DNA from: Tetraselmis striata
Taxonomy: Eukaryota; Chlorophyta; Chlorodendrophyceae; Chlorodendrales; Chlorodendraceae
Length of the DNA: 64,000 bases
NCBI GenBank assembly: GCA_006384855.1
Contig: VCJN01002409.1
Location: 1-64,000 of the forward strand
Direction: 5' to 3'
A program made the position numbers and the translations under genes. Positions 1 to 64,000 of this stretch are shown here, piece by piece; within the stretch, counting starts at the first letter, position 1; each line of letters opens with the position of its first letter. The notes under the pieces are model-generated. The model did not search any database. It was not told the DNA's origin and worked only from the letters and a program-made list of their open reading frames with translations.

Positions 1-3
1 ATT

Positions 4-85
4 GGCCTGCTCCGGTTCTTTTGGCCTGCTCCGGTTCTTTTGGCCTGCTCCAGTTCAACGACCTGCTCCAGTTCAACGGTTCAAC
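4..85 (+). repeat. Short tandem direct repeats in the Gypsy leader
   Basis: Four head-to-tail units share the core CCTGCTCC(G/A)GTTC. The first two are followed by TTTT and the last two by AACG. They lie before a purine-rich stretch containing TGGTAGGAGG, which could be a primer binding site for a tRNA ending in CCA, but this is only a guess because the 5' LTR end is not visible. Confidence 0.6.
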
Positions 86-448
86 GACGACAGGTGGTAG
101 GAGGGAGGCAGGGCGTGAGCCCGGGAGTGGGAAGGCGCCGGCTTCACAGTCGTGTGTCAGTGCCGGAGTGCACTTGGAGGGAGCGGCATCGCCGCCTGAG
201 GGCCCCGGCGAGGGTGACGGCTGGCGGGTGCTTGGCTCAGCTCGGTGCCAACCTCTTCGTGGCGGTGGTGTGGATCTGAGGTTCATCGGCACTGAGTTAT
301 ACCGGACGTTGGAACTGTTCGTGTATCGGCTTGAGACGGGTGTGCGCCGACGCCGGCGAGGCGACGCGGCAGCGTCCCTCAGATTTCTGAGGCCGCGTGG
401 ACGCAGCCCCACTTCTGAGCTTGAGGGCCCCGGCGTGGGCGACAGCCA

Positions 449-3400
449 GTGGACGCGCTGGAAAGCGCAGAGGGCGGCTTTGCCCTGGGCGACCTGTGGG
501 CAGCACTGGACGAGCTGGAGGAAGACCAGCTGATCGAGGAGGTCGTGGAGGGGCTGCTGAACGACGTAGACGCATCCAACCAGGAGGGTGAGGAGCGCGA
601 TCACGAGAACGCGTACGCATACAGCAGCAGCGAAGTAGAGGACAGCGGAGACGACGAGGACGAGCTCTACTTTTCCCCGCTGCCAACACGCAACCCTAGG
701 CGAGACACTTTGTACGGACACGCGTACTTTGTGGACGACGCAATGAGCGACGATGAGATGGAGCCGCGGAGGGGCAAGGGCTCCAACGGGAGGTTGTGGG
801 CGGGTCACGAGAAGGCGACCTCAGAGCACACGTTTGAGACGTGGAAGAACTCTACGGACTGTGCCATGGAGAAGGAGCAACAACAGGCGTTTGACCGCAA
901 CAGACCATTCAACGAGATCCACGAGGTTCACGTGCTGCGGAGCCGCATTCAGCCAAAGTACTTGGAGTCGCTAGAGACTACACTCATCAGCCGGGGCATC
1001 AAGTACGAGGACTCGAGGATCGCGCGGAGGCTGGAAGGCGCAGAACGGCTCGACTACTACCGCCGGTTGTTGGACGGCATGTGGGAGGAGCTCGTCAACA
1101 TCACCAAGCAGATCGAGCTGCATTCGGAGCGGTACAGCAAGTGCCATCGCTCGCCTGGTGAGACTGTGCGCGAGTTTCGCAATCTGTTGCTAACGCACAC
1201 CAGGGTCAAGAACCTGGTCACCGAGGAGACGACACGCATTGTGGAGATATCGCGCGTCAACGTGGAGTTCATCGAGCGGGCCTGGGACAAGACGCGTTTC
1301 AGCCCCCGCATCAAATTCGCACAACAACAACTCGTGGACTATACGATGGACACCCAGGTGGACAGGACCTGGGAGATGGCTGAGTGGCTCGACAAGCAGG
1401 AGCGTGGCAGCATTCACGTGCGCGCTCACTCGCGCGTCCAGAGCGGAGGCGGCAGGCGGGGTTTTGACCACGAGGAGCACAACAGCCGCGGTGGCGGTCG
1501 CGGCAGCAACAGCCGTGGTCGTGGAGGCAGCCACGGAGAGGGTGGCAACTACCATCGACGTGGAGGTGGAGGAGGTGATCGTGGAGGCGGGCGCACGGAG
1601 AGGAGCGCTTACGCCCGTGATGGAGATGATGGTGGGCGAGGCAGCCACGTCAATGAGGCAGGTTGCTATGGTTGTGGGTCGAAAGATCACTACAAGAGCG
1701 ACTGCCCTCTGTGGAGCAAGACGTGCTCTGAGTGTGGCAAGAAGGGCCACATTGCCAAGCGGTGCTGGAAGGCCAACCCTGATCTCCGTCCGGAGACCGC
1801 CATGGCAGCAACCAATCCCAGGGAGCACATCAGAGTGCGCGAGGAGCCCAAGAAGCCGGACCGCAAATCATGCATGATGTGTGGCAAGGATGCGGGCCAC
1901 ACAACTGAGGAGTGCGGGAAGCTGCGCAAGTTCGTTGCGAACCTGCAGGCGACAGACGGCCACGAACCCAAGCACCCGCCGCTCAACGGCTATGCTCAAG
2001 TCGTCGGCAGCGAGGAGGGCGAGGTGGTGGGGCTGGCAGCAGCCAGCCAGTTGCGCCCACAGCGTAAGAGCGCGGAGGCTCAACGCCATGGCGTCAACAC
2101 GGTGCGCATGGAGGACGGAGAACGTGAGGCCAGGCAGCGGAGGCTGCCTCGCGGCTTCACCACCCCATCGATGGAGATGGCGCAGCAAATGCACAGCCGT
2201 ACAGAGCTGACGGCGAAGCTCACCAGCGCAGCTCAGAGCGTCACGGTGCCTGTGTCACTGGCCAACGGCGGTGGACAGCCGCGCATGCCACTGATGGAGA
2301 TCGCCAAGCGGCTGGTCAAGCACGAGCCCGTGGAGGATGGCTGGGAGAAGCATGCTGTCATGCGTGCTCTGGAGAGCAAGCGAGTCTCCATCAGCCTGAT
2401 GGAGGCTTACCAGCTCGAGCGCAGCGGCGGCGGGATGATGGAGAGCGTCATGGCAACAGCATGGGGCGGCGGTGCCCTGAGTACCGAGCCGATCAGCAGC
2501 CACGCTCACTCAGCCAGGACCTCGAGCGGGGAGCGCGCCTTCGAGGCAGCGCTGATGATGGTGGAGGAGGTCGCTGACCAACAAAGCGGCGGCAAGTCTA
2601 CCGCGGAGGAGAAGACCGCTGGCGGAGAGGCTGAGACTGAACGGTCTTTTGCCATTTACCGGCCAGGTCAACTCGCGAGACAACGCGAGGAGGAGGAAGA
2701 TCGCAAGCGTGCAAATGCGCAGCGCAATGCCAGCACGGCGGTTGAGGAGGCATCAGTATGTCGCCGCAGCGGCAAGTGGGAACCCGCCATTGACTATCGA
2801 CGCAGTGCCACTGAGGCAGACATCAGGGAGCAAGCACTACGGCTGCCCAAAGGGTCTGAGACCCGACGCTGCCTGGAGCAGCAGGCGGAAGTCGCCCACA
2901 AGGGCATTTTTGCCCTTCAGCCCACGGGGGCTGAGGCGAAGGAGCAGCCGGAGACGGCTCGGCTTGACACCATCACGTGCGAGTTGCACGCCAACAATAC
3001 CCTGCTGCAGTGCGAGACCATTTCCGACGGCGGGAGCAGCCACACCCGCATGAACGCGTCAGCAATGGAACCAAGCGCGGCGGAGGCCGTGGTGAAGGGC
3101 GCTGGCGGGTGGGTGGACGTCGACATGGTGGTGGTGCTCGCCAATGGCAAGCGCTCATGCGAGCAACAACGACGATTGCGGGATGGCGTGGTCTTCACGC
3201 TTCGGGACCCCGTCACCTCAATCATGGCAGCTCATCACGCACCGCGCGTGTACGAGAATGGAGGCGAGGCACCGGGCTTGCTGCTCGGTGGACCCACCAT
3301 CACAGCCCTCGGGCTGCGACCGGACCCGGCGACCAGGATCTGCACTTTCCGCGCACCCAACCGACCGGCCGGCAGAGTGCCACTGCTCAGTCAAACGGCG

Positions 3401-3814
3401 TGGGAGCGGCGGGTACGCGAGCACCAACCTGTGGTGCGCGTGGAGAGAGCGAGCTACTGCCATGGGGTGGAGCTCGGCGATGATGAGATGGGGGAGGAGA
3501 GTGGGGGGGGCAGTGACGTGTCTCACAGCCACGCCGCCCACGAACCCTCACGGCGTGACGTGCAAGAGTCCAAGACTTGCGAGCCGGCAGACCTACCGCC
3601 TTTGCGGGAGGTGCAGAGCCTGCAGCGTCACGGGCTGGCGAGGCTGAGCACCCGCGAAGAGGGCATCAGCCTGTACGAGCCATGTGGCGGAGGCTACGTT
3701 GCCGTGTTGAATGCCATGCTGGCCAACGGCCAGAAGGTGGCCAGATACCGGCATTCGGACATCGACCCGGCAGCCCGCAAGGCCGCTGGGCAGCGTGTTC
3801 AAGGAGCTCAGTAG
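449..3814 (+). CDS. Gag-like polyprotein of the Gypsy element (zinc knuckles, protease-like region)
   Basis: A long open frame encodes about 1,120 residues. The first third is acidic then helical, as expected of a capsid/nucleocapsid precursor. A Gly/Arg-rich tract (about residues 335-395) leads into CCHC knuckles (CYGCGSKDHYKSDC, CSECGKKGHIAKRC) and a third related motif (CMMCGKDAGHTTEEC), which bind nucleic acid. A region with DGGSS and a downstream GLLLGGPTITALGL stretch resembles a retropepsin. The frame ends in a segment with YEPCGGG and a following HSDID, which resembles the SAM-binding motif I region of DNMT3-type enzymes. The frame overlaps the next one by about 100 bases; Ty3/Gypsy elements commonly use ribosomal frameshifting between gag and pol. 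The listed start is a GTG, so the true start is uncertain. Confidence 0.8.
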   Translation: MDALESAEGGFALGDLWAALDELEEDQLIEEVVEGLLNDVDASNQEGEERDHENAYAYSSSEVEDSGDDEDELYFSPLPTRNPRRDTLYGHAYFVDDAMSDDEMEPRRGKGSNGRLWAGHEKATSEHTFETWKNSTDCAMEKEQQQAFDRNRPFNEIHEVHVLRSRIQPKYLESLETTLISRGIKYEDSRIARRLEGAERLDYYRRLLDGMWEELVNITKQIELHSERYSKCHRSPGETVREFRNLLLTHTRVKNLVTEETTRIVEISRVNVEFIERAWDKTRFSPRIKFAQQQLVDYTMDTQVDRTWEMAEWLDKQERGSIHVRAHSRVQSGGGRRGFDHEEHNSRGGGRGSNSRGRGGSHGEGGNYHRRGGGGGDRGGGRTERSAYARDGDDGGRGSHVNEAGCYGCGSKDHYKSDCPLWSKTCSECGKKGHIAKRCWKANPDLRPETAMAATNPREHIRVREEPKKPDRKSCMMCGKDAGHTTEECGKLRKFVANLQATDGHEPKHPPLNGYAQVVGSEEGEVVGLAAASQLRPQRKSAEAQRHGVNTVRMEDGEREARQRRLPRGFTTPSMEMAQQMHSRTELTAKLTSAAQSVTVPVSLANGGGQPRMPLMEIAKRLVKHEPVEDGWEKHAVMRALESKRVSISLMEAYQLERSGGGMMESVMATAWGGGALSTEPISSHAHSARTSSGERAFEAALMMVEEVADQQSGGKSTAEEKTAGGEAETERSFAIYRPGQLARQREEEEDRKRANAQRNASTAVEEASVCRRSGKWEPAIDYRRSATEADIREQALRLPKGSETRRCLEQQAEVAHKGIFALQPTGAEAKEQPETARLDTITCELHANNTLLQCETISDGGSSHTRMNASAMEPSAAEAVVKGAGGWVDVDMVVVLANGKRSCEQQRRLRDGVVFTLRDPVTSIMAAHHAPRVYENGGEAPGLLLGGPTITALGLRPDPATRICTFRAPNRPAGRVPLLSQTAWERRVREHQPVVRVERASYCHGVELGDDEMGEESGGGSDVSHSHAAHEPSRRDVQESKTCEPADLPPLREVQSLQRHGLARLSTREEGISLYEPCGGGYVAVLNAMLANGQKVARYRHSDIDPAARKAAGQRVQGAQ

Positions 3815-6800
3815 GAGATATCCGGATCTACTACCAGCTAGCGCGATCAAGGGGTGGGACTCGTTTCCACAGGACATCACGGCGATCACAGCAGAGGACG
3901 TGAGGCGCCTGCCATACATAGACATAGTGGGGTGTGGATGGCCTTGCCCAGGCATGAGCAGAGCCAATCGCAACGCGCTGGGATTGCGCGACCGGAGGTC
4001 ACGTTTGCTCTTTCACGTGGCCGCGTTCATCGAGAAGCTCGAGGAGAAGCAGCCCACCGGCGTGGGATGGCTGCTGGAGAACGTGGATACGAGCGGAGAC
4101 GAGAGACTGTACATCAAAGAGTCTGAGAAATACATCACGAAGATCATCGGGAGAGCGCTCGTGATTGATGAGGCGGGCTGTGGAGCGAATCATCACCGAG
4201 TGCGACGATTCTGGACGAACATGGGGGACGTGGAGAGACTGAAGTTGGCGTGGGAGAGGCGGGCGGACATGCAGCCACGACTGCTGCGAGAGGTGCTGCC
4301 ACCGCACCTACGGCCGCATGTCAATCTGCCGACGCCACCCAACGGAGTTCGCGTCAACAAACCGGGGCAGCCACGCGCGTTGCCAACGATCTTGGCGCGA
4401 TCGGACTCAGATGCCTACTCCGGCGAGGGGGCCGGCATGTTGTTCAACATCAACACGGGCGAGTGGGAACGGCCCACTGTCCACCTGAAGGAGGAGCTTT
4501 TCGGTTACGAGCCGAACGTAATTCACGGCATATCGCTGCCGGACCATGAGCGCCTCATAGGCAATGCCATGGGTCTGCACAGCGTAGCGTGGATCGTCGG
4601 GCAGCTCTTCGTGGAGCAGCAGCGACTGAAGGACTTGGAGGAGCTGGAGCGCGCAGCTCGGGCTGCCCAGGCAGCTCAGCGCGCGGAACGAGAGAGACGA
4701 GAGCAACGCAGGATGCAGAGATCCTGCGGGAGAGCATGGCAGCAGCTGTGTCAACAGGGGCTATGCTGCTGGCTGCTGCTCATTGGGTTGGGCACCACGT
4801 CAATGCACTTCGGCGAGGCGAGTCGTCTCGGCAACACCACGGTGTTAGCCATGTTCGTGGCAGTGATGGTGCGCGCGAGCGCGCGCTACCGCCGCGAGGT
4901 GACGGCGACAAGCAGGGCGGGGCGCCGAGCTTTCGGCGCCAACGCCGTGTCGGACGGCGGCGGGACTGCGGAACGGAGTAGCGCTGCTGCGTGGGCCAAT
5001 CGTGGCTACACGCAGGCAAGTATGAATGATCACGTGGAGGATGTTCGTAGCCTGAAGGATCCTGAGAAACACTGGCGGTGCGGGCGCGAGTGCGAGGCTG
5101 CACAGCAACAACAGCTAGTGGAGCTCTGCGACAGCTTTTGGGATGACGTGTGGGTGTGGTCCGTCAGCGACCTACCGGCCGTCAACCACTGGGAGTTCAG
5201 GATACCGACGACCAACACGCAGCCCATCAAGCGACCCAAGTACCGATTGAGCAAGACTGAGTGGGACTTCGTGGACAGCTGGTGCAAGGAGCTGTTGGCA
5301 GCTGGGGCGATCCGCGAGAGCCAATCTCCCTACAGCATCCCAGTAGTGTGTCCACCGAAGAAGGACGACGACGGCAACTGGACCGGGATCCGGGTGTGTT
5401 TGGACGCTCGCCCGTTGAACAGTGTCACTGAGTCGTGGGCGTATTGTATGCCCAAGACAGACGAGCTACTCAGCAAGGTCGCAGGCGCGCGCATGTACAG
5501 CGGGTTTGACGCCAAGTCGGCGTTTCATCAGCTGCCCATCGCAGAGGAGGACCGACACAAGACTGCCTTTTGGGGCAGCGACCGGCAGTATGAGTGGTGC
5601 CGGATGGCGATGGGCTTCAAGAACGCCAGCCAAGCATGGCAGCGTGTCATGGATGAGGCCCTTGGCGATCTGCCGTTCGTGGCGGTTTACGCCGATGACA
5701 TCTGTGTCTTTTCAGGCGCAGCCGAGATGAGCGACGCTGAGGTGTTTCAGCAGCACCTTCAGCATTTGGAGACGGTGTTTCAGAGGCTCGCAACGGCGGG
5801 CATCAGACTGGCGCCCGGCAAGGGGCGCATGGCCGTGAGGCAGATTGCTTTCTTGGGCCATTGGGTCGACGGCGAAGGCGTATTCCCGCAGCACTCCAAG
5901 GTGGAGGCTGTGGTGAAGATGCCGCCGCCGACTGACGTTGCGGGGCTTCGGCGCTTCCTCGGCATGGTGGGCTACTACGGTAAGTTCATCGAGCAAGTTG
6001 CAGTCAAGCGCAAGCCGCTGACCAAGCTCACTGGCAAGGTGCCGTGGGAGTGGGGATCGGAGCAGCAACGAGCCTTCGAGCAGCTCAAGGCAGACCTGGT
6101 TTCGGCTCCCGTGCTGAGAAATCCGGATTGGAGCCGCCCTTTCATCCTGCACACCGATTTCAGCGGAGCTGGATTGGGCGCGGTGTTGGCGCAGGAGGAC
6201 GACGAAGGACAGGAGTACGTGGTGGAGTTTGCGAGCCGCACCTGCCAAGGCGCGGAGCCCAACTATGCCAGCTATGAGGGTGAGTGTCTTGCCATGTTGT
6301 ATGGCATGGACAAGTTCAGATACTATCTGTTTGGCAGGCAGTTTGTGGTGGTGACAGATCATCGGCCTTTGGAATGGCTGATGAACACCGCTCAGCTTCG
6401 TGGGAAGTTGGCGCGGTGGGCGATGAGGCTCAGCGAGTACGACTTCGTGGTACGCTATCGGAAGGGCGCTCACCACGTCAACGCAGATTGTCTGAGTCGG
6501 GGGCCCGTGGAGGGCGACCCAACGGAGCTGGATGGGCGCGGTGAGTTTTCACCGGAGGGCACCGTGCGACATGCGGCAGCCTTTTGGTGCGCAACGGCTC
6601 AGAGCAGCCGGCAGCCGGAGCTGTCAGCATGGGCGCGACGCCGCGTGCTGGACACCGCCCATGAGGGCACGGCCAACGGCGACTTGGTGGCGGTTACCGG
6701 CGAGCTGACGGCGGGACCGCGGAGAGGCGATCCGTGGATGGACGCGGAGGCGATGGCGGAGCTGCAGGCGGGCAACGTCAACATGCCGCAACCTTATGCC

Positions 6801-9026
6801 CGCTATACATGGAGAAACAACATCTTGTGGTATTTACACAAGGACGGCACGCACCGCGAGGTACCGCCACCCAGTGAGCGAGACACGGTGATTATGGATG
6901 TGCATGTCAAGATGGGCCATTTGGGGCGGGATCGGCTGCGCAGTGTTATCGCCGCTTCATATTTCTGGCCAGGGATGGTGGAGGATGTAGCCCGAGTCAA
7001 GAAGGCGTGTCCGGACTGCGATCGGCTGCAACATCGACCCGGCGGCACCAGCGGTCGCCCAAAGGCAGCCTCACCGCTGGACATGCAGCCGCTGCCGCAC
7101 TTCGGCATGTTCTACCGCTGGCACTTGGACTTGGCGGGGCCTTTTGAGGCCACCCGCAGTCGCAATGTCTGGGTGTTGGTGATGGTGGAAGCGGCGAGCA
7201 AGTGGGTGGAGTTGGTGCCGCTGCGCACCAAGGAGGCAGCCAACATACGACAAGCCTTTCAAGAGAGAGTGCTGGCGCGTTTCGCGGCGCCAGGCGAGGT
7301 GTGTACCGACGGCGGTACCGAGTTCAGCGGCGAGTTCCACGAGCTTCTCGTGGAGCATGATATCGATCATCCGAAGCCGCTGCCCTATCATCCGCAGCCC
7401 AATGGGTTGGCGGAAGGGATGGTGAAAACAGTCAAGGAGGCACTGATGCGCTATGTGGTTCAGCCCGGCAAGCGCGTCGTGTGGGACACTTTTCTGCCTT
7501 CCATCGAGCTGGGCTACCGTTGCAGCAAGCAAGCCAGCACCAAGTACAGCCCATACGAGTTGGTGTACGGCAGGGCACCCGTGTTTCCCGCGCAGGCGAG
7601 AGCGCTCTTTGAGGAGAGCGCCGTGGACTTCAACAGCCCGGAGGGCATGTGGGAGCTGATGACAGTGCGCGCGGAGCGTTTGGCGCTCATGGTGCCGACG
7701 GCGATGCACAACGTGGAAGCGGCGCAGCATCGTGAAGTGATGCGCTATCGCAGGAGGCGCGCGGGGTTGGTGGCGCCCGGAGTGCAACGCTTCAGCCCCG
7801 GCGACTTCGTCTACGTGCAACAGCGGCAGCAAGACGCGCTCGATCCACGAGTGCGACCGGCTGTCTACAAGGTTTACGAGGTGAACGACAACGGAGTGGT
7901 GGTCATCCAAGGAGCTGACGGCGACACGGCGCGCGTGCGCGTTGAGGAGCTGGCGCGGTGCGCCGTTCCATACGTGGTGTTGCCGGCAGGATTTGAAGAC
8001 CCAAATATGGCGTGCGAGGAGTGCGACGAGCGCGTCAGCACCCAGCGCAACCCGATCATCATCTGCGAAGACTGTGAACGAGGCTGGCACAAGTTGTGTC
8101 ATCAGCCACCTGTGGCACGTGTGCCGCGGGGGGCATGGCGGTGTGCGGAGTGCAGCGCTGATGACGCAGCGTTGCCGGCACAGTGGACATCGGTGGCTTT
8201 AGCCGCCACAACAATCAGTGACAACGACGACAGCGACGAGGAGATTCAAGACCCTGCCCCGCCTTTGCAGCCGACAAGAGCGGCAGTGGCAGCAAGACTG
8301 AACTGGGGCATGCCTGGCGCCTGGCACCCAGCAACTGTGGCAAGAACGATGAACAACCTTCAAGCAGCCAATGACTATCTACCGGCAATCAGTAACCAAG
8401 TGAGCGAGTACGCTGCGCTAGCCAACGTGATCAGCTGGCGCGGCCGAGTAATCTTTGATCCGTGGGCGGGACATGGCAGCACCGCTGAGGCCTTGCGGCC
8501 GTGCGGTGCGACAGTGATCAACAACGACTTCAATCCGGTGTACCAAACTGAGATGTGCGAGGACGCGCTGGAATCCTTTGTGTACCAGTGCGCTCGCGAT
8601 GTAACCGCAACCGTGGCGATGACGACGATGATGACGACGACGATGACGACAACGATGATGACAACACAGCCGCGGTTAGAGGCCCCTTTCATAGTGGTGA
8701 CCTCCCCGTGGTTCCAACTACTTGATCTGGCGCTGCCAATCATGGCGTCATGCGCGGACATCCTTTTCGTGCAAGTACCAATCTACTACATCGCGCAGGG
8801 ACCTTCCCCGCGCATGCAGTGGCTACGGCATCTAGGCGACTGTGGGCGGCTCCACATTATTGCCGGCGACATGCAGCGTAACCGCACTACGCGCCGATCA
8901 ACCCTGTGGCTCGCGGTCTTCCGCGACAACGAGCTGCGAGAGCGAGAACTGCGAGCTGAGTGGCGTCACTCCGTGGCGTCAATTCACTTCCACACCGAGG
9001 CGTGCGCTGGCGACCAGCATCACTGA
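3711..9026 (+). CDS. Pol-like polyprotein: DNMT segment, RT, RNase H, integrase, PHD finger, methyltransferase-like C terminus
   Basis: An open frame of about 1,770 codons. Early motifs match C5-cytosine methyltransferases: GCGWPCPGMS (motif IV, catalytic Pro-Cys), LLENVDTS (motif VI), RVRRFWTN (motif VIII) and ERLIGNAM (motif X). Then come reverse transcriptase (FDAKSAFHQL, VAVYADDICVF), RNase H (ILHTDFSGAGLGAVL, VVTDHRPLEWL), the integrase zinc-binding HHCC region (HLGRDRLRS ... CPDCDRLQ) and catalytic core (HLDLAGPF, TDGGTEFSG, YHPQPNGLAEG). After it lies a Cys4-His-Cys3 PHD finger (CEECDE ... ICEDCERGWHKLC ... WRCAEC). The last 200 residues contain FDPWAGHGSTAEAL and VVTSPWFQLLDLAL, resembling motif I and motif IV of Rossmann-fold methyltransferases. 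Family functions are known for RT, RNase H and integrase. Self-methylation or chromatin targeting by the added domains is inference. Confidence 0.88.
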   Translation: MPCWPTARRWPDTGIRTSTRQPARPLGSVFKELSRRYPDLLPASAIKGWDSFPQDITAITAEDVRRLPYIDIVGCGWPCPGMSRANRNALGLRDRRSRLLFHVAAFIEKLEEKQPTGVGWLLENVDTSGDERLYIKESEKYITKIIGRALVIDEAGCGANHHRVRRFWTNMGDVERLKLAWERRADMQPRLLREVLPPHLRPHVNLPTPPNGVRVNKPGQPRALPTILARSDSDAYSGEGAGMLFNINTGEWERPTVHLKEELFGYEPNVIHGISLPDHERLIGNAMGLHSVAWIVGQLFVEQQRLKDLEELERAARAAQAAQRAERERREQRRMQRSCGRAWQQLCQQGLCCWLLLIGLGTTSMHFGEASRLGNTTVLAMFVAVMVRASARYRREVTATSRAGRRAFGANAVSDGGGTAERSSAAAWANRGYTQASMNDHVEDVRSLKDPEKHWRCGRECEAAQQQQLVELCDSFWDDVWVWSVSDLPAVNHWEFRIPTTNTQPIKRPKYRLSKTEWDFVDSWCKELLAAGAIRESQSPYSIPVVCPPKKDDDGNWTGIRVCLDARPLNSVTESWAYCMPKTDELLSKVAGARMYSGFDAKSAFHQLPIAEEDRHKTAFWGSDRQYEWCRMAMGFKNASQAWQRVMDEALGDLPFVAVYADDICVFSGAAEMSDAEVFQQHLQHLETVFQRLATAGIRLAPGKGRMAVRQIAFLGHWVDGEGVFPQHSKVEAVVKMPPPTDVAGLRRFLGMVGYYGKFIEQVAVKRKPLTKLTGKVPWEWGSEQQRAFEQLKADLVSAPVLRNPDWSRPFILHTDFSGAGLGAVLAQEDDEGQEYVVEFASRTCQGAEPNYASYEGECLAMLYGMDKFRYYLFGRQFVVVTDHRPLEWLMNTAQLRGKLARWAMRLSEYDFVVRYRKGAHHVNADCLSRGPVEGDPTELDGRGEFSPEGTVRHAAAFWCATAQSSRQPELSAWARRRVLDTAHEGTANGDLVAVTGELTAGPRRGDPWMDAEAMAELQAGNVNMPQPYARYTWRNNILWYLHKDGTHREVPPPSERDTVIMDVHVKMGHLGRDRLRSVIAASYFWPGMVEDVARVKKACPDCDRLQHRPGGTSGRPKAASPLDMQPLPHFGMFYRWHLDLAGPFEATRSRNVWVLVMVEAASKWVELVPLRTKEAANIRQAFQERVLARFAAPGEVCTDGGTEFSGEFHELLVEHDIDHPKPLPYHPQPNGLAEGMVKTVKEALMRYVVQPGKRVVWDTFLPSIELGYRCSKQASTKYSPYELVYGRAPVFPAQARALFEESAVDFNSPEGMWELMTVRAERLALMVPTAMHNVEAAQHREVMRYRRRRAGLVAPGVQRFSPGDFVYVQQRQQDALDPRVRPAVYKVYEVNDNGVVVIQGADGDTARVRVEELARCAVPYVVLPAGFEDPNMACEECDERVSTQRNPIIICEDCERGWHKLCHQPPVARVPRGAWRCAECSADDAALPAQWTSVALAATTISDNDDSDEEIQDPAPPLQPTRAAVAARLNWGMPGAWHPATVARTMNNLQAANDYLPAISNQVSEYAALANVISWRGRVIFDPWAGHGSTAEALRPCGATVINNDFNPVYQTEMCEDALESFVYQCARDVTATVAMTTMMTTTMTTTMMTTQPRLEAPFIVVTSPWFQLLDLALPIMASCADILFVQVPIYYIAQGPSPRMQWLRHLGDCGRLHIIAGDMQRNRTTRRSTLWLAVFRDNELRERELRAEWRHSVASIHFHTEACAGDQHH

Positions 9027-9076
9027 GCGTCGATTGGCGCCCAGCGGCCGTTCACCCTTCTGGCGACCAACCGTCT

Positions 9077-9087
9077 GGGGGGGGGGG
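9077..9087 (+). other. Putative polypurine tract of the Gypsy element
   Basis: A run of G directly upstream of the sequence TGGGCCGCCC, 50 bases after the pol stop. The position and purine content fit second-strand priming in LTR elements. The downstream TG would be the first bases of the 3' LTR. Confidence 0.45.
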
Positions 9088-9790
9088 ATGGGCCGCCCAT
9101 TGAGCTGGTGACAGCGCCCCACGCGGGAATGCGAGCATGCGACGGCAGCTGCCGCAGCATCCGTCATATCCGCGTGCGCGTGAAGAACGGGACAGCCAAG
9201 CCCTTCCGGGCCGGCTAGGGTTAAAGCTAGGGTTCCATACCCGGTTGAGACCACAGGCAGGGCACCTGATTGGTTAGGGTTCCATACCCTGGCCATAGCC
9301 CTGAGCGAGGCGCAAGGAGACATACATACCGGAGATCAGAGACCCGCCCAAGCACACCTAGGCGGGACTTCTAAGGGAACTCAGATAGCACCTCTAATCG
9401 GGACCTCTAACAGGGACCCCTAAGGTGGACTACCTGCAGAAGACGAAGTACTGTACTGCTGCTGGTACAAGGCGCAAGACTCACTGTAGCCGCAGCCGAG
9501 TAGTAGTATAGGACTTGATGAGTACAATTAGACAAGGGCAGTGCGTAATGCGTCTGGCGCGCGGTGCGCGCACGGCGCGCGTGCTATTAGCACTTAGCGT
9601 GACGTGCGGCTGCCTTGCCATGGCTGCGATCGCGTGCTTATAGAGGGCCTCCGCCTTCTAGCGGTCCCTCTTCCCCCTTGTCTTGCCTGTGTGTGCCTGT
9701 GTTTGCCTATGACAGGCATAGGCAAGAGCCTGTGTACGGGACGGAGACGGTGTAAGAGACGGAGATCGGCTTGAGGAACGAGGGCCAAAG
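9088..9790 (+). repeat. Putative 3' LTR of the Gypsy element (right end not defined)
   Basis: Non-coding DNA following the polypurine run. It contains two copies of TAGGGTTCCATACCC about 50 bases apart, a TATA-like CTTATAGAG near 9639 followed by a pyrimidine-rich stretch, and a perfect hairpin at 9703-9725. This is consistent with U3-R-U5, but without the 5' LTR in the window neither the right border nor a target duplication can be confirmed. Confidence 0.4.
9703..9725 (+). other. Perfect 9-bp hairpin in the putative LTR
   Basis: TTGCCTATG and CATAGGCAA pair perfectly around a five-base loop. It sits about 65 bases after a TATA-like sequence, where a transcript from the LTR would begin, so it could be an RNA structure in the R region. 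Function is unknown. Confidence 0.5.
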
Positions 9791-10100
9791 GTAATCACGG
9801 TAGCCTGCGTGCTTGTCGTACGGTCGCACGCGTGCTGCCCGCTGCATCGTGCGCGCGCGCTGCTGGTGGTGCTGGGTTGTCACCATTCGACCCGGTACCG
9901 ACGTAAAGTACTGTAGGAACGGTTGATAGCCGCGACCAGCACTGCATAAAGTACTGCACGGCGTGGCAGTGACCTGTGGTGAGAGGCTTCATTGCCACTG
10001 GCATTCACCCCCCTGAGTACGGGCAAGACCAGCAACGCTGGTCTGAACTAAAGCCCTATAGGCGTCTGAGAGGTGCCTGTAGTGACTTAGGTTCGCGTTC

Positions 10101-10160
10101 ATGGGCCGCCCATTGAGCTGGTGACAGCGCCCCACGCGGGAATGCGAGCATGCGACGGCA
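10101..10160 (+). repeat. Second copy of a 60-bp direct repeat (first copy 9088-9147)
   Basis: The 60 bases from ATGGGCCGCC to GCGACGGCA are identical to 9088-9147, the presumed left end of the 3' LTR. The sequences diverge immediately outside. It may be a fragment of another LTR of the same family, or a sequence the element picked up. Confidence 0.85.
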
Positions 10161-11510
10161 CCGCACATAGCGCGGCGGTGTGAGCCCCAAAGCACGTCAT
10201 CCAAAGGTACTACTCATGGCCCGCAAACGCCGGTCATCATTTTAAAGGTATTTAGTTGTTCGTCAAATCGGTATGAAGCGGGAACAGACCACGCACCCGG
10301 CTAACTTGACGTCCTGACCAACTACCTCGTAACCATATGCTTCGCTCTCTGCAGTAGTAGCTCCGGCACCACGAAGTAGTCTTCCTCGTTGCTTGCGGAT
10401 TTGGAGCCGGCACGGCCGATCTAGGATAGCTCTAGCAAATCGAGGCGCATTGTGCCCCCCCCCCCCCCCCTCCCCCTCCCCCACTTGCTGCATGCAAATT
10501 GTCTCACGCCACGATGCCCGGACCCGGAACCATGTGCCCCGTCTCCTTTGACGACATCGCGCCCGCGAGCCGTCAATTGAGCCAAGCAGCGACGAGGTGA
10601 GCTCAAGCAGCAACCCAGACTGGGCATGCATGTCCGCTTGAGGCGACTCAAGTGTCAGCTCGGCGACGGGTTGTTCTCCATTTGACATTGTAACGCAGCA
10701 CTACATGATAACAAAGTACGTCGTCGGACATATTGTACGGCGAGAATATCACACTCATCGGATGGTGAGCCGGGTGCGGTCTTTATTCAACAAAATGTGA
10801 CATGCGCAAAATGTTACGGGATAGTTAATCGTTCTGTGGAACTCACAGCGAAACTGTCTGGAGCATGGCAAGTTCAACTGTTACGGCCGATTTTATGTCT
10901 TCTTGTGCCGCACGCGAAGATAGAGGCACATCATCGACACGTGAACTAGCAACCCGTACCGCTCCAGCAACACAGGCGGCTAGAGAAACCGGATAGGAAA
11001 GGGGGAAACCCCATTAGATCAGCAGAACGGATAGGGCGGTTGTAGGTCGGGCTTCCCAATGTCGTCCGCTAGACGACTACCGCCGTCAGTTGGCCAGTAA
11101 CAAATCCACCGCTAAAAGGAGTCATACTGAACGATCCACATGCCAGTAATCCTTATTCTACTCGTAGCATCAAGCCGCCACAGCGCCGCCGTCAGTCGGC
11201 CGGTACCAGTACGAGCAGTACCGTACTTTAAATCAGTTTTGCAGGTTTCGTTGTTATTGCCGTCCATCGTTATATGAATTGATGACTGCTGTGGATGGCA
11301 AACGCCGGATAGATATTGCATCTTAGGCCGCGCTGCGCTGATCTGGCACACCATATCGCCAAGTCGACCGTTTGTTTCTGAAATCCGCGCCAATCAGGTC
11401 TTGTTATTCATCTATCGTACCCTGTATGTACGAGCACAGCGACCAACGGCGGGTGTAAAGTAGCTAACTACGGCGAGTGGTAGCCACTACCTGTATGGCG
11501 GTGCAATATA
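10161..11510. other. Spacer without recognisable gene
   Basis: Only short chance-like frames are present. A C-rich run occupies 10455-10470. Scattered GTACC/GGTAC and AATCCTTATT motifs recur in other spacers of the window. No gene is seen. Confidence 0.5.
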
Positions 11511-11966
11511 AGGCGTCCACTTTTATATATTGTGGTTTAGGAGACAATCCCCCCCCAGATTTGCCCCCCCCCAAGTCAGTTAGACCATCACCCAATTCCT
11601 TGTTTAGGGCACTTGCGCACGCAAGAATGATGCAACTCCAATCATGCATGCTTATTTTATTGAGAGGGATGCTATGGTGCAATAATAATGGTAGTAGGGC
11701 AATTCAATGTGCAAAAATGGCACATGTGGAATTGGGCCATGTGCAGAAGCCCTTCAGGGGGTCAAGATATTGGGTGGGGGGAGGGTCTTTTGGCCCTTTT
11801 ACTTACATGGACTTGGAGGGAATGTCTATGCCACCTGAGTCTCCGCCCTGGGACGCTTCCTAGACACTCCGGTGGCCATGTTGGCCTTGTGTGCGGCATG
11901 CGTTGCAATGCGTTGCAATGGCGGCCCTAGCTTGTGACATCCTGATCCTACTTCTGACATGATACT

Positions 11967-12500
11967 TCACATCTCACCCCTGCACTTGTCACACAACGGC
12001 AGGATAGCGCTGAAGAGAATGCCTTCTTCAACAGTGGCCTCTAAATCACCGTCCAACACATTGAGAGCACAAGGAGGGGTTTGACCAAGATGCAACCTGG
12101 GGAGTCCGGCCACGCTTGGAGTAAAACTGTGGCTCCACATGCATATGGCACTCCAAATCCTGGGCAGTGTAGAAGATGTCGTGGAAGGGATGCTCCTCAG
12201 GGAGTGGTTGGCCACCACACACATAGTCTTGGCTGGCAATAGCATCCTGCAAAACATCCTTTATTTGCAATGCGCACGCAAGCTGCGATGTCTGCTCTGC
12301 TGGGTGGCTGTTCCTCACTGGTATGTGACGGCTGCATCGTGCTGGGTGCCCTCAGCGAGAAAATGACGCGAGGTTTGGCACACTCCTTGCACTGCACAGT
12401 GCCCCTGGCCAGTTGCAAATGGAAGGGTGCGCCTCCGGGTGTAGAAATCTCCAGGCAGTTATCAGGCATCTCTGGTTGCTTGGGCTGTACCAACTCTACT
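11967..12500 (-). pseudogene. Fragment of a multicopy, transposon-like ORF (EPQFYS-type)
   Basis: Minus-strand frames contain KECAKPRVIF, CGGQPLPEEHPFH and VEPQFYSKRGRTPQ, a protein-like texture with Cys and His pairs. I associate these loosely with repetitive ORFs of algal and dinoflagellate genomes, without a family name. The similarity continues across more than one frame, so the copy is broken. It lies inside the inverted-repeat unit and may be cargo or the remains of its coding region. Confidence 0.35.
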
Positions 12501-12867
12501 GTACCGACTCGTGGACAGTGGGCCCCTCCAGTGCTGCGCTAATGGGCGGGCGTCTAGTGCATGCCGCGGGCTCGGGCGGCGTGAGCGTGTATCGCAGGGT
12601 GGTGGTGCTGTCGGTGCCGACCTGCCGCAGGAAATCAAGCGCCGACCACTTCTTCGTGACAAATATTGTCGCGTCACTAGCCGCCACATCACCGCCCTTC
12701 CGAGTCAACAATATCCCGTTCGCGGAGCATACGGATAGGGGGCGCCTCAAGACTTCTAGGCCGATCGTACAATCGTCTAGTTGCGCAGCGTGCAGCTCCA
12801 GCTCAGGCTTCTTTGTGTCGAGCAGAACCTCTCGCAACCAATCCACTAACGCAGGTGTTTTCGGCAA
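12496..12867 (-). CDS. Unrecognised minus-strand ORF inside the inverted-repeat element
   Basis: An open frame of about 123 codons, protein-like in composition (for example DWLREVLLDTKKPELELHAA and ATIFVTKKWSALDFLRQVGT). An upstream frame at 12803-13120 has RVANTGLGRNYDVILGSTFD, suggesting a longer product in pieces. I do not recognise the family. No splice model is offered. Confidence 0.3.
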   Translation of the reverse strand: MPKTPALVDWLREVLLDTKKPELELHAAQLDDCTIGLEVLRRPLSVCSANGILLTRKGGDVAASDATIFVTKKWSALDFLRQVGTDSTTTLRYTLTPPEPAACTRRPPISAALEGPTVHESVQ

Positions 12868-13310
12868 ACCATCTCTCCGTGCGCAGGTCGAACGTGCTAC
12901 CCAAGATCACGTCGTAGTTCCGGCCCAGACCGGTATTAGCCACACGCACAGTCACCGAAGCGGCGACAGTGGGGTCCTCCATGCGTGCGTGCTGCGCAGT
13001 GCGCCGCACAAGCACGGTGTGTGAGGGCTGGAGCTGTGATGGCGGATGAGCGGGCGCCCCGTCGCTTATGCGCGGTTGGCGCGCTGTACACCGGTAGCGA
13101 CTACTGGTACGGCGCGGCAATATCTGCGTCGTCGCGGGGACGAGACAAGTACATAAGACAGTACTTCAGGTGATGAACCGTAATGACAGTGATGGTCTGA
13201 ACGTCCCCCCCCCCCCCGGCCAAATTCTGGGCAGATTTGTCTCCTAAACCACAATATATAAAACTGGACGCCTAACCACATCCAGCAACAATTAATCCTT
13301 AATCCTTACA

Positions 13311-13600
13311 CGAGCCAGCTGCAGAAGGCGATATCAGAAAATCACCAGAAAAGGACAATATCGGAAAGGTCCTCTACCACATCCAGCGATTTATTATCGT
13401 TGTGGGGCCCTTTATTATGCTGGTACCGGTACCTGAATAATGTATTAACTGAGATTTCTTCTGGTGCTGCTTCCACCGCGCAATTGCTGTAGTGGATGTT
13501 TTTATTGCATTTTCGGGTGGTTTCCTTATCGCGTTTTGCAGCTAGCTCATGTAACCATATTATATTAACTGAGATTTGGTCATTACGTTGCGGGTACCGT
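13311..13600. repeat. Foldback (imperfect inverted) repeat, family with copies at 33.6 and 45.6 kb
   Basis: The left arm (13311-13400) reads CAGCTGCAGAAGGCGATATC then AGAAAATCACC. The right arm (about 13445-13570) is its imperfect reverse complement, centred near the palindrome GGTACCGGTACC at about 13421. The right arm, reversed, also matches 45567-45690, and the left arm matches 33580-33670. This is the pattern of a short non-autonomous foldback or MITE-like family. Confidence 0.6.
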
Positions 13601-14436
13601 GCCGCACAGCGGCGGTTGGAATAACGAATACTCAACGAAACACTAACGCTGATAATCCCGGTGCTGAAAGAGATGACGACTCGGGACACCAAACATATGC
13701 CCGGGATTCAAAAAGCAGGATTGCTGGCTGTGATAATCTTTACGACATAACGTGACATAGCGACTAATAAGGATACTACAGCAGTAATCCTTATTTATAT
13801 ACTACTGGGATATAGTAGTAGTAGTAGTTATATCCTTATTTATATAATGCAGGTCGTAACCTCTCGTTTTTTTTCTGAAGTGAAGCGGGCTCGCTCACCA
13901 GGCCTGCAGGCAAGCAGAAACACCCATCACGGAGTACAGCGGCAGTCCCCTCGCCCTGAAGCGATAGCCCAGTCAGGCAGATACAGCTCATTCAGCCGCT
14001 GAGGGCCCGCTCGCAGCCTGGGCATCACGTAGTAGAGGCGCGGCGGCGGCAGCGGCGGGCGCGATGTCCGTCTTCCGGCAGCCCTTCGGAAGGTGCCCCA
14101 ACCCCACCCACCCACTTGCCCACTCCCTTGCGCAAGCCCGCGTGTGATATCGCCGCACCGAGGCCTCCCTTGACGGGTACCCCAGCACGCGGCCGCGGCT
14201 GGGGGGGGGGGGGGGGGGGGGGGGGGCGGGCGCGGGGGATCGATGCTATCACTTCCTATCACTTCCCATTTATGTAAAGCATTGCGTATGTGCACGTACA
14301 CGTATCTCAGGGAATCTAGGGGACACTGACTTCTTAAAAGGGTCATCATACACTAACGCGAGGTGGCGCCTTTTCTATGCATGTAGCGAGGCCTCTCCGG
14401 CGGGTTATTTTGAAGATGAAATGGGCCCTGGCGCAG
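13601..14436. other. Spacer upstream of the SRRM1-like gene
   Basis: Contains AATCCTTATTTATATA-type repeats with ATATAGTAGTAGTAGTAG (13790-13850) and a 26-base G run at 14201-14226. A first exon of the downstream gene is expected here or further left but was not found with confidence. Confidence 0.45.
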
Positions 14437-15868
14437 GGGGCAGCTGCAGCTGGGCAAGACCAAGCCCAAGAAAGTGAAGCTACCGGAGGTGTACGGCGCT
14501 AAAATCGACCTGAAGAAGGTCAACCTGCCAGCGCTCAAGGCGTGGGGGTCGCAGCGGCTGGTGGAGCTGATGGGCGCAGAGGATGAGGTGGGTGGCGGGC
14601 GGGCTGGCTGGCTGCGGTGGGCGATGGGGAGGGTTGGCTGCTGCCTCCCCCGTGCAGGCGATGCTGACGGTGCGGGGCCGCTTGGGGTCGCGCAGATTGC
14701 GCAGGCGCTGGTGCAGGATGTTCTGGACAGCGCCAAGCCCAACCCGCTAGAGCTTGAGGGCGGGCTGGCGGGGCTGTTGGACGACGCCATCCGGGTCAAG
14801 TTTGTGCAGGTGCGCCTGTGCTTTTGCATGCTTCCCTACCTCCCCTCCTGTCCTTCCGCTAGGTGGCCCCAGGGGCATATGGCGCGTGGGGCAGCGTCCC
14901 TTCTCCCCGCCATGAGGCCTGCCCCCGCTCCCGCCACCTGCAGGACCTGTGGTCGCTTCTGGTGGCGGCGCAGACCGCCCCTGACGGCACGCCGCCGGTG
15001 CGCACCGCCCTGATGCCATGCCCCTTTCCTTGTAGCAACATCTCACCAGCAGGGCCCTCGTACCCGGGTGCTGAGCAACCCCATGGCGTCCCTGCAGGAG
15101 CTGAGCGGCGTGGTGCGCAAAGACAGCGTGGCCGAGGAGGCTCTGGCGGCTGCGGAGGCGGCCAAAGCGGCAGCGCTGGCGGCCGCGGCACGCCTGCAGG
15201 GGCAGCTCACGGGCGCGGCACCCTCGCAGCCGCCCGCAGAGCGCCGCTCGCCTCCGCCGCCCCGCCGCCGCTCCCTGCGCAGCCGCAGCCGCAGCCGCTC
15301 GCCGCGGGGCGCGCCACGATGGCGGCCGAGCCGCAGCAACAGCCGCAGCCGCAGCCGCAGTCGCAGCCGCTCTCCCGCGCGCCGGCCTCCCCGCCGCAGC
15401 CGAAGTCCGCCTCCGCGCCGTCCGCGCTCCCCTGCTTCCCCGCCCCCGGCCCGACACCGCCAGCGCGACCACCGCGAGCGGCAGGGCTCGCCTGGGGAGC
15501 GCGACTACCGGTCGGAGCGGCCCCGCGGCCACCGCCGTCAGCCACGCTCCCCGCCGCCGCCGCGCCAACGTTCTCCGCCCCCGCGAGCAGCCGCCCGGCC
15601 CCGCCCGCCCTCGCCCTCCCCGCCACGGCGGAGCCCTGCACCTCGCGGCAGCGGTCGGCGCAGCGGGGGCCGCTCCCGCTCCCCCATGCCATCCCCGGGG
15701 CCGGCCCGCGGCGGCCACGACCGCTTCACGCCGCCGCCCACGCGCTTCACGCCGCCACCGGATAGGCTCGTTGCGCGGCGCAGCCGGTCCCCACCTGGGG
15801 CTGAGCGCTGGCCCATGGGTGGCGCCCCCTCCCCGCCACACCGGGGCCGTCGCCCTCCCAGCCGCTGA
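14437..15868 (+). CDS. SRRM1-like splicing coactivator: PWI domain plus RS/Pro-rich tail (5' exon missing)
   Basis: Exons as read: about 14437-14587, 14705-14809, 14944-14997 and 15050-15868; the last three introns keep phase 0. The PWI part reads VYGAKIDLKKVNLPALKAWG / RLVELMGAEDE, then ALVQDVLDSAKPNPLELEG / LLDDAIRVKFVQ, then DLWSLLVAAQTAPDG, matching the SRRM1/SRm160 N terminus (KVNLEVIKPWI, LTGFL, LWPLLLSAQ). PWI domains bind RNA/DNA and SR-related PWI proteins act in spliceosome activation and 3'-end formation in the nucleus. The last exon carries an Ala/Glu helix followed by about 230 residues of RS dipeptides and RRSPPP repeats. The first exon (normally MDAGFFRG-like) is upstream and not identified. 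The last acceptor is a CAGCAG tandem, so two starts three bases apart are possible. TGTAA, the common green-algal poly(A) signal, occurs at about 16070. Confidence 0.82.
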
Positions 15869-16439
15869 CGAGCGCATGCAGGCGGCCCTGACATCTCCCC
15901 CAACCAGCTGCTTCTGCCTCCCGGGCACGCACTGATGGGCAGAGACGCAGGGGTGAGGGTGGACGCAGCTTTCTGTGCTGTTGTGAAGGTGGGCTGTCGT
16001 TGTAGCGAGGGGGCAACTCTCACAAAGAGTCCCGGCCGCCGTTGAATGGTGCCGCAGACTTGTGGCAGCACCTGTAAGCTTTTGAAATTTGTCTCCAGAC
16101 TCACTGCTGCGCGGATAAAGCAAGAAAAGCGGCAGCTGCCGGGCTTCAAGGCAATGCATAATCCTCAACATGATCATAGCGGGCATCATCAACACCATAG
16201 CTGGTCGGCAGACATCATGGGGACAGCGGGAAAGTTGGGGGGTGTGTCCTGGTTGCGATAACAGGTGCGCAGCGTGAATGCCTTTGTATATGCTGAAGGG
16301 TTGCTGGGGACGTCTCAGTTAGGCACTCCTTATCAATGGTCCCCAGATCCTCACATAGGGTGCCTGGATACACAAGAAGCTGTGCTGTATACTGGCGCAG
16401 AACCGCCGCTTGACGATTCATCTACTACGAGTACGTCCG
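15869..16439 (+). other. 3' flank of the SRRM1-like gene
   Basis: No gene is seen. TGTAA near 16070 may be the poly(A) signal. The rest is unremarkable until the SINE. Confidence 0.4.
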
Positions 16440-16665
16440 GCCTCGTTGTCTGTCCGCTCGGTAGAGCGGTGGTCTCCCACTCAGGAGGTCCCAGGATCGA
16501 TTCCGGCTGTGGCAATTCAGGGCTATATCGACCCGTGTCCCTGGTAACCTTACCCGGTTGATGCATTTGCCCTTCGGGGTTGGAATGAGGCAATGGTCTA
16601 AGGGCTATGCCAGGCCTAAGACTGCTGGGGCTTCTTCTGCCGATGACCCGGGGCTTTACTTTTCT
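16440..16665 (+). repeat. tRNA-derived SINE, copy 1
   Basis: The 5' part resembles a tRNA: GCTCGGTAGAGCGGTGG fits a Pol III A box and GGATCGATTCC a B box, spaced as in a tRNA. The 3' body reads TTGATGCATT ... CTTCGGGGTTGGAATGAGGC and ends near CCGATGACCCGGGG. The same body occurs at 26720-26943 (plus) and 35555-35808 (minus). This copy lacks about 35 bases present near the 3' end of the other two. Confidence 0.85.
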
Positions 16666-18540
16666 TTGCGAGTACGTTTACGCTGACTACGGCTGGCAGA
16701 ATTTCGTTTTGGAGTTTTGGATTTGCCTATATCGCACCATTTTTGGTTCAGTTTAGGTAATTAGGCTTTTGAGATTTGATATTTCGACGAACATTATGCA
16801 TTCATATACATTATAATATACCGATGATACAATGATATAACGAGTCGATTTCGCTCTGTTCCATTGACTGCTCCCACAGCAAGCAGCTGCAGCATATATG
16901 TAATTTTCTGGTGGTTACAATGGAAGCTGTCGCGAGAATGATCAGTGACTAGCGTATTCTTATCACTGGTGAGAATTACAAAAATGCCAATAACAAGTCC
17001 ACCTACCGCGAAAAGCTGAAAGTACTGAAAGATCAACAAGAGCAAGCCGCCTAAAAGCAAAAAAGTGACTGGCAATTTGACAAACTATTTGACTAGCGTA
17101 TCATTATCACTGGCAGTGTACCCTGTACCGTCGTATGTCGCGACTTCATAAAATGATAATATGATTTTTTTTTGGTGCATGCGGGGATTCTTAATAATTC
17201 GCCATGTTTCTTCCATAGAAATACAAAATAATAAACACCCCTCCATACAAGTCCCAGGCCCCTTTCTCGCCGAATTCGAGCTTACGAATAGTAGGGCAGC
17301 TGAATCTATGTTTATGACCTGAAATCCTGGAATATTGCACATTTATGCTCAGCCTTTACCACCATAGGGTGTAAGCAACCCCTTTGGCCCTAACAAGTGC
17401 CCTACACGAGTGGCACTTGCGCCACACTGAGCGTTTCCAGTACCCCCACAACAACGGGGGTTGGTGCCCCGCACGTCCCGCCGCGCATGCATAGACCATT
17501 GCATGGTGGGATGGCCATGGGTGGGCGAGGAAACATGTCAGCAAAGAGACTAGGGTGTTTTTGCTTGGGGTGGGGCCATAGTGGCGTGCGCCCGTGCACG
17601 ATGCGGCGTCATACCATCGATCGCCACTGCAGTGCGGGCCGCCTTGTGGTGCAGCTCTCAAACTCGCGGTATCGCTCAGTGCGTTGCGAGGAAACGTCAG
17701 AAAATTTATATATAAATACCAATAAAAACTACGCGAGCAGGGCTACAAATTCCACGGCGGTAGCACGGTCGTCCGAGGCCCTTTAGGCACTTCTGGTTTT
17801 TTTAAGTAATATGTCGAAATCTGACGTCCGTGTCAGCGTGTGGTCAACATGTTGGCGTGAAAGTTTACGCCAAGGGGATCTCAAAACCTGGTATACGGTG
17901 GCGGGACAGTGTGTTGTATGTACTTGTGCACGGACTACTCATGCTTGGCACATACCCCCCTTGAGCGATGCCCACGGCCGCATGCCGGATCCCCCCTTCC
18001 ACAACATTATTTCCACCATCATCGACGCATTAAGGTGCACGCCATTGCCGCCCCACTGGGCTCACCATGGCGCACTATGAGCATGCGGCCATGCACTATA
18101 TACTTTGGCCTACGGCATGGAGGCCGCGAGAGCCCTCTCCCGCATGCGCGTGCAACAATCACAGCCGCATTTTGTCTATGATTTTGGCCATAAACCATCG
18201 TCATCGACACGTAGGGCTTGGTCCAGGTCGTGAATGACCTCATTTCAATGCCCTACGTGTATGGTGGATAGTGATCATACCAAGGGTGATGTGGTATGAG
18301 TACGGGGGCTGTGGTGCCCCATGCCTATGTGACTGTGCACACGAGTGGCGCAATTTGTGATTTTGAACCGCCAGCGCCGGAAGCCATGCTTTTGCATGAA
18401 TGAAAGCGTTGACGGCAACGGCCCCCGCGTGGCAATATGTGGTGTATCGCGCTATCGCAGCATTCCCCCCCAGCCGTACGACCCTGAGTAACCCGCATGC
18501 ACGCGCGCACGGCCTCAATGCAGCCGCGCATGGGCATGTG
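16666..18540. other. Spacer without recognisable gene
   Basis: AT-rich to about 17350, then mixed. Several 60-130 codon frames on both strands lack family motifs, splice context or codon bias, and I do not call them. Confidence 0.4.
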
Positions 18541-18584
18541 GATCGAATTCGCAAACCCCATACTTATGTGGAGGGGTGTATATG
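18541..18584 (+). repeat. Copy of the CACATAAGT terminal repeat
   Basis: The sequence GCAAACCCCATACTTATGTG followed by GAGGGGTGTA matches, in reverse complement, 34051-34090 and, less closely in the same sense, 35380-35402. At 34/35 kb the two copies face each other as ends of one element, so this is probably an end of a related, partly lost copy. Confidence 0.55.
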
Positions 18585-19519
18585 GATCCGCGACAGGAAT
18601 ACAGGAATAATAATATCGAGCGGCAGAACTTTTGTGGCTTGTGGCTTGCGGATTGTGGCGGTATATAGCGACTATCTATCCGCCCGAGGCGCGGCGCGCG
18701 ACGACGCCGCCGGCGATGATGACGGCCCGTCGATGCTGCGCGCCAAATCGAGGGCGGCACCTTCGTCGTTATATTGCGTCGTCGTCGCCTTCGCCCTTCG
18801 GTACCAGGTAGTCGCTAGGGGATAGCGACAACCACGGCGAGGCCTGCTAGCGGTGACCCCGTTGTACCGACGCCGTTGCGACTCGACTGTCAGCCTCCCT
18901 CCCCAGCGACGGTAACGACGGGCAAGGGGCTACCAGGCAGCTCCTCCATACCGTAGCAGCTATCCAGAACCTCTCCGGCCCTCTGAGAAACACTCCCGGA
19001 TAGCGGGTGGGTGCGCCTAACCCGGCGGGCGATATCGGATGGCGTGGCAGGTAGCCGGCACCAAGAAGGGCGGCTGGCCGCTGGCGGTGGAGAAGCGGAC
19101 GAACCACAAGGTGCTGCGCCGCCCTCTCCCCAGCGAGAAGCAAGTCGTGGAGAGGGCGGAGGCTGTGGCGGAATTCCATTATATTTCGGAAGGGTAGCGA
19201 GTGCGTCAAGCGGGCGGTCAAAGACCCAGCGCGTCGCGGCTGCTGGTCGTTCCGAGAGTCTTTGTTTTGCCCCCGCGACAGGACTGATACTACAAGTACA
19301 GTACCCGCAGCTACTAAAACCCTTGCAGAGCATCTCCGAGAGGCTTTGTTTCGCACAAGTCGACGTATAAACGCGATGGTGCAGCCCCGGTCGGACGGAC
19401 AGCGGCCTGGGAACAGACACACCGGTCACTAACGAAGTAGGATGTTATTGGTTCCTGGCATCGTACTGGGGGGGAAAGGGGGGGGGGGGGGGGGGGGGCA
19501 AGGGGGTCAAAGGCAACAG
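18585..19519. other. Spacer with unsupported minus-strand frames
   Basis: A 191-codon minus frame (18847-19422) has no recognisable motif and high-GC composition that favours open frames by chance. A G run lies at 19478-19498, just before the first plus-strand candidate exon. Confidence 0.35.
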
Positions 19520-20402
19520 GGGCTGTCCGGAGCTGTGATGGCATGCGCCGCAGGCACACCCGGGGCGCAGCGGCCGGCCGCCGTGGTCACCCCTGCGGTG
19601 CCGATGGGGACGGGGCGGCTGGTGCAGCGGCGCGGCGGTGGCAAGGACGCGGCCTTCCACCGGTGAGCCGCCCATTTCCACGTGCCGCCGGTCTGCGACA
19701 CCTTGGCAAGGGACGCCGGGCCTCAGCAAGGGACGCACGAGACCGGTCAGCAACCGCCCCGACGGTCGGAGTGCCTTCAGTCTCTGCGGGGGAGTTTTGT
19801 CACAGCAGCGGCAGGGCATGGTTCTCAGCGCGGGGGGCGCACACTGCGGGCTCACTGATCCGGTGGTGTGTGCCTGGGTGGCGCAGGTTTGTGGGCTTGA
19901 TGAAGTCGTGGGTGTACTGGGTGAGCGCCGCGCTGCTGCCTGTCGGGGGCGCCACAGATGGTGGATGAGGAGTGGGCCGGGTTGGACCGGGGGGTGGGGG
20001 AGGGGGGGGGGGTTAGGACTGATGCGGGCTGAGGAGCGGGCGACGCGGTGCGATGCGGCGCAGGAGCACGACTACACGCGGCTGGAGGAGCTGTGGGAGC
20101 AGCACAGCGCCGCGGCGGGGGGCGACAGCGCCCTCCGGGGCGCGGCGTTCATGGAGGACACGCCGGCGGGGGGCGCTGCCACCCAGCCCGCGGTGCGCAC
20201 CCCCCCCCCCCCCCCCTCACTCCCCCTCCCCCAGGCTGAAGTTGCATCTATTTGTTGCCAGTTGCGCGATGCGCGATGGGGTGCGGTCAGAAGTGATTGT
20301 GGGCTGGATGCGCAGGGGAGTACGGCGGCGGCGAGGGCGGCGGCGTCCGACGACAAGCTGCATGCGCTGGGCATGCTGGCGGCGCCGTCCGCCTTCCGAG
20401 AG
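19520..20402 (+). CDS. Candidate multi-exon gene of unknown product, possibly the 5' part of the UIM gene
   Basis: A phase-consistent chain of GT-AG exons can be read: 19520-19662, 19887-19920, 19958-19993, 20064-20192 and 20316-20402. Donors include GTGAGC (twice) and GTGCGC followed by a C run at 20193. Peptide segments include FVGLMKSWVYW, MVDEEWAGLDRG and EHDYTRLEELWEQH. I do not recognise a domain. The last donor (GTCCCT) is weak, so the chain may end or continue differently. It lies on the same strand as, and upstream of, the ubiquitin-interacting-motif exons, with comparable introns, so it may belong to that gene. The start codon was not found. Confidence 0.4.
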
Positions 20403-20866
20403 GTCCCTGCGCCCCCCATCCCATCCCTTCTGCACCCCTCCATGTATGTGCCCATAGAGATATGCGCATCTATTTGTGTGTGGGTGTGGGTGTGGGTGTG
20501 TGTGTGACAAAGAGAGAGAGAGGGAGAATCTAGAGAAAATGGATCGAGCTTGTCTATAGAGGAGTGTAACGTAGCGGAAGGGCATGGTTGTATCCTTGAG
20601 GGGACACAATTACCGCTGATTGGGGTCCTTATTATGCCTCAGGTATATGTCCCCTGGGATTGGACACATTCATTTTCTTTATTGTGTACCTGTGGATGTG
20701 CCTGTGTCTGTGTGTCTGTGCATCCTCTGTAGACACCATTTTATTGCGCGACTCCGGTGACTCTTCCGTGACAATTATGGCACTACTTGATGTGATTTGA
20801 TCCAGACCGGCAGAGAGGGAGAGGCAGAGGGAGAGAGGGAGAGGGAGGGAGAGGGAGAAAAAGAGA

Positions 20867-20917
<51 letters not shown>

Positions 20918-22160
20918 GGGCAGAGAGAGAGATAGGCGGAGAGGGGAAGAGAGAGACGCAGAGAGGGAGGGGGAGAGGGAGAGAGAGAAAGAGAGCTGAG
21001 CGCAGCAGGAGCGCCCATCAACGATCAGTCATAAGGGCATCGCCATAATCCCGGTGGCTGTTTGAATAACTACGGGTGCCGGCGCTGGAATCAGAACACT
21101 GGCGAATAGGAACCCGCCTTGTCTGCCAGCGGTCACATGCAGATGAGCCTATAGCGGAGCTAAAGCGAATGCAATTGTAGGTTGCATGCAAGCCCAATCG
21201 CAGTCTTGCAGTAAGGGTTCTTATCCGTGCGTCGGCACCCGTACGCGGAGGTCGCTTTTTGTTTTCGCACTAACACAAACGGACCGATATCAAGTGCTCG
21301 ATATCAATTGTGTATGATGAGCATACACAAGTACTGAATTATTGTTTGTATAACACAATTATTTAATGCCATGAGCATTATGGCGTTAACCTCGCTCCCA
21401 CCCCCCGCGCGCGCTCGCCCTGAATCGAAACTTATACAGTCGCGCGCGGAGCGGCAGCGGACCCGCAAGGCAGCATCCGCCAGAGCAGCTCCGGCCACCG
21501 GCGCAACGCTGCCGCCCGCCGCCGCCCCCCGCCCGGCGACGACGTGCAGCGGCACATCCGCGCTCGACCGCGGTGCAGCGCCCTCGGCGCCGCTGAAGCC
21601 GCACACTGCCGCCTGGTGGGGACCCCCCTCCAACCCCCCCCCCCCCCCCCCCCCAACCGCTCTACCGGCCAGAAGGGCACGGCTGTCTGCCTAGAAGCCC
21701 CGCCCCCTCCCTGCTGCAATAGGTGCTGTACTCAACGCCTCCCTCTGGTACCCAGGTACGCCGCCCTCGCCACCGGTCACGCACCGCCGTCCTCAGCGCC
21801 AGGCACAGGTACACTGCCCCCCCGCCCCCCCGCCCCCCCCCCCGCCCCAGGCTCCTGTCTGTCACCATCACCGCCGCCGCCGCCACCCAGGAGCCACCAT
21901 CATCGGGCGAGAATCGCGCAGACCAGCCGCTGCCCACCCTCACCCCCGCGTGCAGTCATGGGCGAGGGCGTGGAGTCGGGGATGGGGCCGGGAGAACCGT
22001 GTGTCTCCAGTAGCTGCCCGTGACCTGGAGAGGGGAGGGGGGGGGGAGGCGGGTGCCGGGCTGTACTTGTATTGGGATCCGGTTAGCCCAGCCTGACCGG
22101 GCTTAGCGATTGCGCCGCGCAGTCCGCCCCGCAACGGCGCAGAGCACCGCCCGCGCGCAG
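20403..22160 (+). other. Intronic or intergenic stretch with simple repeats and C runs
   Basis: Holds a GT-rich tract (about 20475-20508), a (GA)n microsatellite and a C run at 21634-21654. A GC-rich Ala/Arg/Pro frame around 21440-21625 (with AERQRTRKAASARAAPATG) is followed by a GTGGGG donor and the C run, so it may be another exon, but its phase does not fit cleanly. Confidence 0.4.
20866..20918 (+). repeat. (GA)n microsatellite
   Basis: About 22 uninterrupted GA units inside a longer purine tract (20815-20998) of GAG and GGGA variants. The Arg/Glu and Ser/Leu frames across it are artefacts. Confidence 0.95.
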
Positions 22161-25100
22161 CATCGGCCGGCGTCCCGGGCCAGGAGCTCCCGCGGCAAGT
22201 ACGGCTCCAGCAGGCGCCGCGCTGCTCCACCGGTGCGCGCCGACATGCGCCCCCTCCCCCCCCCCCCCCCCCCCCCCCTCCCCGGCGTGTCCCAGACAGC
22301 GGCGACGCCCTCCCGCACCTCCAATGCCGCGCCGCCACCAGGCACGGATCGCTCACCACCGCTCCCTGTCACGCTTGTGCCCGGTTGCGGCGTCCTCTCA
22401 GGCGGCGGGCGGCGGCGGCGGGCAGCGGCGGGCGGGCGGCAGCAGAGGGCCGTATCACGGCGCGCTGGATGGCGATGACGAGGAGGTAGGCGTGCATAAT
22501 CACCCCGACGACCGGCCGGAACGGTCCGGGATCAGCGCATCGAGTGGCGGTGCCGGCGATGCGGCGGCGAACAATCCTCAAAGGGCTGCTGTCACTCCGC
22601 CGGCTCTGGTCGATGTCGCTGTTCCGGGGTCACTGTGCCGGTCATGCCGCTGAGTGCCGGGGTGCATCGCGCCAAGAGCCTGCCTTTCGCCGCTGTGCTG
22701 GCAGGGCGCCTACGAGTACGGAGGCGACCTGGACGGCCGCGGGAGCAGCGACTCGGACGAGGGCTACGCGGCTGGCCCCAGCTCGCACGACCATTCGGCT
22801 GCCGGGCTGACGTCGGACCCTGGCGGCTTGTCAAGCCTCGTCGAGGCATGACCCCCCACAGAAGGAAGCTGGGGGGGGGGGGGGGAGGGCATTCAAAACG
22901 AGTATTCGGCGGGCTGATTTCACCCGCCCGCGGACTGACCATTTCTCGCCACGCACAAAAGTAGCCGCCGCCTGCTCGTCCGCGGCGGCCGCCTGCAAGA
23001 CGACCGCGCTCGGTCGACACGCATGAATTTGGCATGCATCGGTAGGTGGGATTGGTTATGGATAGGCAGATAGCCCAGCGATACAGGTAGATATACTTGC
23101 ACCAAAGATAGGAATACACACTCTATATTATGTAATATATAATCATATAATGCATAATGATATCTAAAAATGATGATACAATATGTGATATATAATAAAT
23201 AACACAGAGTGCACTAGGATAGAAAGACATACTCTATTATATAATCTATAACTATATGATTGATTATGATATATACAAATGTGAATATAAAACTTAGTAA
23301 GTGCCACAAATAACTCGACGGCTCGTCGAAGATGCAGCTATTCATGGCCTCCCCCCCCCCCCCCCCCCCCCCGCCCCCCCTTCTTGGGATTGTCGCTATC
23401 CTTCGGGGTGCTGCGTGGGGTCGACGCCTCCACTGCGCCATCTCACCCCCCCCCCCCCCCCCACCACCACCATCATTCTCGCAGGCGGCGCTGTCCCGGC
23501 GCACGAGGCAGCTCGGCAAGACGCCGGCCGCGGTGCGCGGCCTGCCGCACGTGGACTGCGCGGAGCTGTGGGGCGACCACCTGGACGAGGAGGCCGCGCT
23601 GCAGCTGGCGCTGCGCCTCAGCCTGGCGGACGCGCACCCGGGTGGTGCTGCCGCCGCCCTCGTTAGGGACGATGATATCTCCGCGGAGCAGGTACGCCAC
23701 CAGCCGCCTGCGCTGTGCCCACACGCGAGCCTGAAACTGAGGCCATCGCACAGGGGACCAGCGCATGCTACTATGAAACCTGAAGTACCTGGGTGTGCAC
23801 GCCATTCCACACAGCCATGGTGATTTATTATGTATAGTTTTTGTATCTGGATGGGCTGTAGTACTGTCTGCGCTACTGTGTTAATGTCGACACGGCATGT
23901 CGCAAGCTTGCGAGTTCCGATCTGGACGTCGTTTGTTATAAGAGGATTCGTATTGAATCAGGCTAACAAAATCCCGTCATCCCATCATTGCTGCATGTCA
24001 CACTCCAGCGCTGAATCGTGCCGCTGCGCCGCGGTTTCGGCTGCTATTCGCAGGGCGAGTTTATACTGTCGCATTGGCGTTTACTAGTCGCTACCGCAAA
24101 ACATGGGCGCAAATGCGTGCGTACCCCGTATTGATGCAACGACGCGGTGGTCGTCGGTGTCGTGACAGCGTCGGATTTGTTTATCCGAGCATGGCACTCA
24201 CGGTATGCGGTATGTACTCGTGGGGGCAGCAGCGCCCACCTTGCATCATGCTATCGCGCCATAGTGATGATGCGTGCCCAAATCAATAATGCCGGCACAC
24301 ATCTGCATGCCATGTCGCACATACAGGAGACGCCAATAAAGAAAAGGATTGTGGAAAAGAAGAAAATGGATATTAAAGAGGGAGGGTATGAGGAAAGATG
24401 TGCTCGTATCGGATGTCGATCTATCCGACTGCAAGTTACCCTGAAGCTAACAAGACACTCGCTGGGGTTCAGACTGCGGTCGAGTGCAGTTTCCGCATCT
24501 CATCGGGCGTGCGTCTCCTCGGCAAGCACGCGCCGAAGCTGAACCATCTGACTGGAGGTGTTTTGCGCTGCGCTGATGGCGGAACAGCAGGAGGAGCGCG
24601 ACGTGCGAGAAGCGCTAGCTCGCAGCTGCTCAGACCCCAGAGCCCCGGCAGCGTCTCGCCAGGTGAGAGTGCAAGATGACGAGGCGGAGGATTCGGATCT
24701 GCGGGCGGCAATCGCGGCGAGTCGGCTGCCGCAAGCGCGCCCCCCCGAGCTGGACCTGGTGGCAGGGCAGGGCAGGGCCAGCTGGTTCCAGCCCAACTGG
24801 TGGATGGGCTCGGGTGGGGCGGCAACGGCGACGGCAGTTGAACGGCCATCGGGAAGCGACTCGGCGCAGCGCACTACGCCTGAGCCACGGCACGGTCTGC
24901 CCAGCGATACAGTCGCCGCAGTCGGCGGCTGCTCACCGGCGCGCCGGCGCTCCTCGCAAGCCAGCAACACGAGTGCAGACGGCATGCCAAGAGAGACGAA
25001 CGAGAGCGCATTCAGCGCCACAATCCAGGTTCGACCCCCACGCCCCCCTTGTATTTCATTCGTTAAACGCACTTGCAGTTTTTTATTCGTAACATATATG

Positions 25101-25699
25101 AAATATTAACGCTTGCTTTATACAGCGCGATGTATGCGCTTGCATTAATACATTAGTGATATATGCATATTAAGGCCCCATTTATAGCCCGCCGACAGCG
25201 AAACAAGATACGCGCACGCGCGCCCTGGCATAGATAGAAACCGAGCGGTAGTGTAACTAACCGCTGACGCTGCACGCAGGGCGACATGAGCGAAGAGCAG
25301 GCGCTAGAACTGGCGCTTCAGCTGAGCACGGCCGCCGGATCTGTCGCTCCTTCAGAGGAAATGTCGCCCGACGAGGCTGGCGTGCGTTTACAGCCCAGTC
25401 GCGACCCCACTTCGAGGACTGTCGGGGACGTCGCCGCCATCTGCCAGGACACATCGAGCCGAGACGGGTCGCTATCCTCGGTGCCTGACTTGCTCGCGGT
25501 TATCATCGGGGACGACGACGCGGAGAACCTTGAGGTGCTGATGGAGTTTCTGCAGGGCATTGGCTCGACGCAGGGCGTAGCGGAGTACCTGCAGGAGGTC
25601 ATCCTGGAGCGGGAAGCCTCGGAATGCGGCTCGCTGGAGCAGGCGTGGGCCAGCGTGGACCACTTCACGCAGCGGTTTGCCGAGCTTTATGGGTGGTAG
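22161..25699 (+). CDS. Protein with about four ubiquitin-interacting motifs (multi-exon)
   Basis: Exons as read: 22161-22232 (Arg/Ser-rich), an exon ending 22485 (RGPYHGALDGDDEE), one from 22705 (GAYEYGGDLDGRGSSDSDEG), 23485-23691, about 24588-25028 and 25280-25699. The introns joining the last three, and those around 22233 and 22486, are phase 0. UIM-like segments are DEEAALQLALRLSLADA (third last exon), QEERDVREALARS and EAEDSDLRAAIAASRLP (second last), and SEEQALELALQLSTA (last). They have the acidic patch, the Ala and the Ser of the UIM consensus, which binds ubiquitin. The last exon ends in a helical segment (DLLAVIIGDDDAENLEVLME) of unknown role. How the exon at 22705 joins the next one is unclear: its frame closes at 22851 and only weak donors precede that. 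No catalytic deubiquitinase or ligase domain was recognised. Role: ubiquitin binding, otherwise unknown. Confidence 0.6.
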
Positions 25700-26719
25700 C
25701 AGTGCGGCGGCCATCCACACCCATTCCAATCAGTGAAAGCGCCGCGGCCCGCAGCCGGTACCTCCCGTGCCCATGTGAAGCGCTCATTACTGATGATTCG
25801 ATGACGACGACACGGGTAAAGGTAGCGACTAGTACTCGTAGTAGCTTTCTATTACTACAACTCACACATGTATGTCCATGTGAATACAATTTTGTAATCT
25901 ACCTGACCTTCAGAGGGCTGCACGCTACGCACTATTCACATAGTGAACCCTATGCGGTTCGTGCCGGGCCATCGCATAAGACAGGTGGTCTGTTCAGCAT
26001 CAGAGACTATGCGGGAATAAAGTTGTAAGAAATTTCAATTTGTAAACAAACTTCTCCCCAATGGGGTACGGATAGGGTGCGATGCCGCAACTGTCACACA
26101 AACCGTCAGCAGCATATTATGTTATGTGAGACGTCATCGGCTTGGTCAATAAGTGCTGACGATCCGGCAGCTGTCGACGTCCACACACAAAGTGGCAACT
26201 AGTAGCAACTATATGTAGTAAGTCTAGCGTTGCCATGCACGTTTGAGCTGATAGACAGGCAGCAGTCCGCAGGAGCAGATCGATGATGAAGATTTTGTGC
26301 GCCACGCGGCGTGGCCTACAGCGCGCCCCGCGCTCACATCGCAGTTACACCAGTCCACATAAGTATTTCCATATCGAGATATGTTTAGATCCTGATTGTC
26401 GGCAGCTCAATCGGGGTGCCAATTATGGTTTTTTGCGATCCTTGCATTGGCGATTCGTCGTCGCATTGACGCCAAAGCAACAATGTTGTTGTATGGCCGT
26501 AGAGGCTTGAATGTATGCAAGGAGCCTCCCACGCCGACGACGCGGCCGTTTTGTCCGAAATTTGATTTAATTTGTTACAAGTTATTGATAATGGGGAATG
26601 CCTCTTCCTAGCTGTCTCTCAGCCTGACTTCACGAGCTCGCATAGGGTCGATTATAGGCCCGTTGGACGTCGTCCTTCGAAGGCCAATAAGCTCTTTCAT
26701 CCGAACAGTAACGCACTTG
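25700..26719. other. 3' flank and spacer
   Basis: TGTAA motifs near 25887 and 26024-26041 may end the UIM transcript. A partial CCACATAAGT match lies near 26352. No gene is seen. Confidence 0.4.
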
Positions 26720-26943
26720 CATGCCTCATTGTCTACGGTCCGCTCCGTGGAGCGCGGGTCTCTTGTACGAGATGACCCCGGTTCGATTCACATCGCTCTC
26801 GGGTCAACGTGGCTGATGCATTGGTCCTTCGGGGTTCGAATGAGGCAATGGTCTCATGGCCGTGTCAGACCTGCGACTGCAGTTATTGGCGCAAGAGGTC
26901 AAGTGTTGGGGCGGCTTCGGCCAATGACCCCGGACGAACTTTA
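26720..26943 (+). repeat. tRNA-derived SINE, copy 2
   Basis: Same family as 16440-16665: a tRNA-like head (GGTCCGCTCCGTGGAGCGCG, then a GGTTCGATTC B box) and a shared body, GATGCATTGGTCCTTCGGGG then TTCGAATGAGGC, ending in GGCGGCTTCGGCCAATGACC. It keeps the segment missing from copy 1. The A box is less well preserved than in copies 1 and 3. Confidence 0.85.
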
Positions 26944-27169
26944 ACAATTTTCTTTTAGTCTGCCCGGTATAGATGGGCCCATCACAGTAATAAAGCCGAC
27001 CGGGGGCCATCACACTTCTCGGCACCGCCTCGCACAGTGGCGGATGAAATAAATTCAACCGTGCACGGGGCCAAAAAAACCGTCCTGGGGCGGCAACACC
27101 GGCCATGAGCGCTGGCGGATGGTTGCAGCCCGTTGGGCGAACCGGCCCGGTATGCAGCCGGAGACCGGA

Positions 27170-27515
27170 GAGGTGTGTTTTCGGCCTGCGGCCCAGAGGG
27201 GTGTTTTCCCCGCCTTCATCTCCGAACCTCGAGGTGTCCTCGAGGCGTCATTGTCTGTCCGCCTTTAACATATACCTATACACATATCTATACATATAAT
27301 ATTTATAGATACACACGACAAAGTATAGCGGCTTCGCCGATTTGAGAAATAAGGGAGGCTGGCGGGCCCTCCATATCCCTGTGGGGACCAGGGTTCCGCT
27401 GGCAACAGTTAAAGGCGGGGTCGATCTCGGCAGCGAGACGGCCAGCGGCCGCTTGGCCGCCCGCCGCCGATGGAGCGCATCGCTGGAGCAGGCTTCGGGA
27501 TCCGGGGGCATAGAA
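27170..27515 (+). repeat. Dispersed repeat, copy A (interrupted)
   Basis: Two blocks match 30420-30640: GTGTTTTCCCCGCCTTCATC with the following TCCGAACCTCGAG, and GCTGGCAACAGTTAAAGGCG with the following GGGTCGATCTCGGCAGCG. Here about 130 bases, including an AT-rich part (27265-27320), separate the blocks; at 30.5 kb they are adjacent. This copy therefore carries an insertion, or the other a deletion. Confidence 0.55.
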
Positions 27516-27976
27516 ACGGCGGGAACACGCATACACCGGCGGTCACCTGTTTGTACAGACGGGCGTCGTGCACATCGGTGCGGGTGACGCGTACAGGTTG
27601 ACGCCCTTTGTGAGGAGATATTCTCACGATACATATACATACGATACACTCTCGCAATGTGTCATCCCTGGATCCTCCGCTTTTGATAGAGCGCGGCTAT
27701 CAGAAGCTACCTCCTTACACCCTTGTGCACGTGTCACCGTCATTGAGGACAACCAGGTGCCCTCCGGTTCCCATTGCCGACTTGCTGCTCTCCTCCGCTC
27801 CAGGGGGTTTGCTATGATGGCCTGCCACATGACCTTGGTGACGACCCGCTGCCCCCCCCCTGGTGCCCAAGCGCCCCCCCCCCCCCCCCCCCACCCCCGT
27901 CTCGAACTCGCGCCAGTTATTGGCATCCGCACGCTGCTTTTGCCGTCACCGGCTTCGCCGCCTTGTCGCGGCTAGT
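27516..27976. other. Spacer downstream of the minus-strand membrane-protein gene
   Basis: A double C run lies at 27857-27892. The complement of TTACA at about 27714 gives a minus-strand TGTAA, a possible poly(A) signal. No gene is seen. Confidence 0.4.
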
Positions 27977-29932
27977 CTACCAGGTGTCCTCCGGCTCTCG
28001 CTGCCGGCTCTCCTCGATAACCATCGGCGAACGGCGCCCATCCCCCGGCGGTGCTTCGCTCTCCTTGCCGGGCGGCGACTTTTGCAGCTTCTCATCAAAC
28101 TCCTGCGGCCACAGCAGGCGGCCATTCACCCCAGTGTGGGCAGGCGGGTGGGCATTGCGGCCCGATCGCCGCCGCACCGGGATGCGCCGCACCTGCAGCT
28201 CCGCCGCGGCGTAGTCCTCTAGCGCGCTACCACTGCCGCTGCCGTCTTTGTCCTCCTTGCCGTCATCCGAGGTGGAGCGCGCCGCCAGCCGCTCGCCGAG
28301 CTTCGCGAGGGCGGCGCCGGCGGCTGCGGCAGCGGAGCCCAGCGGGAGCCCGGCAGAGCGGCTGGGGGCGGGTAGCGCGCTCAGGGCGCCCGGGTCCGTC
28401 TGCGCCACCCGCTCAACCTGTCGGCCCGGCAATTGGGGAACGAGGGGCTCAGGGGAGTAGCGGCACTGTTGTGCGAGTCGAATCAGATCCCTTGTCCGAG
28501 ATACCATTTTAAGCACCGAATCAGAGCCCTTTCTCCGAATCACACTCCTAGACACATTACGTTTACGGGTAGGAGTGTAATACATGTAGGTATGGGATTA
28601 TAGGGCTTTGGCGATGCGCCAGCTTGCCAAGGTCGCATGGACATCTCCAGCTAGTCCTTGTTCACCCCCCTTTGAAAGCTAGGCGTGGTTGCCCTGCCCA
28701 GGCGGGCTTTCTTTCTGTTCCTAAAAGTATAGGATAGGATTAGGGGGATTAGGGGGGAAGGCTTACTTGATGTCCCAATTGGAAGGCAGCAATGCCCGTA
28801 CAACACCAACGGCTACATTTATGTGTACGTCTGCGCATTCTCTGTCTCTTCTTCCGACTCTCTCGATGCATGGCTACGGCATGGAAGTCAATGCATATGG
28901 AAGAGAATAAATGGAAGGGCATACATCGATGTGTGTAGTACGGTGAGAACTGTGAAGAGAGAGCAGGGAGGAAGGCATGCTTCATGCAGAAAAGGGCTGC
29001 ATGGTGTCGACTGGGTTTCTGGAGTCATAAGTCAGCACAATCCCACAAGGTGCGCGATATCGTACCACAAGTTGTGTGCATAGTTAGTTGTCATGGCCTG
29101 AGTGGTTGGGTGGGGCGATGACGGCGCGGTGGAGTGACCTGCAGATGGAGCGCCCCAAGCGCCAGAATGAGTACGTCGGAGGCGTCGGGGGCGATGCCGC
29201 CGTGCAGCAGTGGCAGCGCGTAGAGGGCGGCGAAGGCGTAGCAGAGCGTGGGGGAGGAGCTGTCTTCGGCCTCCGCATCCTCCAGTTGCGCCGCCACCAG
29301 CCACGCCTGCACGGTAGCCACAGCGCACTTGAGGCCTGGTTCCGCGCCATCTTCACAGCGAGAGGGGGCGAGTGCATGAAAGGGGGGGGGGGGGGGGGGA
29401 TCTGCACTGACGGAGGAAGCGCACCGTCCAGTTGGCCAGCGGCACGAGGCTGAGGAACGCCGCGAGAAACCAGCCGAAAAAGCCGTCGTCTGCGTCGGCC
29501 GGGCTCGCCGTCGGCTGCGCGGGCTCGGGTCGCCGCCGAGCGAGGCTGAAGGCGATGCCGAGGGCGGAGCAGGTGGCTGCCGCGGCGGTGAACCCGTCCA
29601 GTCCGCCTGTGCGGCAGGCACGGCCCCTTTCGTCAATCATCAAGAAAGGATGATTGACCCGCCGCCCCCTTTCCCTTTCCCGCTGCCCCGCTGTCACTCG
29701 GGCGGACTGTCGCCCGTTCCCCCTCCCGGCGTGCATAAGGGCGAGCCGGGCTCCTACCCGCAGAGCAGTGAATGGCTCGCCGTGGCGCACGCTGCGGCGT
29801 CCGCGCGCAGGCCCCAAAGTCACCCTCCCCCATCCCGCTCCTCCTCGGCTTTCTCGAAGGGGCCGAGCCGCTGCTGGGGCCGGCTCGTCCAGGCCTAAAC
29901 AGGCTCACCACCCGCGCGGGTAGTGTCGTCAT
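27977..29932 (-). CDS. Predicted plastid-targeted multi-pass membrane protein, four exons
   Basis: Exons on the minus strand: 29659-29932, 29425-29606, 29139-29306 and 27977-28417, with phases 1, 0 and 0 and GT-AG borders, giving about 354 residues. The ATG at 29932 opens an Arg/Ser/Ala-rich, acid-poor N terminus (MTTLPARVVSLFRPGRAG) typical of an organelle transit peptide. Hydrophobic stretches follow: TAAAATCSALGIAFSLA, FFGWFLAAFLSLVPLANW (continuing across the intron into TAWLVAAQL), TLCYAFAALYALPLLHGG and VLILALGALHLQ. The C-terminal 140 residues are hydrophilic and Pro/Ser/Arg-rich. The second intron is short, with a GTGCGC donor and a C run about 26 bases in. I do not recognise a named family; plastid location is inferred only from the N terminus. 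Confidence 0.65.
28418..29138 (-). other. Large third intron of the membrane-protein gene
   Basis: 721 bases between exons ending LHLQ and starting VERVAQTDPG. No coding signal or named repeat was seen inside. Confidence 0.5.
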
Positions 29933-30028
29933 CGGTCCGGTCGCTATGCTTGCCTCAGGCTGGACCGCTGAATGTGTGTCAGCCAGGCGGTAACAGTAGC
30001 TGTTGCTCGGCGTGCGAGGCCGGCCCGG

Positions 30029-30032
30029 GGGC

Positions 30033-30061
<29 letters not shown>
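30029..30061. repeat. G homopolymer, about 33 bases, upstream of the membrane-protein start
   Basis: Poly(C) on the sense strand of the minus-strand gene, about 100 bases upstream of its ATG. It lies in the 5' UTR, a leader intron or the promoter. Confidence 0.9.
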
Positions 30062-30063
<2 letters not shown>

Positions 30064-30419
30064 GCCGGTGGCAACGGGTGGTATAGTTATTTTGGGTTGC
30101 GGGTTGCGGGTTGCGGGGGGGGAGGCCGATGTCGGGCACGCGATCGCGTCGTGCTGTCGCGCATATAATCAGCCCTAAAATGAGAGACTGACCAAACCCT
30201 ACAAAACCTTGTAACCCTTCAGCGTGACTCTTAGCGAATGACCCCGCCGGTGCAACAATCATTTTACGGCTAGCGAAAGCGGATGACGTTAGCTTCACCT
30301 GTTCACCTGCTACCTCACATATATGTCACTCTCCCCATCAGCACAACTTGAAATCATTCTTCGCGGTGACCTCGGCTTGGAGCGTAGCGCTGTGGCTGCC
30401 CCGCGGCGGGCGATCCGGC

Positions 30420-30645
30420 ACTGGTGTGCTGCACAAGGTCGGAGAGCATACCGCCAGCGGTGCGTGGTGTTTTTCTGCCCGCCTTCACCTCCGAACTCCG
30501 AGGACGTCCGGGGACACCGCTGGCAGAAGCTCAAGGCGGGGGCTGATCTCAGCAGCGCGACGGCCGAGCAGCCTCGCTGCTTGGCCGTGGCCGGTGGGGC
30601 GCAGGTAGTGCTAGAGCAGGCCGCGACTTCCGGGAGAGAATAGCG
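30420..30645 (+). repeat. Dispersed repeat, copy B
   Basis: Matches copy A at 27170-27515: CCCGCCTTCACCTCCGAACT, CGCTGGCAGAAGCTCAAGGC and a following GATCTCAGCAGCGCGACGGCC. A 17-base G run follows at about 30650. Family and borders are unknown. Confidence 0.55.
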
Positions 30646-31196
30646 GGGCGTGGGGGGGGGGGGGGGCAACAGGATCGGCGCAGGTCTCGAAAAAGGCGGT
30701 GCTCAATTTGTAACAAACAGGCAGCGTTGAAGTCCAAAGGGCATGGTATGGAAGCTCGCGGGCGTTGGTTCAGCGCGGCCTGTGGCTTGGCTTTACACGT
30801 GCCTCCTGTATAATTAGACTCTCTTTGCCCGGGTCCTGTCTGTAATCGGCATCAGCAATCCGCTGTTGAGGGTGGCAACAGCGGCCATCTCACCCCAACA
30901 GCCCGCTCGCGTACCCCATGCACCAAGTGTCTCCGCCCCCTCGGGATTGCACAGCCTTCCCCGACAGCATCAATCGGCTGGCAGCGAGCAGCAAGAGGTT
31001 GTATTCGGAGTTAGCAGTGGCGGGGCGCCGGGGGTGCGATGACCCTGGCTGCGGCGCCTCCCTTCATCGGGCCATGCGTGCCAGGCGCAGTGCTTCCCTC
31101 CGCCTGCCGATTGGTTCCCTCCGCCTGGCAATCGCTGGCCCGGCAACGCAGCGCGGGCCAGAGACTCCATGAAGCCGCCCGCCGTCATCGCCGCCG

Positions 31197-32602
31197 TCAT
31201 CTTACCAGCGGCGCCTGGCGGTCCACGCCCAGCAGCGCCGCCGACGCGTCCAGCATCACCTCCACCTCCCAGGCCTCCGCTAGCCCGCTGCCGCGCCAGC
31301 GCACGCGGCCGTCACGGTCCACCAGGTACACGTAGCCGGTGAGCAGGTTGGTGATGCCCAGCGAGCGGCGCGCCTCGCGCGTGTCGCCGAAGTGGAAGCC
31401 GTACTCGGTGACGGGCGGGTGTGCCGCCGCCGCCGCGTCCGCTGACGCCCTGGCGCCCCGCAGGATCATCCCCCGGAACGGCCACACCTGGCGGCCCCGC
31501 ACGCACGCACATGGCAGGACAAGTGAGCTCGCACTCGGCAGAGCGGTCACTCCTTGGGGGCGCTGATGGGCACCTCTCTGACCCCAGAGCCATGCCGCCC
31601 ACCGCGCATCTGGAGCCCAACCCGGACCATCGACCACCCCAGCCACGGATCCCGTGCATAGTTGTTGCTGTCAATTAGGTAGTCATGTGGGGGCAGCTGA
31701 GGTGATGGTGGGGGACATCTGCGCGCACCCCCATCAGCGTGGAGTCCACCAGCGACAGCTCGTACACGCGCGCCTCCGCCGCACCCGCAAACTGCGCGCG
31801 GAAGGGGTCCCGCCAGCTCGCCAGCATCTCCTCCGCGCCGCTGCGGAAAGCGATGCACACAAGGCCGGCGCGCAGGGAGCCGTCGGGCGGCGGCAGCGGC
31901 AGGCTCGCGCCGCGCGGGTCCACCAGCGCCAGGCTGGCCGGGAACGGCACGGCCGCCTGCTCACCCGCCAGCTTCTCCGCCGCGCGGAAGGCTTTGCCCG
32001 CGTTGGCGCGCAGCTCCTTCAGGTCGTTCACGTAGCCGCGCTTGAGCTCATCGCGGAGCGAGTCCTGGGGGTTGGGCGGTGACAGGGGAGAGGCGGCCCC
32101 AGGGCAAAGACGTCATGGTCAGGTACGCGGGCGGTTCCTCCACAGCTCCAACATGCCCTGCCCCGGCAGGCCCAGGTACCCCGCCTTCACCGCCCCCGCA
32201 CGTGTGGCTATCGCGAGGCACCTCTTGGGACAGTAGATGCCTTCCCTAAGATCAAGTCACCCGCTTCGAGGAGGAAGGAGGAGCATCCTTAAGATGCTAG
32301 GAAGCGTGCTTAGGGTCCTACTTTAAGGCAGCTGAGCCAGGATGCGCGCGCCTGATGTGGTAGGTTGAGGTAAAAGTACAAACGTGGCAGTGCGTGGCGT
32401 GACTGCCGGCCCGCACCTTCCGCTCGGCGATCCGCTCCTCGCTGAACACCTCCTTCAGCCAGCCAAAGTACCCGCCCGCCGCGCCCTTTCCCCCTGGCCC
32501 GCTGCTCGCTGCTCTGAGCTGCCCCCCCGCCGCGCGCGTGCCGCTGCCGCTGCCCCGAAGTACCGCCGCCCAAAGCGCGCCGCCAGCTCGTGCGCGCGCC
32601 AT
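31197..32602 (-). CDS. ATP10: ATP10-like mitochondrial ATP synthase assembly factor
   Basis: Exons on the minus strand: 32417-32602, 31729-32064 and 31197-31487, all phase 0, giving 270 residues. The ATG at 32602 opens MARARAGGALWAAVLRGSGS, an Arg/Ala-rich mitochondrial presequence. Family landmarks follow: GGYFGWLKEVFSEERIAERK / DSLRDELKRGYVNDLKELR, a core with LVCIAFRSGAEEMLASW and VYELSLVDS, and the strongly conserved FGDTREARRSLGITNLLTGY / VYLVDRDGRVRWRGSG near the C terminus. ATP10 is an inner-membrane chaperone for the Fo sector, known in yeast to act on subunit 6 (Atp6). Length fits the family. Donors are GTGCGG and GTGCGC. A long G run (poly(C) in sense) at 32669-32693 lies just upstream of the start, perhaps in a leader intron. 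Confidence 0.9.
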
Positions 32603-33570
32603 CCCTTCCCCCAGCCGCCGTAGGACCACGCCGCGCAGCAGGCGGAGAACGCACCTGCTTCTCGTATGGGGGGGGGGGGGGGGGGGGGGGGGGGGATTGG
32701 GTCGAGACTATGGCCGCGGACGACTCCCTCCTCAATAACAATCGTCGCTCTCAGTGGCAAGGGGACCAAGCTGCATCTGGTGACGCTGATCGTGATCGCG
32801 CGGCAACCACTCACAACCACCGGCACTCGCCGTCGTGATGATGGGTTTGGTCATATGTGTACATTATTATATGTACAGGGAAAGCGTCTAGGGAATGCAC
32901 GGAAAGTACTGAGTCGTTGTTAAGTATTAACTGAGGTTAGAAAACGACAACGGAGTGATGCCCCAATCCTATAGCGGTGCCAGCCCTAGTCGGCCGTGTG
33001 CAATCGGCGCCACGATGCTCCGGAAATTTCCGGAATCTTCCTGCGCCGATTCGTACATCGGCCGCCGGCATCCCCGGCACCGGAGGGTTGGTGGCAGCAG
33101 CTCTAGACCCTTCGACAGCACTGGCTATTTAGGCGGGACACGGACTCGGCACAGTCCATCCCTTTTGCTGTTGCTTGCGCAACACCCACCCTCCACTCCC
33201 CATCCTGGTTGTCTTGCCAGGCCTCAGCGCCGATGTAATTCACCGACACTGGTCCTTTGGCAAAACTGGCTGTGCCTCCCTCTGCCCAGTGCCTACCTGC
33301 CTGCTCATGGAAGTCGTATATTTACATCGGGGCTTTCACAAAAACTGCTCATGGAAGTACTGTAGTTTAAAAAGAAAAAAGCCTACCAGTACTCTAGCAG
33401 TCGGTACTGGTGGTACATCGGTAAGCAGAGCTACTTGCAGCTCTTTGGCAGAGCTACTTTAGCGCCGGGCCGCGTACCTTGTAGCCTCATTCGGCGGCCA
33501 GTAGCGCTATTGGCGACCAGCCGGCCTATAAAGTCGCCATCATCGATGAGTAGTGTTTTGTGGAAAGCTG
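32603..33570. other. Spacer upstream of ATP10
   Basis: G run at 32669-32693. A direct repeat TGCTCATGGAAGT(C/A) occurs at about 33302 and 33347. No gene is seen. Confidence 0.4.
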
Positions 33571-33579
33571 CTGTGGTTA

Positions 33580-33670
33580 TTAATTACATGAGCTAGCAGC
33601 AGAAGGCGAGATCAGGAAATCACCAAAAATAGAGGACAATCGGAAAGGTGCTGTGGTCATAGTTAGCGAT
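33580..33670 (+). repeat. Foldback-family repeat copy
   Basis: TTACATGAGCTAGCAGCAGA then AGGCGAGATCAGGAAATCACC matches 13311-13400 and the start of the copy at 45567. The second arm is not evident, so it may be a single-arm remnant. Confidence 0.6.
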
Positions 33671-34053
33671 ATATTAAAATATATATTGATTAACTCTAGA
33701 GTTTCCTGCAGTACTTTAGGACTGCAGTGAAATTCCGGTTTCGTGCAGCAGAGCTGCCCAGGGTCTAGACGCGTGCCCACCGGCACCAAACTCTGACAGC
33801 CCCGAGCTGCTCGTAAATCTCGCAGTTCTCTGTAATTCAGCATGCTCCCCCCCACCCACCGCAGACTGCTCTAACACAAGGTATCAAATAACCGTATTAT
33901 TGTCCCTTGTCATGTAGTAACCGTACGATGATTTGCCGGCCTTACCCTAGACTTGCGGATTTATCCGCCTAGACGAATAGAGAGTACTCAGTGATGCCGC
34001 GGTGATTTGTAATCATTTGGCGGCGCGGAGGGGGGGGTCACGGGGTGGCTACC

Positions 34054-35402
34054 TACACCCCTCCACATAAGTCCGGGTTTTGCATTTTCGATCGCAAAGC
34101 GCATGCATGGGCGAGGATAACGCCGGCTGCATGTGCATACATGCTAACTACAGTGGAAATAGTTCGGGCGAACGCCTATTGTGCGCTTTATACCCACCCG
34201 CGCGACAACACGACCATTTGTGGGCGCCCTTTCAAAAACGCGAAATCATTGCATGATGCGTTGGCGCCAGAAAGTTGTGGGTTGCGCCAACCGTCCAAAC
34301 CTATGGAAATTGCGGCACTCGTCGCACCAAACTCGGTGGATACGGCCCTTGGCATAAGTTGCACACACCGTGCGTGTAGGCCACTGAAAGCATGTCGCTA
34401 TAGGCACGACGTGACACCCCAACGACAAGTTGGCCATTGTGGGGAGCAGTTTTGGGGTGAAAATGCTGATGTTTCTGTGGCGACCGCACGTAGGAGAGGC
34501 GCTCGATGGCCCCCATGGTGTAGGGCAATGCTCTACTATGGGGGCGCGTGGTGGAATGCCAGTTGCACCGTTTCGTGGGCGGGGTGGCGCGGTAGGGGCT
34601 TGGATTTTGATTAACATGAAATTCCTTGAAAAATGCTGTGGAAAATGGCATTTTGGCTGGTAGATGTGTGTATCGCTAGGAGGTGGCACATACCAAGTGT
34701 TGGTGGTCCGTGGTCATCCACATACATAACTCTCTCGCGCAACTGAGTATGGGGCTTAGACACGCACTTGGCGCAAAGCCACGAGCCCGATATGGGTGGG
34801 CACATGAGGCAGTGAGGGGCAACTTGGATGATCATCTTTGGGGATTTTTTCCCGGGGACCCAAAAAATCGATTTTTGATTTTGGAAGATTGTTTTCGACG
34901 CAGATTTGGACGAGGAATTGCGTGGTATTTTTAAAACGTTTTTCTGAGCAAACCCTGAGAAGTTATAGCGTTTTAAAGTCAATGGGGTTTTGCTGCGCGT
35001 GGCCGACACTGATGCCATGCCGGTATTGCAACGCGACATGTACTGGCCGCCGCCCATACGGCTGCACCCCAACCAAATGCACCCGAGCCCCTCGCCAATG
35101 TGTTTCCTCACGCGTTCATGGCCATCCCGCCGTTTGGTTGTCTATTCACGCGCGTCGGCGTGTGCGTAATACCGACCCCGGTTTTGGTGCAGTTGCACAC
35201 GACGCCCATCCACGCACCAAGTGCAGCGTGATTCCCTAGTCAAAGGTCTTTAAGCTTCGGTTTCAGCCCCTCATCATGCAGGTTTTATAAAACCCTCTGA
35301 GATTCCAGGGTTTCATCTCATATGCCCTACGCTCAGGTACCCTAGACTTCTGAAGTCTTGAGACTGCCGAAAAGGGACCCCAAACTTATGTGCATGGGTG
35401 TA
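34054..35402. mobile_element. Unclassified 1.35-kb element with CACATAAGT inverted ends
   Basis: The left end, TACACCCCTCCACATAAGTC, is mirrored at the right end by CAAACTTATGTGCATGGGTG followed by TA. A third copy of this end lies at 18541-18584. The interior has short frames on both strands with no recognised transposase. No target duplication is clear. Probably a non-autonomous DNA transposon or a decayed one. Confidence 0.5.
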
Positions 35403-35554
35403 TTTCCGGCCTCAATCGGGCTCAGGGACCTTGCGCCCTCGCTATCCGTAGCTTGCATTGCCCATATAGCATTGGCAATTAGCTTGTACTGCACCGAACC
35501 TCATCATCGCAATCATGTTAATTACCACCCACTTCTCATAAAATTAAAGTAAAG

Positions 35555-35808
35555 TTAAGTTTGCCCCGGGTCATCGGCCAAAGCCGCCCAAAACTTGACC
35601 TCGTGCGCGCCAACTGATGCAGTCATAGGTCCGGCACATCCCTTGGACCGTTGCCTCATTCGAAACCCAAAGGACTAATGCATCAACCGGGTACACCCGG
35701 GACACATGCCCGGACGATATTGCCATGAAATGACAAAGCCGGGAATCGATATGGGAACATCATGAGTAGGAGACCACCGCTCTACCGAGCGGACAAACAA
35801 CGAGGCAT
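35555..35808 (-). repeat. tRNA-derived SINE, copy 3
   Basis: On the minus strand it reads GTCCGCTCGGTAGAGCGGTG then GTCTCC, a B-box region ATCGATTCCC, the body GTTGATGCATTAGTCCTTTG with TTCGAATGAGGC, and the end GGCCGATGACCCGGGGC. It is the longest and closest to full length of the three copies. Confidence 0.85.
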
Positions 35809-35939
35809 GCTTGCACAATGGACACCAAGGACAACAAGGGACCAGTCACCTGCTATTACAAATGGAAATGATACTTACGAGCCGGCCCTAGAGTAGTTGC
35901 CCCGGTAAATTAACAAAGATTGTTAATCATCACGGTGAA

Positions 35940-36135
35940 ACCATGGTTGCGCCGAACGTCGGCCGAGTTTGGTTCGGACCGAACTGAATTCACAAAGTAC
36001 GGCCGAGTACATTTCAAACCAAAAATGTTTCAACCGCGGGCGGCAGTTCGGACTGAGCCGGCGAACAATTGCAATGTCCGAACTGTCCGAATCGAAATGA
36101 GTTCGGCCCGAACTACCACCGAACTGCAAGCAAAT
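35940..36135. repeat. Cluster of GTTCGG/CCGAAC motifs
   Basis: Within 200 bases there are about ten GTTCGG or CCGAAC hexamers or one-base variants, several arranged as head-to-head palindromes (GGTTCGGACCGAAC, GTTCGGCCCGAAC). It may be a small operator-like array or a decayed inverted repeat. No coding sense. Confidence 0.45.
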
Positions 36136-38791
36136 TGCGGTCTGAATATGCCTAGCCGACTTGCTTGATGGTGCAATGGTTCAAAAGCGTTTGCCGCAAC
36201 ATGTCCATCGCAAATAATGTTGTAGGCAACATGGCAACATGTTGTGGGCAACAGCATGGAAGGGAAAGTCTTACATCAGCGGGGCACAATGAGACGGAAA
36301 AATGCAAAGCCATCTGCAGTGCCAAGTCCGTGTCTCGCCTAAATAGTTGGTTTTGTCGGAAGGTCTACGAGTAGTAGAGATATTGCCACCAATAACCCTC
36401 AGGTGCCGGGGATGCTAGTGCCCGGTGTACGGCACTAGGCACCCAGCCTGTCTCGTATATAATTACACTGTAATGGCCCATAATCGTGATTTTCCAACGG
36501 AATGGGCTTGTAATCGCCGTATCTACCGTGTAATCGCCACTTTTTGGCTAGGCTCGGTAGTCGCGCTGGCGTGCCCGGCTGCCCGCGACCCGTAATTAAA
36601 GGCTATACCAGTAGCATGTCCCATCCCCACAGTACATTCATTGTACCCACATCGCGGCTCGCGCTGCAACCCGTAACGTGTGGCACTTTCACCACACTGT
36701 ACTTTAACGCCTCAGCACACGCTCCGTGACGACGGACGCCGCAACGGCCAACAGCCTCAAACCGCCGGCTGAATTGCTGCAAGTCCCGCCGCGGACACTT
36801 TACCATGCATCGCAGCAGCCGGAGCGCCAGTGACTATCATTCTCCTACCCACCACCCCGCCCCTGCGAGCCGCTGCCGCCGAGTAGTGGTGTGCCATGGG
36901 GCGTCCCAACTCCACGCGCCGTATGCCTGAGGGCAAGGAGGGCTGGACGCCTGCCACGGGGACTTGGGAAGCGGCGATAAAGAGAGTGCGTTGCCGCGCG
37001 TGTGGCGCCCCTGTCCCGAAGACTCACTTCTACGACACGCACAGATGGAGGTAGGGAGACGTACGCCGAGCCCTCCGTCCGGACACCGCCGCGCCTGTCG
37101 CAGCCGGTGGTGATGGCGCCCATGCAGCACCGTACGTCCGTCACGCCTCTGCTCCGTCCGGACCCGGTTAGACCGAAACACCGCCGACACCGCCGGATCA
37201 TCATGGCGCCGATTGCGCAATAAGAGCGATTGCGCAAGGGACTGCAACAGACTCTATAGAGTTTACCTAAGGCAGGAAAACGCGGACGAATTTTACCCTA
37301 CGAGTCAAATGTTTGACCTGTAGGCTAATCCACAAGGTGAAATCTTTCAACCTGCCAGCTCTTTGCGCAATAACTACTAGATTTTGTATCATCTCACGCG
37401 CACAAACCCCGATGAAAACTGAGCTCTGGGCTGCAGTTGGGTTGCTTGGGCTGCACATGTGCGCTACGCTACGCTTTTCGAGCTACGAGGACTTCTTATC
37501 ATGGGCAGGTCCTGGGGAAACTGCTAGGATTGATGGGGCACTCGTCTGTTGCTGTCGTTTCGTCCCAGCCTCAGTTCGTCAGGATTAATACTTAAACAAC
37601 GAATCATTATTTGAGCGCGGAAGAGTCGCCGCGCTGTTAGGTGAAACGTGTTTTCGTGTGTTGATCGTATAAACTCCGTTTATGTATCGGTATACTCATG
37701 AAATACAAGGGTTTACGCGTCAATATAATTATATAGAACGTGATGTCAAAATTTACGCATGACGGCTACCGGTGGCTCTCATCGAAGCGCCGGGGGCCGC
37801 TGCCTAAGTCGCAGCAATAGACGATGAATGATAGATGGATGACTGTTTCTGCTCGCGCGTCGCTAGTAGCAAAATGCCGATGCGGGACTCTACGGTCCGC
37901 GCCGGAGTAGCGCATTCGGTGGGCCATCTCCGTTCTGCTGTGGTAACTCGCCATCACTGCCGCCCCCCCTGAGATTGCTCAGGCCACACTTTCGCTGCGA
38001 GCGGATACCTCTCAGCGCAGGTGCCCCCAGCTATTCTCTTTTGGCTGTCAACCTTTGCTATTTGTTTGGCTCGTAAGAAGGGGACTGCTGTTAGCCGGCG
38101 GCGGCGGTACGAGGGCCTGTACGGCTGTACGCATCCCGCATGCGCATGTGCCGACAGCTAATCGCGACGACGCAGCGCCGTCCGTATAAACGGCCCCGCA
38201 GCTTATCCAGCTTTGTGGGCTCCGACACACCCGGAGCTTTGGGGAGTGATTTCTCCAGCCCCCTCTGAACAGCCGTTGAAAGGGGTCCGCAGCTCAGCGT
38301 CAGCTCAACCTCGTTCGGCGCCGCCAGCAAACCCTGCGCAGCAGAGTTCGGCATCGGTGGCGACCTCGGTGCTCGTAATATTGTACACTGTTGGATCGAC
38401 ACCCTTTGCGACTTCAATATTCCTCAGTCGCAAAGCGGATGATCCTTGCCGTATGCTAAGGATTACCTTATATCTCGCGCCCAGTAGTCCCCCAACTGAC
38501 TGAACCCCTGCCCGGAGCTGGTACGGAGTGCGGAACGACCATCCTTAACTTTAGATACGGCAGCGGGTCTGCAACTAGTGTACCCCTTCCTACGTATCAT
38601 GGTATATAGCACCTTGCGGACCTGGGTTGGTGCGCTGAACAACCCCGGGGCTCCGCAGTCGATGCTGGAGTTGCAGCTGGTGCGTGCTTTGAGTCGTCTA
38701 CCGTAAGTGTTATCCTAGCAAGCGGAGCAACCGACAAAGCGAAGCGGCTGCGCGTGCAGGGTTCTTCGAGGCGAAGGCTGCGGGAATAAAA
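36136..38791. other. Spacer between SINE copy 3 and tektin
   Basis: Frames are short and unconvincing. One with some protein texture is minus 38091-38417 (EVELTLSCGPLSTAVQRGLE, TKLDKLRGRLYGRR), with no family recognised. A 91-codon plus frame at 37313-37588 also lacks support. Confidence 0.35.
36896..37054 (+). CDS. Small ORF with a C-x2-C ... H-x4-H arrangement
   Basis: ATG to TAG, 52 codons, with CRACGAPVPKTHFYDTHRW near the C terminus, spaced like a compact zinc-binding knuckle. Other open frames overlap it. It could be a fragment of a zinc-finger gene or a chance frame. No promoter, homologue or splice context can be shown. Confidence 0.2.
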   Translation: MGRPNSTRRMPEGKEGWTPATGTWEAAIKRVRCRACGAPVPKTHFYDTHRWR

Positions 38792-41700
38792 ATGTCGGGC
38801 GCCGTGCCGCAATCGACTGAGCGGCGCACCGGTGGGCTCATCCGGACCACCGCTTTCGACAGCTCCCGGCCATGGAGCGCTGCCAGGCAGACGGCTCGCG
38901 CTGCGTACATTGGCAAGCGCACATTCACGTCGCCAGTGGCTTGGGAGTCATCCGTAAGCTACCCCCCCCCCTCCCCCCCCCCCCCCCCCCCCCCCCACCC
39001 CTCCTGTCGATGCACTGAAAGGCTGCGCCTCATCGACTATGTGAATGCCACAAGGCATGTTTGGAATGCGTAAGGCTTTTGCTGGCGTGGGGTACGTAGC
39101 ACAGGAGTGATGCAGGACCAATCAAGCTGGCAGCGGCAGCTATTGGCACTGTTTTTAGGCCGCTTGCCATGAAATGTCCTCTTACGAGCTGCATGTATTC
39201 CCGCCCTATGCCAGCGCCTGGCAGAGCATCATGCGGGCGGGTCAGCTGCACAGCCCCATTGGCATAGCGCTTGTAGAAGGCCCCGACACCCACCGCATTG
39301 TCCCCTCTTTGTGCTGTGCAGACCATGAGGCAGGTGGACACCTGTGACACGCATCGCCAATGGTCCTCCTGCGCCCGCATGACAGCACGCACAACGCAGG
39401 TGCTGTATACCCCCGCAGTGTGTGCATGCCGTGCCCCATAATGGAATTAAGGAGGACCTCAATGCGCCCGGTCAGCGGAGTCTGCCTGAATGACACAGCC
39501 TTTTGATAATGACTCTCTCTGCTGTACTGATGAGAGTCTCAGTCGCGAGGCCTGTCTGCCCGCCCTTCATGATGCCACCGCCTCACAGGACCTGTCTGAC
39601 ACCAAGAATAAGCACAACCTGTCCTCCATCAACGAGGCGCTGCTGGCCAAGGTGCACGAGACAGAGAAGCTAGTGGACCTACTGAAGGAGACGCTGCGCA
39701 GCGTGAACCACGAGCTGGCCGCGCTGGAGGCTGTACCCACGCGCCGCATTGCCTCCTACATCCGCCAGACGGAGCAGAAGATCGAGATCAACGACAAACG
39801 CATGGAGGTGAATCATCGACACGCGCCCGTGTCCGCCTTCTCGCCGCGCGTTGCGCCTGTTGTTGCCGCCCCCTGAAGCACTCAGCAAAGCCCGTTGGCA
39901 GCGGGGTTGTACGCAAGTCCATTTCGACTTAGCTTAAGCTGTATAAACTTCAACTTCCATTAAGTATGCAGACTTTCGCTTAACAACACAGCGGCGGTAT
40001 TACAGGTCCGTTTCGCTTTTGCGCGGGATGGATGAACGCACTCAGGTGGCCGATCTTCCGGGTTTATGCAAGATTTCAATTGGCATGTTTCCAGGTCACA
40101 ACATCTGTGCGTGGTACTTGTGAGTTAACGTTGTGCTCTCTCAAGCTGAACTTTATATGAGTTTGCACGTAGAAGAGGAAGTTCAGCTGAAGTTCGCTTT
40201 GAAACTTGGGATAAATACTTGAAACCTAAAAGTGCCGTAATGGATTCTGAGGGTCGCTTTGACTTCACTGAATGCGACTTCATTAAGTTGTATAACGCAA
40301 CTTGGGACTGCTGACGCGCCCTCCTGGTTGGTGGACAGAGGCCACTTGCTTGACCCGGAAACACGTGCTTCCGGCGCCTGAAATTGTCCATGCGCGCCAT
40401 GGTGCATGAAGAGAGTGGGCGGCCACTCTGAAGCGTACAGCGCCGAGTGCCTGAAACCCCCCCCCGCCTCCTACCTCCCCCCTTTACCTCCTTCGTCTAC
40501 CACGCAGGTGCGCAAGACTCGCCCCAAGAACGAGGCGACCGAGGACGGAGTGCAGACAGAGCTGGTCAACATGGACGGCATCCTGCGCCACAACCTGGCC
40601 CAGCTGCTGCACTGCCAGAAGGGCATCAACACCGACGTGGCGCGCCTGAGGCAGGCCAAGCGCCAGCTGGAGGACGACCTGCGCAACAAGAAGACCGCGC
40701 TGGAGGTGGACAGGCGCGTGCTGTTGGATGAGACGACCGAGGCCACCAACTTTGGCAAGTCTGGCTCCACCGGGCTCGGCAAGCCCAGAAACGTGCGCGC
40801 CGGCCTCAGGACCCCGCTGTCCCACAGCAATGACGGGACGACACAGTCGCACACGCACACAGCCGATATGCATCAGCTTAAGTGCGTCGGCGCCCGAATA
40901 TGTTTGGTTGGCATGTGGATTGTGGGGGAGGCACCGATGTCAATGTGGCATGAATATAAATGGCGGGCGACTCCGTACCATCAAAACTGGGTTTGCGGGT
41001 CCAAAACATTATAAATTGTTCTCACATGATAAATTATAAATTTTAACATTATAACTTTATAAATTCTAACATTATAAATTGTTATAACATTTATTATAAA
41101 TTGTTCTAAAGCATCAAGTCTTGTCATCTGTGCAGCGTCCGTGATGCATTCTAATACATATTCAAATAATGTAGTTTCCCCCGTTGCGTTAAAGGGGGGC
41201 AGTAATGTATAGAGAACTTGAAACGTGGCTACAGTAGGCCTTGCGTGGTCCGCCGGATAGGCTCCACGCTTGATGATGGTGCAGCTTGAGGGGATATCTG
41301 CGTTGCCTGCTGATAGTTGTGTCCCCCCCAAAAAAACTTGACGGCGCGACCCTGCCCCGTCACGGACAGCTCACCATCTACCCCGCCATCTGGACGAGCA
41401 GCACCCAGAACATCGTGAAGAACGCGCTGGCGCTGACCGGCGAAGCCTCCAGGCTGCGCCTTGCCATCGACAACGTCTGCCAGGAGGTCGTGCTGCAGGA
41501 GCGCAGCGTGAGCACCCAATGCCGCATGCCTGCTTTGAGGAGGGCCGAGGGGGGTTGGGCGAGGATGGGAGTGAAAGGGGCGGGGGAGGGGGGGGGGGGG
41601 GGGGAGCACTGCGCTGACTACTTCCAAACATACAAACTAACAAGTGACTTTCGGCGGCGTCTGATGTCACTCACAGAATGGGGGAAAATGACAACAGCAA

Positions 41701-42735
41701 TAATGACCGAACATCCATTGAGCTAGGAATCTCGCTTGCAGATGTTATGGGACCGGAGGTATCAAATGTGGTTACTAATGCACGGTGGTGTTCCTGTTCG
41801 CGGTGATTTCTTTATTAATTATCTCACAAAGGAATGGTACCAGTGCACATACTGCCTACTGCCGGATAAGGCATGCGGGGAGCATCCCGGCTAACATCCG
41901 CGCTTCCCCTACTCCCCCCCCCCCCCCCCCCCCCTTCCCGGGTTATGTTCCGTGTGCGCCACACAGCATCGCCAGCACCACCAGCTGGCCGCGATGGACA
42001 AGATCAGCAAGACGTCCAACCTGCGCAACGTGCTCGAGCTGGAGCGCGACAACGTGGCCACGGAGCTGGAGACGGCGGAGACCCATGACCGCGCGGTGTG
42101 CGAGCAGCTGCTGGACTTGGAGGACTCGATGGACAAAGTGCGCCGCCAGTACCAGTACCGCAGCATGCGCCCGGAGCAGGAGAAGGTGCCCCTCCTTTTC
42201 TGATACAATCGGGTTTTTGGTTTTTGGTTAATATTAGGGTTTGAAAACCCGTCCGCATTCGTTCTACGGTTTAGGGTTTAAACGTTGTCTAACTAAACCC
42301 TGATGACGCGCTGCGGGGGCGGTTGGCCAGGTGATGGACAGCGTGGAGGTCACGATGAGGAGGACGATGACGGAGCAGCGCGCGCTGCACAAGAACCTGT
42401 CCAACTCGCGCCCCACGCTGGTGTCCAACATCCAGGCGTTGCGCGCCAACCTGGCCAAGCTGGACAAGAACGTGGCGGAGAAGACGGCGAGCATCGAGGT
42501 GGACGAGGAGTCGCTGCTGGTGGACGGCCGCCCGAGCGTGAGCCGCCCGCCAAGCTCCGCGTCATTCCGCACCTCCTACTCCTCTGCCTCGCGGCCTCGC
42601 ACCTCCGGCTCCCGCGGCAGCTCCCGCCCCAGCTCGCGCGCCAGCTCCCTCATGAGCCGCGTGTCGGAGCTGGAGCGCGAGCTGGCGGCGGCCCGCATGA
42701 AGAACGACGCCATGGAGCGAAGCATCGGGGCGTGA
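38792..42735 (+). CDS. Tektin, six exons
   Basis: Exons 38792-38953, 39589-39807, 40508-40792, 41370-41507, 41967-42185 and 42331-42735. Every intron is phase 0, giving about 475 residues. The product is almost wholly coiled coil with the tektin heptad pattern: LVDLLKETLRSVNHELAALE, QLEDDLRNKKTALEVDRRVL, LTIYPAIWTSSTQNIVKNAL (the Pro/Trp/Asn link between the two halves), RNVLELERDNVATELETAET, LRANLAKLDKNVAEKTASIEVDEES and a Ser/Arg-rich tail. The canonical RPNVELC nonapeptide is represented only by a diverged SRPTLVSNIQALR-like segment. Tektins are filaments inside the lumen of axonemal doublet microtubules, so the gene implies a flagellate stage. The N-terminal exon (MSGAVPQSTERRTGGLIRTT) is the least certain and an extra small exon in intron 1 is possible. 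Intron 1 starts GTAAGCTA then a long C run. Confidence 0.87.
40995..41110. repeat. AT-rich ATTATAAATT direct and inverted repeats in tektin intron 3
   Basis: Repeated AACATTATAAATTGTT-like units in both orientations over about 115 bases within intron 40793-41369. They can fold on themselves and may be an AT microsatellite or a small insertion. Confidence 0.6.
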
Positions 42736-44118
42736 GCAGGGCCTACCGAACTGCACCCCCCCCCCCTCCCATCCTGCTGCGCCCATTAGAGCTGAATAAT
42801 TGCAGTCCAGCCCGCTACTCACCCCCCCCCCTCCCCACTCCTTCGGGCTCACGCACGGCCCGAACGCTGAACAAGCGCAGGGCTGCAACTTACTTGACTG
42901 CCCACTTTGCAAGCGGGAGACCCAAAACAACTCCCCCCCCGGCCCCTTCTCCCCTCCGGATGGGCTGCGCCCTTGGCGAATCTTACTACATGTCAATAAC
43001 AGAATGCCCATCACCATTTCACTGAGTTCGCAGGTCCTCCGAGCTGTTGTGTTGCAGCATTGAGTTGGTGTATACACGAGCAGTTTTCCTTGGCTGGTAT
43101 ATTGTGGCATGTATGTGTTTAATAATAGCTTTTCTCTCTTTGAGGCGGGAAGGGGGGGGCAAAAACTATAGTCAGCGTAAACAATGAAAGCGTGGTAGTG
43201 TCAGTCTGTAGTGCCTTTCATGGTTTGTCTGCTCTCTTCATGTGTTGCATCATTGATTGAGCGTCGCTCGCTTTACTCCAATCATGTGTCGGAACATCAG
43301 GGTTGCAATTACTAAATGTGTCATGTACTACGTAGCCAGCAAATGTGGCCACGGAAAGACTCTGCGGCGTGCTGTTAGCTGTAGACACACGCTCCATCCC
43401 ACCCACTGAGGCATCGTTGGCCCAGCTTGCCCTGCCAGTCACAACTGGTTATACGATGGCCGCATGAGGCGCGCACATGAACGACAGTTGGGGTGGGTAA
43501 AGCAGCAAGACACCGCCATCCGCGGCTGCTCAACCAATCTACAGAGGCTGCAACGTGGCCTTCATTTGGACAAAGGCGGCACCACAGTAGTGGCAATCCC
43601 CGTACCAATTTGCTGTGAGTATGGAATAGGGGGCAAGCAAAGCGTTTACGGATGCGCAGCTGAACTGCGTGGGTCGCCATGAAATGTACCATAAATTCTT
43701 TACATACTTCAGTTAATACTGGAGGTTAATAAGGGGAGCCACTGTCGCTTATCCCTTTGCGGTGTGTCTAGACCTGTGAGTGGTCTGTCCATGCTGCCCC
43801 ACAAGCCATAAGACAGGAGTTCGGAAGTGGCACGGTAGCTCCCCAGGCTCCACATTTGCTTCTAAGTTCGCAAATTCCTTGCCCTGAGGGCAGAGAGCGA
43901 GCAGAGAGAGCGGCGTATCGGAAGCTGCGAGTAGTACTGTCTGGGTACGGTACTACGTCGTCTCTCTTGGTATTTACGAGTAGGAGTATGCTGCGCTGTG
44001 ATATTCGGTCGCCCGGTCGGCAGCTACTAAAGCACAGGTGACGTCTGCCACCAGCTGCAGCCGACACCCGTAGGACGTTAGTCTGCGCTGGCGTGCTGTG
44101 CCGCTGTCGTACGTGAAA
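42736..44118. other. 3' flank of tektin and spacer
   Basis: Two C runs (42758-42767, 42822-42831) follow the stop. A minus frame at 43375-43692 has slight protein texture but no recognised family. Nothing else is seen. Confidence 0.4.
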
Positions 44119-44943
44119 TCAGCACCGGTCCTCCCCCACGCTTTCCAAGGCGATACCCAAACTGGCCGACTCCAAGCTTCGCGAGACGGCGGCGAAGCTC
44201 CCATGGGACCCCCCTAAGCTCGAGGAGGATGAGGACCGCATGGGGAGTGTTGGGAAGCTCCCCAGCGCCTTGCGCTTCCCCCTGTCGAGCGCGGCGCCCA
44301 GGGACTTGACGTTCGACAGCCTCGGCCCCTTGCCGCGGCCCTTCCCAGCGGCATCAACGCCGTGTTGGATGGCGTCCAGCTCGCTTGGGTGCAAACCGAA
44401 GTCCAGCGGGGCACTGTGGTGGAACTCCCCCAGGGTGAGGGACGGCCAGGAGGAACAGGTCAGGTCGGACGGCTCCGAGGCCCAGTCCATGCCCTCGCCG
44501 TCCGCTGGGGTGGGGGCGGCGCACAACGCGCGCCGAAGCCGTGCCATCGCCGTGGTATTCCGTCGCTTCCCACTCGCCCCGCTGCTGTGCCAGGAGGGGC
44601 TCGTCTGGCCGTGGTCCATTCCGCCGAGGCACCACTGTCGTTGCACAGTGACGGACAGGAAAAACCAAGATTTTGGGGTTCTTCGTAGGCCCTGCTGGTA
44701 GTGAAGGGCTGCACGTGTCGTACTTCCACCGGAGAAGTCGCGCCGCGCGGTCTCGCGGTACTGTGGTACGGTATGCTGGCGTTGTGTTAGGAGCGGCTGG
44801 CAAGGGCCCCTGCGGCTGAACATACGGCAACCTGTCCCGTAACCTGCACCAACCTGTTCCACGGGAGAGTCGGTACCGGGCCTTATACGAATACAGCCTC
44901 TCCTGCGTGATGCTCTAATTCTCACGCTACTATCTGGTACCAC
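44119..44943 (-). CDS. Ser-rich ORF of unknown function
   Basis: A single uninterrupted minus frame of 274 codons. The C-terminal half looks most gene-like: DWASEPSDLTCSSWPSLTLG, LDFGLHPSELDAIQHGVDAA, then basic KGRGKGPRL and RGKRKALGSF patches and a poly-Ser stretch. The in-frame MARLRRALCAAPTP near residue 130 is an alternative start. I recognise no domain. It could be a regulatory, intrinsically disordered nuclear protein, or the last exon of a longer gene whose start lies to the right. High GC raises the chance of a fortuitous frame. Confidence 0.4.
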   Translation of the reverse strand: MVPDSSVRIRASRRRGCIRIRPGTDSPVEQVGAGYGTGCRMFSRRGPCQPLLTQRQHTVPQYRETARRDFSGGSTTRAALHYQQGLRRTPKSWFFLSVTVQRQWCLGGMDHGQTSPSWHSSGASGKRRNTTAMARLRRALCAAPTPADGEGMDWASEPSDLTCSSWPSLTLGEFHHSAPLDFGLHPSELDAIQHGVDAAGKGRGKGPRLSNVKSLGAALDRGKRKALGSFPTLPMRSSSSSSLGGSHGSFAAVSRSLESASLGIALESVGEDRC

Positions 44944-45566
44944 GCTGGCTCACCACGTTGTGCTCGTACCGCATCAGCAGGATTATACCTAGCGACTACG
45001 TCGTTGAATTCCCCGACAGTGCTACTCACGATGCAATAAGAGTGTTATGCCTCATCACCGCCTGCCCCCTTCGCCCCCCCCCCCCCCCCCCCCCCCCCGC
45101 CCCGAAATGGTACGAGCGGTGCGGTGTTCGGTTGGTCGGCGGTACCAGTACCCTGTACCTCCCGATGGCACCTCCCTCCCCATGACGATAGTCGTACATA
45201 CTTTGCGTGCATTCTCCGGACGCTCTCCCTGTAACCAAACAATTCATAGTCGTATATATCCTTAGTTGCTATCAGGTACCCATGTAGCGAGTAGCAACTG
45301 GCGACTATATAATCCTCAACCCTCATGCAGATAATCCTTATGTGGTGACAGGAATAATCCACGTGAGTACGTGAGAGTACGTGTCAACCCGTACTATCCT
45401 ATCCGGACCTGGGTACCCAGGTATCTGTGTGAATTACAAATAGGGCAGTTCCCCAGAATTAGAAAATCAACATAGCAAAAGCCGCCCAGGTATGGCCGTA
45501 TGGGGATATCTGTAGTAACCAGACTGTCCGCCCACCTGTCAGAGCAGCGGAGTCAAGTATGGGTAG
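44944..45566. other. Spacer
   Basis: Contains a C run at about 45075-45098 and GGTACC/GTACC-rich sequence. No gene is seen. Confidence 0.4.
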
Positions 45567-45690
45567 TAATATAGTTACATGAGCTAGCGCTGCAAAAGGC
45601 GATCATGAAACCACCCGAATAGGCAATAGGAAACATCCACTACAGCAGTTGCGAGGCGGTGGAGGCAACACCAGAAGAGGGCGCGGAATG
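45567..45690 (+). repeat. Foldback-family repeat copy
   Basis: TAGTTACATGAGCTAGCGCT and following bases (AAAGGCGATCATGAAACCACCCG, then CATCCACTACAGCAGTTGCG) match the reverse complement of 13445-13570 almost throughout and the start of 33580-33670. Confidence 0.65.
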
Positions 45691-45791
45691 AGTACGGGCA
45701 ATTGCATCAGACTTGGCCGTCTGCACTCCGGCAGAGAGAATGCCGCCCAAGGTACCTGTACCATGCGCGCAAGCAGAGACTCGCTGCAAGT

Positions 45792-46065
45792 TATTATAGT
45801 ACAGCAGTACTAGCGCATCGCAGTGTGCAACGGTGTGCACTGCGGTGTGCAACAAGTGCACACCGCAGTGTATAGTGTGCGCATGTGCACTGCGACAGCA
45901 GTATCTATATCCTGGGGGCCCGCCAGGTGCGCGCGCCGCTACATGGCGGCGCGGGCGCTGCGGGCGCCGCTCACTTCCTTTAACCTCACCGCATCCTCCT
46001 GCCCCTCCCACTCGGCTGCCCCTCGTCAAGGGCCTACGCCCGTGCCCTGCACCAGGGCTATAAGA
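45792..46065 (+). repeat. Copia left LTR
   Basis: 274 bp. Contains a cluster of GTGTGCA/GTGCACA repeats (45830-45895) and a GGCTATAAGA end. Nearly identical to the right LTR. Confidence 0.95.
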
Positions 46066-46107
46066 GGTTATGGGCCCTCCTAGCCTCACAGCGTCGCTTC
46101 CCGCTGT

Positions 46108-49100
46108 GTGCTCCGTCTCGTCGCGCCGCGCCCGCCTGCACGGCGCGCCCTCCTGGCCCTGTCGCCCGGTTTTTCCGTGAGCGTTTGTATGTCCGACAGC
46201 CCGCCCCCGCCGCCGCCAGGCGCAGGCGGATCCTCCGACCAGTGGCCCGCACTCGGTCAGTCCTTTGGCCCCCTGTCCCCTGCCTCATGGGGGCAAGTCA
46301 GCTCCGCAGCGGCACAGCGCGCCGTGCAGATCCAGCAAGCTGCCTCAGCCGAGCAGATGTCCCAGATGGTCGCGGAGATGCGCACCATCGCGCACGATGC
46401 TGCCACTGCCGCCACCCGCGCGGTAGTGCAGGAGCTGCGCCAGCCCTCGCTCTCGCCCAAGCCTGACCCAGGCGACACAGCACACCATGCCGCCACGTCC
46501 GCCCCTGCTCCTGCTCTGGTTCCTGCTCCCATGCCGCCCCCGCTCTCTCCTGGTTCCCTTGGTGACGATCTTGGCGCTCTCCCTGTCGCGCCCCCTCGCC
46601 AGCTCGGCGCGCATGACCTTGGCCGCTCCCTCAAGACCGCTCTCTCCCAGTTCTCGACAACTGACTCCTGGCCCATCTACCGCGACGATTTCCTCGCCCA
46701 CCTGACGACTGTCAACCCTGTCCTTGTCGCTGTCCTCCTTGGGGCTCGTCCACCAGCACACGGCCTCACCGCGGAATCGTTCAGTCTCTTGCAGCAACAG
46801 CTCTCCGCCACGCTCACTGTTGTCATGAAGTCTCATCCGACGGCTGCCACACGCCTCCGGAACTTGAGGCGCTCGGACACCTTCGCTGCCGCCGACAATC
46901 CCGGCACCCTGGCTTGGGACCAGCTGTGCACACACCTCGACCGCCGAGGCGTGGCTCGCACTGTGCGCCACCTTTTGGCTCTCCAGCAGCCGCAGTCCCC
47001 GTCTGAGGATCAGGGGGCCTTCACCCAGCGCATGCTGAACGCCTATCACGAGCTCAACGACAGCCCTGTCTCCCTGCACTCCAACGTGCTCCACGAGAAC
47101 GTGCTCGTCGCTGCTACCCTCGATGGCATGCACAACACAGTCGCCAGAGACACCATACTCTCCGCCCTCGACGCAGCCGAGACTCGGGCGGAGGACATCT
47201 CCTACGGCCGCCTGTGCGACATGATGCACCGCCACCCAACGACTCCCGACAGCAAGCCAACCCGCCCCGGCCAAGACGTTGCCGCCTTCGCTGCGGCTAT
47301 GCACACTCAGCTGCACTCGCAGGTGGAGGCTGCGGTCGTCGCCGCTATGGCCCGTGCCCCCCCTCCGGCTCGACCCCCCTACGCTCGTCCCCCCCGTGGT
47401 GGCCCGCAGAACAACGCCCGGCAGCATCCGCCCACGACCCCGTGCCGCATCTGCGAATCAAAAGGGCAGGGCAAGCGTTTCCACTGGCATGCGCACTGCC
47501 CCCTGAACCAGGCTCCGGCTGCGCCAACTGCTGCGCCGCCTCCTGCCCCTGCCACTCATCAAGCTGTTGTTTCTCCCGTGTCGGCTGCATCGGCGTTTTC
47601 CGATGAACTCTCCCACATGATGGCCTTCCTCGGCAACCCGGACAGCGCAGCTCCTAACGCCATGATGGCACATGCGGGGCCGAGTGGCATCCATGCTGGT
47701 TTCCTTTCGGTATTCTGTGGGAAGGCCGCCGCCCCGCTCCCCGTCGCCGCCTCCGGCATGTTTCTTGTCGACGGTGGTGCCAACATCTGCATGGAACCCG
47801 ACGTCTCGCGCTTCCGCGCCTACTCCCCCTTGACCACCCCGGTCCCGTGCTCTGGCCTCGGCGTTGACATCCTCGGCTTTGGCTCAATTGACATCTCCGT
47901 TGTCTACTCCGATGGTGTCAGCCGCCCCCTGACAGTGCGCGCGGCACACGCCCCCGGCATGACAGCCAGGGGCGCTCCTACCATCCTCTCTCAGGAATAC
48001 CTTCGTCGCGAGCACGGCGTCAGCTTCTCGTATCCTGCTCGAGGGGCGCCCTCCGCCACGGACTCTCACGGCTCCCTTGTCCTCACCATGGTCAATGACC
48101 TGCCCTTTCTCACCGGTGGCCACGCCGAGTCTCCTGGTGCGGCCCCTCCATCTGCGTGCCTTGCCTACAAGGGCCCGCCTGAGTCGCCGCCTGATGCCCA
48201 TCGCTTGCACCTTCGCCTCGGCCACCCTGGCAGGGACGGCATGAAGGCCTTGCTTCGCTCGGAGTCCGTCGTTGGTGTTCCTGCTGCTGCGGATGCTGCC
48301 ATGCCAGACTGCGAGCCCTGCATCATGGGCAAGTTGCGACACGCTAGCGTCTCTCGCGCTCCTGCCAGCGTTGTTCAGCCGTTCTCGGCTTTTAGCTCTG
48401 ATGTCTTCGGTCCCATGGATGTCCCCGGGGTAGGTGGGGCCAAGTTCCTCCTCGGTGTAATCGATCACTACTCCAACTACATCTGGCTCGCTGCCCTCTC
48501 CTCAAAACGAGATATCATCACCCAGCTTCGCCTCGTCCTGCTGCAAATTCGCACCATCTGCTCGAAGGCCGGTCAGCGCCGCTTTGCCCCGTCCATCAAG
48601 TTTGACTGTGACCCCAACTACCTCGATACGGCCTGCCGGTCCATGGTTCGCGAGTGTGGCTTCTCTGATAGGTTCACTGCCCCATACGCTCACCACCAAC
48701 TCGGTCGCGTCGAGCGTCGTTGGGGGAGTCTGGGTCAGCGAGCAGTCTGCCTCATGCAACATAGCCACGCGCCTCGCCGGTTCTGGGGGCTCGCCATGCG
48801 TCATTCTGCTTTCCTTGCGAACAGGCTTCCGTCGCCGACGGCGGCCAACGGTGCTGGTGGAGTGCCCTATTGCCTCCTCCACGGCGTCCCGCGAGTCGAT
48901 CTCAGTGACCTCCGTGTGTTCGGCTGCATTGCCTACCTCCGTCTTGAGGACCGCTTTCATCTCAAACTCGAGCCCCGCGCTCTCAAGTGTATGCTGGTTG
49001 GTCAGTGCGATGACGGCCCAGGCTATTGGCTGTATAATCTCCAGTCCGGCCGCGTCATTCGCTCCGTCCACGTTGCCTTCCTCGAGGGGATTCCGGCCCA

Positions 49101-50922
49101 TGCGCCTCCGCCGTCCACCCCAGCCGACGTGCCCCCATGTGCTCATCTCGCCGGTCCCTCCCAGGACGCGGCTCGCTTCGCTAGCCCTTTCGCGGCGGCT
49201 GCAGCCACAGCTACGCCGGTCTTCTCCCGTCCTACCAAGCGCCCCGCGCCTCCGGCCAGCCCGGCCTCCGATTGGCATGAGCTAGACGCCTCGCCGGTAC
49301 CTCCTGCCGTCGCTCCGGGTCAGTATCCTCCAGCGTCCCGCATCCCGGTGCCTGACACCATCAAGCAGGCACTTGCTGGCAAATACCACAAAGAGTGGCG
49401 CGCATCTATCGTCAGTGAGCTCCGCTCCCTCCGCGCTCGGAACACCTTTGCCTACGCCCGTCTCCCGGTGGGACGGCATGCTATCGGCAACAAATGGGTC
49501 TTTAAGGTCAAGGCCAACTCCGATGGCAGCGTCAACAGGTTCAAGGCCCGCCTAGTGGCTCAGGGTTTCAGCCAGCAAGCCGGGGTGGACTACCACGCCA
49601 CTTTCTCCCCCGTCGTCAAGCTCAGCACCCTCCGCACGTGTCTGGCCGTGGCCGCTGCCCGCGGCATGCACATCCACCAGATCGACATTGAGACAGCCTT
49701 CCTGAACGCCTCCCTCAAAGAGGAGATCTACATGCGACAACCTAAGGGCGCCGAGGATGGCACGGACAACGTCCTTCGCCTCCTCAAGAGCATCTACGGT
49801 CTCAAACAAGCCTCCCGGGAGTGGTATGAGCTCATCCACAAAACGCTCACTGGTCTTGGCCTTGCGCGCTCCAACTCCGACACCAGCATGTACAGCATGA
49901 ACCACCCACGGTACGGCATCTGCATCGTCCTTGTGTATGTGGATGACATCCTCGTCGTCTCCGACTCTGTTGAGTGGATCCGGTCAGCCAAGTCCGCAAT
50001 TGGTGCTGAGTTCAACATGACCGACTTCGGGGAGGCCGCCTTCGTCCTGGGCATGGACCTCACTCGTTGCTGGGCTTCCGGCACCATCCGACTATCCCAG
50101 GAGCAGTACACGCTCGAACTGTTGGAGAAGTACGGCATGCAGGACTGCTCCCCGGCCAAGACCCCCATGGGCAGTGGCCACTACAAAGATCTTGCCAGCG
50201 CCAGCGACGCCGACAAGGCCCCGCTCTCCCGCGAGGACCATGAAACGTATCGCGCCATCCTGGGCTCTGTCAACTTCCTCACGATGTGCACCCGACCGGA
50301 CCTCGCCTTTGCTATCAGCGTCCTCAGCAGGTTTCAGTCTGCCCCGCAGAAGATCCACCTCATGCAGCTCAAACGGGTACTCCGCTATCTCAAGGGCACC
50401 CCTGGCATGGGCATCACCTACGGAGCCACTGAACCGGGGGGGGCTCTCCTCGTAGTCTACTCAGACTCCGACTGGGCCGCTGACACCAGCAACCGGCGCT
50501 CTCAGTCCGGTGACATCAGCATGCTCAATGGTGGTGCCATTGGATGGAACTCCAAACAACAAGAGACCACAGCGCTCTCCACCACCGAGGCTGAATACGT
50601 TGCCCTCAGCAGAGCGGCACAGAACACTGTGCACTTCAGGCAGCTGCTGCAAGACATCCACCAACAGCAACAAGGGCCCACCATTGTCTATGAGGACAAC
50701 CAGGGAGCAGTCAAACTTGCCAACAATCCCATGGCTTCGCACAGAACCAAGCACATCGACATCAAGCATCATTACACTCGAGACCTAGTGGATGCTGGAA
50801 CGATCTCTGTCACCCCCATCGCTACAACAAAGATGCTGGCCGATGGGCTCACCAAAGCCTTGCCTGAACCCACCCACACACTGTTGTTTAGACAATGCAT
50901 GGGCACTAAGTCAACTGTATGA
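46108..50922 (+). CDS. Copia gag-pol polyprotein
   Basis: One frame of about 1,604 codons; MSDSPPPPPP, about 27 residues in, is a plausible alternative start. Visible parts: a Pro/Ala-rich gag with a CRICESKG ... HWHAHC knuckle near 47.45 kb, protease (MFLVDGGANICME) near 47.77 kb, integrase (HLRLGHPGRDGMKALL, FSSDVFGPM, YSNYIWLAAL) at 48.2-49.1 kb, reverse transcriptase (NKWVFKVKANSDGSVNRFKA, QIDIETAFLNASL, LVYVDDILVV) at 49.5-50.2 kb and RNase H (YSDSDWAADTSNRRS, STTEAEYVALS, ADGLTKALP) at 50.45-50.85 kb. These are standard Copia signatures. Gag and Pol share one frame, as is usual for many Copia elements. Confidence 0.95.
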   Translation: MLRLVAPRPPARRALLALSPGFSVSVCMSDSPPPPPPGAGGSSDQWPALGQSFGPLSPASWGQVSSAAAQRAVQIQQAASAEQMSQMVAEMRTIAHDAATAATRAVVQELRQPSLSPKPDPGDTAHHAATSAPAPALVPAPMPPPLSPGSLGDDLGALPVAPPRQLGAHDLGRSLKTALSQFSTTDSWPIYRDDFLAHLTTVNPVLVAVLLGARPPAHGLTAESFSLLQQQLSATLTVVMKSHPTAATRLRNLRRSDTFAAADNPGTLAWDQLCTHLDRRGVARTVRHLLALQQPQSPSEDQGAFTQRMLNAYHELNDSPVSLHSNVLHENVLVAATLDGMHNTVARDTILSALDAAETRAEDISYGRLCDMMHRHPTTPDSKPTRPGQDVAAFAAAMHTQLHSQVEAAVVAAMARAPPPARPPYARPPRGGPQNNARQHPPTTPCRICESKGQGKRFHWHAHCPLNQAPAAPTAAPPPAPATHQAVVSPVSAASAFSDELSHMMAFLGNPDSAAPNAMMAHAGPSGIHAGFLSVFCGKAAAPLPVAASGMFLVDGGANICMEPDVSRFRAYSPLTTPVPCSGLGVDILGFGSIDISVVYSDGVSRPLTVRAAHAPGMTARGAPTILSQEYLRREHGVSFSYPARGAPSATDSHGSLVLTMVNDLPFLTGGHAESPGAAPPSACLAYKGPPESPPDAHRLHLRLGHPGRDGMKALLRSESVVGVPAAADAAMPDCEPCIMGKLRHASVSRAPASVVQPFSAFSSDVFGPMDVPGVGGAKFLLGVIDHYSNYIWLAALSSKRDIITQLRLVLLQIRTICSKAGQRRFAPSIKFDCDPNYLDTACRSMVRECGFSDRFTAPYAHHQLGRVERRWGSLGQRAVCLMQHSHAPRRFWGLAMRHSAFLANRLPSPTAANGAGGVPYCLLHGVPRVDLSDLRVFGCIAYLRLEDRFHLKLEPRALKCMLVGQCDDGPGYWLYNLQSGRVIRSVHVAFLEGIPAHAPPPSTPADVPPCAHLAGPSQDAARFASPFAAAAATATPVFSRPTKRPAPPASPASDWHELDASPVPPAVAPGQYPPASRIPVPDTIKQALAGKYHKEWRASIVSELRSLRARNTFAYARLPVGRHAIGNKWVFKVKANSDGSVNRFKARLVAQGFSQQAGVDYHATFSPVVKLSTLRTCLAVAAARGMHIHQIDIETAFLNASLKEEIYMRQPKGAEDGTDNVLRLLKSIYGLKQASREWYELIHKTLTGLGLARSNSDTSMYSMNHPRYGICIVLVYVDDILVVSDSVEWIRSAKSAIGAEFNMTDFGEAAFVLGMDLTRCWASGTIRLSQEQYTLELLEKYGMQDCSPAKTPMGSGHYKDLASASDADKAPLSREDHETYRAILGSVNFLTMCTRPDLAFAISVLSRFQSAPQKIHLMQLKRVLRYLKGTPGMGITYGATEPGGALLVVYSDSDWAADTSNRRSQSGDISMLNGGAIGWNSKQQETTALSTTEAEYVALSRAAQNTVHFRQLLQDIHQQQQGPTIVYEDNQGAVKLANNPMASHRTKHIDIKHHYTRDLVDAGTISVTPIATTKMLADGLTKALPEPTHTLLFRQCMGTKSTV

Positions 50923-50944
50923 CCGGCCTATGCTTGAGAGGGGC

Positions 50945-51212
50945 TATTATAGTACAGCAGTACTAGCGCATCGCAGTGTGCAACGGTGTGCACTGCGGTG
51001 TGCAACAAGTGCACACCGCAGTGTATAGTGTGCGCATGTGCACTGCGACAGCAGTATCCTGGGGGCCCGCCAGGTGCGCGCGCCGCTACATGGCGGCGCG
51101 GGCGCTGCGGGCGCCGCTCACTTCCTTTAACCTCACCGCATCCTCCTGCCCCTCCCACTCATCTGCCCCTCGTCAAGGGCCTACGCCCGTGCCCTGCACC
51201 AGGGCTATAAGA
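50945..51212 (+). repeat. Copia right LTR
   Basis: 268 bp, matching 45792-46065. Followed directly by the CAAGT duplication at 51213-51217. Confidence 0.95.
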
Positions 51213-51217
51213 CAAGT

Positions 51218-51714
51218 CACTCGAGTACGGGTAGTAATCCTTGTACAATATAGACCACTTTTCGGTACTCGTCATGGTAGTAGCGAGGACGTACTGGTAC
51301 CAGTACACGTACTCGTATTTTACGGTGCTCGCAACTCGGCGGGTGCCGAAGCATTTTGAAGAGAGATGCTTTTAAATAATAACGTGTCATGCCCTTTCTG
51401 GCTCAAATTTTGACGAAACGATCACAGATAAGTTGCGAATTCAAGAACGCCATGCCGGTACCCTGATTTCTACATCAAATATGCTCGCGTTGCTCATAGT
51501 GCGTCGGCACCTGTAGTACAGAAGTACGACCGCGCATGTTAGCAATAAACATTCAGTCGAGGTCACGTCGAGATATTGCCTTTCCACGACGGCAACAACG
51601 ACCTCCAAGAAGCGCATGTCTCCCTTGGATGACCAAGATTTGCGTCTGCTACCATTACTAGTCGTGGGCTGAGGCCTACAACGCCATTCTCCGCGGTAAG
51701 TAACCTCCATATTG
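51218..51714. other. Spacer between Copia and the minisatellite
   Basis: No gene is seen. GTACTGGTACCAGTAC-type palindromic sequence near 51290 resembles motifs in other spacers. Confidence 0.4.
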
Positions 51715-51734
51715 TCCAGTTGATGACGGAACAA

Positions 51735-52525
51735 TTTTCGTCCCGTTGATGACATACCGATTTTGTCCCGCTGATGACAGACCGTTTCGTCCCACTAATG
51801 ACATGCCTATTTCGTCCCGCTGATGACAAAACGTTTTTTGTCCCACTGATGACATACCATTTCGTCCTGCTGATGACAGAATGTTTTTCGTCCCGCTGAT
51901 GATAAAAGAATTTCGTCACGTTGAAAATACCGTTTCGTCCCGCTGAAGACATACATACCGTTTCGTCCCACTGATGAAAGATCTATTTCGTCCCGCTGAT
52001 GACAGAACGCTTCGCCTCGCTGATAACATATCGTTTCGTCCCATTGATGACATACCGTTTCGTTCCACTGATGACATACGTATTTGGTCCCGCTGATGAC
52101 ATGCCGATTTTGTCCCGTTGATGACACATATTTCGTCCCGTTTATGACAAAGCGATTTCGTTTCACTGATGACATAACGTTTCTCGTCCCGCTGATTACA
52201 GAACGAATTCCTCCCGCTGATGACATAACGGTTTGGTCCCACTGATGACTAACGGATTTCGTCCCGCTTGTGACAGTACGAGTTCGCCCCGCTAATTACA
52301 GATTAATTCCGTTCCCATGTTAACAACTATTTTGTCCCACTGATGACATACAGATTTGTCGCGTTGTTGAAGAACGATATCGTCCCGCTGATGACAGAAC
52401 GATTTCGTCCCGCTGATGACATACCGATTATGTCCCGCAAATGAAAGACCGATTTCGTCGCCATGATGACGGACCTTCTTCGTCTCGCTGATTCCCGAAC
52501 TGTCGTCCCGCTGATATATTCATTT
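51735..52525 (+). repeat. Degenerate ~25-bp minisatellite, TTTCGTCCCGCTGATGAC core
   Basis: About 32 head-to-tail units, each close to ACCGTTTCGTCCCGCTGATG plus ACAT or ACAG. Lengths vary from 22 to 27 bases. Units tend to begin ATAC or AGAA, hinting at a higher-order dimer. Conservation is best in the middle and decays on the right to about 52760. Minus-strand frames across it read as imperfect SSAGRN / VISGTK / CHQRDE peptides; the non-multiple-of-3 period makes these by-products. Confidence 0.93.
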
Positions 52526-52787
52526 TTGGTCGTTGATGATATAACTTTTCGTCTTGCATGTTACGGACTTATTTCGTGCCGCTCGTGACGGGACCGCTAG
52601 TGATAAACATAGTGATGGAGCTAGTTTGCCCCGTCGTTTGACATGTCGTTTTCGTGTCTATTGACGGGACTATTTCATCCCACGATTGAAAGAATTATTT
52701 CGACCCATTGTTGTAGACCGAACTTTTCTGTCTCAAATTACGAGACCTAATTTGTCCCTTTGCATACCGAACTATTATGCCCCTGCC

Positions 52788-53010
52788 GCTTTGTAGATAT
52801 GCATGGCTGCCGTGGGCGAAGTGAAGCTCGCGTCGTTCGACACTTTCCGATCGGGCATTTATCGGTTTCGGCGTACAACAATTCTACCCCGCTATCGATA
52901 GCCCTTTCACGATTTCGACAGACAATGTCGCTAAGATGATACCTGCCGCTTTATAGATTGTGCTACCAAGAAGGAATTGAAGCTCGCGTCATTCGACACT
53001 TTCCGCCGGA
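52788..53010 (+). repeat. Local duplication at the start of the decayed gene
   Basis: CCTGCCGCTTTGTAGAT ... GAAGCTCGCGTCGTTCGACA (52788-52850) recurs at 52939-53000 as CCTGCCGCTTTATAGAT ... GAAGCTCGCGTCATTCGACA. The shift is about 150 bases with 80-90% identity in the shared blocks. Confidence 0.7.
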
Positions 53011-54645
53011 CTTGGAAGGAATTCCCGGATGTTACCACGCCAAATATAAAGGTGAAGCGATTCAGCGATTGTCCCATTTGCGCGGCGGGCAAAGCGCCCA
53101 GAGACCAAGCTCGCGAGATTTGCACAAAGGATATGACGCCAAAGGAACGTCAAATGCACTGTTAACATTAGCAATTCGTGAGGCGTCAGGTCACATCCGA
53201 GCAGGAGGTCCACCTCGAGAGAGTGCGCCAGGAACGAAGGGATGTGAACAACGCCGTCTTCTAGTCGCGCCTTGGCCATGGAAACTTCTTCTTCTTCGAA
53301 ATTGATAGCATGGACTCTGCGAAGACCCTGCTGCCTCACTAGGTTAGCATCTCCAAGACTGTGAAGCCCGACATGCTCCTCAAGTATATCACCTCACTTG
53401 TGTGAAATACGACGGCTACTGCCCATCTACTACATCTGCGGCATCTACTACTACACAACACCATCCCCCATGATTCGTCCACGACTGCACTCTGAAATGG
53501 ATCACGATCATGAAGGTGAGCTCGTTCTTGTCCTCCCGACAGATTCGTTGTGGTTGCCCGGTAGCCGTGGACGGATGAAGTTTGATCTGCGATGCAGGAA
53601 ATTCAACTCCGTGACAAAAAGATTCCGTACATCAGAATCCGGATGGACAACACCGATAGGGAGAACAAGAATAGGAACGTGGCGGCCCTCTGCAATTGGC
53701 TTGTGTCTATCGGCATCTGCGACGTCATTCATTTGGTCTTCATGCATGTCGGGCACACGGGCTGACCAGATCTTCAACCGCATAGGTCTTGCGTTATCTC
53801 GCAGCTCCGCCTACACAGTCGAATCCTTTCTTGACTTGGTTGCGAAGGCATTCTCGCCCACTCCAGAGATTGCAGAGCTTTCATTCTCCCTCGACTTCTC
53901 TGAGTGGTTAAAGCCCCATTTCCAAGACCACATCCAGGACATGAGTAAGCCGCACAAATTCGAGTTCACCCATGATGACGCCGCCGCGGCTGGCGGCTCG
54001 TTGCGCACCGCCTTGTGGTCCAACACATCGCTTTCCGAGCCCGTGCAGATCTTGAAGAGCGCGCCAAGTGAGACGCCCGAGATTCGTGCGGGCCGGCCCC
54101 TTTTGTACGCTCTCTGCGACAACTAAGAAGAAGCCTGACGCGTTGAAGATCCAGAGGTCCTTGGATGACTTCAAAGAGGTCAGGTCGTACATCACGGACC
54201 TAGCGATCCAGGGACACTTCTCCCTGGTCGAGCGCGAGAGCTGGAAGAATCTACTCGACGACTTGGATGAGATGCAAACTGCTCCTTCGGCAGCTTTCTC
54301 CGGGTTCAGGCCGCAACGGAAAGAGGAAATAGACGACTTCTTGCTTGAGCATGGGCAGACCGAGCCCGCTGAGGCACGTCACACGATGGCTACCAACGCC
54401 GACATCAAGAATGCCGAAGCTACTCATCGCGTCGAAGCCGAGGTTCGAGCTCAAGTGCTTCAAGATGACAGCGCCTTTTAGGGAGTTCACGCCGGCGCCA
54501 AGGAGATCATTCACGACAACACATCGCCCAGCGATGCAAAGCACACGAACCTCGTGGTCATCGACGTCTCCGATGTGAGTCCCATTGTTTGTCATTTTTG
54601 TCCTTTACGGGACAAAACAATTTGGTGTATTACCTTGATTGTTAT

Positions 54646-54665
54646 TTTGTCCCAGCTGGGACAAA
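54646..54665. repeat. Perfect 20-bp palindrome
   Basis: TTTGTCCCAGCTGGGACAAA is fully self-complementary. A second hairpin, TTTGTCC-TTTAC-GGGACAAA, lies about 50 bases upstream (54597-54616). Both contain TTTGTCCC, a variant of the minisatellite core. Confidence 0.85.
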
Positions 54666-54925
54666 CATAGTGTGGCGTCTCGCTCGGGACTGACATAGCT
54701 CGTGGTCTCGGCCATCATTAGGTGCATGAGGAGGACAAGTGCCCTGAAACTCTTAGTGATTGGGAGTCAAGATTCGTCATCGGGCTTGTGAAGTCGCGCG
54801 AGACTACCGAAGACACGTTGACTCGCCGTGGCCGTATACGAGCCCTTCCATGCCGATGCAAAGGGCAAACCTCTCATGCCCCTATATATGGTTGTACGCG
54901 CAGACAAGAGGAGGGAAGAAGATAG

Positions 54926-55359
54926 TTGACACAAGCTGGGAGAAGTGCTTGACGCTTCCTTGGACGCTCGGTTGTGGCCGCTTTGAGCGCACGCCACGCC
55001 AGCATTTGAACAATGAACATAAAGAACCGTGTTTTTTTTCCAGCATGGTCGCCGAGATACATGTGTTAGCTACCTACCCCGTGCTGCTCGGCGCATGGTT
55101 TCGCGTCTATGGCCAGCTAGCGGGCTGAATGCGACATTCGCAAATCGGCTGTTTGCCCTGCGAAGAGCAGAAATCTTGCAATCACGCGGAAATTCAAAAC
55201 AATTTGCCGTTTTATCAGATTTAGGTGTGATTAGCGGACTAAAAAGCTCGTAGGCAGGGCTGTCTAGCCCGCTCATCATAACATCATTCCAATAACACGG
55301 CGAAGTTCTATGGCTTGTCGAAAATACCCCCTAGCTACTCTGGCATGCCAGTCAGCCAC

Positions 55360-55440
<81 letters not shown>

Positions 55441-57196
55441 GGATGGGGGGAGGGGGCAGCATGATGGGGGCATGAAAGATACAACTCTACGCAAACTCAC
55501 AGGCCCGAGGACCTTTTGGACGAGTCTCCACGCCGCGTCGACCCATTAGTCACCCCCCCCCCCGCCCTCTTTTGGTCATGGGTGACATGTGCCACAACAT
55601 GCGCGTGGACATGATTGTGCGCTAGTCGTGAGATTGTTGTTGATGGGGGCAAACCCGCGCTTAGCCCACGACGGTGCGGGTGGCATAGGCATGCCTCTGT
55701 GGAATGGAAAGCACTTTCTTTGTAACATTTTGATCCAGCGAGGCGCAGCCAACGGCGCTTATCTTGTAGCTTGGAAAATGGTGGGATTGAAAATTGTGGA
55801 GAATTGTCTGTATTATTATTGGCACGTTTTCCTGCCCATGCATTGCAACGGTAGCATGATTTTGACAGGGCTCAAACTTGCGCGTAATGCATGCCATGCA
55901 TATGTCTACCCACCATCGGGAGTGCGCGTGAAATGGGACGTACGGACGGTAGCGACACCGCCAGCATGTTGATCCCCTGTGAGTGGACCGTGTTTCGGTG
56001 GTTCTAGCCTTGTGCCAAACAACGCGATTGTCGAAAACTATTTTTACAAGTGCGATAACCGGTCGAAGCGGCTGCCTATTTGACGTGGGAGGCTTGCATG
56101 CACTGAGACGCGAGGCTCCATGGCCCCGTAGCCTCATGGCTTGGGCACCACGGCGAGGTTACGCGCGGAGTCGTATGTGCAAAGACTGATTTTGTGAAGT
56201 GCTGTAGTTGAATTATTCAAACGCCGTCCTCGCCGATATGCGCGGAGAGCGCGCGTCGCGCGCGACCAAGCCGCCCCTTCCAGAAAGTCCAAAACATCAT
56301 CTCGCCGCCACTGTCACCACAGCTGCGAGTCCGGCGACATGTACCGAAAGGGTCTCAAGGCGGAGTCCCTGGCAGCCTGTGCTGCGCTGTGCGCGCTAAG
56401 CGCCAGGCAGGCAGGTCGGATAAACTTGTCGGCTCAGCAAAACGTGCTACGGTTCTGTGCTTCTTGCTCAAGTTGCGCCGTGCGGCCGTATGTGCCACCA
56501 GCTCGGCGACGCAATATGTATACTCCATTGAATGTAATGAGCGCTGAGAGGTAATTCTTACAATCTCCTTAGTGCACAAAGATTGACATTAATGCCGCGT
56601 GTGCGGATCCAGAAGGTAGTAGCCAGGTGCTGGATGATTTCCTCCCCCGTGAGCCCCGACAGCTGCGCGCTGTCAAAATACACTGTATGGGGCCTACTTT
56701 CGATTTCGTCCATCGGGTCTTGAGAGTGTATCCGGGGCTTGATCGGTAGGGAGTTCTGGTCGAGGAGCAGCTTACGTAGATATGTCCCCTCGTCGGCCGG
56801 CCACTGGAGCACGTGGCGCGCGTCCTCCCGTGGTAGGTGGAGCTTCACCTACCCCATCGTGATTGCTCGTCTGATCTGCCTAGTCCCCCGATGCCGAGCG
56901 TCTAGCGTCAATAGCGACATGGAGCTGACTCGGAGCTGGCCGGCGGACAAACGGGGGACCCAGGACGATACTCCCGCATATCTCGCAGTGGGCACACTAG
57001 GGCATGGCGCTGGGTTCCGCGCCATCTGCTAATCCTCCTCGTGGACGTGCTGGATGTTGGACATCATGTAATTCTTAGGGTTTGGGGTTTTAGGGTTTGT
57101 CAGCGGACTAGCACTCTGCAGCAAAGATGTACACCGCATTCTTATTACAGTCTGCTGCTATGTTACAGCCGCCCCCCCTTCCCTACCTGCCCACCC
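54926..57196. other. Spacer with microsatellite and weak frames
   Basis: Includes the (TG)n tract at 55360-55439. A minus frame at 56558-56848 (REDARHVLQWPADEGTYLRK, VYFDSAQLSGLTGEEIIQHL) is protein-like and may be a gene or transposon fragment, but no family is recognised. TTTTAGGGTTT near 57090 is a short telomere-like motif. Confidence 0.4.
55360..55439 (+). repeat. (TG)n microsatellite, about 40 units
   Basis: An uninterrupted TG tract. Its Cys-Val and His-Thr frames are artefacts. Confidence 0.98.
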
Positions 57197-58288
57197 TCAG
57201 CTGCCAACCTCCCACGGCCTGGGCGCTGTTTGCACCGCCGCCAGCAGCGCACGAGGCGGCCGGCCAAGGCGGGGCGGGCCGCGGCCCGCAGCCGCTGGGC
57301 GCGCCGACTGCCCCCCTCCCCCCGGCGGGGCTCCCGGGGGGAAGACGAGGCGGCACAGCTCCGCCATCTCCGGCGTGGCCCTCAGCTTGGCGAGCGCCGT
57401 GTTGCGGATGTGGCGCACGCCGGCGGCGGTCAGCAGCATCTCCTCCGCCAGCTGCGCCATGCTGCGCCGCAGCCCGCACCGCGACAGCCCAAACACCTGC
57501 TCCACCACAAACCGCTCGCGCGGCTCCAGCCGGAGCAGCGCCACGCGCACGGTGTGCCCCACGCCGTAGGTGAACAGCTGCGAGGCGCGCCGGCTGTGGG
57601 TGGTCGGGTCCGGGACCGGCGGCGCCCGCGCCTTCTCGTGGAGCAGCAGCTCTGCGCCGCGGGCGGGGGCGTGTCCAGTCCCGTCAGGCCCGCGGGCGCG
57701 ACCAACAGGGAAGAGGGAGGGGGAGGGGACCGATAGACCAACACACCTGCCGCCTTGGCCTCCGCCGACACCTCCGAGACGCGCCCGGCGCCCTCCAGGT
57801 AGTCGACCACATCCGGCACCGACAGGCTCGACAGCGCGGCGACGGCCGCGGGGTCGGACGCGCGGTGTGGGGCGCTCTTCTCCAGCTCCTGCACCGCTCT
57901 CCGGATCTGCGGGCGGCGCGCCTGGGTTCAGCCACACCGCGCACCGGCGGATCGCTCCGAAATTGCCCGCCCGTTGGCGCCCGGCGAGTGCGAGCGCAGA
58001 GCAGAGGGGCACCGGGGCGGGCGTCTACCTTGCGCTGCTGGTGCAGCACGCGGCGCGGCACGGTGGCGCAGCGCGTGTAGGCGACGGACGCGTCCGACAT
58101 GGCGTTGTGGGCCATGCTGAGGAGGTAGGTGGCGAAGGAGACGCTGCGGTGCGGGTCGAAGCTGCGCAGGGCCTTCTCCAGCACGCCTTGCCCCTCCTGC
58201 GGGCACAACGCCGGGGGGTCAACCCACCCGATACTCCAAACGGCGGAGAAAGCGAGTCCCTGCGTCCGTGTGTATGTGTGCCTGTGTC

Positions 58289-58355
<67 letters not shown>

Positions 58356-59851
58356 TTGTAGCTGTTGAGGAGACCCCCGCCTGAATACCCGTGTGTCACC
58401 ACAAAGCCCGGGGCACAGAACCCGCTGTCCCCACACTCCTCCAGTCTGCCCGTGGGGCGAGTGAGGGAACGCATGCCGGGGCAGACAGAGTTCTGAACAA
58501 CACATAAGTTTCGCCCCCACGGCCGTCACCACCTATCGCCAGTTGTGCCACTGCGCACGAAACACATGTGAAACAGCGGCAGGTCTGCCCGTGGGAAGAT
58601 GGGGGGGGGGGGGGGGGGGGGGGGGGGCGCGCACCGCCACGAGCGCATCCACCGCCATCCCCTCGCCGCAGTGCCTCCAGGCCGCCTGCCGGATGAGGTT
58701 GAGGTGCTTGGCGCGCATGGTCTCCAGCGCCTCGTGCCCCAGCGCGTCGATCTGCGCCAGGCTGCGCACCCCGCCGGGCAGTTCCAGCCACTGCACCATC
58801 ATCTCCGGCGTCGCCTCGCAGCCCAGCTCCAGCACCATGCGCGCCCGGATGTTCTGCACGCGCTGCCAGCGCTGGTAGCGCTGCACCAGCTCGCCCTCCT
58901 CCCGCCTGCCGACACCCGTGCGTGCCTCAGACACCCCAACCTCCGGCGCAGCAGGGGCACCCATCTGACAGCTTGCCCCACCCGGCACAGGGCAGCCCGC
59001 GCGCAGCCGGCCCCACCCAGCACCTGCTCATGTAGGTTTTCCGCGCCTTCTTGCCCTTCCTCCGCCCCGCGACCTTCGCAGCCTCCGCTTCTGGGGCGGC
59101 CGGGGCGGCCGGAGGGGGCGGGCCGGCGCGCCGCTTTCGCCGCAGCTCCGCTAGCTCTGCGCCGCTCGGCCGCCGGGGGCGCTTGACCTGCCCCGCGAGC
59201 CGCATCCGCCGCTGGATCTCCGACAGCCGCTGCCTCTGCGTTCCCCCAAGCACAGCGCACCACAGCGATTGCCTCAGCAGGGGGAGGCCCGCCCATTCCG
59301 CCCACAGGGACTCATGACTCATGGGGGCAAGGGGGGGCCAGGATGGAGGCGCTCGGAGGAGGTGGGCCTCGCAGTTAAAAGGGGGGGGGGGGGAGGGGGG
59401 GGGGGGGGGGGGGGGGGGGGCAGCGCACCCGCTCCGCCTCAGTGCGCGCCGAGTGCGTTCGCTCCGCGACCCGGAACAGCGCGATCGTGTTTGACCACGT
59501 TATGGTGGTTCGCGTGGGCATGTCCGCCTTGAGCTCCGCCCTCACGCGGCCGCTTTTGGCCCGCCCCTGCCCCCGCCCCCGTCCCCGTCCCCGCCGCGGC
59601 GCCTGGCTGACCTCCTCCACCTCCTCCGCCCGCAGCGACTCCGCTCCCCCGTGCTCCGCCAGCCCCTGCCTCAACCCGCCCGCATCCTCAAACGGCCACG
59701 TCGTCCCCTGCTGCGCCTCCTCCTCCCTACTGCCGACCGCCTCGGCCGGCCGCTCGCGTGCCTGCCATGTCGGCGTGCGCTGCACCACGCTGCGGAGGCG
59801 AGCCGTCACATGCTCCGTCCGCGCCGCCACCAGTGCCACAGCCCTACTCCG
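57197..59851 (-). CDS. Plastid-type RNA polymerase sigma-70 family factor (5' exon missing)
   Basis: Exons on the minus strand: 59429-59851, 59024-59235, 58635-58905, 58029-58196, 57747-57906 and 57197-57651. Phases 0, 2, 0, 0, 1 fit throughout, giving at least 562 residues. Region 2 appears as MRAKHLNLIRQAAWRHCGEG (cf. NLRLVVSIAKKY) and LEKALRSFDPHRSVSFATYL (cf. KFDPxxGxxFSTYA), a region 3-like part as TVPRRVLHQQRK, and region 4 as LLRLEPRERFVVEQVFGLS with a helix-turn-helix at MLLTAAGVRHIRNTALAKLR, which reads the -35 element in the family. Nuclear sigma factors direct the plastid-encoded polymerase to its promoters. The long N-terminal part is basic (KRPRRPSGAELAELRRKRRA, GRRKGKKARK). Region 2 is quite divergent. 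No ATG occurs in frame in the first exon read, so a leader/transit-peptide exon lies further right. Confidence 0.83.
58291..58353 (-). repeat. (TG)n microsatellite inside a sigma-factor intron
   Basis: About 31 TG units within the intron 58197-58634. That intron also begins with a poly(C) donor-proximal run (58600-58627 as G on the plus strand). Confidence 0.97.
59380..59420 (-). repeat. Poly(C) (sense) run next to a sigma-factor donor
   Basis: Read on the minus strand, the donor GTGCGCTG is followed at once by about 40 bases that are nearly all C. It is the longest such tract in the window. Confidence 0.95.
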
Positions 59852-62100
59852 CTGAGGTAGTTGTGGGCGCGAGGCCTGCAGCCCCGCGGTGCAGCCCGCA
59901 GTCAGGTTGCGTCCCGGAGGGGGCCCGAATCCGGGGCAGAAGGACAGCGCAGCAGGGATGGCGACCAGCTCTAACTACAGTAAAAATGAATAAACACCAG
60001 GCTGGCACTTGGTGTCCGGTAGGTCATGATGGCGAACGCAGGCATATGGGCTGGGGATAGCAGACGGGTTGGAGCCGCGCCCGGGAACCGGGCAGCGAAA
60101 GCCTCAGTAGTTTCGCTGTCTGCGGCGGCAGGGCGGCGTCACCTGACGGGGGACGACGCCTTGCGCAGCGGCACGCATCGTCGCGATGGCAGCCTGCCGG
60201 GCGGAGGATGTATGTCTCCCGAACCCGGAAGATGTCTCTCAGAGCTCAGCAGGATGTGCGGGAGCCACGAGGCCTATCGACCATCGTTTGAGGAGGTGGG
60301 GGGGGGGGGATAGGGGGGTGGGGTGGCTTCTCGGCAGGAAGGGGGGAGAAAGTGGGGTGGGGCGGCGGGATGGCTCCTCGGCAGGAAGCTGCCGCCCTAT
60401 GCGCCCTCCGTCTGGCCGCGATGCCGCTGTCGCCGAGGCAGCTCGCGCTCTCGAACCTGATGTCGCTACGTGTGTAGAATGGCGGAGGAGGGGAGTGTGA
60501 GGCTGCCTGGCCAGCGTCTCGGCCTCGCTCCGGGCGGAAGTAGACGGAGGGCGGTGACACAAGGACGCTTGGAAAGGCGGCCGGGAGTGTGTCAATTAAT
60601 ATTTTCGTTAGTTTTTCGCTCGCCCGCCCACTTCTCCGGGCGCGGAAGTTCCGGAACGGTGACTCCTCCGCGGACCCCTCGCGCGGCCTGCCGTCGGGGT
60701 GGCGGAAGCAGAAGATTCAGTGCCACAGAGCCCGAAACTTGGAAGCGATCTCGGGGGCGGGGAATGCTGCCCCTAGGTTCCGAGCGCAGCTGAGCGAGCG
60801 AGTGGTGTGGATTTTTCAGCGGGCGGTCACGGCGGCCAGATGCGGCTGACACGGCATCAGACGCGGCGGGGAGCCCACCCGCCGCCCGGCGGAACACCGG
60901 CCTCCGGGACCGCCCGACAGATGGCGATCGGGAACAGCCCGGGACGTGTCGGTGGATGCAGCTCGTGGGTGATTGTGGGTTGCCGTGCAAGTTCACGAGA
61001 ATGAACGAGGTTGGGGTGGCGCCCGCTCCGACACGACCTCCGGTCACCGGGGTTGCTGCTGGCGCAAGCAAGCAGGGGGCAGGCGGGGTGGGCGGGCGGC
61101 GGGCGCGTAGCGCGCAGTGCACCAAGTATGATGCGCTGGCCCTGCTGCGCTGGCGGACATATCCGGCCGCTACATGTCCCATCAGGATCAGTTCACTTCA
61201 AACCTTGATGATACACGGTGCTAGTCCTTATCATCTACCGCAAAGATAAATTCCCATATTCTTGCTCGACCTTGGTTTCAGGCTTATTATGTCTCTTTTT
61301 GCTGGCAACCTTTCATAGTTGATGTTAGTTCAGTATTTGGTGCGCTCTTGTGAAAGCCCTTATGTAATCAATAAATTCCTTTAAGGTCTGGCGTATCGCA
61401 TCGATGAAAAGCACAACGAATCATCCTGAAATTGAATGGCAGACAGGATAGGACCTTTCATGAATTCAACTGGCATCATCTCGCGGGCTCATTAGAGACT
61501 GCCAATCCGACGCGACGCGTCGCGCTGGCCGATGAGTGGCATCCGCAGTACTAAAAGATCAACAAAAGCCGATATTAATAAAAGCGGCTCACATCCCGCA
61601 CAAGGGGGATAGATGAGTGACGCGCGCCCCGTTCAGAGTCCGGGCCACACGGGCACGTGTGAGCGAGGGCGTTCCACGGACGCGGTGTGCAACCTCGGCA
61701 ACGGGATGGCGGACGAATATGCTCCGTCTGATGAGGCATGCTTTGGAGCCGCCACCAAGCTCAGGGACCCAAGGAAATCTCTTGCTAGAAAGGCCTCTTG
61801 GCGAGCCCGGGTAGTGCACCGAATGCATCGCGATGAGAGGATACCCCAAACATTCCGCGGCCAAGCATGCGACAGCGCGCTTCGTGCGGCGCAGCACCCC
61901 TTGCTCACCTCACCCACAGTGCCGAAAACCATGCCCGTGTACTCCGGCATGTCGAGGATGTCTCGAAGTGGGCCCTTGTGTCCCGGCTCCGAGTTATTGT
62001 GCCACGCCGCATCTCCCGTTGCAGCGGTTGGTTAGCTGTCCATCGAGACTGCCAACCCCCGTTGCATGTCGCCCATATTAGGAGTAGTACTCAAATCGAT
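59852..62100. other. Spacer right of the sigma factor
   Basis: Should contain the missing first exon(s) of the sigma factor. A G run at 60298-60310 (sense C) may mark an intron of it. Plus and minus frames up to about 200 codons are GC-driven and show no motifs. Nothing else can be supported. Confidence 0.35.
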
Positions 62101-64000
62101 CCACATCCGTGGCCAGGGGCACCGCAATGTACTTACTTGACACTGTGCAGCATAGTGTGAAACTCCAGCAGCGTGGGCTTCACGCGCTCCGGGAATCATT
62201 TATAGCTCCCGGTCACAACACTGAAGGCCGGGAAGGAGAGCTTTGCGTCCAACACCATTTATCTATGGGTACGATGTTGCCAAGAGGCACTGCCTCATGG
62301 AACAAGTCATCCACCTCCCGGCGAACAACGAGGCCTAGACCGTGAACACATTGATTATTGTGAAAGGCAATAGTATTGTGTTGCACGCGCCGGTGAGCAC
62401 CTGTGGGTGCCGGGAGGTTCATGAGAGCGTCGCCATAGAGGTTGACATTGACGGCGGGTTGTGCTCTGTTATTGAGGGCAGAACGATATGGCTCCCAACC
62501 ACCGGGGCATGCATGAGCTAGGCAGAAAAAATTACCTGGCAGCGACCTCCCGCAACTTTTGCGGAGTCATGCCCGTCCACGCAGTGGGGTGGCCACCGTC
62601 CACATGTCCGACGCCGCGTCGAGCTAGCCGAGCAAGATCCGTTCCTTGCATGTGCTGGCAAGGAGAATGCACACCTCATTTTGAAGCCGCGAGCTGTTGG
62701 CCTGGTCCAAGTATGATATGAGCTCCTGCGAGCCCGACGCAGGCTCTGCCTCCCGCTCCATCACACATGTGTCCGCATCGCTGATGTGCCCAGCAGTAGC
62801 CGCCTTAAGGCGCCCCCACGCCTCGCGCATCGCCGCGGCGTGGCTGGCCGACACACAAGCAAGGATCGTTGAGTAAGTGAGGGTACTGACGGGCGGAAGA
62901 TGTTGCGTTGAAGCTGCCTTGGTCAAACACGGACTCAAGGAGTGTGTCGGCAAAGAAACCAGAGATGGAAGGTGGGTGTCAGTGTCGGAGTTCCTAGTGC
63001 AGAACATGGGGAGGATGTCATTCATGCCGATCAAGGCGGTATCACGGACGGTAGCCATCCGGCGGATGCCAACACCCTTAAACCTAGTGGGGAGGTGAAA
63101 CCTGCTAAGCACCATGACCACTGAATCTCACTCAAAGCAGCCGCCTCCGCTGCCGTGGGTGTAGGATCGTCGGGGACTCCGGGCTGTGCAAGAGCTCCGC
63201 CAGAAAGTCGGTAACCAACGGGCTGGTGCCGGTGCAATACGTGGAGCGAGGGATGAAAATATCCCCTAGCACCCGCGCGACCGCCACAAGGACGGTGGCA
63301 TCCACCACGTGTGCGAAGACCTCCGCCTCGGATGGGAGGCATCAATTGCGGAGCCAATACCACGCCCCGTGTTGCATGCAATGCTTGAGCAGGTCCCATG
63401 CGTGATGGTGCATGACATGGGTCGTGTACCGACGGTTGGCCTTGGCAAACAAGAGCTTGCTCAAGCTGTCGTCCACATCCTCGTGTAGCTCCTCCGCCTT
63501 GCCACGCACGCATGTAGGAATGCACATATCCTGGCGATCCGAGGGGCACGTTGACGACCTGGATGCCGTGGTGGCCATCAAGCTCGGGCCACTCCCTGTC
63601 GGCCCGGGCTTCGGGCCGCGCCGCCTCTATGCCCGCGTTGTACGTGTGCATCTTATCGAAGGGCATCTCAAGCCCGATGGAAGCCTTGATAGACGTGCGG
63701 AAGGAATGAAGGGCCGGCCAAGCGTGCTACGGCAGGCTGACAAATATCCATCGTTTGCGTTGAAGTGCGCTGCCCCCGGTGACCTCCATCGTTTTATCGC
63801 ACTCCTCTATTTCGGGGTGCCTCGCGACGCAGAAGGATGTTGTGGCCAAACGGCGCGCCATGTTGCACGCCATCCTCAGACAGCGATCGTCCACAGGCGG
63901 AAAAAACATCCGTGGAGAAGAAGGCCAGAAGCGCGGGGATGACGGGGTGAAGACAAGAGCAATCGATGTGGCGTTGGATGATGATGCGGCGCCATGCCTC
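62100..64000 (-). mobile_element. Degraded LINE-like reverse transcriptase element, running off the right edge
   Basis: Reading leftwards on the minus strand, pieces in several frames resemble a non-LTR type reverse transcriptase: EDGVQHGAPFGHN (63.86-63.9 kb, cf. GVQQGDPLGP), an FNANDGYL-like catalytic box near 63.75 kb, VPLGSPGY near 63.5 kb, KAEELHEDVDDSLSKLLFAK and MHHHAWDLLKHCMQHGAWYW (63.35-63.5 kb), FHLPTRFKGVGIRRM near 63.09 kb and a C-terminal GLGLVVRREVDDLFHEAVP near 62.3 kb. The order matches RT, thumb and C-terminal region. Frame changes and stops separate the pieces, so this copy is dead. The 5' part lies beyond the window. The exact clade is not determined, and a different RT lineage is possible. 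Confidence 0.6.

What the first reader, a model, noticed from the sequence alone, without database searches (positions are those of the whole stretch)
3660..4650. DNMT3-like cytosine methyltransferase segment inside a Ty3/Gypsy element
Motifs GCGWPCPGMS, LLENVDTS, RVRRFWTN and ERLIGNAM appear in the expected order, preceded by a YEPCGGG motif-I-like stretch, between the protease-like region and reverse transcriptase. Capture of DNMTs by retrotransposons has been reported in charophyte algae and dinoflagellates, with the proposal that elements methylate their own DNA. If this genome is another lineage, it would be a further or a shared capture. The placement before RT is worth comparing with the known cases.
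Basis: partly seen in the sequence, partly recalled or inferred. Interest (0 to 1): 0.9.

Follow-up and report, generated by a model that had tools for sequence, protein, structure and literature searches.

The report
Algal retrotransposon carrying DNA methyltransferases
A jumping element in the genome of a green alga (best match Tetraselmis striata) carries a gene part resembling animal DNMT3 DNA-methylating enzymes, split across two overlapping reading frames, plus a histone-reader-like domain and a second enzyme-like domain of the methyltransferase type; if the enzymes work, the element could chemically mark its own new DNA copies.

Summary
Window 3659 to about 4622 encodes a DNMT3-class C5 methyltransferase (MTase1) between a protease-like region and the reverse transcriptase of a Ty3/Gypsy-type element in a Tetraselmis genome (JGI Tetstr1 gene models up to 100% identical; 224-Mb assembly). 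(1) MTase1 is not in one frame: motifs I-II end ORF1 (425-3814), the rest starts ORF2 (3711-9026), joined only by a +1 shift. The junction is free of indels in 10 of 10 fetched young copies, and a separate relative (MTase1 70% identical) has the same overlap, so programmed frameshifting inside the enzyme is likely. (2) After the integrase come a PHD finger and a second class-I methyltransferase-like domain (MTase2), also found in another repeat family of this genome. (3) The element has split direct repeats (A1-ORFs-B1-A2-B2) as in DIRS elements, but TG...CA ends and 4-bp target duplications (8 of 8), fitting its DDE integrase. (4) It belongs to a broad family (140 protein hits; ten of 120 listed bear green-algal names), mostly with MTase1 between RNaseH and integrase. 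KnitGypsy-Dnmt3 of Klebsormidium is the published precedent, so this is a new variant. Enzyme activity and self-methylation are untested; CpG depletion is absent.

The parts
425..3814 (+). ORF1: Gag-like with CCHC knuckles, protease-like DGGSSHT, and at its end MTase1 motifs I-II
   Evidence: open frame 1129 aa; PF00098 two stretches, 23.2 bits; relative P0022 49% identical overall, ends at the same place
1661..1915 (+). zinc-knuckle region (CCHC at about 1661-1708 and 1724-1765, and a third C-rich motif 1871-1915)
   Evidence: PF00098; third motif read by eye
2990..3394 (+). aspartic-protease-like region (DGGSSHT at 3026-3046)
   Evidence: by eye, DGGSSHT conserved in P0022; no Pfam match, so inferred
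3659..3805 (+). MTase1 part 1 in ORF1 frame: motif I (ISLYEPCGGG) and motif II (YRHSDIDP)
   Evidence: 78% identical to P0022 over 49 aa; ORF1 part alone scores 46.9 bits with the family profile
3797..3814 (+). inferred +1 frameshift zone GTT CAA GGA GCT CAG TAG; best-scoring shift after CAA (3802), near ties after GTT and GGA
   Evidence: indel-free in 10 of 10 young copies and in 8 of 10 diverged copies
3711..9026 (+). ORF2: MTase1 part 2 - linker - RT - RNaseH - integrase - PHD - MTase2
   Evidence: open frame 1771 aa; 21 full-length copies listed in the genome, window included, 14 of them without stops
3930..3959 (+). MTase1 motif IV GCGWPCPGMS, catalytic Cys codon 3945-3947
   Evidence: Cys in 120 of 120 aligned family domains with a letter there
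4071..4094 (+). MTase1 motif VI LLENVDTS
   Evidence: EN in 121 of 121 domains
4197..4220 (+). MTase1 motif VIII RVRRFWTN
4548..4571 (+). MTase1 motif IX/X region ERLIGNAM
5355..5864 (+). reverse transcriptase (YADD)
   Evidence: PF00078 81.6 bits
6051..6440 (+). RNase H
   Evidence: PF17917/PF17919
6864..7370 (+). integrase: H2C2 zinc-binding and DDE core
   Evidence: PF17921, PF00665
8013..8153 (+). PHD finger
   Evidence: PF00628 26.8 bits, cut-off 24; located in 98 of 139 proteins laid out
8325..8996 (+). MTase2: class-I methyltransferase-like domain; motif I DPWAGHG 8457-8477, motif IV-like SPWF 8703-8714
   Evidence: 68% identical in P0008; homologues in 46 of 141 proteins searched; 8 of 13 members match PF02086 at E<=1, best 1.8e-4, window member none; second repeat family in the same genome, E 3e-30
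9077..9087 (+). run of 11 G directly before B1 (polypurine-tract-like)
9088..9147 (+). repeat B1 (60 bp, ends ...GACGGCA)
   Evidence: exact match to 10101-10160
9150..10100 (+). repeat A2 (951 bp, begins TGCCGCAGC); its partner A1 would lie left of the window, which starts at base 1 of its contig
   Evidence: A1 found at the left end of other copies; 0 of 951 mismatches to A2 in two of six copies
10101..10160 (+). repeat B2, right end of the element (...GGCA)
   Evidence: the same end carries the 4-bp duplication in other copies

Best explanation
This is a young Ty3/Gypsy-type retrotransposon with split direct repeats. It is read as Gag-protease ending in a stub of a DNMT3-class methyltransferase, and, after a +1 ribosomal frameshift inside that enzyme, as Gag-Pol with a complete MTase1, RT, RNaseH, integrase, PHD finger and a second methyltransferase-like domain. 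Because only Gag-Pol contains a whole MTase1, the enzyme would be made at pol levels and carried in the particle with RT and integrase, where it could put 5-methylcytosine on the double-stranded cDNA before integration; the PHD finger would help choose or read chromatin at the insertion site, and MTase2 may add a base N-methyl mark. Shown: anatomy, conserved frame overlap, termini with 4-bp duplications, recent copies, DNMT3-class sequence and fold. Inferred: frameshifting itself, catalysis, cDNA as substrate, all roles of PHD and MTase2.
For: DNMT3 class. Frame overlap: 10 of 10 fetched young copies have the 72-nt junction without indels (8 identical, 2 with one substitution); 8 of 10 diverged copies have no indel in the junction block; relative P0022/P0008 fits only a +1 overlap (1 of 36 placements); a profile of 119 other members scores +1 after CAA best (221.4 bits, against 215.7 for the best -2, and 159.9 for ORF2 alone); the predicted helix across the junction lies in blocks of mean pLDDT 86-91. 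Recent activity: 14 of 21 listed full-length ORF2 copies lack stops; A1 and A2 differ by 0-5 mismatches (and 0-36 gap columns) in six copies. Termini: 8 of 8 copies with both ends have a 4-bp duplication. Constraint: MTase1 pN/pS 0.14 with 2 nonsynonymous and 6 synonymous variable sites in 8 copies, integrase 0.18, linker 1.51.
Against: No CpG depletion (0.98 element, 0.95 rest of window, 0.89 copia ORF). Counts behind pN/pS are small, and MTase2 gives 0.48 (2 syn, 3 nonsyn). Only 14 of 44 aligned MTase2 domains keep both motif I and motif IV, so it decays in many relatives. MTase2 of the window matches nothing significantly by itself. In most family domains the residue before the catalytic Cys is Glu (81 of 120, Pro in 30), though not here. 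In the published work KnitGypsy-Dnmt3 gave no detected methylation in yeast, which the authors call inconclusive (PMC5890265). ORF1 is full length in only 3 of 10 fetched pieces. No RNA, protein or methylation data were available here.
Confidence: 0.6

Rival explanations
1. The two frames are a chance indel or a sequencing error in a dead copy, and the methyltransferase is a broken relic.
For: The domain is indeed interrupted in the window; the longest + frame is shorter than 1129 aa in 7 of 10 fetched upstream pieces.
Against: Same junction without indel in 10 of 10 young copies and in a separate relative; 14 of 21 full-length ORF2 copies without stops; WPCPG codons intact 10 of 10.
Confidence: 0.03
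2. The frames are joined by something other than ribosomal frameshifting (a small intron, RNA editing), or MTase1 is made as two polypeptides that associate.
For: Several T. striata gene models jump over the region, apparently by predicted introns (sequences, mapped). Nothing here measures translation.
Against: A +1 fusion restores the family residues on both sides (Arg in 107 and Leu in 102 of 113 domains with letters); gag/pol +1 shifts are known from Ty1 and Ty3 (recalled).
Confidence: 0.15
3. The methyltransferases do not mark the element's own cDNA: they act on RNA, on competing elements or host DNA, or serve as SAM- or nucleic-acid-binding modules without catalysis.
For: No CpG footprint; Glu-Cys instead of Pro-Cys in most relatives; one or both MTase2 motifs lost in 30 of 44; MTase2 also sits in another repeat family.
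Against: Here Pro-Cys, Glu-Asn and motif VIII are all intact; DNMT3 is a DNA enzyme class.
Confidence: 0.3
4. MTase1 of this element was captured independently of the MTase1 that lies between RNaseH and integrase in the wider family, rather than moved within one lineage; the donor could be a host or a virus.
For: Long branch (1.59) separating window+P0008 from the rest in the MTase1 tree; different position in Pol. Phage methyltransferase profiles match MTase1 (phrog_116 E 6.6e-9), so a viral donor is not excluded.
Against: The two kinds match each other better (E 5.2e-12, 64 bits) than the window matches DNMT3A in PDB (21.9 bits); the RTs fall inside the family in midpoint-rooted trees; PHD and MTase2 are shared at the same place. 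The integrase tree does not group P0142 with the window.
Confidence: 0.3

Closest known systems
KnitGypsy-Dnmt3 (Klebsormidium nitens; de Mendoza et al. 2018, PMC5890265; parts 1-3 of 7 read, and passages)
   Same: Dnmt3-related domain inside the Pol ORF of a Gypsy element; repeats arranged as in DIRS elements; conserved key residues and purifying selection reported there
   Different: Host is a charophyte; no PHD, second methyltransferase or frameshift inside the enzyme in the text I read (term PHD absent from the main text; figures not held). Domain order could not be compared.
SymbioDIRS-Dnmt3 and SymbioLINE-Dnmt (same paper)
   Same: Retrotransposons that encode cytosine methyltransferases; SymbioDIRS-Dnmt3 active on CG in yeast
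   Different: DIRS or LINE class with tyrosine recombinase or endonuclease, not a DDE integrase
DIRS/PAT-like elements with Dam-like N6A methylases (mentioned in PMC5890265)
   Same: Split direct repeats A-ORFs-B-A-B; a base N-methyltransferase in a retrotransposon
   Different: Tyrosine recombinase and no target duplication (the latter recalled); here DDE integrase, TG...CA ends, 4-bp duplication
ParB plus N4C/N6A methyltransferase proteins of algal DNA transposons (PMC12477816 passages)
   Same: Accessory amino-methyltransferase in an algal mobile element, proposed to modify its own DNA
   Different: DNA transposon, different architecture
DNMT3A/B catalytic domain
   Same: Motif order, Pro-Cys, Glu-Asn, HRxRxFWxN, fold
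   Different: Low identity (13-17% in the fold alignments shown); encoded in a retrotransposon across a frame change

Membership tests
DNMT3-class C5 methyltransferase | Motifs I, IV, VI, VIII, X in unrearranged order with catalytic Pro-Cys | tested here: met
   (order needs the +1 junction)
DNMT3-class C5 methyltransferase | Closest class by sequence profile and by fold among solved structures | tested here: met
   first 29 rows each DNMT3; 50 of 50 rows shown
DNMT3-class C5 methyltransferase | Position inside the DNMT3 clade in a tree with eukaryotic DNMTs | not tested
   no set of eukaryotic DNMT sequences was retrieved
DNMT3-class C5 methyltransferase | DNA cytosine methylation | not testable with these tools
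   -
Ty3/Gypsy LTR retrotransposon | Pol order RT-RNaseH-integrase with DDE integrase | tested here: met
Ty3/Gypsy LTR retrotransposon | Aspartic protease | tested here: inconclusive
   DGGSSHT by eye, no Pfam match
Ty3/Gypsy LTR retrotransposon | Two identical simple LTRs | tested here: not met
   A1 without B at the left, B1-A2-B2 at the right
Ty3/Gypsy LTR retrotransposon | TG...CA ends and short target duplication | tested here: met
   8 of 8 copies with both ends fetched, 4 bp
DIRS-like element | Split direct repeats | tested here: met
DIRS-like element | Tyrosine recombinase instead of DDE integrase | tested here: not met
   PF17921 and PF00665 found in ORF2
KnitGypsy-Dnmt3 | Dnmt3 domain in Gypsy Pol with DIRS-type repeats | tested here: met
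   against the text
KnitGypsy-Dnmt3 | Same lineage by RT and DNMT tree | not tested
   no sequence named as Klebsormidium retrieved
Base amino-methyltransferase (N6A/N4C) for MTase2 | Motif I DPxxGxG and motif IV (D/N/S)PP(Y/F) | tested here: inconclusive
   DPWAGHG and SPWF in the window; SPPF in P0050; both motifs kept in 14 of 44
Base amino-methyltransferase (N6A/N4C) for MTase2 | Significant profile or fold match | tested here: inconclusive
Programmed +1 gag-pol frameshift | Overlapping frames conserved between copies and between separate elements | tested here: met
Programmed +1 gag-pol frameshift | Measured frameshifting | not testable with these tools

The most novel reading that the evidence does not exclude
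A widespread family of green-algal Gypsy-type retrotransposons marks its own cDNA with two different base modifications (5mC by a DNMT3-class enzyme and an N-methyl base by MTase2) and reads chromatin through a PHD finger; in the Tetraselmis branch the DNMT3-class active site is put together only by the gag-pol frameshift, so methylation is tied by translation to the particles that carry RT and integrase.
Probability: 0.25. Interest if true: 0.92.

Novelty: new variant of a known kind. Interest (0 to 1): 0.78.

Why it matters
De Mendoza et al. reported retrotransposon DNMTs in dinoflagellates and one charophyte; PMC9998398 found no DNMT3 in any green alga of MMETSP (passage). Here a DNMT3-class enzyme sits in a large retrotransposon family whose organism-named members are green algae (140 protein hits, ten of the 120 listed with green-algal names, one under a bacterial MAG), so capture looks old or repeated rather than exotic. 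A methyltransferase cut by the gag-pol frame change is a built-in test of whether activity is needed in the particle. Split repeats with a DDE integrase, TG...CA ends and 4-bp duplications give a testable case for how such repeats are copied without a tyrosine recombinase. Copies are near identical and the host belongs to a culturable genus (recalled), so self-methylation can be asked directly with long reads.

Tried and rejected

Considered and rejected: a broken copy (junction conserved); a -2 shift (5.7 bits lower than +1); a plain LTR pair (no B beside A1). Not settled: several diverged copies appear as one-frame matches 1-346 or 1-243 with 2-11 stops; in the pieces I looked at, C1513, C2762, C1799, C2602 and C2786 have no indel in the junction block, so these look like alignments carried across a stop, while C868 has two 1-nt deletions and C2091 a 7-nt insertion in the block and C644 a 1-nt deletion upstream of it. 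The MTase1 tree support for window+P0008+P0142 is only 0.725 and the integrase tree places P0142 elsewhere. P0022 and P0008 are taken as one contig only because both carry the contig length 8999. Literature: absence of a report on this family rests on searches of an open-licence library (listings, with passages of three papers); most subscription papers and bioRxiv are not held there.
Full report
Observation. The window begins inside a retrotransposon. ORF1 (425-3814, 1129 aa) and ORF2 (3711-9026, 1771 aa) overlap by 104 bases in frames that differ by +1. Pfam finds zinc knuckles in ORF1 and RVT_1, RNaseH, H2C2 and rve integrase, a PHD finger, and DNA_methylase PF00145 (21.5 bits on the whole ORF2, cut-off 22; 24.8 bits on the domain alone) in ORF2.

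Host. A protein search with the MTase1 region gave 13 hits, 10 of them gene models of Tetraselmis striata (JGI Tetstr1, up to 100% identical; one cluster of 53 members). The window is contig C1944, bases 1-64000, of an unnamed 224-Mb assembly in 2903 contigs. T. striata is a chlorophyte of class Chlorodendrophyceae. The species name rests on the gene-model match.

What MTase1 is. By sequence alone the ORF2 part matches DNMT3A/B/C in rows 1-29 of 45 in PDB (best E 7.9e-4). A four-member profile gives DNMT3 in rows 1-29 of 59 (best E 1.3e-11), then DRM, HaeIII/HhaI and DNMT2; an eight-member profile gives DNMT3 in rows 1-29 of 60 (best E 5.9e-20). The AlphaFold2 model of the domain read across the junction (pTM 0.67, mean pLDDT 60; four sequences) finds DNMT3 structures in all 50 rows shown. 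PHROGs phage methyltransferase families also match (E 6.6e-9 and 5.9e-7). Over 121 family domains (129 minus 8 T. striata gene models) the catalytic Cys is present in 120 of 120 with a letter, Glu-Asn of motif VI in 121 of 121; the residue before the Cys is Pro in 30, Glu in 81, others in 9. The window has Pro.

Frame junction. In 10 of 10 fetched young genomic copies the 72-nt junction is free of indels (8 identical, 2 with one substitution), and WPCPG is intact. In 10 diverged copies the junction block is indel-free in 8; C868 and C2091 carry indels there. A profile built from 119 family members without the window and P0008 scores +1 after CAA at 3802 best (221.4 bits), +1 after GTT 220.6, after GGA 220.0, best -2 215.7, ORF2 alone 159.9 and ORF1 alone 46.9. 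I read this as a programmed +1 frameshift within the enzyme; the slip codon itself is not fixed, and no translation was measured.

Rest of Pol. Between the window and P0008/P0022, identity is Gag 45%, protease region 53%, MTase1 motif I-II 78% and remainder 70%, RT 89%, RNaseH 92%, integrase 84%, PHD 67%, MTase2 68%. The C-terminal domain MTase2 has DPWAGHGS, VINNDFNP and VTSPWF. It has no Pfam match itself; among 13 aligned homologues 8 match MethyltransfD12 (best E 1.8e-4), 4 UPF0020 and 2 N6_N4_Mtase at E<=1. A profile against PDB lists 21 rows, 19 of them methyltransferases, none significant (best E 0.066). The two-sequence AlphaFold2 model is weak (pLDDT 51); its nearest structures are N6-adenine methyltransferases such as KsgA and Erm, not significant. 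I call it methyltransferase-like, probably of the base amino kind; the base is unknown.

Wider family. Among the 139 proteins laid out (all retrieved except P0001, the copia ORF P0003 and P0024), the commonest orders are RT-MTase1-integrase-PHD (50) and the same plus MTase2 (21). RT and MTase1 were both located in 101; MTase1 comes first in 7 (P0002, P0004, P0005, P0006, P0010 of T. striata, P0008 and P0142). An iterated MTase2 profile reaches 46 of 141 proteins, and 14 of 44 aligned domains keep both motifs. RT-RNaseH trees of 89 sequences join window, P0008 and P0142 with full support; the MTase1 tree does so weakly (0.725) and the integrase tree does not.

Ends and repeats. A 60-bp repeat recurs exactly at 9088-9147 and 10101-10160. 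In other copies the 951-bp A repeat stands at the left end without B, and B1-A2-B2 at the right, the arrangement of DIRS elements. Yet A1 begins TGCC and B2 ends GGCA, and 8 of 8 copies with both ends fetched have a perfect 4-bp duplication (GGTG, GTGT, GGAG, TGTT, GTAG, CGAC, GGAA, CAGC); two of the ten fetched pieces lacked A1. B1 and A2 are joined by GC (CA-GC-TG) in 9 of 9 fetched copies that have A2. C1431 ends at B1 and still has a duplication, so an A-ORFs-B form integrates too; C2631 has an internal deletion. I infer that the internal B1-A2 stretch supplies both end sequences during reverse transcription, as proposed for DIRS repeats (recalled).

Age and constraint. 21 full-length ORF2 copies are listed, 14 without stops (lower bounds). 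A1 and A2 differ by 0, 0, 2, 3, 3 and 5 mismatches, with 0, 0, 10, 0, 13 and 36 gap columns, in six copies. In eight ORF2 copies pN/pS is 0.14 for MTase1 (6 syn, 2 nonsyn sites), 0.00 RT, 0.28 RNaseH, 0.18 integrase, 0.13 PHD, 0.48 MTase2, 1.51 for the linker. Numbers are small. A full 1129-aa ORF1 frame is found in 3 of 10 fetched upstream pieces.

How it may work. Gag with a motif-I stub would be the major product; Gag-Pol, made by the shift, has whole MTase1 with RT and integrase. The simplest use is methylation of the cDNA in the particle. Against a CpG-specific use, CpG observed/expected is 0.98 over 1-10160 and 0.95 in the rest of the window. MTase2 is also present in a second repeat family of the genome (L040 ORF 4173-4871, E 3e-30), which speaks for a mobile accessory role.

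Known or new. KnitGypsy-Dnmt3 (PMC5890265; text parts 1-3 of 7 and passages) is the precedent for a Dnmt3 domain in a Gypsy Pol with DIRS-type repeats. [quoted passage not shown] I found no paper on the chlorophyte family, the frame change within the enzyme or the second domain in searches (listings). I rate it a new variant of a known kind.

Noticed in passing
L040 (C616:127500-133542) 4173-4871, and L041; about 45 places listed: A second, high-copy repeat family of this genome carries an MTase2 homologue as a separate frame (232 aa in L040; DPCSGF...TSPWF), downstream of a 799-aa frame without Pfam match.
   Followed up: partly
own genome contig C2237, about 9751-30412: Six MTase2 hits spaced about 4.0 kb apart on one strand, each with one TAG: probably a tandem array of part of the element.
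   Followed up: no
L018/L019 (C1431 copy): Insertion ending at B1, without A2-B2, but with a perfect 4-bp duplication (TGTT): a second integrated form.
   Followed up: partly
window 46084-50922: Long Ty1/Copia-type polyprotein frame, 1612 aa (RVT_2 222.7 bits).
   Followed up: no
window 53365-54126: Frame matching DUF7869 (46.1 bits).
   Followed up: no
P0073, P0074, P0083 (family members): Some relatives also list a G-patch domain; in P0083 it lies between MTase1 and integrase.
   Followed up: no
P0091; L001: A family member is filed under a Minisyncoccia bacterial MAG, probably algal contamination; a 26% identical MTase1-like stretch lies in a Devosia MAG.
   Followed up: no
window 4611-5150, residues 301-480 of ORF2: Between MTase1 and RT lies a linker with a charged stretch and two hydrophobic segments (by eye) with pN/pS 1.51 (2 syn and 10 nonsyn sites).
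   Followed up: no
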